From NCBI GenBank assembly GCA_903913865.1, contig CAIWMU010000014.1:1-45328 (forward strand): a stretch of 45,328 nucleotides of DNA, written 5' to 3'. The position numbers and the translations under genes are program-made. Source of the stretch: an uncultured Verrucomicrobia subdivision 3 bacterium (GTDB lineage: Bacteria; Verrucomicrobiota; Verrucomicrobiia; Limisphaerales; UBA8199). The stretch's first letter is position 1; every line of letters starts with the position of its first letter. The notes under the pieces were generated by a model, which saw only the letters and a list, made by a program, of their open reading frames with translations, was not told where the DNA came from and did not search any database. This document shows, in pieces, positions 1 through 45,328 of the stretch.

Positions 1-130
1 GGACTATCCGTTCACTTCCAGTTGCTCTCCACAAGCCATCACTGACCTGCAGTTACTTTCAGTTATTAGCGGGAAGCACCGCTAAAGAGGGACTTCCACC
101 CTCCTGTTCAAGTGCGCTCCCAGACGCACC

Positions 131-441
131 CAGCCTATGGCGCAGCCATAGGATTTTGGACCACAAATGATAAATCCGAGGGCTGTAAGCCCGACCCATC
201 ACCCCGGCCACACCTATGCCATGATACCGGGCTTTCAGCCCTCCATTCATTCCGATGCCCAATTCCTATGGCGATGCCATAGGCTGGTATGATTCCGGGC
301 CGTTGGCCCTTGAACAAACCGCGCCGTTGGCCCTATCCGAAACGAGCGCCAACGCCGCAACCCCATCCCAGCCTATGGCACCGCCATAGGTTTTTGGACC
401 ACAAATCATCCATCCGAAGGGCTGAAAGCCCGACCCATGGC
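131..441. repeat. Cluster of short palindromes in a duplicated ~70-bp unit
   Basis: The region carries perfect inverted repeats, each with a 3-nt loop. CCTATGGC/GCCATAGG occurs at 134-152, 265-283 and 372-390. GGGCT/AGCCC occurs at 180-192, 229-241 and 419-431. GGGCC/GGCCC occurs at 297-309, with a partial copy near 323-333. Two near-identical longer units, 131-199 and 369-438, have the same order: CCTATGG palindrome, a TTTTGGACCACAAAT spacer, GGGCT palindrome, then GACCCAT. This resembles REP/BIME-type intergenic repeats mobilised by IS200-like (RAYT) transposases, although no transposase gene is present here. Short reading frames across it merely translate the repeats. Confidence 0.8.
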
Positions 442-510
442 CCCCTGCCGTGCGCCACACCCCCTCATCGACCTTGACCTTTTCCTCCCTGCCCCATTCA
501 ATTCACGGAT

Positions 511-732
511 ATGAAACTTGAACGATTCTTCACGTCGGCCTCCATGCTGGCTCTCTGTGCGGTGGTGTCTGCCGGTTGTGTTGCCACGATCGGGAACCGT
601 GATCCCCTGCCTCCAACAAACGCAACTCTTGGCCAGCAGCTCATTGACCTGAAAAAGGCCCAGGACTCGGGCGCTCTCAGCCCCACCGAATATGAGATGC
701 AGCGGGCCCGTTTGCTCGAGCGCAAGTGGTAG
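511..732 (+). CDS. Small SHOCT-like lipoprotein
   Basis: This is a 73-residue protein. It has a short basic N-terminus, a hydrophobic segment (about residues 8-22) and a lipobox ending VSAGC, so it is predicted to be cleaved and lipidated by signal peptidase II. The rest (about residues 40-73) resembles the short SHOCT helix-turn-helix module: a leucine-rich helix, an SGALSPTEYE turn and a second helix rich in Arg and Glu. SHOCT modules are short C-terminal oligomerisation or binding segments with no known catalytic role. The ATG start is the only one placing the signal peptide correctly. No clear ribosome-binding site precedes it. It sits between the palindrome cluster and the MFS gene, and its function is unknown. 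Confidence 0.7.
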   Translation: MKLERFFTSASMLALCAVVSAGCVATIGNRDPLPPTNATLGQQLIDLKKAQDSGALSPTEYEMQRARLLERKW

Positions 733-789
733 AAGGGATCTCCCCGCCAGGTTACACCCCCGTAGTCCCTCCACCGCTGTTCCTGCTGC

Positions 790-2076
790 GTGACATCCAA
801 ACCCAAACTGTCGCCTGAAGGTGCCTCCGCGCCTGTGCCCGCGACCCGCCTTCGGGATCTTTCCCCGGCCCAGTGGCGGTCCGGCCTGGCAGCGTGGCTG
901 GGATGGACCTTTGACGGGCTGGACATGCACCTCTACACCCTGGTGGCGGCCCCGTTCGTCGCGGAGTTGCTGGGGGTGGGCTCCACAGCCGATCCCAAGG
1001 TTGGCCACTACGGATCGATCATTCAGGGTGCCTTCCTTCTGGGGTGGGCTTTTGGCGGAGGATTGTTCGGGAGGATTGGGGACCGCCTGGGCCGGTCCAA
1101 GGCGCTGGTGCTGACGATCCTGACCTACGCCAGTTTTACGGGCCTTTCCTTTTTTGCGACCCAATGGTGGCACCTCATGATTTTCCGGTTCCTGGCTGCC
1201 CTGGGAATCGGGGGGGAATGGGCTGTCGGGGCCTCCCTGATCGCTGAGACCTGGCCACCCCGGTGGCGGCCCTGGCTCGCGGCTGTTTTGCAGACCGGTG
1301 TGAATATTGGAATCATCGGGGCAGGCCTCGCCAACATGCTTCTGGCATCCGCCCCGCCCCGCTACCTGTTCCTTGTTGGGATCCTCCCGGCCCTGCTCGT
1401 GCTCTGGATCCGTCGGGCGGTTCCTGAACCCGAGGAGTGGTCCACGGCACACGAGGGATCAGGCAGCAACACACCCAAACTCCGGGACCTGTTTGCCGGC
1501 GGGCAACGGCGCACCACCCTCTGGATCATCGCCACCTGCTCCATCTCCCTGACGGCCCACTGGGCCTTCATGTTCTGGCATCAGCAGCACCTACGGAATC
1601 TCCCAGAAGTCCTTTCGCTCAGTGCCGGGGAGAAGAACAAGCTCGCCAGCATCGCGATGTATCTGGTCATCGGCACCTCGATTGTCGGCAACTTCTTCTC
1701 CGGCTGGCTTGCGAAGCAGGTGGGTTACAGGAACGCCATCGTGGCCATGTTTATAGCCTATTTCTGCTGCATGCTCGGCGCCTACGGGACACCCAGGGAT
1801 CACCACGCCATCCTGAACTGGCTCCCCTGGATAGGATTCTGTCAGGGCGGCTTTGCCCTGTTCACCATGTATCTGCCGCCCCTCTTCCCGACCCTGATCC
1901 GAACCACCGGTGCCGGATTTTGCTACAACATTGGCAGAATCACGGCGGCCCTTGGCACCATCTTTTTCGGTTTGTTCTCCACCTTTGGTGATCACCGGGC
2001 TGGGCTTCTCTATGCGGGAATGCTCTTCCTGCCCGCCGCTGCGGTGGCTTGCTTTCTGCCGGACACCCGGGATTGA
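790..2076 (+). CDS. MFS transporter, AAHS/sialate-symporter-like
   Basis: A 428-residue polytopic inner-membrane protein with about 12 hydrophobic helices. The N-terminal stretch WLGWTFDGLDMHLY in the first helix, the loop motif GRIGDRLGRSKAL between helices 2 and 3, and GIGGEWAVGASLIAETWP around helices 4-5 are characteristic of the metabolite:H+ symporter branch of the major facilitator superfamily (aromatic acid and sialic acid carriers). The substrate is probably a small organic acid or an acidic sugar, but the sequence does not decide it. The start is GTG at 790, 57 bp after the lipoprotein gene, with no obvious Shine-Dalgarno sequence. An imperfect hairpin followed by AATTTT near 2170-2200 may end the transcript. 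Confidence 0.85.
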   Translation: MTSKPKLSPEGASAPVPATRLRDLSPAQWRSGLAAWLGWTFDGLDMHLYTLVAAPFVAELLGVGSTADPKVGHYGSIIQGAFLLGWAFGGGLFGRIGDRLGRSKALVLTILTYASFTGLSFFATQWWHLMIFRFLAALGIGGEWAVGASLIAETWPPRWRPWLAAVLQTGVNIGIIGAGLANMLLASAPPRYLFLVGILPALLVLWIRRAVPEPEEWSTAHEGSGSNTPKLRDLFAGGQRRTTLWIIATCSISLTAHWAFMFWHQQHLRNLPEVLSLSAGEKNKLASIAMYLVIGTSIVGNFFSGWLAKQVGYRNAIVAMFIAYFCCMLGAYGTPRDHHAILNWLPWIGFCQGGFALFTMYLPPLFPTLIRTTGAGFCYNIGRITAALGTIFFGLFSTFGDHRAGLLYAGMLFLPAAAVACFLPDTRD

Positions 2077-2266
2077 ACAGTCTGGCCGGGTTTCGCCCTG
2101 AAAATCGGGGACACTCTGGACAATGAAAACGGCCGGAGAGTTCAACCGCCATCGCTCGATTCCACCAAAGAGCCCCCACCCGGGGCGGGTTGCTCAATTT
2201 TCCCGCCTCCCGAACTGCGGAAGCGCTTGCCACCGCCCCCCAAATTTGCAACGGTGAACCGCCAAT

Positions 2267-3529
2267 ATGAGCACCAATACAATTACTTCGCTGAAAGTCC
2301 TTTCGAAAAAGGTCAAGAGCACCGTTGAAGCCACCCTTCAGGAAACCGGCGGCCTGCTGCGCCTCGCCCCCTGCTGGGTGCCCCGGTCCTTTTTGCAACC
2401 CGGCAAACGGTTGAAACTGCATCCCGATGATCTCTACGCCTACGGACTCAACCGTGGCGGTATTGATGAACGCTGGTTCGCCTCCACAACCCCGGCGGCC
2501 AACGAAAACCGCACCCCGGATGAGGGCCTCAGTTACGTTGTCGCCGGCAAGGTGCGCTTCACACTGCAGCAGGCGGTGGCGGAGTGCGGGGCGACCATCG
2601 TCGGATCGGAGATCTGGTCCAAATACAAGCGGTGGCCTGTCTATTCCAAGTTCTTCGACAACATGGGCCCGATCCCCCACCACATGCACCAGAGCGCCGC
2701 CCAGGCAAAGCGGGTCGGTCAGGAAGGGAAGCCGGAATCCTACTACTTCCCGCCCCAGCACAACAACGTGGGCAACAATTTTCCCTACACCTTCTTCGGT
2801 CTGGAACCTGGAACGACCAAGGCACAGGTCCGCCGCTGCCTTGAGAATTGGAACAAGGGTGACAATGGAATTCTGGACCTCTCCAAAGCCTACCGCCTCC
2901 AGACCGGGACCGGATGGCTCGTCCCCCCCTGCATCCTCCACGCCCCGGGCTCCCTTTGCACCTACGAACCCCAGTGGGGAAGCGATGTCTTCGGCATGTA
3001 TCAATCCCTTGTCGAAGGCCGCGAAGTTCCCTGGTCGCTGCTGGTCAAGGACGTTCCCAAGAAGCATCATCAGGATCTGGATTACCTGGTCGAGCAGCTG
3101 GATTGGGAATCCAATGTGGATCCGAACTTCAAGGACAACCATTTCCTCGAGCCCATCCCCGTTGGGGACACCGCCGATCAGGGCTACGTGGATCGCTGGA
3201 TCGTCTATGGCAAGGTTTACAATGAGCAACTGTTCACCGCCAAGGAACTTACGGTGGACCCCGGTGCGGAATGCAAGATCACCGACACCGGTGCCTATGG
3301 CCTCATCTGCGTGCAGGGTCGCGGCACCATCAACGGGCAGACGATCAACAGCCCGAAACTGATCCGCTTCACCGAGCTGACTGAGGACGAATTCTTCTGC
3401 ACCGCTCAGGGATCCAGCGCAGGAGTGGTCTTCAAGAACACAAGCACCACCGAACCGCTCGTGTGCCTTCGCTATTTCGGTCCGGAAGCCAACCCCTCCG
3501 CGCCGGGGATCAAAGCAGCGAAAGCCTGA
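2267..3529 (+). CDS. Cupin protein, phosphomannose isomerase-like
   Basis: A 420-residue soluble protein, probably with two cupin domains. PIPHHMHQ (about residues 134-141) followed by an ESYYFPPQHN segment resembles the metal-binding His/Glu/His arrangement of class I mannose-6-phosphate isomerases. A second beta-rich region (about residues 318-410) reads as a C-terminal cupin with a GRGTINGQ turn. The family interconverts mannose-6-P and fructose-6-P, but this sequence is divergent and could act on another sugar phosphate. I therefore give no symbol. ATG at 2267 lacks a clear Shine-Dalgarno sequence. The gene ends in a strong terminator, so it is probably monocistronic or co-transcribed only with the upstream MFS gene. 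Confidence 0.6.
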   Translation: MSTNTITSLKVLSKKVKSTVEATLQETGGLLRLAPCWVPRSFLQPGKRLKLHPDDLYAYGLNRGGIDERWFASTTPAANENRTPDEGLSYVVAGKVRFTLQQAVAECGATIVGSEIWSKYKRWPVYSKFFDNMGPIPHHMHQSAAQAKRVGQEGKPESYYFPPQHNNVGNNFPYTFFGLEPGTTKAQVRRCLENWNKGDNGILDLSKAYRLQTGTGWLVPPCILHAPGSLCTYEPQWGSDVFGMYQSLVEGREVPWSLLVKDVPKKHHQDLDYLVEQLDWESNVDPNFKDNHFLEPIPVGDTADQGYVDRWIVYGKVYNEQLFTAKELTVDPGAECKITDTGAYGLICVQGRGTINGQTINSPKLIRFTELTEDEFFCTAQGSSAGVVFKNTSTTEPLVCLRYFGPEANPSAPGIKAAKA

Positions 3530-3556
3530 TCCACAAACGCCAGACTGTCACAAGCC

Positions 3557-3587
3557 GCGCCGCCCAATCCGGGCGGCGCATTTTTTT
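3557..3587 (+). terminator. Rho-independent terminator after the cupin gene
   Basis: A perfect 9-bp GC stem, GCGCCGCCC (3557-3565) with GGGCGGCGC (3571-3579), closes a 5-nt loop. It is followed by A and seven T residues (3581-3587). It lies 27 bp after the stop codon of the cupin gene. Confidence 0.9.
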
Positions 3588-3666
3588 CAACACCCGTTCT
3601 CTCGAATTTTGGATTGTGGCGCGGACAATTTTTGGCACCCTCTGCGGGCAAACTAAAAGTAAAGAT

Positions 3667-5025
3667 ATGATGCAACAGGTAACTCTGGGAATGATCGGCG
3701 GTGGCACGGTGGGCAGCGGGGTGGTGAACGCCCTGCAACGCAACGCCGACCTGATCGCCTCCCGCACAGGTGTGAACATCCGTCTCGCAAGGGTCGCGGT
3801 GAAGGCTCTCGATGAACCCCGCCCCTACCCCATCCCCGCAGAACTGATGACCACCGACTGGCAGGCGGTGGTGAACGATCCCGAAATCCAGATGATCGCC
3901 GAACTGGTCGGAGGCACGACTCTGGCGCGGACGATCGTGATGACGGCGCTGAAGCTCGGCAAGCCGGTCATCACGGCCAACAAAGCCCTCCTCTCCGCCC
4001 ACGGTGAGGAGTTGTTTGCGACCGCTGCCAGGCATGGCACGAACCTCTACTACGAGGCCAGTGTGTGCGGTGGCATTCCCATCATCAAAGCCCTCCGGGA
4101 AGGGTTCGTGGGCAATCGCATCACCCACCTTTACGGCATCGTGAACGGGACCTGCAACTACATCCTGACCCGGATGAAGCTCGAGGGGGCTGACTTCACG
4201 GCGGTCCTGAAGGATGCCCAGGCACAGGGCTACGCCGAGGCGGAACCCTCCCTGGACATCGATGGACACGACGCACAGCACAAGATCGGCATCCTGGCCT
4301 CCCTGGCCCATGGGTTTTGGGTGAACCCGAAGGATGTTTATGTCGAAGGAATCCGCCACATCTCGCGTATCGACATCCAGTTTGCGGAGAAGCTGGGTTA
4401 CACAATCAAGTTGCTTGGAATCCTGAAGATTCTTCCCGCCAAAACAACTGCCCCGGGGCGATCCTCCAAGGCCCGCAAATCCACCCCCGAGGGTGCCCGA
4501 GTGCAGGTGTCCGTCTATCCAACCCTGGTCCCGAACTCACATGTTCTGGCCAATGTGAACCAGGTGTTTAACGCTGTCTTCGTTCGTGGGGATATCGTCG
4601 GAGACACCCTTTTTTACGGACGCGGCGCAGGCAAGGATGCCACGGCGAGCGCGGTATTGAGCGATCTGGCTGATGCGGCACTCGACCTGAAATTTGGCAC
4701 CCCGCACCGGGTGCCCCCATTCGCCACGCATGACAAGAAGGGAACCGTTGCGAAGATCGAAGAGGTTGCCTCCAGATATTTTGTGCGCCTGACGGTGAGT
4801 GATGTTCCGGGAACGATGGCACGGATTACCAAAATCCTTGGCGATGCCCGCATCGGGATCTCATCGGTCATCCAACCGGAGGGGCATGAGGGTGAAACTG
4901 TTCCGTTGATCCTGATGCTGCACAAGGCATCCAGCGGCACCGTCTCCGCCGCACTTTCCAGGATAAGCAGGTTGCCAGTGGTCAAGGCACCCCCGGTGAT
5001 GATCCGGGTGGAGACCTTCGACTGA
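3667..5025 (+). CDS. hom: Homoserine dehydrogenase with ACT domain
   Basis: A 452-residue cytosolic enzyme that reduces aspartate semialdehyde to homoserine with NAD(P)H in the threonine/methionine branch. The nucleotide-binding glycine loop IGGGTVGSGVV lies at about residues 9-19, followed by ITANKALLSAHG (about 103-114), the substrate-binding stretch GIVNGTCNYILTRM (about 158-171) and AEAEPSLDIDGHDA. A C-terminal ACT domain (about residues 373-450; LTVSDVPGTMARITKIL) normally mediates threonine feedback inhibition. The frame is open upstream to 3463, but those codons cross the preceding terminator, so I take the tandem ATG codons at 3667/3670. No aspartokinase or threonine synthase gene is nearby. 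Confidence 0.95.
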   Translation: MMQQVTLGMIGGGTVGSGVVNALQRNADLIASRTGVNIRLARVAVKALDEPRPYPIPAELMTTDWQAVVNDPEIQMIAELVGGTTLARTIVMTALKLGKPVITANKALLSAHGEELFATAARHGTNLYYEASVCGGIPIIKALREGFVGNRITHLYGIVNGTCNYILTRMKLEGADFTAVLKDAQAQGYAEAEPSLDIDGHDAQHKIGILASLAHGFWVNPKDVYVEGIRHISRIDIQFAEKLGYTIKLLGILKILPAKTTAPGRSSKARKSTPEGARVQVSVYPTLVPNSHVLANVNQVFNAVFVRGDIVGDTLFYGRGAGKDATASAVLSDLADAALDLKFGTPHRVPPFATHDKKGTVAKIEEVASRYFVRLTVSDVPGTMARITKILGDARIGISSVIQPEGHEGETVPLILMLHKASSGTVSAALSRISRLPVVKAPPVMIRVETFD

Positions 5026-5054
5026 CCGGATTCTTCCGCGTCATTTCATAAAAG

Positions 5055-5087
5055 CATAAATCCCGACAATGTCGGGATTTATGTTTT
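5055..5087. terminator. Bidirectional terminator between convergent genes
   Basis: A perfect 13-bp stem (5055-5067 with 5071-5083) closes a 3-nt AAT loop. TTTT follows on the plus strand and CTTTTATG on the minus strand. It sits midway between the convergent ends of hom (5025) and the DUF4340 gene (5130) and can serve both. Confidence 0.85.
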
Positions 5088-5129
5088 GCTGCGAGCACTG
5101 GCTGACAGCGGAATCGAACTGATCTCCAA

Positions 5130-6344
5130 TCAGGGCTTTCCAAGGGGTGGGAAGCCCGGTGGAGCAGCATCCCCGTCCCCCTTGTCGTCGGGCTTTGCGG
5201 CATCCTTCTTATCCGCCATGAGTTGGCTTCGTTCCTTCATGACGGATTCCAAAGTCCAACTGGAAACAAGATAGGTCCAACCAGCGACACCCTTTTCCTG
5301 GGCCAGCTTTTCCTGAAGTTTCTTTTGGCTGTCGGCAAATTCCTTGTCCAATTTCGCCTTGTCCTCCGGCTTCTCATCCTTGCCGACAACCCGCTCCTTG
5401 GGTAACTCTGCAGAAACATCCACAGTCAGGGGGTAGGCATCACTGGCCTTCACCCCGATTTTCAGGGTGTAGGTGAAATGGTCGAAGGTTTCCATAACAA
5501 CCTGCGTCGGCTTGTCGAGCCCGAGGGATGGGAGATTTGGATCGACCACCACATCCGTGAAAGCGGCCGAAGCGAGGGACGAGCTCAGGGCGGAAGCCTT
5601 CCCGTTGTCGAATTGCTCGGCAGGTTTGGCGTCCGCAAGCTTCCACTCACCCGACTCGGTCTCGCGGCTCACTTTCCAGGAGTTGGTCGTCTCGAGATGG
5701 GTCACTGCCACGGCGCGAACCTTCTCAACTTTGATAAAATCCTTCCCCAGCCATTGTTCCGCCTTCGGCTCGATATTCAGCAGGGCCTCACTGATCAGGG
5801 ACACGACATCCGAATCAAAGCCGACCTTCACATAACGCCCGTCCGGGTAGCCTTCATCACCGCCCATGTCTCCCATCATCGGTGCGGGCTGGTTGGATTT
5901 GCGGAGATGTTTCTTGCCAAGCAGAAGCTGGCGAACCGCTTTGCCCGATCCATCCTTGAATTCAACGATCGTGGGGGAGTTGGTCGAATTGTCATTCGCC
6001 AGAGCCAGGCGGGGGAGTTGGGACTGCCCGGCTTTCTCGCTCTGAACGACCTTCAACTCGCGGGCCTTCAGGAGAAAGTCGCTGATCTCAGCGTAGTTCG
6101 CCGGATAATTCTTGCGCTCCTGCACCCGCCAGAGGTCATCCTTCTTGGCAAGGGTGATTGAGTTGGTTCCATGCCGGACCACAATTTGAGCGATGTCGTT
6201 GACCGGGAAGTCGCCCAACAACTTCTTGCCTATGGCAGGATTCTTCTCAGTCCAGGCGGAACTCTGCTGTTGGCGGAGCAGCAACCCGGCCCCGCCGATC
6301 ACAACCACCAGGGCCAGGAGAATCGTCAATTGTTTGCGGTTCAT
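5130..6344 (-). CDS. DUF4340 protein of gliding-type ABC operon
   Basis: A 404-residue protein with a single N-terminal membrane helix (about residues 6-24, LTILLALVVVIGGAGLLL) and a large periplasmic part. The body contains the repeated beta-rich DUF4340 pattern: WRVQERKNYPANYAEISDFL, LLGKKHLRKS, then a WKLADAKPAEQFD segment. The C-terminus is charged and probably disordered (DKKDAAKPDDKGDGDAA). DUF4340 proteins commonly follow GldG-type auxiliary subunits of uncharacterised ABC-2 exporters, and here it is the last gene of such an operon, 101 bp after the GldG-like gene. The molecular role of the family is unknown. It ends at a bidirectional terminator. Confidence 0.8.
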   Translation of the reverse strand: MNRKQLTILLALVVVIGGAGLLLRQQQSSAWTEKNPAIGKKLLGDFPVNDIAQIVVRHGTNSITLAKKDDLWRVQERKNYPANYAEISDFLLKARELKVVQSEKAGQSQLPRLALANDNSTNSPTIVEFKDGSGKAVRQLLLGKKHLRKSNQPAPMMGDMGGDEGYPDGRYVKVGFDSDVVSLISEALLNIEPKAEQWLGKDFIKVEKVRAVAVTHLETTNSWKVSRETESGEWKLADAKPAEQFDNGKASALSSSLASAAFTDVVVDPNLPSLGLDKPTQVVMETFDHFTYTLKIGVKASDAYPLTVDVSAELPKERVVGKDEKPEDKAKLDKEFADSQKKLQEKLAQEKGVAGWTYLVSSWTLESVMKERSQLMADKKDAAKPDDKGDGDAAPPGFPPLGKP

Positions 6345-6445
6345 AAAAACTGTGTGAAATAGTGTTCTACTTTGGATTTCAGGTTCTAAAAATGGGGGGC
6401 TGGACGGTTCTCAGACAAACCCGCCCTGCAACGCCCCCTGCTGAC

Positions 6446-8317
6446 TTATCTCGCGGCTGTCTTCTTCCGCTTAAACATGGCAAGGCCGATTCCTGAAAGG
6501 CTGACAAGAAGAGGCATGGCGGCAATGTTAAACCATTTGAGCCTCGTTTCAAGGGCGTCAATATCATGGCGAAGCTGCTTGCGCTCCTCCTTCAACTTGA
6601 TCTTCACATCCGACTCCTTCTTCCGAAATGTTTCCAGGGCGGCCTGCTGTTCAGGAGAGAGGATGAAGCGCTGCCCCTTCTCCTTCTTCTGCTGCAGCTC
6701 GCTGAGCTGCCGTTGGGTCTCAGCGAGGCTCTCTTCCATGTCCTTGATCTTGCTCCGGTAATTTGACTCAGCCTCGGCCTGCATCTTTTTCACAACAGTG
6801 AACGGGCGGTTCTGCACTGCCCGACTCCGCACGCCAATCAGGTTGTTGTCACCCGCAAGCTGCTCCACGGCGTTCTGGGCCATGTTCAGGTTCCCATTCA
6901 TGGCCATCGCCATGTTCCCAAAAGGACTCTGCACCTGCCGCATCGCGAAGTTGTCGAACAGCATGTCAGCATCCGCAAAGACGATCACGTTGTTCTCCTG
7001 CGCTGACTCCTTCAGCCCGGCCGGGGCGTTGGTCTCCCCTGGCTTGCCTCCCGGAAAAGCAGTCTTGAACTTGCCCTTCAGGCGCATCCCCAGAATGTAT
7101 TCCGTGAGGGATGGCTTGAATTCCTTGATCACGTTCTCGCCGGAAAGATTGGCCATGAAGCCATCCACAAGCTGCGACTGCTTGGTGCTCTTGATCAGCG
7201 GTGTCATGGTCAAACCGGCCACGGGCGTGCCGGTGATCGCTCCCGCAAAGGGCAACCAGATATTGTCGATCTGACTGGTCACAATGTCATCGCCATTGAT
7301 CCCATCGGCGGTCACTGAAAGAAAGGCTGGAGCCTCCTGTGGTTGACCGTTCCGTCCCCCAAGTTGCATCTTGTAATTCAAATCGGCCACGACCTTGCTG
7401 GTGTCCAAGGCAAATCCCCAGGACTTCATCAGCTTCTCGAGGTTCGATCCGGAATTGGGGATGCTTCCGAACATCTGATTTTGCTCCTTGCTGTCAATCA
7501 GCGGGAGAGGGTCCAGGTAGGCGATCAACTTTCCACCACGGAGCACAAACTGGTCGATGGCATATTGGGCATTGTCCTTAATGTCCCGGGGATGGATGAC
7601 AATCAGCACTTTGACGTCATCGTCAATCTTCTCAGAGTCCATCGGCACCGATTTCACCGAGAAGTCGTTCTTCAACTCCGTGACCAAAGCCCAGGGCTGA
7701 CTCCCCTGCTGGCCCATCCTGGCCATCATTGGATTAGAAGGAGTTCCGAAGACAGGCATTGGGCTCATGATTCCAACCACCGGTTTGTCAGGAGAGACCA
7801 CGCGGGTGATGGCCCTCGAAAGGTCATACTCCAATTGGCGCTCACGATTGGGAGCGAGAAACGGAATCGCCTGCTTGGAATCGATAATGCTCACCGAGAG
7901 GCCCAGATAGAACTTCTCCCCATTCTGCAGCATTTCCCCCTCAACCCCGTCCAATCGGGCCGAATCCTCGGCATCCGAATCGGGCTGGGGGTCAAGTTTT
8001 TCAACGACCAGCTTCCCGTTGGCCGCCTGACGGTATTCCGCCAGCAAATCCTCAATTTTGCGGGCATAGCCCCGCAGGAACACCGTCTCAGGACTTGATG
8101 CGTCCCCCTGCGTGACGTAGAGGCGCACCTTCACCGTGGTGTCCAGCTTCTTGAGAATGGCCCGCGTGCCGGGTGACAGGGTGTAGGCCTGCTCTTTGGT
8201 CAGATCAATGCGTTGTTTGAACGCAGAGGTGACGATGTTGCCAGCGATGACGATGATCGCCATGGCCGCCACACCGACGGCGCTATACAGTAGAGTCTCC
8301 AGTGGTTTACTTTTCAT
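6446..8317 (-). CDS. GldG-like auxiliary subunit of ABC exporter
   Basis: A 623-residue membrane-anchored protein. It has an N-terminal transmembrane helix (about residues 9-32) and a long periplasmic region of the GldG/ABC_transp_aux type, including YTLSPGTRAILKKLD, IDQFVLRGGKLIAYLDPLP and a VIVFADADMLFDNFAMR segment. A predicted coiled coil (about 507-597, rich in Glu/Lys/Gln) precedes a C-terminal membrane helix (about 599-617). GldG works with the GldF permease and GldA ATPase. In Bacteroidota these are needed for gliding, whereas in non-gliding phyla the role is unknown. The start lies 18 bp after the permease gene, with AAGGA about 10 nt upstream, so co-translation is likely. Confidence 0.85.
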   Translation of the reverse strand: MKSKPLETLLYSAVGVAAMAIIVIAGNIVTSAFKQRIDLTKEQAYTLSPGTRAILKKLDTTVKVRLYVTQGDASSPETVFLRGYARKIEDLLAEYRQAANGKLVVEKLDPQPDSDAEDSARLDGVEGEMLQNGEKFYLGLSVSIIDSKQAIPFLAPNRERQLEYDLSRAITRVVSPDKPVVGIMSPMPVFGTPSNPMMARMGQQGSQPWALVTELKNDFSVKSVPMDSEKIDDDVKVLIVIHPRDIKDNAQYAIDQFVLRGGKLIAYLDPLPLIDSKEQNQMFGSIPNSGSNLEKLMKSWGFALDTSKVVADLNYKMQLGGRNGQPQEAPAFLSVTADGINGDDIVTSQIDNIWLPFAGAITGTPVAGLTMTPLIKSTKQSQLVDGFMANLSGENVIKEFKPSLTEYILGMRLKGKFKTAFPGGKPGETNAPAGLKESAQENNVIVFADADMLFDNFAMRQVQSPFGNMAMAMNGNLNMAQNAVEQLAGDNNLIGVRSRAVQNRPFTVVKKMQAEAESNYRSKIKDMEESLAETQRQLSELQQKKEKGQRFILSPEQQAALETFRKKESDVKIKLKEERKQLRHDIDALETRLKWFNIAAMPLLVSLSGIGLAMFKRKKTAAR

Positions 8318-8335
8318 CGGGGGAAATTCCTTGGT

Positions 8336-9082
8336 TTAGCCGGCGCGATGCCCGCGAATGATGACAGAGTTACAGAACAGCGAGAATCCAATGATTGAGA
8401 GGAAGAAAATCACATCCCTTGAATCAAGGACCCCTTTTTGAAACCCATCAAAATGGGTGATAACGCTCATGGCCGTGACGATCTCAACGAGCTTCGGGCT
8501 GGCCCAGGATTCAATCAGTTTGATCACCGGCGGAAAGCCGCACAGGATCAGGAACAGGCATATAACCAGGGAAAGAATGAAACTCACAACCTGCGTCCGG
8601 GTCAGAGCGGAGGTGGCACAACTGATCGCCAGATAGGCCCCAGCCATCAGCCAGCTGCCGATGTAACCGGTGAAGATGACTCCGTTATCCGGGCTGCCCA
8701 GATAGTTCACGGTGAGGACCACCGGGAAGGTCAGCAACAGGGCAAGCGCCAGAAACAGCCAGGATGCCAGGAATTTACCAACAATGGCCTGCCATGAGGT
8801 GATCGGCATCGTCAACAGCAGCTCAAGGGTTCCGACCCTACGTTCCTCGGCCCACAGACGCATCCCCACTGAGGGGACGAGGAAGAGGTAAAACCAGGGG
8901 TGCCAGTCGAAAAACGGACGAACAAGGGAGGCCTCACCCCGCTCAAAGAAACCACCCACCATGAATGTGAAAAACCCGCAGAGAAGCAGGAAAATCACAA
9001 TGAACACGAAAGCCAGTGGCGATGAAAAATACGCCCCGAGCTCCCGCTTTGTAATCGTTTTGATGTTTGACCAAGCGTTCAT
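8336..9082 (-). CDS. ABC-2 permease, GldF-like
   Basis: A 248-residue inner-membrane permease with about six helices. The segment EERRVGTLELLLTMPIT (about residues 80-96) is the typical ABC-2 coupling region between the first two helices. A C-terminal pair of helices ends with ISIIGFSLFCNS-like hydrophobic residues. It would pair with the ATPase encoded 17 bp upstream and the GldG-like subunit 18 bp downstream. The cargo is unknown. No good Shine-Dalgarno sequence precedes the ATG (AAAAGACGAA). Confidence 0.88.
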   Translation of the reverse strand: MNAWSNIKTITKRELGAYFSSPLAFVFIVIFLLLCGFFTFMVGGFFERGEASLVRPFFDWHPWFYLFLVPSVGMRLWAEERRVGTLELLLTMPITSWQAIVGKFLASWLFLALALLLTFPVVLTVNYLGSPDNGVIFTGYIGSWLMAGAYLAISCATSALTRTQVVSFILSLVICLFLILCGFPPVIKLIESWASPKLVEIVTAMSVITHFDGFQKGVLDSRDVIFFLSIIGFSLFCNSVIIRGHRAG

Positions 9083-9099
9083 TTCGTCTTTTCTAGATT

Positions 9100-10068
9100 C
9101 TAAATTTTGTCAGCCGCCGGTTTTGTGCCCGCAGTGTCTGCCATCGTGATACTACGAAAAACTTCGTCCAAACGGCCTTCCTCGGTGTGCAGTTCCTCGA
9201 TCTGCCATCCCTGCGCGGCCTCAGCGATGCTCCGTGCAAGACCCGGGACCTGTCCCTGCTTCGCGAACACCCTCAAAGTCACACTCCCACCCTCCTCCTT
9301 GATGATCATGGAGCGTTTCACAGTGGATATGCCTCCCAACTTCTGGGAAACCACAGCTCCGGCAGCGCCATTGATTCTCACGGTCACAGCCCCAGCCCAC
9401 TCGGATCTCTGCCTGAGTTCAGCAGGAGTCCCGTTGGCGACAATCCGTCCACGGTCAATGATAATCGTCCGGGAACAAACGGCATCAACCTCCTCCAGAA
9501 TGTGGGTCGAGAAAATGATCGCCTTCTTCTCACCCATCCGACGGATCAACTGCCGGACTTCATGCTTCTGGTTGGGGTCAAGACCATCCGTCGGCTCATC
9601 CAACACGAGCACATCCGGATCATGGATGATCGACTGGGCAAAACAGGTCCGGTGGCGAAACCCTTTGGACAGGGTTTCCACCGACTGATGCAGCACAGGC
9701 TCCAGAAAGCACAGTTCCACCACACGGTTAACCGCCCGCTTTCGGGAGTCTCCCGCCAACCCGCGGATCTCAGCAGCGAAACTGAGGAATCCCAGCACCG
9801 TCATATCGGTGTAGGCAGGCGCATTTTCAGGCAGGTATCCGATCAGCCGCTTGGCCGGTATTGGGTCGGTGGAAATATCGAATCCGCCCACTTTGACCGT
9901 CCCGGACGTCGCGGGGATGAACCCGGTGATCATCCGCATGCTCGTGGATTTTCCGGCGCCGTTTGGCCCAAGGAAACCCAGCACCTCGCCGCGTTCGACT
10001 GAAAACGTCACGCCATCGACGGCTCTCTTTGTTCCAAAGGACTTCGCCAGATCTTGAACGTTAATCAT
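9100..10068 (-). CDS. ABC transporter ATPase, GldA-like
   Basis: A 322-residue cytosolic nucleotide-binding subunit. It has Walker A GPNGAGKST (residues 34-42), signature LSKGFRHR (about 132-139) in place of LSGGQ, Walker B VLVLDEPTDGLDP (about 149-161) and switch His in FSTHILEE. The LSKGF/Y signature and the ~80-residue C-terminal extension are typical of GldA/NodI-like ATPases that drive ABC-2 exporters. The frame is open upstream to 10167, but homology begins at MINVQDLAKSFG, so I choose the ATG at 10068. This is the first gene of the four-gene operon. The leader holds two possible hairpins (see 10069-10620). Confidence 0.9.
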   Translation of the reverse strand: MINVQDLAKSFGTKRAVDGVTFSVERGEVLGFLGPNGAGKSTSMRMITGFIPATSGTVKVGGFDISTDPIPAKRLIGYLPENAPAYTDMTVLGFLSFAAEIRGLAGDSRKRAVNRVVELCFLEPVLHQSVETLSKGFRHRTCFAQSIIHDPDVLVLDEPTDGLDPNQKHEVRQLIRRMGEKKAIIFSTHILEEVDAVCSRTIIIDRGRIVANGTPAELRQRSEWAGAVTVRINGAAGAVVSQKLGGISTVKRSMIIKEEGGSVTLRVFAKQGQVPGLARSIAEAAQGWQIEELHTEEGRLDEVFRSITMADTAGTKPAADKI

Positions 10069-10620
10069 ATTAAAACATGTCTTCTGTGGTGGTTTGACCG
10101 CCACCCCAAACCTTCCCGAACTTCCGGGGAGGCTCCAAATACCTGCAAAAACCTGTTTTGTAAACACTAAGTTCTTCCCAACACCCTGCGTCTCTCAGGT
10201 TTGAGCAGCACATTTTCGAAAAAATTAGAAAGTGACGCCCTGAAAATGTTCAAAAAAAGTATCACTCCCGTGGACCGCTGGGAACAAATCCCAATCCAAA
10301 TCCTAAATCCCTGCCGGAAAGCACTCTCTACCAGCAACCCTGGCCTATGTTGATCGAAAGATTCCACCACGGGGGATCCCGAAAACGCCCCCGCATCTGG
10401 AATCTAACATCCCCTCGGATGCCCGGCAGTTCATCTTAATCCAGTTCCCCGGACAAAAGCGATGGTGTCAAACTCCCAACCTCCAAATCGCAACCAATTG
10501 GACTGGTCCACGGCAGAATCCAGTGAGATGTGAGAGCGACCCTAATCTGAACCTTTACATTTTTTGTTGCACGAGGAACAATTTCTTGCGTTATAGCCAT
10601 AATCGCGCTAAACAAGAACG
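10069..10620. other. Divergent intergenic region, gld operon / lipoprotein-ccs operon
   Basis: I find no supportable gene in these 552 bp. The part next to the GldA-like gene contains two potential leader hairpins: 10088-10105 (GGTGG/CCACC) and 10111-10132 (CCTTCCCG with CGGGGAGG, one G-T pair). GGGGG (10371-10375) and CCCCC (10388-10392) could form another. Promoters for both flanking operons must lie here, but I cannot place them reliably. A TTGCAC (10567-10572) has no convincing partner -10 box. Short open frames on both strands look random. Confidence 0.5.
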
Positions 10621-11802
10621 GTGAATTTTTATAAAGAACGGTGGGGTGCATTTTGCATTAGGGGAACTTCAGCCCTGATTTTGGCACTCACGATTGCCGG
10701 ATGCGATCGTGGGGAAGTGGCGGTTTACAAGGTCGCCAAGGAAGCCCCTTCCCAGGCGTCAACCGGGAATGAAATGGGAGGGCATAACCACGAACCCGCC
10801 TCCGGCGGTATGCCACAACTGACTTACAAGACCCCCTCCGGGTGGGAAGAGGTGGCCCCTGGCGAGATGCGTGTGGCCTCTTTCAAGGTTAATTCGGGTG
10901 GTAAACTGGTGGATATAAGTGTCGTTCCTCTGCCGGGCATGGCCGGATCCGATCTGGACAATGTCAACCGATGGCGCAAACAGGTTGGCTTGGATGGGGT
11001 CGCAGAAAGCGAGTTGGCGAAACTCTCCGTTCCCGTGGAAATCGCAGGGGACAAAGCCCAGCTGTTCGATCAAGCCGGAACCAACTCCAGTTCGGGGGAA
11101 AAATCCCGCATTTTGGCAACGGTTTTGAGAAAAGACGGCGTGGCCTGGTTCTTCAAGGCCAGTGGAGATCCCGACCTGATCGAGAGTAACCGTGGCGCGT
11201 TCTCGGAGTTTTTGAAATCTGTGCAGTTCTCGGCCCCTGCAGGGATGCCGCCCGGAATGGCCATGGGCGGGACTGAATTGCCCCCCTCACATCCGCCAAT
11301 CGGCGGAGGAATGCCGGGCATGGGCGCAGCGCCCATGATGGCTGCAGCCGCCGGAGCAGCCGCACCCTCTGGAGACCACCCGGACTGGCAGGTTCCCCCT
11401 GCCTGGAAGGAAATCTCGGGAGGACAGTTTCTGGCCGCCAAATTCCTCGTGGGAGGGGAACAGTCTGGAACCGTGGTGAATGTCAGTGTTTCAGGCGGTG
11501 ATGGTGGCGGATTGTCAATGAACGTTAACCGCTGGCGCAAGCAACTAGGTCTGGCAGATGCCAGCGAGGCGGAAATGGGCAAGCTGGTTCAATCAATCAC
11601 AGTCGCGGCAGGCAAGGCCTCCGTGGTGGATCTTTCCGGCACCGATGCCCGGACAGGCAAAGCCGCGAGGGTGATCGGGGTGATCGTTCCTGTTCAGGGC
11701 GCGAGCTGGTTCTACAAATTGATGGGTGGATCCGATGTCGTGGAGCAGGAAAAGGGTGCCTTCCTAAAGTTCGTTGAAACCGTGAAATATCCCCATGCTT
11801 GA
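10621..11802 (+). CDS. Lipoprotein with duplicated NRWRKQ domain, coupled to ccs genes
   Basis: A 393-residue predicted lipoprotein, GTG start. The signal peptide ends in LALTIAGC, so Cys28 would be lipidated. Two homologous halves follow (about residues 64-203 and 254-393). Each starts with a P-x-x-W-(E/K)-E segment, contains NVNRWRKQ(V/L)GL, then an A-x-K-A-x-(L/V)-x-D/F strand, and ends with (W)F(Y/F)K, a helix and an FLKSVQF/FVETVKY strand. The linker (about 208-247) is rich in Met, Gly and Pro, with seven Met and a His. A second His-containing stretch, MGGHNHE, precedes domain 1. The stop overlaps the ResB-like gene by 8 bp, so a role in cytochrome c or oxidase assembly is likely by context. 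I do not recognise the domain. Confidence 0.75.
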   Translation: MNFYKERWGAFCIRGTSALILALTIAGCDRGEVAVYKVAKEAPSQASTGNEMGGHNHEPASGGMPQLTYKTPSGWEEVAPGEMRVASFKVNSGGKLVDISVVPLPGMAGSDLDNVNRWRKQVGLDGVAESELAKLSVPVEIAGDKAQLFDQAGTNSSSGEKSRILATVLRKDGVAWFFKASGDPDLIESNRGAFSEFLKSVQFSAPAGMPPGMAMGGTELPPSHPPIGGGMPGMGAAPMMAAAAGAAAPSGDHPDWQVPPAWKEISGGQFLAAKFLVGGEQSGTVVNVSVSGGDGGGLSMNVNRWRKQLGLADASEAEMGKLVQSITVAAGKASVVDLSGTDARTGKAARVIGVIVPVQGASWFYKLMGGSDVVEQEKGAFLKFVETVKYPHA

Positions 11803-12970
11803 TAAATTCATAGACTTCTGGTCTTCGCTACGGCTCACGGTGGTCTGCCTTTTTGCAGGCCTCGTGCTGGTTTTCGCGGGCACCATCGCCCAGGTGGATC
11901 TCGGCCTCTACAAGGCTCAGAATGATTTTTTCCGAAGCTTCTTTGTGTTTTGGTCTCCACCCGGGACAGGGCTCAAGATTCCGGTGTTTCCCGGAGGTTA
12001 TCTGGTGGGAGGCTTTTTGCTCATCAACCTGATCTCCGCCCATTACAAACGGTTCGGTTTCAGGCGGGACAAGGCAGGGATCGTCATGGTTCATTTAGGC
12101 CTCATTCTCCTTCTCATAGGGCAACTCGCAACGGACATGCTCTCGAAGGAAAGCTCGATGCAACTCTTCGAGGGGGAGTCTAAAAACTACTCAGAGGATT
12201 TTCGAGGCAATGAGTTGGTGATCCTTGACCAATCCGACTCCGAATATGACCGCGTACATGCCATTCCTGAGTATTCTCTGGAGAAGAACAAAACAATCAG
12301 CGACCCCAAACTGCCGTTTGACGTCACACTTAAAAAGCGTTGGGTGAACGCATCCCTGGTTCAAGCCGACTCAAAGGCTCCCCAGAACGCGATCAAGTCC
12401 GGTGCAACAGAAGGCCTTCTCAAGGATGCTCTGGTGGTTCCCGCCCCTTCCGTGACAGACATGGACGGGCGCAACACCCCCACGGCCCTTGTTGAACTTT
12501 CAAAAGCAGGCAGGACGTTGGGCACTTTCCTCGTCTCCTCTTATACCGGAGCGGATCAACCTTTTACTGTGGATGGAAAACAGTTCAACATCGCGATGAG
12601 GTTTGCCCGGCACTACTATCCCTTCACCCTCACACTCCTGAAGGCCACACATGAGAAATACAAGGGCACGGAAATCCCCAAAAACTTTGCCAGCCGGGTG
12701 AAGGTTCGTAACAGCGAGAAGAACGAGGATCGTGAGACCGTCATTTACATGAACAACCCCCTCCGCTATTCGGGCAGCACCTTTTACCAATACCAGATGT
12801 CCGCGGGAGAGATGGCCTCCAGCATGGGTTCCGCTCCCTCCTCGACCTTCCAGGTGGTGCGGAATCCCGGGTGGTTGACCCCCTACTTTTCCACAATCCT
12901 CATTTCCATCGGTTTGCTCTTTCAATTCGGGCTCCACCTTGTGGGCTTCATCAAGAAACGCTACGTATGA
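11795..12970 (+). CDS. ResB/Ccs1-like cytochrome c biogenesis protein
   Basis: A 391-residue inner-membrane protein of System II cytochrome c maturation, which with CcsA delivers and attaches heme to apocytochromes outside the membrane. It opens with the ResB pattern FWSSLRLTVVCLFAGLVLVFAGTI (about residues 8-31; helix 1). Two more helices follow around 68-80 and 94-112 (IVMVHLGLILLLIGQLATD), then a ~220-residue periplasmic domain with a MRFARHYYPF segment, and finally a C-terminal helix (about 365-385). It lies between the lipoprotein (8-bp overlap) and the CcsA-like gene (ATGA overlap), which points to translational coupling and a joint complex. Confidence 0.85.
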   Translation: MLDKFIDFWSSLRLTVVCLFAGLVLVFAGTIAQVDLGLYKAQNDFFRSFFVFWSPPGTGLKIPVFPGGYLVGGFLLINLISAHYKRFGFRRDKAGIVMVHLGLILLLIGQLATDMLSKESSMQLFEGESKNYSEDFRGNELVILDQSDSEYDRVHAIPEYSLEKNKTISDPKLPFDVTLKKRWVNASLVQADSKAPQNAIKSGATEGLLKDALVVPAPSVTDMDGRNTPTALVELSKAGRTLGTFLVSSYTGADQPFTVDGKQFNIAMRFARHYYPFTLTLLKATHEKYKGTEIPKNFASRVKVRNSEKNEDRETVIYMNNPLRYSGSTFYQYQMSAGEMASSMGSAPSSTFQVVRNPGWLTPYFSTILISIGLLFQFGLHLVGFIKKRYV

Positions 12971-14994
12971 AACTGCTTTACAAAATCATCCCCTGGTTTT
13001 TTCTGGCCCTGTTCGGCATCGAAGTCATTGTAGTCTTCATGCCAAAGAGCGAGTCAGGCCTTCATATCCGTGAGTTCGGAAGACTGCCGGTTCTCATGAA
13101 TGGCCGGATTCAGCCAATGGATTCGGTTGGCCGCAACACCCTGCTCCAGATACGTTCCACTGGCGATGTGCCCCTTGAACTGGTTCCATCCTGGAAGTTC
13201 TGGCACCACGCAAAGAAGTTGAAATCCTCGGAGTGGTTGCTTGAGGTGTTCTTCAAGCCGGATCTTGCGGACACCCGCCCCATTTTTCTGATTCACCACC
13301 CTGAACTGATCGATGAACTCAACCTTGGAGACAAGGGAATTGAAAAATCAGGCCTTCGCTATTACACCTTCAAGGAGATTGAGCCTGTAATTGCTGAAAT
13401 TCAAAAGCAGGGAAGCAAGGCGGCATCCCTTGAGGAAAAGCAGAAGACGGCCTTCCACAAGCAGGTGTTGAAGCTCAACAATGCGGTTTTCGTTTATCAA
13501 ATGATGAAGGCCTCGGCCCGTCCACCCTCCTGGAACGATTTCGAGAAGGAGTTGGCCAGCTTCAAGAAGACCATGGCTGCGGGTTTGGAGGCGATGAGAG
13601 GCAAGGAGGAAGGAAAGTCCTTTGATGAAGCACTCCTCAAGGACTTCATGGTGCCCATGACAGAGTTCTTCCAGCTGGCAAGGGATCCGAACGCCGGGCA
13701 GAGCTATCCCCTGGTAGTGCCCCCAACCCGTGCGGATCAAAAGCACGAAGATTGGAGCAACATCGGCGAGGGGATGATTCAAAGCGTGAGGAATTCGAGC
13801 GTGCCACCGCCAATAGAATACCTGGCCACAATCGCCAGTGCTTACACCCAGGACCGCCCGGCCGAGTTCAACACCGCAGTGGCCTCCTATCGTGAATGGT
13901 TCTTGAAGGAGGGATTTGCGGTACAGGTCAAGAAAGGCAACGAGGAGTTCTTTTACAACGACACGAAGGCTTTCGTCCACGCAGTCATCATCTACATAGC
14001 CGCCTTTTTACTCGCAGCCACCGCTCTGCTCACCTTGTCTTCAGCCCCCAACTTTTCTGAATCCCTTCGGCTCTCCGCCTATTGGCTCATTATTCTTGGC
14101 GGAGCCGTTCACACCTTCGGCCTTGTGTTCAGGATGTATCTGGAGTCGCGACCGCCCGTCACCAACTTGTATTCATCTGCAGTCTTCATCGGCTGGGGGG
14201 CAATGATCTTTGGTATCTTCCTCGAGAGAATCTACAAGCTGGGCATCGGCTCACTGATGGCCTCCCTTGTCGGTTTCGTCACCCTGTTCATCGCACACAA
14301 CCTCGCTCTCGGAGGGGACACGATGGAGATGATGCGCGCGGTTCTGGACAGCAACTTCTGGCTCGCCACTCACGTTGTCACAATCACCATGGGCTACTCC
14401 GCAACGTTCGCAGCCGGATTTCTGGCGGTGGTTTACGTGTTCCTTGGACTGCTAACTCCGCTTCTGGGGAAAATCCCTGGAGGTCCCGGCTCTACTTCCA
14501 CCGGACCGAAGCTCGAAATCGGCAAGTCCCTCAGTAAGATGGTTTATGCAATCATCTGCTTTGCAACACTCTTCAGCTTCGCGGGAACCGTCCTTGGAGG
14601 CATTTGGGCGGATCAATCCTGGGGTCGTTTCTGGGGTTGGGATCCGAAGGAAAACGGGGCCCTGCTGATCGTCCTCTGGAATGCCGTCATCCTCCACGCC
14701 CGATGGGGCGGGCTGGTTCGCGACCGTGGATTGATGAACCTTGCCATCTTCGGAAACATCATTACCGCCTTCTCGTGGTTCGGGGTGAACATGCTCGGAA
14801 TCGGCCTCCACTCCTACGGTTTCATGGATGCCGCATTCTGGTGGCTCATCCTCTTCATCGGAACGCAGGCGGCAATCATTGGAATGGGGCTGCTTCCCAT
14901 GAAGTTCTGGAGAAGTTTTCAGTTCAAGAATGACAACGGCGGATCTTCTGGGAAAATCTCCAGCAGAAGCCCATCCCCCGCACCGGCCGCGTAA
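12967..14994 (+). CDS. ccsA: CcsA-like cytochrome c assembly protein with long N-terminal domain
   Basis: A 675-residue inner-membrane heme-handling protein. The C-terminal ~330 residues hold at least eight helices and the heme-binding WWD region (WADQSWGRFWGWDPKENGALL, about residues 546-566). Flanking His residues include VHTFGLVFRM, the WLATHVVTITMGYS stretch and GLHSYGF. The N-terminal ~340 residues are extra: one helix, then a periplasmic domain starting with REFGRLPVLMNGRIQPMDSVGRNTL, a motif also seen in fused CcsBA-type proteins. An upstream extension of the frame to 12871 overlaps the ResB-like gene. ATG at 12967 gives a 4-bp ATGA overlap and a proper first helix. A strong terminator follows. 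Confidence 0.9.
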   Translation: MKLLYKIIPWFFLALFGIEVIVVFMPKSESGLHIREFGRLPVLMNGRIQPMDSVGRNTLLQIRSTGDVPLELVPSWKFWHHAKKLKSSEWLLEVFFKPDLADTRPIFLIHHPELIDELNLGDKGIEKSGLRYYTFKEIEPVIAEIQKQGSKAASLEEKQKTAFHKQVLKLNNAVFVYQMMKASARPPSWNDFEKELASFKKTMAAGLEAMRGKEEGKSFDEALLKDFMVPMTEFFQLARDPNAGQSYPLVVPPTRADQKHEDWSNIGEGMIQSVRNSSVPPPIEYLATIASAYTQDRPAEFNTAVASYREWFLKEGFAVQVKKGNEEFFYNDTKAFVHAVIIYIAAFLLAATALLTLSSAPNFSESLRLSAYWLIILGGAVHTFGLVFRMYLESRPPVTNLYSSAVFIGWGAMIFGIFLERIYKLGIGSLMASLVGFVTLFIAHNLALGGDTMEMMRAVLDSNFWLATHVVTITMGYSATFAAGFLAVVYVFLGLLTPLLGKIPGGPGSTSTGPKLEIGKSLSKMVYAIICFATLFSFAGTVLGGIWADQSWGRFWGWDPKENGALLIVLWNAVILHARWGGLVRDRGLMNLAIFGNIITAFSWFGVNMLGIGLHSYGFMDAAFWWLILFIGTQAAIIGMGLLPMKFWRSFQFKNDNGGSSGKISSRSPSPAPAA

Positions 14995-15023
14995 GGTTTT
15001 ATTCGGTCCTGATGACCTGCTTT

Positions 15024-15056
15024 TCGGGGAGGATTAAACACCTCCCCGATTTTTTT
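15024..15056 (+). terminator. Rho-independent terminator of ccs operon
   Basis: TCGGGGAGG (15024-15032) pairs with CCTCCCCGA (15041-15049) around an 8-nt loop, followed by seven T residues (15050-15056). It lies 29 bp after the ccsA stop. Confidence 0.9.
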
Positions 15057-15108
15057 GGGGAATCCCGCATGAACGGGCTGAGTGCCTCAAAAGGAATTTG
15101 ACATCGAC

Positions 15109-15885
15109 CTACTTCGAGAGTCGTGAGAGGACTTCCTGAGCCAGCATCTCATAGGCGGCGGCTCCCATATTGTATTTATCGTAGTGAATGATCGGCTTGC
15201 CAAAACTCGGCGCCTCGGCCAGACGGGTCGCTCTCGGGATCAATGTTTCAAACACCTTGTCTTTAAAGTGCTCGCGCACCTCTCCCACCACCTGCTGTGA
15301 AAGGCGGGTCCGTCCATCATACATCGTCATTGCCACCCCAAGCAACTCGAGGCGGGAATTCACCCCTGAATCGTGCAACTGGCTCATCACACGGGTCAGC
15401 ATCGAAATCCCCTCCAGCGCATAGTATTCGCATTGGAGCGGCACAAGAACATAATCGGACGCGGTGAAGGCGTTCAAGGTGAGTATTCCAAGCGAGGGGG
15501 GACAATCGATTACAATCAGGTCATAGTCCTTGGAACTGGCAACGGGAGCCAGCGCATCCGCAACCCGGCGCAGATGGTTCTCAGCCCGTGCCAGTTCGAC
15601 GTCCACTCCACAAAGGTCAACTTCACTCGGAACAATGTGCAGATTCTCGAAAGCAGTCTTTTGAATCTTCGAAGTCAGGGAGCCATCTCCAAGAATCACG
15701 CGATAGGCACTGGCGCCCTCAACCTTCTCCAAACCAACCCCGCTTGTCGCATTGGCCTGCGGATCCAGATCAAAAAGCAGCACCCGCTGCCCCACCGCCG
15801 CAAGGCAGGCAGAAAGATTCACGGAGGTGGTTGTTTTCCCAACCCCGCCCTTTTGGTTCGCAACAGCTACAATTTTTGTCCGCAC
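15109..15885 (-). CDS. parA: ParA/Soj family chromosome-partitioning ATPase
   Basis: A 258-residue deviant-Walker ATPase. NQKGGVGKTTTSVNLSACLA (about residues 9-28) contains the signature lysine of the ParA/MinD class. LLFDLDPQANATSG is switch I (A') and LIVIDCPPSLGILTLNA is Walker B. ParA dimers bind DNA and are released when ParB stimulates ATP hydrolysis. The frame is open to 15972, but homology starts at RTKIVAVANQKGG, so I use the GTG at 15885. The extra 29 upstream codons are unlike the family. No parB gene is adjacent and no parS-type 16-mer was seen, so this is an orphan copy within the window. A TTTCCCG/CGGGAAA inverted repeat lies upstream at 15949-15966. Confidence 0.92.
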   Translation of the reverse strand: MRTKIVAVANQKGGVGKTTTSVNLSACLAAVGQRVLLFDLDPQANATSGVGLEKVEGASAYRVILGDGSLTSKIQKTAFENLHIVPSEVDLCGVDVELARAENHLRRVADALAPVASSKDYDLIVIDCPPSLGILTLNAFTASDYVLVPLQCEYYALEGISMLTRVMSQLHDSGVNSRLELLGVAMTMYDGRTRLSQQVVGEVREHFKDKVFETLIPRATRLAEAPSFGKPIIHYDKYNMGAAAYEMLAQEVLSRLSK

Positions 15886-16041
15886 ACTTTGGAGCTTATT
15901 GAATCCCGCCCCGCATTCAAGCTCCGGCGACGACTTCGAGCAGGTAACTTTCCCGTACCCGGGAAAACCCATACCAAGCCGGACATCTGAGCCCGCCCCC
16001 TCCAGTGGAGACGGTCTCTGGAGTAGCCATCCTTCACAATC

Positions 16042-16093
16042 TCTGCAGTTTATGATGAAACCCTTTGACTAAACTGCAGACCGGTAGCATGAT
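16042..16093 (+). promoter_or_regulatory. Putative promoter and inverted repeat upstream of hpf
   Basis: TTGACT (16065-16070) and CATGAT (16088-16093) are separated by 17 bp and read as a sigma-70-like promoter. An 11-bp inverted repeat, TCTGCAGTTTA (16042-16052) and TAAACTGCAGA (16070-16080), overlaps the spacer and could be an operator. The -10-like box ends six bases before the ATG, so initiation would occur at or next to the start codon. All of this is inferred from sequence alone. Confidence 0.4.
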
Positions 16094-16099
16094 AGATGT

Positions 16100-16453
16100 A
16101 TGAACTTGATCCTTTCGACGCATAACCTGAAGTCCTCCAAAGCCATCGAAGATCACATTATCAGTCGCATCGAGAAGTTCGAGCATCTCGATCGACTCGC
16201 CATCACCGCCCGCGTCATCATCGAACACGACAAGACGAAGGCCCCCGAACGCCAGTTTTCCTGTTCCATCCGGTTGGAAGTACCTGGTCCTGATCTTTTT
16301 GCAGAAGATGTTGAAAGCGACCTCTACGCAGCCATTGATTTGGTCGCAAAGAAGATCGAGCAGCAAATCCGCAAGAAGCATGGGAAGCAGAAAACCCAGA
16401 ATCACAAGGTCGGTGCACGCACAAAGCGGACCCAGCAGGAAAAAGACCTCTGA
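16100..16453 (+). CDS. hpf: Ribosome hibernation factor HPF/RaiA (short form)
   Basis: A 117-residue protein of the HPF/YfiA family, which binds the 30S decoding centre and stalls or protects idle ribosomes in stationary phase. The N-terminal ~97 residues carry the beta-alpha-beta pattern: NLILSTHNLKSS, the helix AIEDHIISRIEKFEHL, strand RVIIEHDK, then DLYAAIDLVAKKIEQQIRKKH. The short basic tail (KVGARTKRTQQEK) has no long-HPF dimerisation domain. No Shine-Dalgarno sequence is present before the ATG, and the putative promoter would give a nearly leaderless mRNA. It is 62 bp upstream of the amidohydrolase gene and possibly transcribed with it. Confidence 0.9.
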   Translation: MNLILSTHNLKSSKAIEDHIISRIEKFEHLDRLAITARVIIEHDKTKAPERQFSCSIRLEVPGPDLFAEDVESDLYAAIDLVAKKIEQQIRKKHGKQKTQNHKVGARTKRTQQEKDL

Positions 16454-16514
16454 CCTCCAGGAAACGCAAAATCTCATAAACGGTCCCCGCTATTGATCCA
16501 GCAGGGACTCTTAC

Positions 16515-17825
16515 ATGATCCTGAGGGCCCGTCTCCTCCTGCCCGTTGCAGGGCGCCCCGTTCATAACGCCTGCGTTCACATTCATCGTGGGCGGGTGGT
16601 TTCCATCATTCCATTCGGGCCCAGCCACCGTCATCGACGCGATGTGATTGATCTGGGGGAGATGGCCGTTATTCCAGGGTTGGTAAACGCCCATTGTCAT
16701 CTGGACTACACAGACATGGCCGGGCAATTCCGTCCGCCCAAAGTCTTCAGCGACTGGCTTAAGCTGATCACAGAGGCAAAGTCAGGATGGAACCTCAAAG
16801 ATTATTCCACTTCCTGGCAGCAGGGTGCCCGGATGCTTCTCCGCACCGGGACCACGACCGTGGGGGACATTGAGGCGGTGCCCCCACTGCTACCCGATGC
16901 ATGGGATACATCTTCCCTTCGCGTTGTCTCCTTTCTGGAGATGATCGCCATCTCCCCGAAATCCTCACCCGTTCAGATAGTTGACGACGCAAGAAGGCAC
17001 GCCTGCCTGCATCCCCACCGCTACTCAAGGGGAGGCATCTCCCCGCACGCCCCCTACTCCACCACCCCGGAACTCCTGAGGCTTGCCGCCGCTGCGGCAT
17101 CGACCTTCGAACTCCCCATGAGCATCCATGTCGCAGAGTCCGGCATGGAATTCGAGATGTTCATGCAGGGAAAGGGATTGATGTTTGAATGGATCAAGCG
17201 CAGCGGCCGCAGCATGTCCGATTGCGGAAACGGTTCGCCGATTCGACATCTTGAACGATGCGGCATTCTGGGGAGTCGAACGATCGCCGTGCACGCCAAC
17301 TATCTGGCTCGCGGAGATACTGCGATCCTGGCCAGGACGGGCACCCATGTGGCGCACTGCCCCCGGAGCCACCATTATTTTGGCCATGATCCGTTTCCCC
17401 TGCGGAAGCTGGCCAATGCCAGAGTCAACATATGCCTGGGAACAGACAGCCTCGCGAGCGTTTGCAAAACTGCCGGCGCGCCCCTCGAATTGAGCATGTT
17501 TGAGGAACTTCGTTCCCTACACGGCGCACACCCCGGTCTGCGGCCGGAAACGATCCTGCGAATGGCCACGATCAACGGTGCGAGAGCCCTCGGAAAGCAG
17601 GGTTCGGCGGGCCAACTCTCCGAAGGATCTTTCGCGGATCTGGTCGCGATTTCCTGGAGCGGAACTGATGCTGATTTCATGGAACATCTCGTGAATGATG
17701 CTCCAAAGCCCGCTGGCGTCATGATCGGAGGAACCTGGGTGGAGGGGGATCTTCGGAGAACCCACCCACCCACGTCTGATACCCCCGACGCCGCCCCGCC
17801 TGGGGCGATACATCCTTCCCAATGA
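16515..17825 (+). CDS. Amidohydrolase-superfamily deaminase
   Basis: A 436-residue metal-dependent hydrolase of the TrzN/MtaD/aminofutalosine-deaminase branch. Visible metal and catalytic motifs in order: NAHCHLD (about residues 58-64), SPHAPYSTTPELL, IHVAES (about 203-208), VHANYL (about 259-264), HCPRSHHYFGHDPFPLRKL and LGTDSLAS (about 308-315). The HCPRSHxYF form recalls enzymes that deaminate 6-amino-6-deoxyfutalosine in the alternative menaquinone pathway, but other aminated nucleosides or heterocycles are possible. The C-terminus (about 412-436) is Pro-rich and lies outside the conserved fold. The gene overlaps bioF by ATGA, which suggests coupled translation with the biotin genes. The substrate is not established. 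Confidence 0.8.
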   Translation: MILRARLLLPVAGRPVHNACVHIHRGRVVSIIPFGPSHRHRRDVIDLGEMAVIPGLVNAHCHLDYTDMAGQFRPPKVFSDWLKLITEAKSGWNLKDYSTSWQQGARMLLRTGTTTVGDIEAVPPLLPDAWDTSSLRVVSFLEMIAISPKSSPVQIVDDARRHACLHPHRYSRGGISPHAPYSTTPELLRLAAAAASTFELPMSIHVAESGMEFEMFMQGKGLMFEWIKRSGRSMSDCGNGSPIRHLERCGILGSRTIAVHANYLARGDTAILARTGTHVAHCPRSHHYFGHDPFPLRKLANARVNICLGTDSLASVCKTAGAPLELSMFEELRSLHGAHPGLRPETILRMATINGARALGKQGSAGQLSEGSFADLVAISWSGTDADFMEHLVNDAPKPAGVMIGGTWVEGDLRRTHPPTSDTPDAAPPGAIHPSQ

Positions 17826-19054
17826 GCCGCTTTGAAACCGAATTGGAGCGTCGGCTGGAGGATATCCGCTCCACAAACTTGTTTCGCCAACTACGCCGGA
17901 TCGACTCTCCTCAGAGCCCGGAAATTCAAGCCGATAGTCGCTCCCTGCTCAATTTCTCTTCCAATGACTATCTGGGCTTCGCGAATGAACCCGCCTTGAA
18001 GGAGGCTGCTATCCGGGCGGTTGAAAGATTCGGTGTTGGATCCGGTTCCTCGCGGCTGATTTGCGGCTCTCTGGGTCCGCACCATGATCTTGAGGATGCG
18101 ATCGCATCTTTCAAGGAACAACCGGCTGCCCTTTCCTTCTCCTCCGGCTTTGCGGCCGCCCTGGGTGCCATCGGGAGCCTTGTGACCCGGGACGATGTGG
18201 TCATTCTGGACAAACTTTCCCACGCGTGCCTGATCGATGCCGCACGCCTCTCGGGTGCCGCTCTGCGCATCTTCAACCACAATGATATGGAGGACCTCGA
18301 AAGCATCCTCCGCTGGGCACGGGATCGAGCCCGCGATAGCACGGTATTGATTGTCACCGAGTCGGTTTTCAGCATGGATGGTGATCATGCACCCCTCAAG
18401 GAAATCGTCGATCTTAAGGACAAGTATGATGCCTGGCTGATGCTGGATGAGGCGCATGCCACCGGATTATATGGAGCGAACTTGCGGGGTCTCGCTGAGG
18501 CTGCCGGGGTGGGATCACGGGTGGAAATCCAGATGGGGACACTGGGGAAGGCCCTCGGGGTCTCCGGGGGGTTCATCTGCGGTGCCCGGCCACTCATCGA
18601 TCTTCTCATCAATCGAGCACGCCCTTTCATTTTCTCGACAGCCCCTTCCCCGGCCATTTGCGCTGCGGCAACCGCCGGATTGGCCCTTCTCCAAACTGAG
18701 TTTGGCCGGAACCGGCAACGCGCCCTGTTTGAGCGTGTCGCCCAAGTCACCGCCCGCCTCCCGGCACTTGGGAAAGGCCCCCCCTGCCCCATTCTGCCCC
18801 TTGTCGTGGGGGATGAAACCAATGCCCTTGCCGCAGCATCTGCCCTCCGCGAAAGAGGACTCCTGATCCCCGCAATACGTTTCCCTGCGGTTCCCCGGAA
18901 TCAAGCCCGGCTGCGCCTCACTTTGAGTGCAACCCATAGCCAGAAGGACATCGACTCGCTTCGGGACGCCCTGATTGCACTCCAGATGGATGGAGCCCTG
19001 AACCCCGGATCGAAACCGGAAGCGGCCATCCAGACAGAGTCCAGGACCACCTGA
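17822..19054 (+). CDS. bioF: 8-amino-7-oxononanoate synthase
   Basis: A 410-residue PLP-dependent alpha-oxoamine synthase that condenses pimeloyl-ACP/CoA with L-alanine in biotin synthesis. NFSSNDYLGFA (about residues 41-51), GSGSSRLICGSLGPHHDLE, LDKLSHACLIDAARLSGA, the cofactor Asp in LMLDEAHATGLYG and the Schiff-base lysine in MGTLGKALGVSGG (about residue 242) are all present. The C-terminal domain contains the RPFIFSTAPSPA loop typical of BioF. The start ATG overlaps the amidohydrolase stop, and bioA starts one base after its stop. A ~25-residue C-terminal tail extends past the usual fold. AONS is the best fit, but the paralogues KBL, ALAS and SPT share the fold. Confidence 0.93.
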   Translation: MSRFETELERRLEDIRSTNLFRQLRRIDSPQSPEIQADSRSLLNFSSNDYLGFANEPALKEAAIRAVERFGVGSGSSRLICGSLGPHHDLEDAIASFKEQPAALSFSSGFAAALGAIGSLVTRDDVVILDKLSHACLIDAARLSGAALRIFNHNDMEDLESILRWARDRARDSTVLIVTESVFSMDGDHAPLKEIVDLKDKYDAWLMLDEAHATGLYGANLRGLAEAAGVGSRVEIQMGTLGKALGVSGGFICGARPLIDLLINRARPFIFSTAPSPAICAAATAGLALLQTEFGRNRQRALFERVAQVTARLPALGKGPPCPILPLVVGDETNALAAASALRERGLLIPAIRFPAVPRNQARLRLTLSATHSQKDIDSLRDALIALQMDGALNPGSKPEAAIQTESRTT

Positions 19055-19055
19055 A

Positions 19056-20525
19056 ATGCACCCCATCGCAAAAGCCGACCGGCTCTATGTATGGCATCCC
19101 TTCACCCAGATGCGAGACTGGGCGAAAAAGGAACCGATCATCATCGCGGGAGGAAAGGGTTCACTGCTGTTTGATATACACGGGAAGGAGTATCTTGACG
19201 CTAACTCCTCCATCTGGACCAACATCCACGGTCACAACCATCCAAAGATCAATGCCGCCATAAACCGGCAACTTCAACAAGTGGCCCACACCTCGGCTTT
19301 GGGTCTCGCCAATGTGCCCGCGTCGTTGCTCGCTGCGGAACTCGTCGATGCGGCAAACCCACCCGATCTCAACGCAAGCAGCAGAGTTTCATCCCCCGCC
19401 CTTCCGCAGGGGCACAGGCTGAAAAACCCGCTCCTTTCGAAGGTGTTTTACAGCGATGACGGGTCCACGGCTACCGAAGTGGCCCTCAAACTCGCCTACG
19501 AATTCTCCAGGCGCACCCGACCCGAGTCCAAACCCAGGTTTCTCTCGCTTTCGGGTGCCTACCATGGCGATACCATCGGCGCCGTTTCGATGGGGCACAT
19601 TGATCTGTTCCACAAGGCCTATGACGGATTGCTCTTCAAGACCGATCAGGTTCGAGCCCCCTACTGCTACCGTTGCCCCAGCAACAAGGCAGCCCCCGAG
19701 CGGGCGGACGCCCGGACATACCGGCAATGCCGGAATGAATGCCTGGATGATGTCGAAATGAAGCTTGACCGGCAGGCCAGACGCAAGACGCCCTACGCGG
19801 CATTCATGTTTGAGCCGGTGATGCAGGGAGCAGCGGGCATGATCGCACAGCCGCAGGGCTACCTGCGGCAGGTGGCGGGCATGGCCCGCAGTCATGGCAC
19901 GTTGCTGATCGCGGATGAGGTCATGACCGGGTTTGGCCGCACCGGATTCCGGGAGGGAGTTGCCCCCTCCCTTTTTGCCAGCCATCAGGAAGGGGTTCAG
20001 CCTGACTTCCTTTGCCTTGCAAAGGCGATGACAGGAGGGTATCTACCGATGGCGGCGACCCTCACAACCCGGACCGTGTTCGACCAGTTTCTCGGCAAAT
20101 ACGAGGACTTCAAAACCTTCTTTCACGGTCACAGTTTCACGGGGAATCAGTTGGGCGCTGCGGCCTCGCTTGCAAGCATGGAACTGCTTCGATCCACCCC
20201 CGTTCAAAATCGGCGGATCCAACTCCAGCGGGTGATGTCGGACGAACTAGCCTCCCTTTGGTCCCTGCCCAATGTGGGCGACATCCGTCAGGAGGGTTTG
20301 GTGGCCGGAATCGAGCTGGTTAAGGATTGGCGAACACGAACCCCATTTGATCTGTCCCAGCGGGCAGGCCTCAAGGTTTGCGAGGAGATGGCCTCTCGCG
20401 GAATCCTCACAAGACCCATCGGAAGCATTCTGGTCCTGATGCCCCCCTACTGCACCACTCCCAGTCAGCTTCGCCAGATGGTCACCGTGATGGGTGAAGC
20501 GATTCAGAAGGTCCTTAAGAGATAA
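19056..20525 (+). CDS. bioA: Adenosylmethionine-8-amino-7-oxononanoate aminotransferase
   Basis: A 489-residue class III PLP aminotransferase making 7,8-diaminopelargonic acid, the step after BioF. It has the BioA-specific WHPFTQM near the N-terminus (residues 13-19), DANSSIWTNIHGHNHP, a YHGDTIGAVSMG segment, LIADEVMTGFGRTG with the cofactor Asp, and the PLP lysine in CLAKAMTGGYLP (about 322). Two features stand out: a ~27-residue insertion around 107-133, and a Cys-bearing insertion (about 202-232; C-x2-C then C-x3-C) of the kind seen in some Bacillus/Aquifex-type BioA proteins. bioB and bioD are not in the window. Confidence 0.93.
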   Translation: MHPIAKADRLYVWHPFTQMRDWAKKEPIIIAGGKGSLLFDIHGKEYLDANSSIWTNIHGHNHPKINAAINRQLQQVAHTSALGLANVPASLLAAELVDAANPPDLNASSRVSSPALPQGHRLKNPLLSKVFYSDDGSTATEVALKLAYEFSRRTRPESKPRFLSLSGAYHGDTIGAVSMGHIDLFHKAYDGLLFKTDQVRAPYCYRCPSNKAAPERADARTYRQCRNECLDDVEMKLDRQARRKTPYAAFMFEPVMQGAAGMIAQPQGYLRQVAGMARSHGTLLIADEVMTGFGRTGFREGVAPSLFASHQEGVQPDFLCLAKAMTGGYLPMAATLTTRTVFDQFLGKYEDFKTFFHGHSFTGNQLGAAASLASMELLRSTPVQNRRIQLQRVMSDELASLWSLPNVGDIRQEGLVAGIELVKDWRTRTPFDLSQRAGLKVCEEMASRGILTRPIGSILVLMPPYCTTPSQLRQMVTVMGEAIQKVLKR

Positions 20526-20557
20526 AGTTCCCCATGCCGGGAGGGGACTCGAAAGCA

Positions 20558-21202
20558 TTATCCCGCAAGCAACCGGCCAATTTCATCATAGGAACTGACC
20601 ACATGGTGGGCATTGGCAAGCTCCTGGCCAGGATGCGTGTTGGTGATCGCGATCACAGTCATGCCGGCAGCAAGACCGGCAGCGATCCCCGGCTTTGAGT
20701 CCTCGATCACCACGCAATCCCCGGGCGCGACTCCAAGTTGGGCGGCCGTTTTCAGAAAGATATCGGGCGCCGGTTTTCCATGCGTGATGTCCGATCCACT
20801 CATGGTGGCCTTGAAAAATTGACGCAAATCCCTCAAGCCAAGCACCGCATCAACAATGCACCGCTCCGAACCTGAGGCGAGTCCCAGAACATGCGTTTGC
20901 GCAAGGGTCCTAACCAATTCATAAAGCCCTGGAAACAATGGCTCATCCCGCAGAAGGATATCCAGAACCTTCAACCGCTTCCGGACAAGCAATTCCTCCA
21001 GCGGCTGCTCCGGCTTGTTCCGGGCCACGAAATCCTTCCATAAATCGGTGTCCGTCCGCCCCACATATTCGGAGAACACGACACCATGCCGGTTGCCATA
21101 GCCGATCTCCTCGATCACCTCAAAAAAGGCACGTTCATGCCGGGGTTCGCTGTCCACAATCACTCCGTCCATGTCGAAGATCACCGCCCGAAACTTGCTC
21201 AT
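20558..21202 (-). CDS. HAD phosphatase, beta-phosphoglucomutase-like
   Basis: A 214-residue subfamily IA haloacid dehalogenase. Motif I is VIFDMDGVIVDSEPRHERAF (about residues 7-26) with the nucleophile and acid/base Asp pair. A helical cap follows, then motif II (LGLASGS), the motif III lysine in ITHGKPAPDIFLKTA, and motif IV VVIEDSKPGIAAGLAAGM. Relatives dephosphorylate or isomerise sugar phosphates, and the specific substrate cannot be read from the sequence. The open frame extends to 21379, but MSKFRAVIFDMDG fits the family and its ATG overlaps the EVE-gene stop (ATGA, 21199-21202). The two genes therefore form a coupled pair, convergent with bioA. Confidence 0.9.
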   Translation of the reverse strand: MSKFRAVIFDMDGVIVDSEPRHERAFFEVIEEIGYGNRHGVVFSEYVGRTDTDLWKDFVARNKPEQPLEELLVRKRLKVLDILLRDEPLFPGLYELVRTLAQTHVLGLASGSERCIVDAVLGLRDLRQFFKATMSGSDITHGKPAPDIFLKTAAQLGVAPGDCVVIEDSKPGIAAGLAAGMTVIAITNTHPGQELANAHHVVSSYDEIGRLLAG

Positions 21203-21612
21203 CGTCCGCCCTCCGCCACCTTCAGGACACGGTCGAACTGCGCCTTCGTCAGGGGCATCACCGATAATCTGGATTGTTTTACAAGTGGCATCTCTTTGAG
21301 CACGGCATCGGCCTTCACCTCGTCCAGAGTTACGGACCTCGAAAGCGGCCTGTTTGGCTCCAGGTCCACGCAATCCCAATCCCCTTCAGTCGCGGTCGGG
21401 TCAGGATAAGCCGTCCGACACACCTTCCCGATTCCAACGATCTCCCGACCCGTGACGCTGTGGTAATAAAGCACCAGATCGCCCTTTTTCATGGCCCGCA
21501 AGTTGTTCCGGGCCTGAAAATTGCGCACGCCAGTCCATGCCGTTCTACCGTCTATGAGGAACTGATCCCACGAATAGGCCTCCGGCTCCTGCTTGACCAT
21601 CCAAAATTGCAT
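21199..21612 (-). CDS. EVE (PUA-like) domain protein
   Basis: A 137-residue single-domain protein. MQFWMVKQEPEAYSWDQF at the start is the classic EVE opening (xWLxKSEPxxYSWDDL), followed by WTGVRNFQARNNLRAMKKGDLVLYYHS and GIGKVCRTAYPDPTA, which line the predicted binding pocket. EVE domains read modified bases in DNA or RNA and are frequent next to restriction or RNA-modification genes. Here the partner is only a HAD phosphatase, so a housekeeping nucleic-acid role is more likely than defence. The frame is open upstream to 21762, overlapping the divergent gene, but homology begins at the ATG at 21612. Confidence 0.9.
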   Translation of the reverse strand: MQFWMVKQEPEAYSWDQFLIDGRTAWTGVRNFQARNNLRAMKKGDLVLYYHSVTGREIVGIGKVCRTAYPDPTATEGDWDCVDLEPNRPLSRSVTLDEVKADAVLKEMPLVKQSRLSVMPLTKAQFDRVLKVAEGGR

Positions 21613-21704
21613 GGGCTTATTCTTGACCGGGAACGCCCCGTAGTCACGCCAGAAACCTGCTGTTTTACCTGTTCCGTCCGGCTCTTTTGGCATAGAATTT
21701 ACAC

Positions 21705-22394
21705 ATGGGTCTGGCTGAAAACTTACAAGACATTCAGGAGCGCATTCGGAACTCAGCTGCACGTGCGGGACGCGATCCCGGCACCATCACGCTAATAGCA
21801 GTTTCGAAGACACATCCCCCTGATGCCGTAGCTGAGGCCGCACGGCTGGGATTGACCGTATTCGGGGAAAGCAAAGTGCAGGAGGCCAAGGCAAAGATTC
21901 CCCTCTGCCCGGGCAGAATACGATGGCACATGCTCGGCCACCTGCAATCGAACAAATGCCGGGATGCAATCACACTCTTCGAAATGGTTCAAAGCGTGGA
22001 CATCCTCGAGCTTGCCGAAGAGCTCAACAAGAAAGCGGATCAAGCCTCCCGCACGTTACCCATCCTTTTGGAAGTGAACATCGTGGGTGAGGCCAGCAAG
22101 TTTGGCTACAAACCGGAAAAATTGCTCGCAGACCTCAACGCCATCAACAACTTGCGTCGGCTGGAGATTCACGGGTTGATGACCATTCCTCCGTGGACGC
22201 CTGTGCCGGAGAAGGTGCGCCCTGTCTTCGCGAAACTGCGTGCCCTTAAAGAGGAATGCGAACAGCTTCTGGGCGCTCCCCTCCCCCACCTCAGCATGGG
22301 AATGAGTGGCGACTTCGAAGTCGCCATTGAGGAGGGATCCACTATGGTCCGCATCGGAACCGCGTTATTTGGGGAACGGCCCAAGGCGGTCTGA
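21705..22394 (+). CDS. YggS/PROSC-family PLP homeostasis protein
   Basis: A 229-residue single-domain PLP-binding TIM barrel of the PLPHP family, which controls free pyridoxal phosphate and affects amino acid pools. The PLP lysine is K35 in IAVSKTHPPDAV. Other landmarks are FGESKVQEAKAK, RWHMLGHLQSNK, VNIVGEASKFGY, HGLMTIPP and the phosphate-binding end LSMGMSGDFEVAIEEGSTMVRIGTALFG. It has the normal length for the family. The start ATG has no clear Shine-Dalgarno sequence. It is divergent from the EVE gene with 92 bp between starts. A hairpin at 22408-22437 could end it. Confidence 0.93.
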   Translation: MGLAENLQDIQERIRNSAARAGRDPGTITLIAVSKTHPPDAVAEAARLGLTVFGESKVQEAKAKIPLCPGRIRWHMLGHLQSNKCRDAITLFEMVQSVDILELAEELNKKADQASRTLPILLEVNIVGEASKFGYKPEKLLADLNAINNLRRLEIHGLMTIPPWTPVPEKVRPVFAKLRALKEECEQLLGAPLPHLSMGMSGDFEVAIEEGSTMVRIGTALFGERPKAV

Positions 22395-22706
22395 TCCCGT
22401 CTGGATCGTCCGGGAAGCACACCTCTCATCCCGGGACTTCTCCACAAAAAACGGTAGCGGGTGGGGTGGATCATCAGCCCCAACTGCTTCGCCTCTCATC
22501 AGGGGAGCGTTCTGACTAAACTCTTCCTTCGCGACATGCGGTAGGCAACCTGCAGTCATGCCGATTTCGCCAAAAATGACAAACCTGCCATATCGGGCAA
22601 GAGAATTGCTTTAAGACCCTCAGGTTCTGTTAATCGGATCCGTTCTGCCTGCTTTTTAGGCGGAGCAGCCCAGTGGCGTCCAGAAAACGACCAACAAAAG
22701 AGACAA
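22395..22706. other. Intergenic region before the giant protein gene
   Basis: 312 bp without a supportable gene. An imperfect hairpin (GTCCGGGA 22408-22415 with TCCCGGGAC 22429-22437) just after the YggS-type gene may be a terminator, although no T-run follows. The rest must hold the promoter and leader of the 8.2-kb gene. I see no recognisable riboswitch and no reliable -35/-10 pair. Confidence 0.45.
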
Positions 22707-25700
22707 ATGAGACAACTGCTTGCCATCCTCGTAACGGCCCTTTCCCTGACCACCAGCAACGCACAGGTGTTTGTGGGCACAAATAATTCCGATACATCCA
22801 CCATCTTCAGTTTCTCAGTGGGGGCCACCGCAACCAATCTGGCGGTGACTTTGAACGGATCCAGTTCCGCCTACTCCTATCTCATGCTGAAACAGGGGAG
22901 CGCACCGACGGACACCATATATGACTACAGTTCGCAGGATGCTGGAAAGACAAACGGCATCTATCTGGAACTTCCGGAGGTAACCCCTGGCACCTATTGG
23001 GTGCGGGTGCGAACCCCCGCAGCATCACAGGTGCACGCGTTCAACCTGCTGATCGAGACCAACAAGAACAACCTGCGCACACAGAGCCGGCCCGTGAGTA
23101 AAAAGATCGATTCGCTGACCACCGGTTGGATCGCTCCCGGAACCAACCATTATTTCCGTGTGGAGTTCATGACCAACATGTTCTGGAGAATCAGCCTCGA
23201 TTCCACCAATTCCGGCGGTCCGGATCTTTTTGTGGCACGCGGACAACTGCCCACGACCACTTCAAGCCTGAAAAAAGCGATCGGCGGAACCAACGATTCG
23301 GTCGCCTTCACCGCGGCCGAGACGGCTCCCGGAGTCTATTATATTGGTGCGTTCGCGGCAGCGGGGCCGGCCACCGGACTCCGCTATAGCATGCGGATCG
23401 CTCCCGTGACCCCCATAAATATTGACTGGGATCCGGGCACGACCCACCTTGGAACCTTACTCTACTCCAACAGTTCCGGTGCTGCTGATGACTACTACTT
23501 CAGAATCACCACCGCAAATCCCTCCCTCGGCGCCTGGCGAACCGCCCTGCGTCTGTTCAATACGAATGACGCCAACCTCTACGTTAGCCGCGGACTGCTC
23601 CCAACGCCGAGTCTGGCGGATTACAAATCAGAACGGCAGGGTTCGGACGGCTTCATAATTCCCTCCACCACCGGCTTCCTCCCTAGCGAGGAGTGGTTCA
23701 TTCTTGTCCGCACCAAGACAGGATCCTCATGGTCCCTCGTCAGCGGTTCCCCATACGTTCAGGACCTGGGCACTGTGGCGGCCGATGCCTCAAGCGGGAG
23801 TGGTCCCGTGGAGATCGGCCCGGAAGGGATGCGCTATTTTAGCGCAAGCCCCACTGCTGGGATGCTCGCCTGGCGCCTCTACCTCAATGGATTGACAAAC
23901 ACCCTCTACCTAAGAACCAACAGTGTTCCGCTGCCGGCCCTGTTTAACGTAAGCCAGGCCGCCCAGATGCTCGTGGTCCCCCCCTACCTCACAGTGGGAC
24001 AATACTTCATAGGGGTAAGCGGCAATCCCCATGCCATCATCAATCTTGATTCCAGGGAACACACAGTCACAGACCTGACCTTTGGCACCTCCGCCACAGT
24101 GAACAGCAGCGGTTTCGGCTACACGACATACCGTGTGCAGGTTCCGGCCCAACAGATCTCCTGGCAGATTTATCTCCCCTCCACCAACGGCAACCCGAAT
24201 CTGGCGGTCCGGCGCAACATGGTTCCCAACGAGAACAACAATGATGGCTACTCGGAACTGGCCGCAACAAATTTGGTGGATAACATCACCCTCGTCCCCC
24301 CCATCCTGAGCGATGGCACCTTTTACCTCACCGTTTATGCCACCAATCAACTCACCACCAACGCCCACCATTTTGTCCTGCAAAATGGCCCGGCGGTGGT
24401 GACTGACATTCCATACCGCACCACCCTGACCAACAACGACCCCCTCCGCGTCGGTTGGCGCTTCTACCGGGTCACGGACATCCCCGATCAGCTTGGGAGT
24501 CTCGGCTGGGACCTCCTGCTTACAAATTCATCCCCTGGGACCCGCATTGCCCTTCGGCGAAATGCGGCACCAGGAATCTGGTCAGCCCGCAATCCCACCG
24601 TTCCACTTTTGACCTACTATGACATGCTCAGCATCGGTGACTTCCTCCAGCAACCCGCACACGAGGCGGATGTCTGGTATGTGGGCATCTACAACCCCAC
24701 AAACGCCCTGGGGAGTTTCACCCTCACGACACAGGATCTTGAAGCCCAGCCACTGACGAACGGAATCGTCGTCAACCGGACGAATGCCACTAACGCAAAA
24801 TGGGAATTCTTCAGTATTGAGTTGAAGGCGGAGGATCTCCTCCCGGGTGCATCCGGTGGTCCCGTGCTGGGATGGGACGTCCGTCTGACGAACGTGCTTT
24901 CCGGACTGCCAAGGGTGATCGTGAGGCGTGGTGGGTTTCCCACAAATCAGGTTTCCAACTTTACCACCTCCGGATCAACCTGGCCCGGCGGCGGGCAGTG
25001 GGCTGCTGCTGCGGATTGGACCCAGAGAAAGTTCTCAACCGAGGGGACAGATGAGGAAGGCCGCATGCTCGTGGTGGCTGTGAACCACCCGCTCGAGGCG
25101 GGCACATATTATGTCGGTGTCATAAACACCACCGGCACCAACATCATGTCCTACCAACTGCTGAGCCGGTGGATACGTTCCAAGGCATCGCCCCGGGAGA
25201 TTCCCGTGACCGAGCTAGCCTACAGGGGCGGCAGAGCCACGAACTCCCTTTCCGCCCGCGACTCCGCTTATTATAGCGTTGTCATCCCACCCAACTCACC
25301 AAGTTGGAAGGTGAAACTGAGCTGCACCAACGCCGAGGCCCTTCTACTGGTGTCAACAAACAGGATCCCAACGACCATGGGCGACGCCATCAAACGAATG
25401 CAGAAGCTGGAGAACGAGCATTATGTGCTGCTTCCCTCCGGCACGTCCACCTTCATCAACCCTGGAACCAACTACCTCGTCGTTGTCTCCGAAGGGCAAT
25501 CTCCAGCAGACTCGTCCCATGTCGGCACTGATACTAGCGCCTTCACGATCGAGTCCCTCGGCCCCCTACCCGAGACCGATCTCGGCTACCTGATGGGATC
25601 GAATCTGACAGTCACGGGCAGTCTCGAAGGAGGATCCTCTGCCGCATATCATTTTGAAACCCTCACAAGCACGCTGGGATTCTGGCTCACCCTTGAGGAC

Positions 25701-28700
25701 GTCAACGGCTTTCCTGTGATGGTCTGCCGTTCCTCATCCGAACTACCGGACCCCGGCTACACGTCCGACACCTACGGGAATGAGGGCGGAAAAATAACCG
25801 GGGCGGTTGCAAGCCCGCACATGATCATTTCCTCGGGTGCGGCCCCGGTTGAGACAGTCATGGTCAAGGCCCGACAGAGCGGAGCCGATTACCCGGAAGC
25901 AACCTACACACTCAAGGTCGAGGAGATAATTCCCACTCCCTTGGATTTCGACGGTGGCACCTATCAGATTGTTAATCATCCATACGATTACGAGAGTTTC
26001 TTTGCGATTGATGTTCCCACGAATGCTCTTGGCTGGGACCTAAGGCTCACGAACGTCACATCCGGATCTCCCATGATCGTCATCAGCCGTGAATCCCTTC
26101 CCATCTTTACTCAATCCACTGGTTTCATCCCCACGCTGAATAATCCATTCATTGCTACCAACTGGCCCGTCGGTGCCTTGTGGGCTGTGGGAGTTGATTG
26201 GACCGAACGCCCTTTCGGCGAGTATGGAATATTGGAGTCAGGTCGGGTCGTCTCCATGGGGATGAACCGACCGCTTCAGCCGGGCCGCTACTATGTGGGA
26301 GTGATGGGCCGGGATGGAAACCCCGTCTCCTGCACACTGCTCAGCAGGGGACTCGGACTGGGGCACTCCATCCCTGTGGTTGACCTGCCGTTCACCGGCG
26401 GCACGGTCACTTACGAAAACCTCTCCCCCCGCGAGGCTGTTTACTACAGGGTCAATGTGCCCACCAACGCAACCTCCTGGAAAATCACCCTCACAAACAC
26501 CCTCGGCGAAAACCTCTTTGCCGTTCTCAAAGATTGCATTCCCAATATTGGTGCCGCTCTGAACACAAGCACCACGAACTCGGGTGGACGGAAGCTTCAG
26601 AAGATCGGCGATGAGCACTTCACACTCCTCCCGGGTGCCGGTCAGGACAAGCTCATGCCCGGCCCCTACTACATCGCCGTCGTGGGCGAGGGACAGCCGG
26701 GCACAAACCTCACCCAAATCGGGCCGGAATCCAGCAGTTTCCAGATCACCAGTCTGGGCGAAGCTCCCGTCGTGAATCTCGGCACGCTGGGAGCCGCAGA
26801 TCTTGCCAGCACGGACTTCCTCAACGGCGGCGAGACCCGAATTTACACCTTCAGTGTGCCGCCGGGCACGCAGGCATTTGAGGCGCGGCTCGACAACCGC
26901 ATCGGCAACCCCATCATTACCCTTCGCGGGGGCAGCCGCAAGCCGGACCCTGGAGTCAGCAACGGTGGCGCCATCCAGGCCGATCCCTACGGCTCCGATG
27001 GCGGCGAAACCCTCGGCAACGATGTCAACCAGACTCTCATTGCATTTCCCAACCCGACAAACACCCTCTACACACTCGCAATCAAGGCTCGGGGAACTAC
27101 CGGGATCATTGGCACCTACTCCAATGCCTCCTACACCCTCAGGATCAGTTCCAGCTCGACCATCCCGGTGGAGTTTGACGCCGGAGCAGTCGCTATTGCA
27201 AATCAGGCACCCAGTACGTGGCGCTACTTCAAAATAGTTGTTCCGCCCGGGGTTCAGGGTTGGGACGTCCGGCTAACCGATGTCACCAGCGGCCTCCCCC
27301 GGCTGTGCGTCCGGCGGGAGACCATCCCCTCCAGCCTTGTCAGCACTCCATGGGGACAGCCGGGAGTAGGCTTCTTCAATTGGCCGACAAATTATCAATG
27401 GGCCCCCAGCTTTGATTGGACCCGCCGCAGCATGTCAGTCGATGGCCTTACAAGCGAGGATGGCCGTGTGCTGGCAATGGGTCTGGGCCGCCCCCTTGAG
27501 CCCGGAACCTACTTTGTTGGCGTCATGAACTCAACCGCTGGCACTAACATGACCTACACCATTCGCAGCCGCGGTATCGGGGATGGCTATTCCATTCCGC
27601 TCGTCCAGCTGCCGTTCATGGGCACCATCACAAACCTCTCCCTGCCCGCTCGAGAAGCGGCTTATTACCGGATCGTGATTCCATCCAATGCCCCCAGTTG
27701 GAAGCTGAAGCTGGGGTGTCTGGTGGGCGAAACAATGTGCGCTGCTCTCAAGGGATGGCTCCCCAACTTCGACACGATCAATGCAGCGGGCAGCCTTACA
27801 TCCGGTAAGAGCATGCAGAGACTTGGCAACGAGCATTTTGTCCTCCTGCCCGCTTCTGGGCAAACGAACCTCGCTTCCTCCACGAACTATCTGGCCGTCA
27901 TTTCGGAGGGGCTCAACCCGGGGGCATCGGGTCGCATCGGCAGCGGAAGCAGCGCCTACTACATCGCAAGCGTGGGTGCGCTTCCGATCACAGACCTCGG
28001 GACGGTCACTTCGGAAGATCTCGTCCAACCCGACCGGCTCGAAGGCGGTGAGGTCAAAGCTTATCATTTTGACGTTCCAAGCGGGACCTACGGAGTAAAA
28101 CTGCTGCTTGAAGGTCGTTCAGGCAATCCCATGGTCGTCTCAACCCCGGGAGAATATATCCCCGACCCCGGCGCTGCCGCCGGAGGACAATCCACGGATA
28201 CCTACGGTAACGAAGGGGGATACCCTGTAATGGATGGACATCCCGCGATCACCACCATCGCCAACCCCATCCCCGGCACCTATAGCGTGGCCGTAAAAGC
28301 CCGCGGATCCTCCTCGAGCTATCCTGATGCCAGCTACACCCTGCGACTTCAGGAAATTCTGGTCCCCGAGCTGAACTACAGTGCTAACCAGAACACCAAC
28401 GGACTCGCCAGCGAAGTCTCAGGCCTCCTTCAGGACAACGAAAGAGCCTTCTTCAAATTCTACATACCCGCCACCAATGCAAACGGGCAACCGGTCATCG
28501 GCTGGAAACTCGACCTGTCCCAGACCAACGGTCTGGCATCGCTTAGGGTCCGCCGCGACTTCCTCCCAAGCGATGCCAACGCAGCCGGTCAGATGCCGTT
28601 CGCCAGCGGCACCTCTGTCGTCACCCCACCCTACCTCACGAATGGCCTCTGGTTCGTCGAGGTGAAGGCGGTCGGATCCACAGTCTTCACACTCCGCAGC

Positions 28701-30884
28701 AGCCCCGTCCTTCTCCAACGCCCCGCGTGGATCATGCCCGGACCCGGCGAGACAAACCAGGCCCCCGGAGTCATCCAACCCGCGTTCGGGCAAACGGATA
28801 TTGATACGAATGGGCTCCCCGCTCCCAAGATACTGCTCGAGCAGGGCTCCTTCCACTTCTACGGGATCGTCGTGCCGACAAACAATCTGGCCCTGTTAAG
28901 GGCCTCCCTTGTGGCCGTCAGCGGGAACCCGGACCTCTACCTTCGCTACGGTGGAATCCCCACACTCTTCCACAACCTCCAGGGAGTCTCGGGTGCCATC
29001 TATGACCGCTCCATGCTTTCCCCAAACAAGACAGAATACGCCAACTGGGTGCCGTTGGATGGCAAGCTGGAGGCGCAACTCAAACCCGGGCTCTGGTATC
29101 TTGCCGTCAAGGCTGCAGGAAACGCCAATACGGAATACATTTTGAACATGTCGGTGGGGGACATCACAGACCTCCCCCTGAACAACCCCGCATTGAGTGG
29201 TCAGTTGCTTGCCGCAGGGGATTGGCGCTACTACAAAATCCAAACCCCCACCGCGCTGCCGCTCTCACTCAATATCACCTTCAGTCAGGAATCCGGGGAT
29301 GTGGTCATGCATCTGCGGGACAACCTTCCCCCGGGCAACGGGATCGCCGGCACCGATTTCAAGGACTGGTTCAACGACAACAAGAATTTCGGCCCCTATC
29401 CCAATTTCGATCCGCCGGGCACCTACACCGTGTCCGCATCCCCGGTTCGCCCCGGCCAGACTCTTTACCTTGGCTTTAGAGCCTTGAGCGATTCATCCTT
29501 CAGCGTTCGGGTTGCCACCAATGGAGTGCCGGTCCAGGATCCCATCGTCGTCCCATTCTATGGCGGTGCAGGCAACACCACTGTCGGGCCGTTCGCATCC
29601 TCGATCTTCCGGATCGATGTCCCGCCCGAGGCCACCCGCTGGCGTCACGCATCCCAGCACACCACAAACCTCACCGTTTACATTGATCAGGGTACAATCC
29701 CCGGACGCACCAGCACGCGCTGGACCAGTTCCGGCGCGAACAGCGGCTACACAAACATGCTCGTCACATGGGATGCCACCACGAAACAGTACAAGCCCAA
29801 CACATGGCCATGGGTCGCCGGTCAGCCTTACTTTTTCCTCGTCACCAACACTACAGCCGTTCCGCAGAATTTTTCCCTCTTCGCGGACGGAAAGAATGGC
29901 GAAAATGACGATGGTGACTCCGACGGAATGCCGGATCTCTGGGAACTCAGCTACTTCGGTACGACGAACAATCTCGCCACGGCGGATACCGACAACGATC
30001 TTGTGAGCAACTTGCAGGAGTATTTGGAATCGACCGCCCCCTCCGATGCGTCCTCCTTCCGCGCCAGGCTGTTCACGATCGCATCAAGAGGCACCGTCAC
30101 CCGGAACCCGGACCTCCCCAACTATGCTCTGGGCACTTCGGTGACTCTTACACCCGTCCCATCCCCCGGCTATGCCTTCATAGGGTGGTCTCAGGCGGCA
30201 ACGGGCATGGATAACCCCCTTACGATCAGCATGGATGCGCACAAGACCATCACGGCGACCTTCAAACTTGCGGGGGATGATCTGATCACTGCGCTCCAGA
30301 TATCCGGTGGTAGTGTCGTGGCGAACGCCAGCAATGTGAGTTTCACCAAACAGACGGGGGAACCGAACCACGCGGGGAACCCGGGTGGCAAATCCATCTG
30401 GTGGAGATGGGTCGCCCCGACAAGCGGCCCCATCAAGATCAGCACCGCAGGCAGCGCCATCAATACGCTTCTCGGTGTTTACACTGGAACCGCTGTGAAC
30501 GCTCTCACCAAAATAGCTAGCGACAACAATAGCTTGGGAGGAACCAACCGCAGCCAGGTCACCTTTAACGCAACCAGCGGCACGCCCTACCTGATCGCCG
30601 TGGATGGGTATAACGGAGCCTCTGGCAAAATCACAATGGCGCTCGATCTCAGCACCGCAGTCGTTCCACCCACCCTGCGCACTCCGGCCCAACTCGGCAA
30701 TGGCACCTGGCAAATCACCCTTAGTGGCGGCGCCAACCGCAGCTACAAAGTCCAGTATAGTATAAATCTCACGAACTGGATCGATCTGGGAACTGGCATC
30801 ACCGGTGCGGACGGGACGCTGACAATCAACGACCCTGCAGGTCCGGCAGCCCGGGTGCGCTACTATCGGGGACTCACGCAGTAG
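22707..30884 (+). CDS. Giant secreted repeat protein (2,725 aa) with PPC-like and InlB-like domains
   Basis: The signal peptide is MRQLLAILVTALSLTTSNA, so it is exported by Sec. Residues ~25-2390 are a chain of beta-sandwich modules resembling the bacterial pre-peptidase C-terminal (PPC) fold, with recurrent (P/E)-G-x-(Y/W)-(Y/F)-(V/I)-x-V strands and abundant Asn/Thr/Ser. Near 2400 a calcium-loop segment, NDDGDSDGMPDLWE and later DTDNDLVSNLQEYL, resembles thrombospondin type 3/dockerin loops. About 2450-2525 is an InlB-B-like repeat (GYAFIGWS ... KTITATFK). About 2525-2650 is another PPC-like domain (GEPNHAGNPGGKSIWWRW). The last ~70 residues form a small domain (SYKVQYSINLTNWIDLG) common at Verrucomicrobiota C-termini. 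I see no protease or glycosidase active site, so an adhesin or surface scaffold is plausible. Confidence 0.8.
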   Translation: MRQLLAILVTALSLTTSNAQVFVGTNNSDTSTIFSFSVGATATNLAVTLNGSSSAYSYLMLKQGSAPTDTIYDYSSQDAGKTNGIYLELPEVTPGTYWVRVRTPAASQVHAFNLLIETNKNNLRTQSRPVSKKIDSLTTGWIAPGTNHYFRVEFMTNMFWRISLDSTNSGGPDLFVARGQLPTTTSSLKKAIGGTNDSVAFTAAETAPGVYYIGAFAAAGPATGLRYSMRIAPVTPINIDWDPGTTHLGTLLYSNSSGAADDYYFRITTANPSLGAWRTALRLFNTNDANLYVSRGLLPTPSLADYKSERQGSDGFIIPSTTGFLPSEEWFILVRTKTGSSWSLVSGSPYVQDLGTVAADASSGSGPVEIGPEGMRYFSASPTAGMLAWRLYLNGLTNTLYLRTNSVPLPALFNVSQAAQMLVVPPYLTVGQYFIGVSGNPHAIINLDSREHTVTDLTFGTSATVNSSGFGYTTYRVQVPAQQISWQIYLPSTNGNPNLAVRRNMVPNENNNDGYSELAATNLVDNITLVPPILSDGTFYLTVYATNQLTTNAHHFVLQNGPAVVTDIPYRTTLTNNDPLRVGWRFYRVTDIPDQLGSLGWDLLLTNSSPGTRIALRRNAAPGIWSARNPTVPLLTYYDMLSIGDFLQQPAHEADVWYVGIYNPTNALGSFTLTTQDLEAQPLTNGIVVNRTNATNAKWEFFSIELKAEDLLPGASGGPVLGWDVRLTNVLSGLPRVIVRRGGFPTNQVSNFTTSGSTWPGGGQWAAAADWTQRKFSTEGTDEEGRMLVVAVNHPLEAGTYYVGVINTTGTNIMSYQLLSRWIRSKASPREIPVTELAYRGGRATNSLSARDSAYYSVVIPPNSPSWKVKLSCTNAEALLLVSTNRIPTTMGDAIKRMQKLENEHYVLLPSGTSTFINPGTNYLVVVSEGQSPADSSHVGTDTSAFTIESLGPLPETDLGYLMGSNLTVTGSLEGGSSAAYHFETLTSTLGFWLTLEDVNGFPVMVCRSSSELPDPGYTSDTYGNEGGKITGAVASPHMIISSGAAPVETVMVKARQSGADYPEATYTLKVEEIIPTPLDFDGGTYQIVNHPYDYESFFAIDVPTNALGWDLRLTNVTSGSPMIVISRESLPIFTQSTGFIPTLNNPFIATNWPVGALWAVGVDWTERPFGEYGILESGRVVSMGMNRPLQPGRYYVGVMGRDGNPVSCTLLSRGLGLGHSIPVVDLPFTGGTVTYENLSPREAVYYRVNVPTNATSWKITLTNTLGENLFAVLKDCIPNIGAALNTSTTNSGGRKLQKIGDEHFTLLPGAGQDKLMPGPYYIAVVGEGQPGTNLTQIGPESSSFQITSLGEAPVVNLGTLGAADLASTDFLNGGETRIYTFSVPPGTQAFEARLDNRIGNPIITLRGGSRKPDPGVSNGGAIQADPYGSDGGETLGNDVNQTLIAFPNPTNTLYTLAIKARGTTGIIGTYSNASYTLRISSSSTIPVEFDAGAVAIANQAPSTWRYFKIVVPPGVQGWDVRLTDVTSGLPRLCVRRETIPSSLVSTPWGQPGVGFFNWPTNYQWAPSFDWTRRSMSVDGLTSEDGRVLAMGLGRPLEPGTYFVGVMNSTAGTNMTYTIRSRGIGDGYSIPLVQLPFMGTITNLSLPAREAAYYRIVIPSNAPSWKLKLGCLVGETMCAALKGWLPNFDTINAAGSLTSGKSMQRLGNEHFVLLPASGQTNLASSTNYLAVISEGLNPGASGRIGSGSSAYYIASVGALPITDLGTVTSEDLVQPDRLEGGEVKAYHFDVPSGTYGVKLLLEGRSGNPMVVSTPGEYIPDPGAAAGGQSTDTYGNEGGYPVMDGHPAITTIANPIPGTYSVAVKARGSSSSYPDASYTLRLQEILVPELNYSANQNTNGLASEVSGLLQDNERAFFKFYIPATNANGQPVIGWKLDLSQTNGLASLRVRRDFLPSDANAAGQMPFASGTSVVTPPYLTNGLWFVEVKAVGSTVFTLRSSPVLLQRPAWIMPGPGETNQAPGVIQPAFGQTDIDTNGLPAPKILLEQGSFHFYGIVVPTNNLALLRASLVAVSGNPDLYLRYGGIPTLFHNLQGVSGAIYDRSMLSPNKTEYANWVPLDGKLEAQLKPGLWYLAVKAAGNANTEYILNMSVGDITDLPLNNPALSGQLLAAGDWRYYKIQTPTALPLSLNITFSQESGDVVMHLRDNLPPGNGIAGTDFKDWFNDNKNFGPYPNFDPPGTYTVSASPVRPGQTLYLGFRALSDSSFSVRVATNGVPVQDPIVVPFYGGAGNTTVGPFASSIFRIDVPPEATRWRHASQHTTNLTVYIDQGTIPGRTSTRWTSSGANSGYTNMLVTWDATTKQYKPNTWPWVAGQPYFFLVTNTTAVPQNFSLFADGKNGENDDGDSDGMPDLWELSYFGTTNNLATADTDNDLVSNLQEYLESTAPSDASSFRARLFTIASRGTVTRNPDLPNYALGTSVTLTPVPSPGYAFIGWSQAATGMDNPLTISMDAHKTITATFKLAGDDLITALQISGGSVVANASNVSFTKQTGEPNHAGNPGGKSIWWRWVAPTSGPIKISTAGSAINTLLGVYTGTAVNALTKIASDNNSLGGTNRSQVTFNATSGTPYLIAVDGYNGASGKITMALDLSTAVVPPTLRTPAQLGNGTWQITLSGGANRSYKVQYSINLTNWIDLGTGITGADGTLTINDPAGPAARVRYYRGLTQ
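24869..28500 (+). repeat. Three tandem ~400-codon super-repeats inside the giant gene
   Basis: The block starting GWD(V/L)RLT(N/D)V begins near 24869, 26031 and 27258, and a diverged fourth start (GWKLDLSQ) is near 28498. Spacing is about 1.16, 1.23 and 1.24 kb. Each copy continues with a W(P)-x-x-x-x-WA-x-x-x-DWT segment, R(P/L)LEPGTYYVGV, a PREAxYYR(V)xVPxNAxSWK segment, a NEHxxLLP segment and a PDPG...YG(N/S)(E/D)GG loop. The copies have diverged at the DNA level, so the duplication is old. Confidence 0.8.
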
Positions 30885-30902
30885 CACCCCTTGGAACTTA
30901 AT

Positions 30903-30934
30903 CCCCCCTCCGGGAATAGATCCCTGGAGGGGGG
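30903..30934 (+). terminator. Hairpin after the giant gene
   Basis: CCCCCCTCC (30903-30911) pairs with GGAGGGGGG (30926-30934), 18 bp after the stop codon, and a short inner GGGA/TCCC pairing is also possible. Only TATT follows, so it may stop polymerase poorly or mainly protect the mRNA 3' end. Confidence 0.55.
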
Positions 30935-30989
30935 TATTCAGTCCTCCCCCGCCCCCCGAAAGATGCATTTGCGGAGGGGATGAGAGCGA

Positions 30990-31973
30990 TCAGTAGTCAG
31001 TAACGTAGTAAACCTGCTCATCCGTGCCGTAGGCAAAAACGGACGGGTAGCGCCTCTGTGAAACCCATTCTGAGTGGCCATCACAGAACACCACGTTCCC
31101 TCCATCAGCACCGTGGTTGTCGATGGAATCCGGATAATCGTTGTTTGAAGTCTTTCCGGCCGGATAGGCGATGCTGTCGTCCCCGTCATAAATCAACCAG
31201 ATTGCCGATGGGGATGCCTTCTGGCCTTTAAGGTTGAACCGCATCATCGATCCCTTGACGGAATAGGTGAGGTCATTCTGGTAAAGATAGTTGGCTGAAG
31301 TGTTCTGGGTCTTTCTGACGTTCAAATTCTGGCCGATCGTGTTGTTCCCGTTCAGGAAACCTGAGACTTCGTAGCTGGTTCCGATCCCGGTCTTTGTCGC
31401 AGGATTGTAGCCAGGGGTTTTCACGGCCATGTGCTGCAGTTCCGGGACAAAACTGTTGTTGTCGTGCAACCGTTCCGCATAGCTCTTCGTTGTATCATTC
31501 CGGGGTCCGTAGAGGTTCCGCATCAGGGGGAGCGAGCTGTTTGTTAGAGTATGGTGTGTGCTGGGGCAGGTGAAAGTCTTGAGGGATGGCACATACATCG
31601 GGTAGAGCCAGTTCAGATCATCATCCCCGAAATTCGCAACACCGGAAACTGCGTGTAATTCGTCATCATCCGCATAGATCTGGCTGCCAATCCCCATCTG
31701 CTTGCTGTTGTTCAGGCAGCTGATCCTCAAAGCCCGGGTCTTGGCCTTGTTCAAAGCGGGCAGCAGCATCGCAGCCAGAATCGCGATAATGGCGATCACC
31801 ACCAGCAGTTCGATGAGGGTGAAACCGGAACTCCTCCGTGCCCGACCACACACCGATCCCCGTCTGTTTCCGCACGACTGACAATCCACCGGGTGCCCCA
31901 ACCCGAACTGTGATATTTGTGATGCCGAACGGACGGTTGATCCAACTCTTAGGCTGCCTATGTTCATTCTCAC
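30990..31973 (-). CDS. Prepilin-type N-terminal methylation domain protein (H-DG type)
   Basis: A type II/IV pseudopilin-like secreted protein of up to 327 residues. It has the prepilin peptidase site SSG^[16 protein letters not shown] and a ~20-residue hydrophobic helix, then a globular domain ending [19 protein letters not shown]. That is close to the H-X9-DG hallmark of the large Planctomycetota/Verrucomicrobiota family, but with ten residues between His and DG. The start is uncertain. GTG 31973 and ATG 31967 give a ~50-residue leader, while GTG 31853 gives a short basic leader ([10 protein letters not shown]), which fits prepilins better. It is convergent with the giant gene. It probably belongs to a large paralogous family whose assembly role is unknown. 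Confidence 0.85.
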
Positions 31974-32066
31974 CCGGAAACCCTTGCAGAGTTTTCATTC
32001 AATTGCCAAACCCAAATTCGTCTTGTCCCGGATTCCACCCTGCTTCATCCTCCCACACACCAGACC

Positions 32067-33380
32067 ATGAATTCCGCCATTGATCCGTCAAAAAACAAGC
32101 GTTCAGCCTTTCCAGCCGTCTTTTGGGTGGCCAACGTCATCGAAATTCTCGAGCGTTTTGCCTACTACGGAATTTACTTCGGCTTCGGAATCTACATGAC
32201 CCATCTGGGCTATTCCCGGGACCGGCTCGGCGTCGTGCAGAGCCTTTTCCTGCTGCTGTCCTACGCCATGCCCATTATCTCGGGAACCTTTGCTGACCGT
32301 TACGGGTTCAAGAAGGTGCTGATGGTGTCCTATCTGGCCTACCTCCCCTCCATTCTGCTCCTGATGTTCACGAAATCCTTTTCAGGCATTGCCCTGACCA
32401 TGCTGAGCATCGGGTTCGCCGCCGGCATCTTCAAGCCGCTCATTGCCGGGACGGTGCGGGTCACCACCGACACCACCAACAAGACGCTCGGGTTCGGAAT
32501 CTTTTATGCCATGATCAATGTGGGTGGGTCTTTCGGCCCGATAGTTGCTGGAAAGCTCCGTGCCATCTCATGGAATTATGCCTTCATGGCCTCCGCCATC
32601 GCTATTGGAGTGATGTTCCTCATCACCCTGTTCTTCTACAAAGAACCACCCCGGGAGGTCCAAACGGATTCACTTGGAAAGAAGTTTCGTGACATCGGGG
32701 TGGCCCTCTCTGACATGAAGTTCGTTGTATTTCTGGTCCTTCTTGGTGTGTTCTTCTGGCTGCCGCTATGGGCATTTTTCAACCTTTGTGCCCTGTATGT
32801 GGATGCAAATCTAGACACAGCCCGCATGTATCAGGATGTGCGATCCATCTTCGGAGAATCCTTTGCCAACTTCTTTTCACAGCCCGACAAGGAGGGCACC
32901 CGCCGGATGCTGGGGGAGACGATCTCCCACACTGGCTACATTATCATGATCTTCCAACTCCTGATCTCCCGGGCTTTCGAACGGATGCGTGCCCTGCCCT
33001 CCTTCATGGTTGGATTGGTCATCGCCGCCCTCGGTTTGCTCGTGATCGGTCTGGCCCGGGTCGGCCCGCCATCCCTTGTATTTCTTGGTATCTTCTTCTT
33101 CGCCATCGGAGAGATGATTACATCCCCCCGCATTCAGGAATACATCACCTGGATTGCTCCCAAGGAAAAAGCAGGGCTCTACATGGGATCGAATTTTCTG
33201 GCTACGATGATCGGCGGTGTGAGCAGCGGGGTGGTCTACACTACCCTGTATGGAAGGCTCAACGATCTCGGGTCACCCGAAAAGGTATGGTATGTCATGG
33301 CAGCCCATTGTCTCGCAGGTGTCGCGGCCTTTTATATTTTTGTGAGGGTGGCGGGGGAATTCAAGGAAGTCGAAGGCTGA
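32067..33380 (+). CDS. POT-type MFS transporter (peptide:H+ symporter-like)
   Basis: A 437-residue inner-membrane carrier with about 12 helices. The first helix contains EILERFAYYG, matching the ExxER(F)xYYG proton/substrate motif of proton-dependent oligopeptide transporters. GTFADRYGFKKVL is the A-motif loop, and FKPLIAGTVRV plus GFGIFYAMINVGGSFGP cover helices 4-5. An insertion around residues 245-285 (ARMYQDVRSIFGESFANFF ... EGTRRMLGE) lies between the halves. Di-/tripeptides are the expected cargo, but the family also carries other solutes. ATG at 32067 lacks a Shine-Dalgarno sequence. No partner genes lie on the same strand. Confidence 0.82.
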   Translation: MNSAIDPSKNKRSAFPAVFWVANVIEILERFAYYGIYFGFGIYMTHLGYSRDRLGVVQSLFLLLSYAMPIISGTFADRYGFKKVLMVSYLAYLPSILLLMFTKSFSGIALTMLSIGFAAGIFKPLIAGTVRVTTDTTNKTLGFGIFYAMINVGGSFGPIVAGKLRAISWNYAFMASAIAIGVMFLITLFFYKEPPREVQTDSLGKKFRDIGVALSDMKFVVFLVLLGVFFWLPLWAFFNLCALYVDANLDTARMYQDVRSIFGESFANFFSQPDKEGTRRMLGETISHTGYIIMIFQLLISRAFERMRALPSFMVGLVIAALGLLVIGLARVGPPSLVFLGIFFFAIGEMITSPRIQEYITWIAPKEKAGLYMGSNFLATMIGGVSSGVVYTTLYGRLNDLGSPEKVWYVMAAHCLAGVAAFYIFVRVAGEFKEVEG

Positions 33381-33402
33381 AGATGGCGGTTTGACACCCC
33401 GC

Positions 33403-33825
33403 TCACCTCTCCCGGTGCAGAACCGCAAGGCAGGAGAGCCATGTTCCCCCGGCAAGAGCCAGGATCACGAGTAGAATTTCAAACCTTGTGACGGCACCGT
33501 TGGCCCTGCGAATGATCGCGATGGCTTCGCCGGTCAGTATCACGTCCGCCAACACGAGCGAAATCCACAATTTGGACCGCCGAGGAGGTGTTGCAGACGC
33601 AGGGGCCGGGGCCGTCTCCATCTCCAGCACGAGCTCTTCCGCTGGCTCCTTCTGCCCATCCCTGCCAGTGCGCAATAGCGCCTCCATACCCGGAGAAACG
33701 ATCCGCAATGGGAGCGTTTTCTGGCGATCATCATTTTCAGCGGCTGGATCGGGCTGACCTTCAGGGGCCTCAGATGGCCGCCCCAAAAGCTTTCCCAAAC
33801 CGCGCCCAAGTCCTGGTTTCGTCAC
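33403..33825 (-). CDS. Small membrane protein with ParB-like N-terminal peptide
   Basis: A 140-residue protein, GTG start at 33825. Residues 2-15 (TKPGLGRGLGKLLG) closely resemble the N-terminal K-x-G-L-G-R-G-L-x-x-L-L peptide by which ParB proteins contact and activate ParA ATPases. A hydrophilic, Pro/Glu-rich linker (about residues 16-83) follows, then two predicted transmembrane helices (about 86-104 and 115-136) with a short basic turn (RRANGAVTR). No DNA-binding or CTPase part of ParB is present. The start has no Shine-Dalgarno sequence. It is convergent with the POT gene. The function is unknown. A membrane anchor or regulator for a ParA/MinD-type ATPase is a reasonable inference from the peptide alone. 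Confidence 0.65.
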   Translation of the reverse strand: MTKPGLGRGLGKLLGRPSEAPEGQPDPAAENDDRQKTLPLRIVSPGMEALLRTGRDGQKEPAEELVLEMETAPAPASATPPRRSKLWISLVLADVILTGEAIAIIRRANGAVTRFEILLVILALAGGTWLSCLAVLHRER

Positions 33826-33935
33826 GTCGGATAGGTTGTCAAAATTGAGAGGGTCAGGAAAGTAAAGTTTCTGTCACCGCTGATTGAGACCGCATGCTGA
33901 ACCGAGCAATCCTTAGCAACCCGGAATCATCCGCG

Positions 33936-34847
33936 TTAGGTTCCACGCAACCAGGATGGGCGGTTCCACTTGATTTGTCCCAGCAAAACACCCGCCATCA
34001 CCAGCAGCATCGCAATCCAAAAGGTGGGGGTGATCGCTTCGTTGATCCAATAGTGGGCCCATACCATGGAGCTTAGGGGGATCAGATTGTTAAACAGAAG
34101 GACCTGGCTCGTAGGCCAATGGCGAAGAGCTGTGCTCCATATGGCAAAGGCAACCACTCCCCCCCCAACAATGCAGTAGATCTGAATGGCGACGACATCG
34201 AACCGGAACTCGATGCCGGATCCCCAAACCTCGAAGAGTCCTATCGGAAGCAGCAAAAGACCGGCCCGGAACATCGTATGCGCACTAATCTCAACGCCGG
34301 AGAGTTTGGAGGAAAGATGACGGCACTGCCTCCCATAGTTGGCCCAGAGGACCCCGGCCAGCAAACCAAGAACCTCCCCCGGCCAACTGCCGTGCGCCGA
34401 ACGCAAAGCAGGTAAAAAAAGCACGATAACCCCTGCCAACGCGAGGAGTGCCGCCAGATACTTTCGCAACACCCCCTCCTCCCTCATCGACTGGCGCTCC
34501 CATAACAAGGCCCACACGGGCGCCGCCCCAAGATACAGAACCACATGTGAAACCGATGTCAGTTTGAGCGCGGTGTTGAATACAATGATGTAAACAGCCA
34601 GGGCCAATCCCCCACGCCACCACAGCCCACGACTCATCTCCGCGGTCAGAGGCGTCAATTGCCCAAGAAGCCTTGAAAACCGCAGCACAGCCAGCAACAG
34701 AATGCCTGCGCAGAAAAAGCGCGATCCACCGGTCCATACGGGAGGCCAGTGATGCACCACCAGCTTCGTCCCTGTGTTGTTCGCCCCCCAAAGGATCACG
34801 GCAAACAGCAGCCCAATACCCAAAATGAAATCCCGACGCTTGGACAT
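33936..34847 (-). CDS. EamA/DMT-family exporter
   Basis: A 303-residue inner-membrane protein with about ten helices forming two EamA halves. The first half opens GIGLLFAVILWGANNTGTKLV, and the second has GLLAGVLWANYGRQCRHLSSK and ends WIAMLLVMAGVLLG. Family members export or take up small metabolites (amino acids, purines, sugars), and the substrate is not predictable here. The frame is open upstream to 35018, over the divergent rhodanese gene. I choose ATG 34847 because it is preceded by AGAAGGGG at a suitable distance and gives a normal first helix. Confidence 0.88.
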   Translation of the reverse strand: MSKRRDFILGIGLLFAVILWGANNTGTKLVVHHWPPVWTGGSRFFCAGILLLAVLRFSRLLGQLTPLTAEMSRGLWWRGGLALAVYIIVFNTALKLTSVSHVVLYLGAAPVWALLWERQSMREEGVLRKYLAALLALAGVIVLFLPALRSAHGSWPGEVLGLLAGVLWANYGRQCRHLSSKLSGVEISAHTMFRAGLLLLPIGLFEVWGSGIEFRFDVVAIQIYCIVGGGVVAFAIWSTALRHWPTSQVLLFNNLIPLSSMVWAHYWINEAITPTFWIAMLLVMAGVLLGQIKWNRPSWLRGT

Positions 34848-34915
34848 GACTACACCCCTTCTCCCATCAATAATTTGGCTTTTCCTCCAACCACTACGGC
34901 TCCTAAAATAGGCAT

Positions 34916-35290
34916 ATGCAACATTCCGCCGGATTTCTGATGTTGGTGACTGCGGCCAAAAACTCCATTCGGGAATTGACCGTCGCCCAAGCCAAAGAAC
35001 GCCTTGAGGCATACCCACAAGTCATCCTTCTGGATGTGAGGGAGGATCACGAGTGGTCTGCAGGCCATGCCGCCGAGGCGATCCACCTTGGCCGGGGGAT
35101 TTTTGAGCGTGATTTGGAACAACGATTTCCCGACAAGTCCGCAGAAATACTCATGTATTGCGGTGGAGGATTTCGCTCTGCCCTGACAGCGGAAGCGGCC
35201 CAGAAAATGGGTTACACGAATGTGTTCTCCCTCGCAGGCGGCTACAAGGCCCTCGTTCAGGCTGGCTGGGCCATGTCGAAGGATGTGTGA
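34916..35290 (+). CDS. Single-domain rhodanese-like protein
   Basis: A 124-residue sulfurtransferase-type domain without a signal peptide. It contains ILLDVREDHEWSAGHAAEAIHLGRG (strand-loop that frames the active site), and the persulfide-forming cysteine sits at about residue 82 in MYCGGGFRSALTA, followed by LAGGYKALVQAGW. The six-residue active-site loop CGGGFR is of the sulfur-carrying rhodanese type rather than the longer Cdc25 type. The sulfur donor and acceptor are unknown. The ATG at 34916 has no clear Shine-Dalgarno sequence, and a second possible start is ATG 34940 (MLVTAAKN). It is divergent from the EamA gene. Confidence 0.9.
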   Translation: MQHSAGFLMLVTAAKNSIRELTVAQAKERLEAYPQVILLDVREDHEWSAGHAAEAIHLGRGIFERDLEQRFPDKSAEILMYCGGGFRSALTAEAAQKMGYTNVFSLAGGYKALVQAGWAMSKDV

Positions 35291-35372
35291 TCTACACCTA
35301 CCGATCCCCAAAAAACGGTACACGCCCGATTTGGCCCGTGCCAGCAACAGGCCTGATGAGTGCCACATAATT

Positions 35373-35398
35373 AAAAAGGCGGGCCAGATCGGCCCGCC
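35373..35398 (-). terminator. Rho-independent terminator of pnp
   Basis: On the minus strand an 8-bp GGCGGGCC/GGCCCGCC stem (35378-35385 with 35391-35398, 5-nt loop) is followed by TTTTTAA. It lies 27 bp after the pnp stop codon and faces the end of the rhodanese gene, where it may also help. Confidence 0.85.
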
Positions 35399-35424
35399 AT
35401 GATTAAGTTCAATTCAACGAAGCC

Positions 35425-37740
35425 TTAGCGCCTCGGATCACGTCGGCGTTCACCACCGCCGCCGCCGCCACCACCACCGCCGCCACTGCGCTCGCGGCGT
35501 TCAGGGCGCTCGCGAGGCGGGCGGTCCTGATCATCACCCTGCGGGGCTGGGGCACCTTCAGCACCCTCTGATGAACCTTCTGGCGAACCCTCCGGGCGGG
35601 GCTTTCCAGCTTCGCCGCCGGACAACTCGGCGTCGCGATCGGCCATGGCTGCGCGGCGTGAAAGACGGACGCGGCCCTTCTCATCAACACCCAGGCACTT
35701 CACCCAGATTTCATCCCCCATCTTGACGATGTCTTCGGTCTGCTTGACGCGGAAGGCGGCCAACTCTGAAATATGAACCAACCCGTCCTTGCCGGGCAGG
35801 AACTCCACGAATGCGCCAAAATCCTTGATGGTGACAACCCGACCCCGGTAGATCTTCCCAATCTCAGCTTCTGCCGTCATGCCCATGATGGCGTCCCGGG
35901 CGATCTTCATGCCCTCTTCGCTCACGGAATAGACATTCACCGTGCCGTCGTCCTCGATGTTGATTTCGCAACCGGACTCCTCGACCAGCTTCTTGATGTT
36001 CTTGCCACCAGGCCCGATCAACGCACCGATCTTCTCGGGATTGATCTTCATGGTCTCGATGCGAGGTGCATACTTGCTGAGTTCCTTCCTCGGCTCAGCG
36101 AGTGTCTTGGCCATTTCGGCTAGAATCTGGAGCCGGGCTACCCGGGCCTTCTCGACCGTCTCGGTCATGATGTTCAAGGGCAGGCCGGGAAGCTTGAGAT
36201 CCAGTTGGAAACCGGTGATCCCCTTCTCCGTTCCTGCGATCTTGCAATCCATGTCGCAGAACGCATCTTCCCAACCAAGGATGTCGGTCATCAGCTTGTA
36301 GCTGGAAATCCGATCACCATTACCATGCTCGGTGCAGATGCCAACGCTGATCCCGGCCACTGGCCTGATCATCGGCACACCGGCATCCATGAGTGCGAGG
36401 CACCCACCGCAAACCGAGGCCATCGAGGAGGAACCGTTCGACTCCATGATCTCGCTGGTAATCCGGATGGAGTAAGGATAGGTGGCCAGAGGCACCATCG
36501 GCTCGAGTGAACGTTCGGCGAGAGCTCCGTGGCCTATTTCGCGGCGGCCGGGACCGCTGATGCGGCCCGTTTCACCAACGGAAAAGTTGGGAAAGTTGTA
36601 GTGCAGGATGAATTTCTTCTCGGTCGCTCCTCCGGTGTAGGAATCAAACTCCTGAGCGTCTTCGCCAGTTCCCAAGGTGCAAAGGGCAACGGCCTGAGTC
36701 TCACCGCGCTGGAACATCGATGAACCATGGGCACGGGGAAGGAATCCAACTTCGCTCACGATCGGGCGAACGGTGTCAAAATCACGACCATCAAGCCTCT
36801 TGCCTTGGTTCATGATCAGGCCGCGAACGGCCTCCTTCTGAATGTAGTAAAACGCATCCTTCAGGACGAACTCGGTGACCTTCTCAGCGCCGAACTTCTC
36901 AACCAGCTTCTTGGCGATTTCCTGGGTGAGGGTGCTGACTGCGGCTTCGCGCACCAGCTTACCCGGGGTCAGTAGGGCTGTGACGATGCGATCCCCGGCA
37001 AGGCTCTTGGCCTCTTTCAGGATCTCTTCCGGAACAATGTTCAGGGTGATCTGACGTTTGCCCTTCGCGACGCGGGCCGCGAGTTCCTTCTGCCCGGCAA
37101 TCATCGGCTGGATGGCCTCTTGTGCAAATTGCAGGGCTGCGTTGAAGTCCGCCTCGGGCAGTTCCTTGGCAGAACCTTCGAACATCACCAGATCAAGCTC
37201 ATTACCCACATAAACGAGATCGAGATCGCTCTCCGCCATCTCGGTATGAGTCGGATTGGCGATGAACTTGCCACCCACACGACCGATGCGTGCGGCACCG
37301 ATTGGTCCGGCCCAGGGGATGTCCGAGACCATCAACGCGGCAGAGGCACCGACCAGGGCCAGCATGTCTGAGTCGTTCTCTCCATCGGCACTCAGCACGA
37401 TGCTCTGAACCTGCACCTCGTTATACCAGCCGCGCGGGAACAGGGAACGAATGGGCCGGTCGATGAGACGGCTCGTCAAAATTTCCTTTTCGGTGGGGCG
37501 TCCTTCACGCTTGAAATAGCCACCAGGAAACTTTCCAGCGGAAGCTGCCCTCTCCCGGTAATCGACCGTGAGCGGGAAGAAATCCTGACCGGGCTTGGCC
37601 TTCGTTGCGGCCACTGCGGCCACCAATACGACTGTTTCGCCCGACTGAACGATGACAGAACCATCAGCCTGCTTGGCAATTTTCCCGGTTTCGATTGTTA
37701 TTTGTTTGTCCCCGAGTGAGACACTTATTTTCTCTGACAT
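35425..37740 (-). CDS. pnp: Polynucleotide phosphorylase
   Basis: A 771-residue phosphorolytic 3'-5' exoribonuclease and degradosome enzyme. Two RNase PH domains are visible: domain 1 with [29 protein letters not shown], and domain 2 with [16 protein letters not shown] and [15 protein letters not shown]. The catalytic-region [22 protein letters not shown] follows. A KH domain (about 560-615, [15 protein letters not shown]) and an S1 domain (about 624-693, [20 protein letters not shown]) bind RNA. The last ~75 residues are disordered and Arg/Gly/Pro-rich, with an 11-Gly run. This tail is longer than in E. coli (711 aa) and may bind RNA or partners. It follows rpsO, as in many bacteria, after a terminator and a leader hairpin. 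Confidence 0.97.
35452..35484 (-). repeat. Poly-glycine GGN codon run in pnp tail
   Basis: Eleven consecutive Gly codons (GGC/GGT mixed, 33 bp) near the 3' end of pnp. This trinucleotide-like tract could slip and vary in length between strains. Confidence 0.85.
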
Positions 37741-37777
37741 ATGTAATAATTATTAATGCCGCCACCGAGAAACTTCC

Positions 37778-37805
37778 TTGAGCCCCGAAGCGGTTCGGGA
37801 CTCAA
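37778..37805 (-). promoter_or_regulatory. Hairpin in pnp leader
   Basis: TTGAG-C-CCCGAA (37778-37789) faces TTCGGG-A-CTCAA (37794-37805): an 11-bp stem with one internal C/A mismatch and a 4-nt loop, located 38-65 bp upstream of the pnp ATG. In enterobacteria a pnp leader hairpin cut by RNase III mediates autocontrol by PNPase. A similar role here is only an analogy. Confidence 0.5.
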
Positions 37806-37847
37806 AGAAATTACCCAGGGACGGCAAGCCATTTTGTTGTGCGAATT

Positions 37848-37887
37848 AAATAAAAGCCGCCGGACCGCTCGCTTTGGACGGTCCGGC
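37848..37887 (-). terminator. Terminator between rpsO and pnp
   Basis: On the minus strand GCCGGACCG (37879-37887) pairs with CGGTCCGGC (37859-37867) around an 11-nt loop, followed after GGC by TTTTATTTAAT. It lies about 60 bp after the rpsO stop. It should end or attenuate rpsO transcripts before pnp. Confidence 0.75.
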
Positions 37888-37944
37888 CACCTGATTTTGA
37901 ATGCGGCCCGCACGATTCATGGTGCGGACAACCCTTACTCCCAA

Positions 37945-38202
37945 TTACTTGCGGAGCTTGAGCTTCTTGGTGACAGCCTGATACCGCGCTGCATCCCTGT
38001 CATGCAGGTAATCCAGCAGACGGCGGCGCTGACCAACCATCATCAACAGTCCACGGCGGGATCCATGATCCTTCGAGTTCTTCTGCAGGTGCTCGGTCAA
38101 ATGATTGATCCGCTGCGTCAATAACGCGACCTGAACATCGGCTGAACCGGTGTCCCGCTCGTGCAATTTGAAATCACTAATCGTCTTTGCTTTTGCTTCC
38201 AT
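37945..38202 (-). CDS. rpsO: 30S ribosomal protein S15
   Basis: An 85-residue primary 16S rRNA-binding protein of the small subunit platform. The S15 signature is complete: [30 protein letters not shown], then [21 protein letters not shown]. The usual bacterial S15 is 88-89 residues. The frame is open seven codons further (to 38223), but [11 protein letters not shown] is the normal start and AGAGAAAG precedes it. It stands upstream of pnp in the classical rpsO-pnp order, separated by a terminator and a leader hairpin. S15 commonly represses its own mRNA through the leader, but I did not identify such a structure here. Confidence 0.97.
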
Positions 38203-38332
38203 ACTTTCTCTGCGTCTGTTCAATTACCTCTACAAATATAGGTAGGCAATGGTAGTTTTCACTTGGCTGACTGTAAAGCCTTTTGTTTTTCTGGTCCATT
38301 TGGCTGTTCCGGAGGCTCAAACGAGCCACCCT

Positions 38333-38836
38333 TCAGCCAACCTGCGCCGCAGGCCCACCCAGATTTCGCCAAATACCAAATCCAATGGCACACGCCAACA
38401 ACAGCCACCACACGGCAGCCCCATCCCTGACTTGTTGACCCTGAGAGCGTCGAACTGCCCTCCAGCCCCATCCTATGACAAACAGCGGGCCACATGCCAG
38501 CAGAAAAGGATTCATCGCAAATGCCTCCCCCACTCGTCCATGGAGCAGGAGATGCGCAGCCCTCAACCCGCCACACCCCGGGCACTGCCAACCTGTCCAT
38601 TCCCGAAACAGACAGCGGGGATAAAAGCTATGAACCGCAGGGTTGAAGGCAAAAACCACACCCCCCAGGATGCCAGCTATTGCTAAAGGGGCCCAAAACC
38701 AGATCCGTGATGCCCCTGATCCCGAAACCTCTGCAGGCAACATCCGGGGCGGCACGCCCGCTTTCTGAGCCTCCGCCCCATCCGGCGGCACTATTTCTGC
38801 CCCTCCATGCACAGATTTGTTGAGTTTCATAGCCAC
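38333..38836 (-). CDS. DUF2752 membrane protein
   Basis: A protein of up to 167 residues with about three hydrophobic helices (about 46-63, 107-125 and 141-157). The DUF2752 core is clear: FYPRCLFREWTGWQCPGCGGLRAAHLLLHGRVGEAFAMNPF (about residues 71-111), with the conserved C-P-x-C-G cysteine pair between helices. The family has no established function. The start is GTG 38836 or ATG 38830, and the latter has GGTGG just upstream. The first ~40 residues are poorly conserved. It is divergent from lpxC/fabZ with 115 bp between starts. Confidence 0.85.
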   Translation of the reverse strand: MAMKLNKSVHGGAEIVPPDGAEAQKAGVPPRMLPAEVSGSGASRIWFWAPLAIAGILGGVVFAFNPAVHSFYPRCLFREWTGWQCPGCGGLRAAHLLLHGRVGEAFAMNPFLLACGPLFVIGWGWRAVRRSQGQQVRDGAAVWWLLLACAIGFGIWRNLGGPAAQVG

Positions 38837-38951
38837 CGGAGCCTTTTACACCCAGGCCTGCAGCACAGTTCAGGTGCCGGGAATCTGGAACCACCGGCTA
38901 TTTCCCGCTCCGGAGGAAATCACCATCCCGCTTGCAAAACCCAGGTTCGAA

Positions 38952-40310
38952 ATGTTTAATGCCAGCGTGCTACAACAGCAAACCTTAAATCGTCCGGCGA
39001 GCTATTCCGGAATTGGCCTGCATAGCGGCAACCGGGTCAACATGACCTTCCTGCCTGCCCCGGTCGGCACCGGGATCCGGTTCCGCCGTGTGGACCTCGA
39101 GGGCAAGCCTGAGATAGAAGCCCGTGTCGACAACGTCGCTGAGACCAACCGCTCAACAACCCTCGCCAAAGGGAACACCAAGGTTCATACGGTGGAGCAT
39201 GTGCTTGCCACTTTCGCTGGGTTTCAGATCGACAACGCAATCGTTGAACTCGACGCCAACGAACCTCCAATCGCGGATGGCAGTGCGCGCGAATACTGCA
39301 AGATGATCCACGAAGCTGGAATCGTTCCACAGGAGGACCGCAGGGAGCCCTACAAGGTCACCACCGCCATCGAGCTTGAGGCTGGCGAAACCGTCATGAC
39401 TCTCTTCCCGGGCAGCGGGTTCAAGGTGACCTGCACCAGCGCCGACAAGAAGGGTCGCTTCGCCCAGTTCTACAGTGTGGATCTGACACCAAAAACCTGG
39501 GAAAGAGATCTGGCCCACGCTCGCACCTTTTGTTTTTACGAGGAAATCCAATATCTTTTCACCCACGGACTGATCCGGGGCGGCAGTCTCGAGAACGCGG
39601 TTGTCATCCGCGATGACGCCATCCTGACAACCGAACCGCTGCGGTATCCGGAGGAATTCGTCCGGCACAAAATTCTCGATATCGTTGGGGACTTCTCACT
39701 ACTGGGCCGCCCCATCGAAGGACATCTCGTGGCCGTGAAGCCAAGTCACTCCGCGAACTGCGAGATGGTCCGCCGCATCGCAGCCCAGATCCGGAAACCT
39801 GCCGATGCCGCCCGCGCTTTTGCCCCACCCCCTTCCCCGGCATCCTCCCCGGAGGCAGTGGCTGACAAAGGGACCGCACTCGGAGCGATGGACATTCACA
39901 CCATCATGAAGTTCCTCCCTCACAGGTATCCGTTTCTCATGGTGGATCGAGTCCTGAGCATTGAGGGCAACAAAATCGTGGGAATCAAGAATGTCTCAAT
40001 CAACGAACCCCACTTTCTGGGTCACTTCCCCGGCCACCCGATCATGCCTGGTGTGCTTCAACTTGAGGCCATGGCACAGGTCGCCGGAATCGCAATGCTC
40101 AAGAAGGCCGAGAACGCTGGCCAGATTGCCTACTTCATGTCCGCCGAAAATGTAAAATGGCGCAAGCCTGTGCTTCCGGGGGATGTCCTCACCATCGAGG
40201 TGGAGTTGACCAAGTCCCGAGGCAAGATCGGCAAGGCCAGAGGTGTCTGCAAGGTCCAGGGCGAACCCGTCAGCGAGGCCGATGTCACATTCATGTTAAT
40301 GGCACCATGA
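38952..40310 (+). CDS. lpxC: Bifunctional LpxC deacetylase / FabZ dehydratase
   Basis: A 452-residue fusion. Residues ~1-290 are LpxC, the committed Zn deacetylase of lipid A synthesis. HTVEHVLATF contains E82/H83, THGLIRGGSLENAVVI lines the active site, and VRHKILDIVGDFSLLG gives Zn ligands H239 and D243. After a Pro/Ala-rich linker (~290-312), residues 313-452 are FabZ, beta-hydroxyacyl-ACP dehydratase. It starts MDIHTIMKFLPHRYPFLMVDR and carries catalytic His in GHFPGHPIMPGVLQLEAMAQ. Such LpxC-FabZ fusions are known from Bacteroidota and related phyla. I choose ATG 38952 because the longer frame (from 38817) overlaps the DUF2752 gene and lacks homology. The stop overlaps lpxA (ATGA). Confidence 0.96.
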   Translation: MFNASVLQQQTLNRPASYSGIGLHSGNRVNMTFLPAPVGTGIRFRRVDLEGKPEIEARVDNVAETNRSTTLAKGNTKVHTVEHVLATFAGFQIDNAIVELDANEPPIADGSAREYCKMIHEAGIVPQEDRREPYKVTTAIELEAGETVMTLFPGSGFKVTCTSADKKGRFAQFYSVDLTPKTWERDLAHARTFCFYEEIQYLFTHGLIRGGSLENAVVIRDDAILTTEPLRYPEEFVRHKILDIVGDFSLLGRPIEGHLVAVKPSHSANCEMVRRIAAQIRKPADAARAFAPPPSPASSPEAVADKGTALGAMDIHTIMKFLPHRYPFLMVDRVLSIEGNKIVGIKNVSINEPHFLGHFPGHPIMPGVLQLEAMAQVAGIAMLKKAENAGQIAYFMSAENVKWRKPVLPGDVLTIEVELTKSRGKIGKARGVCKVQGEPVSEADVTFMLMAP

Positions 40311-41071
40311 TTCACCCTACTGCCATCATAGATTCACACGCTGAACTCGGCCCCGGGTGCGAGGTCGGCCCTTTTTGTGTCATAGGCCCCAACGTAAAGA
40401 TTGGTGCCCGCTGCCGTTTCATCTCCCATGTGGTCGTGGACGGCCATACGGAGATAGGCGACGATAACCAGTTCTATCCCTTCGCGAGCATCGGGCTCAA
40501 AACTCAGGATCTCAAGTGGAAGGGGGGGCTCACCCGCACCGTGATCGGACACCGCAACACCATCCGGGAATGCGTGACCATCCACAGCGCCACCGGCGAT
40601 GGAGAGTCCACGGTCATCGGGTCGGACAACAACATCCTCGCAAGCAGCCACATCGGACACAATGTCTGCATGGGCAATCATGTCATTGTCTCGATGGCTG
40701 CCCTCGCGGGACACGTCATTGTCGAGGATTGTGCCATTGTGGGAGGACTCTCCGCCGTCCACCAGTTCTGCCGCATAGGCACCATGGGAATGATCGGCGG
40801 CTGCTCCAAAATCACCCAGGACATTCCCCCCTACATGATCGTCGATGGCAACCCCGCCGCGACACGGATGGTCAACAAGGTCGGCCTTGATCGCAACGGC
40901 GTCTCCGAGTCCGCACAATCAGCCCTGCGAACCGCTCATCGCATCCTCTTCAGGGATGGCCTGACAATCCCCAACGCCCTCTCCCGGATTGAATCGGAGG
41001 TGCCCTCATGCCCGGAGATCCTCCACCTTGTGAACTTCGTCCGGACCAGTCAGCGCGGCGTCTGCAAATAG
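40307..41071 (+). CDS. lpxA: UDP-N-acetylglucosamine acyltransferase
   Basis: A 254-residue left-handed beta-helix acyltransferase, the first step of lipid A synthesis. Hexapeptide repeats start right at the N-terminus (IHPTAIIDSHAELGPG). IGLKTQDLKWKGG is the LpxA substrate loop. RECVTIHSAT and the ASSHIGHNVCMG segment contain H115 and H118, the latter aligning with the catalytic H125 of E. coli. The C-terminal helices (ESAQSALRTAHRILFRDGLT) complete the fold. The start ATG overlaps the lpxC/fabZ stop, so the two are translationally coupled and their products catalyse neighbouring steps. The frame is open upstream inside lpxC, but homology excludes this. Confidence 0.96.
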   Translation: MIHPTAIIDSHAELGPGCEVGPFCVIGPNVKIGARCRFISHVVVDGHTEIGDDNQFYPFASIGLKTQDLKWKGGLTRTVIGHRNTIRECVTIHSATGDGESTVIGSDNNILASSHIGHNVCMGNHVIVSMAALAGHVIVEDCAIVGGLSAVHQFCRIGTMGMIGGCSKITQDIPPYMIVDGNPAATRMVNKVGLDRNGVSESAQSALRTAHRILFRDGLTIPNALSRIESEVPSCPEILHLVNFVRTSQRGVCK

Positions 41072-41080
41072 CACCCTGCT

Positions 41081-42004
41081 TTGAAACGCCAACCGCTGAA
41101 CCTGCAAAACGGATCACCACCTTCACCACCGCCAGTGCCACTGACGGCCGATGACGACAGTCCCATGCTGCCCGACCCGCCGTCGACGGCTTCTGACGAA
41201 TCTTCCAGCCACTCCGGATCTGCGCCAGCACCTCCGGCCCCTGATCCGGCCTCAAGGCAGGGATCCCCCCCACTCCTCACATCCACGCTCTACCTTGTCG
41301 CCACACCGATCGGAAACCTTGAGGATATCACCCTCCGTGCCCTGCGTGTGCTGCGGGAGTGCGATCTGGTGGCTGCCGAGGACACCCGCCGCACAGGCCA
41401 ACTCCTCCGGCATTTCGGAATTTCAAAGCCCCTCCTCAGCTACTTCCAGTTCAACGAAGCCCGCCGCAGTGAGCAAATCCTCCACAGGCTCGGCTCCGGC
41501 CAAAAAATCGCCCTGGTATCGGACGCGGGCAGTCCGGGCATCAGCGATCCCGGTCAGCGTGTTGTCGCTGCCGCCATTGCCGCTGGATTTCGTGTCGAGG
41601 CAGTCCCGGGGCCATGCGCTCTGGTCCCGGCCCTGACGGCCAGCGGGCTCCCGACCGATGAGTTCCATTTCGTCGGTTTTCTCCCACACAAATCCGGACA
41701 GCGTCGCAACCGGTTGGAATCCCTCCGGCCAGTTCCTGGAACACTCCTGTTTTATGAATCCCCCTATCGCATCCTCAAGCTGCTGCAGGAACTTCAGGAT
41801 ATCTACCCGGATTCCCAAGTAGTTCTGGCACGCGAGCTCACCAAGAAATTCGAGGAATACCTGCGCGGCACCCCTGCCAACCTCCTGCAGGCGATGCAGA
41901 AACGTTCCATAAAGGGGGAGTTTGTCGTAATGGTGCACCGCGATGGGACTGCCCAAATACCTATCAACCCGACCGACCTATCTGCCCAGGAAGGTGACGA
42001 GTAG
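41081..42004 (+). CDS. rsmI: 16S rRNA (cytidine1402-2'-O)-methyltransferase
   Basis: A SAM-dependent tetrapyrrole-methylase-fold enzyme that modifies C1402 in the ribosomal P site. The core starts at TLYLVATPIGNLEDITLRALRVL (about residue 69 of the long form), followed by AAEDTRRTGQLLRHFGI, LVSDAGSPGISDPG, VEAVPGPCALVPALTASGLP, FVGFLPHKSGQRR and a FYESPYRI/ARELTKKFEE C-terminal part. The frame has TTG at 41081 (9 bp after lpxA) and ATG at 41165. Both leave a Pro/Ser/Asp-rich, low-complexity N-terminal extension (40-68 residues) not usual for RsmI. The true start may lie further in. It probably belongs to the lpx operon. Confidence 0.93.
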   Translation: MKRQPLNLQNGSPPSPPPVPLTADDDSPMLPDPPSTASDESSSHSGSAPAPPAPDPASRQGSPPLLTSTLYLVATPIGNLEDITLRALRVLRECDLVAAEDTRRTGQLLRHFGISKPLLSYFQFNEARRSEQILHRLGSGQKIALVSDAGSPGISDPGQRVVAAAIAAGFRVEAVPGPCALVPALTASGLPTDEFHFVGFLPHKSGQRRNRLESLRPVPGTLLFYESPYRILKLLQELQDIYPDSQVVLARELTKKFEEYLRGTPANLLQAMQKRSIKGEFVVMVHRDGTAQIPINPTDLSAQEGDE

Positions 42005-42290
42005 GCAGTTCAGGCAGGTCGGGACCTTCCCCGAAAAGTAACCGATCAGAGTTTCAGAAGTGCGGGCTTGCGCACCGGAAGGCGAAATCCGAAAGCCGCG
42101 ATCAACTCATGCTTCCCCAGACTGCCCACAAGCAATCCCAGGACCCAGTCGGATGTGCTCGAGGCTCTCCAAATCTCAAAACTCCTCTGTTATCTACAGG
42201 AAAGCCGAACAAACACAGACTGAAACGTATACGTAAACCTCTTAACCAAAAGAGTTTGCAAATCAATATCCCACAAGGATTACCGGCATG

Positions 42291-43466
42291 TCAGGGGGAA
42301 CATGAGTCAGACTGAGCCACTGGTAAAAGGATTCGAAACGTTGCTCCTCCACCCGGGCGGTTTGCCGCTCGGATCCGTCCCCCATGCGCTTCAACAATAG
42401 TCCGGCAGATTGACAACCCCAATCCAATGCGGTCCGGTTTGGTGGTGAAGAACGGCTCAAAAAGTCTGCTTACGCCATCCTGGGGAAAACCCGGACCGGA
42501 ATCGGAGATTGCCACCTCAAGGCACAATTTGTCCCGCCAGATCACGCTCACAAGCACGCGGCGTGCCCCCATAGGCATCCCCTCCATCGCGTCCATGGCG
42601 TTCAGAATCAGGCCCACGAACACCTTCTGCATGTGCATCCGATCCATGACAACAGGCAGCAGATTCGGGGCAACTTCAATTTCGCAAATGACCCCCCGCG
42701 CCGCAGCATCTCCGCGAACAGTTGCAACGGCATCCCTCACAACATCCGCCACAGTAAATGGTTTCAAATCCAGCTGATGCCTATTGAGAAGTTGGCGCAT
42801 TCGACGGATCGCCTCAGGAGTCCGCAAATCTCCCGCAGCCATATCGTCCATGAGCTCCCGGACATCGCCAGAAGCCGGCCGATCTGCCCAGATGTTCTCC
42901 ACGGCCGACATCCAGTCGCCCTCAAGGGCAGCACCATCCCCCAAGGGCTGCTTTGCCTCCGCACCCCCTCCCCGCACATCCAGCCGGGTCTCCGTCACAT
43001 CCTTGCATGTGCCGGTCAATCGGACCAACTTTCCAAGTCGGTCGAAGTGGGCGCGTCCCCGGCTGCTAATCCAACGCACCCCCCTCTCACTCTGTCCCCG
43101 GACGAACTCAGCCTGAAACCCCGGAGAATCCGCCCTCGCCTGCCGAAGTGCTTCCTCCAACATGGGGCATTTCTTTCCGTGACCGGCATTGCAAAACTCT
43201 GGTCTCCGCCGATCCCCATCCGCCCCCAATCCACAAATCCACCGGCAACGCGAAATAGATGAATCCCCCCCGTCATCCACCACCCATTCCCAAACAGCAA
43301 GATTTGCAACCCCGGATACAAAGCCGAGCCCCTGCCGGCTCTCCGCCAGCCGGAATCTGGAGCGCTGCAGGCGGTAGAACTGAAACGCCAGCAAAGCGAC
43401 CAACACAAACTCAGAGATCACTACAGTGCTTACAACCATTTGTATCCAATCAGTTACAACGATCAT
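42291..43466 (-). CDS. PAS sensor kinase-like protein, phospho-acceptor His apparently missing
   Basis: A 391-residue protein with one N-terminal membrane helix (about residues 8-31) and a PAS-like region (about 48-160; NLAVWEWVVDD ... RGVRWISSRGR ... GTCKDVTETR) carrying a cluster of Cys residues (CRWIC, FCNAGHGKKC). The C-terminal HATPase_c domain (about 250-385) is intact: N-box LILNAMDAM, SDSGPGFP, FEPFFTTKP and GLGLSICRTIVEAHGGR. In between, where related kinases read AHELNQPL, this one reads GAEAKQPL, so His is replaced by Ala, and the usual linker helix is absent. It probably binds ATP but may not autophosphorylate. No response regulator gene is adjacent. Confidence 0.8.
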   Translation of the reverse strand: MIVVTDWIQMVVSTVVISEFVLVALLAFQFYRLQRSRFRLAESRQGLGFVSGVANLAVWEWVVDDGGDSSISRCRWICGLGADGDRRRPEFCNAGHGKKCPMLEEALRQARADSPGFQAEFVRGQSERGVRWISSRGRAHFDRLGKLVRLTGTCKDVTETRLDVRGGGAEAKQPLGDGAALEGDWMSAVENIWADRPASGDVRELMDDMAAGDLRTPEAIRRMRQLLNRHQLDLKPFTVADVVRDAVATVRGDAAARGVICEIEVAPNLLPVVMDRMHMQKVFVGLILNAMDAMEGMPMGARRVLVSVIWRDKLCLEVAISDSGPGFPQDGVSRLFEPFFTTKPDRIGLGLSICRTIVEAHGGRIRAANRPGGGATFRILLPVAQSDSCSP

Positions 43467-43992
43467 AAATCCACGGTCAACTTAAATCTGCACAGATTTC
43501 ATACAGAATTTTAAATATCAAGCATTAGACCCGGGGAATTGCGGGCGGCGGCGGACCCAAAATGGGCAGCTTTCTCAACTTGATTCCAGTCCCCGGCAAG
43601 CAACTCAACCCCAACCCTGCCGCATGAGTAACCATGAGGTAATTTGCGCTCCACCATCCATCATCACCACCAACGCCTCTTTTCATTCTCTGCCCTGTCC
43701 CCCTGTCACCAACACAAACACCACCTCCCCCACCCTTCCGGATCGTGATCCAGCCTCCCCTGCAACGGGCCCGGGCGGACCTGGTGCCGGAACATATCCA
43801 ACTTTCCTCCATTCCGATTGATAACCGGCTTGACCGTTGAACGACTTTCCCCTACAGATATTGGACCATTTGTTGGGCTGTCTGCTTTTGCCAGCGGACG
43901 CACGATACATCACCCTTGGGCAACCGGGGTGACAACCGCAAGGGATCACAACAATGGCCACAGAAGCGCAAGCTGTTGTGGAACAATGTGTT
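43467..43992. other. Intergenic region before tRNA-Ser
   Basis: 526 bp with no supportable gene. Several short frames on both strands are Gly/Pro-rich and show no recognisable domain. A 7-bp inverted repeat, CACAACA (43947-43953) with TGTTGTG (43974-43980), ends 12 bp before the tRNA and could be part of its promoter region. The kinase promoter must lie at the left end. Confidence 0.45.
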
Positions 43993-44084
43993 GGAGAGAT
44001 GGCCGAGTGGCTGAAGGCGACGGTTTGCTAAACCGTTATACGGGTTAAACCGTATCGGGGGTTCGAATCCCCCTCTCTCCGCCA
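43993..44084 (+). tRNA. tRNA-Ser (GCT)
   Basis: A class II tRNA. The 7-bp acceptor stem is GGAGAGA (43993-43999) with TCTCTCC (44074-44080), then discriminator G and an encoded CCA (44082-44084). The anticodon stem ACGGT/ACCGT encloses the loop TTGCTAA, anticodon GCT. The long variable arm is a TACGG/CCGTA hairpin typical of Ser tRNAs. The T arm is GGGGG-TTCGAAT-CCCCC. Its 3' end probably served as the attachment site of the element that starts with the downstream integrase gene. Confidence 0.97.
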
Positions 44085-44164
44085 TTTTCACCCAAAAACC
44101 CCAATGAAATCAATGTTTTCAAAATCCATGTTCCGTTTCAATTACTCCAATTAGCTCTTGACCG

Positions 44165-44181
44165 CGTGACGTTTACGTGAC
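44165..44181 (+). repeat. Paired CGTGAC sites upstream of integrase
   Basis: CGTGAC occurs at 44165-44170 and 44176-44181, 11 bp apart (one helical turn), starting 33 bp before the integrase ATG. Such phased short repeats often bind excisionase or arm-site proteins. The assignment is speculative. Confidence 0.35.
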
Positions 44182-44197
44182 ACATTTGCCAACGTCT

Positions 44198-45328
44198 ATG
44201 ACGCTAAAAAAGGCAAAGAACGGACGCAGACCATCCTGGCCAGCGGTGTATGAACGTGTCCATAAGAGTGGAAATGTCAGCTATGTCGTCGATCTCGGCC
44301 AGATCAACGGGCGTAGGGATCGAACATCCTTTCGAACCAAGTACGAGGCAAATGCGTTCGCGGAGCAAAAGCGGACCGAAAAAGCCAATCACGGAGCCTC
44401 CGCGCTAGCCATTTCCCAGGAGATAAAGATGGATGCCGTCAAGGCACATGCCATCCTAGCCCCCCATTCCGTGACTCTTCACGAGGCGGCCCAATACTAC
44501 CTCAAGCACGTCATCGCTTACCGGAACAGCCCCCCAATCAGCGAAATCGTGGAGAGGATGCTGGTGGAATCCGAGAGAAACGACCGCCGGGACCGCACGG
44601 TTCAGGACCTCAAGTGGCGCTTAAACGTCTTTGCCGAACAATTCTCCGGCCGTAGGTTGAGCGATCTGACCGTGGAGGAGATTGAGGGATGGATCTACGA
44701 GGATGACGAATGGTCGGGCCGAAGCCGGATCAACTTCCTGACGAAGGTCTCCCAGATCTTCAATTACGCCATCAAGCACGGCTGGGTGGAGTCGAACCTG
44801 GCCGAGCGCATTGACCGTCCAAGCGTCGAGGACTCTGACCCTGAGATCTTCAAGGTCGAACAGGCTGAGCAGCTTCTCAGGAATGCGGGTGACCACGGGT
44901 TGCTGCCCTACATCTCCCTGGGGCTATTCGCTGGACTGCGATCGGCAGAGTTGATGCGGTTGGACGGGCAGGATGTCAAATTTGAGGACCGGGCGGTGAT
45001 TGTGGGCTCTGAGGTCGCCAAGAAGCGGTCCAGAAGGGTCGTGGAGATGTGCGATGCCCTGTTTGCCTGGTTGGGACCCATCCAACCCCTGAAGGGGCCT
45101 ATCGTGAACAAGCAGGAGTTCCGGGAAAACATGCTGGGGCTCAAGGCCAGTGCCGGAATTGAATCCTGGCCTCAGAACGGACTCCGGCACTCTTTCGGTT
45201 CCTACCATCTGGCACTTTATGGGGATGGGGGAAAGACGGCGCAGCAAATGGGGCACCGCAGCACCGACATCGTTCACAACCACTACAAGACGCTCGTCCT
45301 GAAGGCCGAGGCTGAGAAGTTCTGGGCC
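44198..45328 (+). CDS. Tyrosine recombinase/integrase, runs off the window
   Basis: 377 codons are open from ATG 44198 to the window edge with no stop, so the 3' end is missing, though little can be left. The N-terminal region includes an AP2-like DNA-binding stretch (VSYVVDLGQINGRRDRTSFRTKYEANAFA, about residues 27-55). A core-binding SAM-like domain (about 130-205; LSDLTVEEIEGWIYEDDEWSGRSRINFL) comes next, followed by the catalytic domain. Catalytic residues are R248 (AGLRSAEL), Lys near 274 (VAKKRSRR), R330 (NGLRHSFGSY), H353 (MGHRS) and nucleophile Y363 (HNHYKT). The first His of the usual HxxR box is Asn. Location 113 bp past the tRNA-Ser end fits an integrative element or prophage. Confidence 0.9.
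   Translation, partial: MTLKKAKNGRRPSWPAVYERVHKSGNVSYVVDLGQINGRRDRTSFRTKYEANAFAEQKRTEKANHGASALAISQEIKMDAVKAHAILAPHSVTLHEAAQYYLKHVIAYRNSPPISEIVERMLVESERNDRRDRTVQDLKWRLNVFAEQFSGRRLSDLTVEEIEGWIYEDDEWSGRSRINFLTKVSQIFNYAIKHGWVESNLAERIDRPSVEDSDPEIFKVEQAEQLLRNAGDHGLLPYISLGLFAGLRSAELMRLDGQDVKFEDRAVIVGSEVAKKRSRRVVEMCDALFAWLGPIQPLKGPIVNKQEFRENMLGLKASAGIESWPQNGLRHSFGSYHLALYGDGGKTAQQMGHRSTDIVHNHYKTLVLKAEAEKFWA

Follow-up and report, generated by a model that had tools for sequence, protein, structure and literature searches.

A small membrane protein with a ParB-type N-terminal peptide in an order of Verrucomicrobiota: a probable membrane-anchored ligand of the chromosomal ParA

The window analysed here, a stretch of 45,328 nucleotides from an uncultured Verrucomicrobia subdivision 3 bacterium, carries at 33403-33825, on its minus strand, a previously unnamed gene with a GTG start. 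It codes for a small membrane protein of 140 amino acids that has homologues across an order. The protein begins with MTKPGLGRGLGKLLG, continues with a linker made of proline, alanine and charged residues, and then forms a hydrophobic hairpin. Two short motifs precede the hairpin. Motif 1, residues 3-14 (KPGLGRGLGKLL; 33784-33819, minus strand), has the form of a ParB-type ParA-binding peptide with its arginine at position 8, and motif 2, residues 43-55 (VSPGMEALLRTGR; 33661-33699, minus strand), resembles a degenerate second copy of the same peptide. The hairpin consists of two predicted transmembrane helices encoded on the same strand, the first at residues 82-109 (33499-33582, from the alignment and the AF2 model), with an invariant Asp94, and the second at residues 114-139 (33409-33486, from the AF2 model). 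The first-pass annotation of this DNA had given the correct coordinates for the frame, to which the minus strand can now be added. It had described a ParB-like N-terminal peptide followed by a flexible linker and two membrane helices, with no other ParB domain, a description that agrees with the peptide at residues 3-14, the low-confidence linker and two helices of the model, and the lack of any Pfam family.

Searches for Pfam and NCBIfam domains gave no match for the window protein, and the weak Pfam matches seen among 37 members of its family include no ParB domain. Judged by its domain content, the protein is not a ParB, because all three ParB domains are missing; it is ParB-like at its tail only. 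Solved structures yielded no convincing relative, and matches to CFTR structures (E 0.005) were rejected as transmembrane-helix noise. The AF2 model, computed from a two-sequence alignment (the window protein and L120), has a mean pLDDT of 59, a low overall confidence at which only the hairpin is reliable: the helix pair reaches about 70-84, the tail and linkers have low values, and short helices are drawn at residues 11-14, in motif 1, and 45-55, in motif 2. Charges on either side of the hairpin provide a weak topology signal. Since ParA is cytoplasmic, we assumed that the N-terminal tail is cytoplasmic too, with the hairpin in the inner membrane.

Clear homologues of the protein were found on searching 58 related genomes, and a profile built from 12 homologues then recovered full-length members across one order of Verrucomicrobiota. 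Counted by hand, they occur in at least about 75 of 245 genomes, belonging to at least 27 GTDB families. Their distribution within the order is patchy: in the window's own family, full-length matches appear in just four genomes (G000, G001, G007 and G008) among the matches listed. No full-length member was seen in a further set of about 195 genomes from the class, nor in a sample of the phylum, among the matches listed, all from the same class; in both, the matches are to the hairpin in larger proteins or to the ParB tail. One full-length relative lies in a metagenome-assembled genome labelled Pedosphaera parvula, with no sequence beyond that of G049; the order is therefore a Pedosphaera-like group of Verrucomicrobiota. 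The homologues range from about 120 to 200 amino acids. In a 37-member alignment G7, L13 and D94 are invariant, K3, L6, R8, L10, G46, L50 and L97 are nearly so, and peptide and hairpin are retained together in every member. Such joint conservation was what the first-pass annotation had proposed to look for, and it extends across an order; the pattern that it had set against its own reading, helices kept and peptide lost, does not occur among the 37. Some members (L088, L096, L099, L107 and L118) have an extra soluble region past the hairpin, such as PEWSVAEK...VIHLKEP, which is absent from the window protein.

The genome has one ParB, on contig C37, with the N-terminus MAKPALGRGLGALLGG and with ParB_N CTPase, HTH_ParB and ParB_C domains. 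In the 27 genomes where the two were compared directly, the N-termini of ParB and of the small protein share K-P-[AV]-L-G-R-G-L-G-x-L-L, in both cases at the very start of the protein. L, G, R, L and L show little or no variation in either set, with K-P upstream in most sequences, and the central position of motif 1 is Arg or Lys in 37 of the 37 homologues. There is one constant difference: the residue before LL is alanine in every ParB compared and almost always polar in the small protein, where alanine appears once in 38 sequences. The peptide is therefore an old copy, separately maintained. Its codons vary freely, with up to six for a given leucine, while the amino acids are fixed, a pattern of purifying selection on the small protein. 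At the DNA level, the pattern K-x-x-LGRGLG-x-L occurs at 51 places in 40 genomes, against a single place for a reversed control pattern. In the window's own genome it matches just two sites, parB and the gene of the small protein; in the other genomes its matches fall at parB or small-protein loci, as assigned by position, some of the loci having been translated. One match, in G030, is evidently due to chance, the degenerate pattern reading F and S there.

The residues held constant in motif 1 are those known to matter in ParB. L6, R8, L10, L13 and L14 correspond to L11, R13, L15, L18 and I19 of Myxococcus xanthus ParB, in which each of the four hydrophobic residues is required for ParA recruitment and fits a pocket at the edge of the ParA dimer, whereas R13 is largely dispensable for binding and required for ATPase stimulation, so that an R13A variant binds ParA and hardly activates it (PMC12462528). 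In Helicobacter pylori, the corresponding Arg9 touches ParA in a crystal structure (PMC11229316). Strong activation of M. xanthus ParA further needs two ParB peptides brought side by side by closure of the ParB clamp (PMC12462528). Motif 2 is present in all aligned homologues, about 35 residues downstream of motif 1, as hydrophobic-x-x-G-[VL]-x-x-L-[LIVM]. There the hydrophobic pattern is retained, and proline or alanine usually replaces the arginine. Two proteins have near-copies of the peptide at this place, L099 (AIGRGLGTLIKG) and L088 (VGRGVGSLLQG). When the motif 1 profile was run along the proteins, motif 2 scored highest in 15 of 37, where 0.34 would be expected, and it stood within the top few windows in most of the rest; the likeness could in part reflect a generic pattern of glycine and hydrophobic residues. 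From the behaviour of the R13A variant of M. xanthus ParB, motif 2 is predicted to be a binding site that does not activate. As the tails of ParB have to be juxtaposed, two motifs on one chain could, we infer, take the place of the clamp.

The hairpin pattern, (W)PFxxADxLLxxxA...LGAxLxxL, is not restricted to the small protein. The family profile matches, at E 4e-11, the hairpin of a protein encoded on contig C200 of the same genome (L090:6865-7764), a GrpE-like membrane protein (GrpE E 7e-8), and it matches the N-terminal hairpins of larger coiled-coil proteins from the same class, outside the order. The hairpin thus resembles a widely used anchor to which a ParB tail has been added. It is also seen in L220-L224, and the coiled-coil proteins outside the order end in a conserved IGIGNK...PGLSW...IGKWRW domain.

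The proposed partner, parA/soj, lies in the window on the minus strand, at 15109-15972 when read from its ATG. The interval 15109-15885 given in the first-pass annotation is right for the form that starts at GTG. The same annotation spoke of an orphan ParA. It is in fact the only Soj-type ParA found in the genome, which also has the ParB of contig C37; the remaining PF13614 matches score far lower, and most of them sit in longer frames. The 17.5 kb that separate parA from the small gene were correctly measured, but such proximity is seen only within the genus: in G001 the two genes are about 8 kb apart, in G107, a single-contig genome, about 1.07 Mb, and their linkage is not conserved. A MinD-like ATPase, which had been offered as the other candidate partner, is unlikely, a search of the genome with TIGR01968 having given nothing above the cut-off, with ParA itself as the best match. 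Nor is there support for the separate positioning system that had been envisaged, ParA being the chromosomal Soj, which works with ParB as well; the small protein is probably a second ligand of this single ParA. A ParA more than 60% identical to that of the window is present in 28 of 30 genomes that have the small protein. G057 and G123, whose assemblies are 82 and 90% complete, have the small protein and gave no Soj-type ParA match. Wherever contigs allow judgement, in G107 and others, parA and parB are unlinked across the order, unlike the usual parAB operon.

The window ParA matches the chain of structure 8ray (E 7e-74), which from its sequence we take to be M. xanthus ParA 21-274 D60A. Mapped by hand, the pocket residues V116, L150, L152, L155, L187 and L192 of M. 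xanthus ParA become V96, L132, I134, L137, L170 and V175 in the window ParA, and Y81, D110 and E117 become Y61, D90 and E97, E82 alone being different (R62). Most of these pocket residues are conserved in the ParAs of the order. The intact pocket, read from this mapping, permits docking of the peptide; its conservation is expected anyway because ParA serves ParB.

Around the small gene, no operon is conserved across 39 loci and the neighbours offer no clue to function, apart from a gene for a SNF2-type helicase of roughly 1,090 amino acids that immediately precedes the small gene on the same strand in six of them (L072, L073, L078, L081, L084 and L086), some of the genes overlapping or nearly abutting. 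In G046 parB is about 3 kb from the small gene, an arrangement not seen elsewhere. In the window, a plus-strand frame at 22707-30884 codes for 2725 amino acids with PPC and InlB-repeat-like domains, probably a large surface protein.

Taken together, these features are best read as those of a membrane-bound ParA contact. The protein is probably a membrane-anchored ligand of ParA, presumably one with two sites, and an activator of its ATPase, built by grafting a ParB tail onto an anchor. The two-helix hairpin would hold it in the inner membrane, leaving a long disordered N-terminal tail on the cytoplasmic side; motif 1 would dock in the hydrophobic pocket at the edge of the ParA-ATP dimer, and its Arg8 would trigger ATP hydrolysis. 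Motif 2 would provide another hold on that symmetric dimer, one that does not activate, and the pair would allow two-site binding without the ParB clamp. ParA meeting the protein would then be released from the nucleoid, or be retained at the membrane in competition with ParB. In the cell, the protein would most likely serve ParA as a sink or an anchor at the membrane, helping to shape the ParA gradient or to keep the nucleoid tethered.

Other readings have to be weighed against a membrane-bound ParA contact. The small protein, or a complex containing it, might itself be a cargo positioned by ParA over the nucleoid, much as TlpT and McdB connect cargo with the ParA-like ATPases that serve them. 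Known partners are indeed modular, with a short N-terminal peptide attached to a cargo- or membrane-binding domain (PMC7993993, PMC10241942), and the extra C-terminal region of L096, L099 and L118 might be seen as fitting such a role, but the gene does not share a conserved operon with any cargo system, and the genome has the chromosomal ParA alone, with no dedicated second one, so that we hold a cargo adaptor to be unlikely. A somewhat smaller likelihood goes to a decoy or inhibitor without any positioning role, which would hold ParA at the membrane out of reach of ParB or of the replication initiator (the Soj-DnaA control). With a shared peptide, the small protein and ParB should compete for one pocket, and motif 2 lacks the activating arginine in most members; the basic residue kept in motif 1 by all 37 homologues, however, points to activation over pure sequestration.

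That the peptide touches something other than ParA is less probable again. A short helix rich in glycine and leucine could also lie on a lipid surface as an amphipathic helix, or the target could be another interactor of ParB, yet the peptide shares its central arginine, its precise LGRGL spacing and its place at the N-terminus with the determinants of ParA binding, and in the window's own genome the motif is otherwise found in ParB only. As for a chance resemblance, or a non-functional fragment of ParB, the shortness and the composition of the peptide might have invited the idea. Its conservation in all 37 aligned homologues and across 27 families or more, its codons varying synonymously, and the reversed-pattern control leave this reading a negligible probability, and we consider chance excluded.

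ParA is usually viewed as working between the nucleoid and ParB. Were the small protein a membrane-bound contact, ParA would gain a second docking site, at the membrane, together with a natural competitor of ParB, and its gradient, or the nucleoid, would be coupled to the membrane. The tandem pair, one peptide with the arginine and one mostly without it, would separate binding from ATPase activation, which until now has been achieved by point mutations such as R13A. We suggest, tentatively and as a possibility that may well fail, that a tandem ParB tail on a generic hairpin lets a single ParA serve both the ParB clamp and a membrane ligand whose two sites are a peptide that activates and another that does not. 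According to one proposal, a partner protein originates when a positively charged N-terminal peptide becomes attached to an interaction domain (PMC7993993); the small protein, if a ParA ligand, would be a natural example of a new partner made in this way. A search of open-licence papers turned up no description of a membrane protein that carries a genuine ParB peptide.

Among known systems, TipN and HubP are large polar landmark proteins with LysM or coiled-coil domains and are not known to carry the ParB peptide. They resemble the small protein as non-ParB interactors of ParA at the cell envelope, HubP being described as a transmembrane protein of the cell pole and an interactor of ParA1 (PMC7333895); they differ from it in that the latter has 140 amino acids, no Pfam match and a ParB-type peptide. 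Noc, a paralogue of ParB that recruits DNA to the membrane, likewise ties the ParB world to the membrane (PMC4331003, PMC8429893), but it is a CTPase that itself binds membrane and specific DNA, whereas the small protein has neither a CTPase nor a DNA-binding domain. With ParB (Spo0J) itself, the likeness lies in the N-terminal KPxLGRGLGxLL, its four hydrophobic residues and central arginine (PMC12462528, PMC11229316); in place of the ParB_N, HTH and dimerisation domains there is a membrane hairpin, with an almost always polar residue before LL and a second, degenerate copy of the peptide. A similar design is found in PomX, McdB, TlpT, ParG and MinE, in which a short, positively charged and disordered N-terminal peptide sits on an unrelated module (PMC7993993, PMC10241942). 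The small protein has such a peptide, with low pLDDT in the model of the window protein and a basic residue in every aligned homologue, and a ParA, with an intact pocket in the window's genome, accompanies it in nearly all genomes compared; the MinD that MinE would call for gave no match above the TIGR01968 cut-off. By contrast with all these activating partners, its module is a transmembrane hairpin and its peptide a genuine ParB peptide, hence its ATPase is probably the chromosomal ParA and not a dedicated one.
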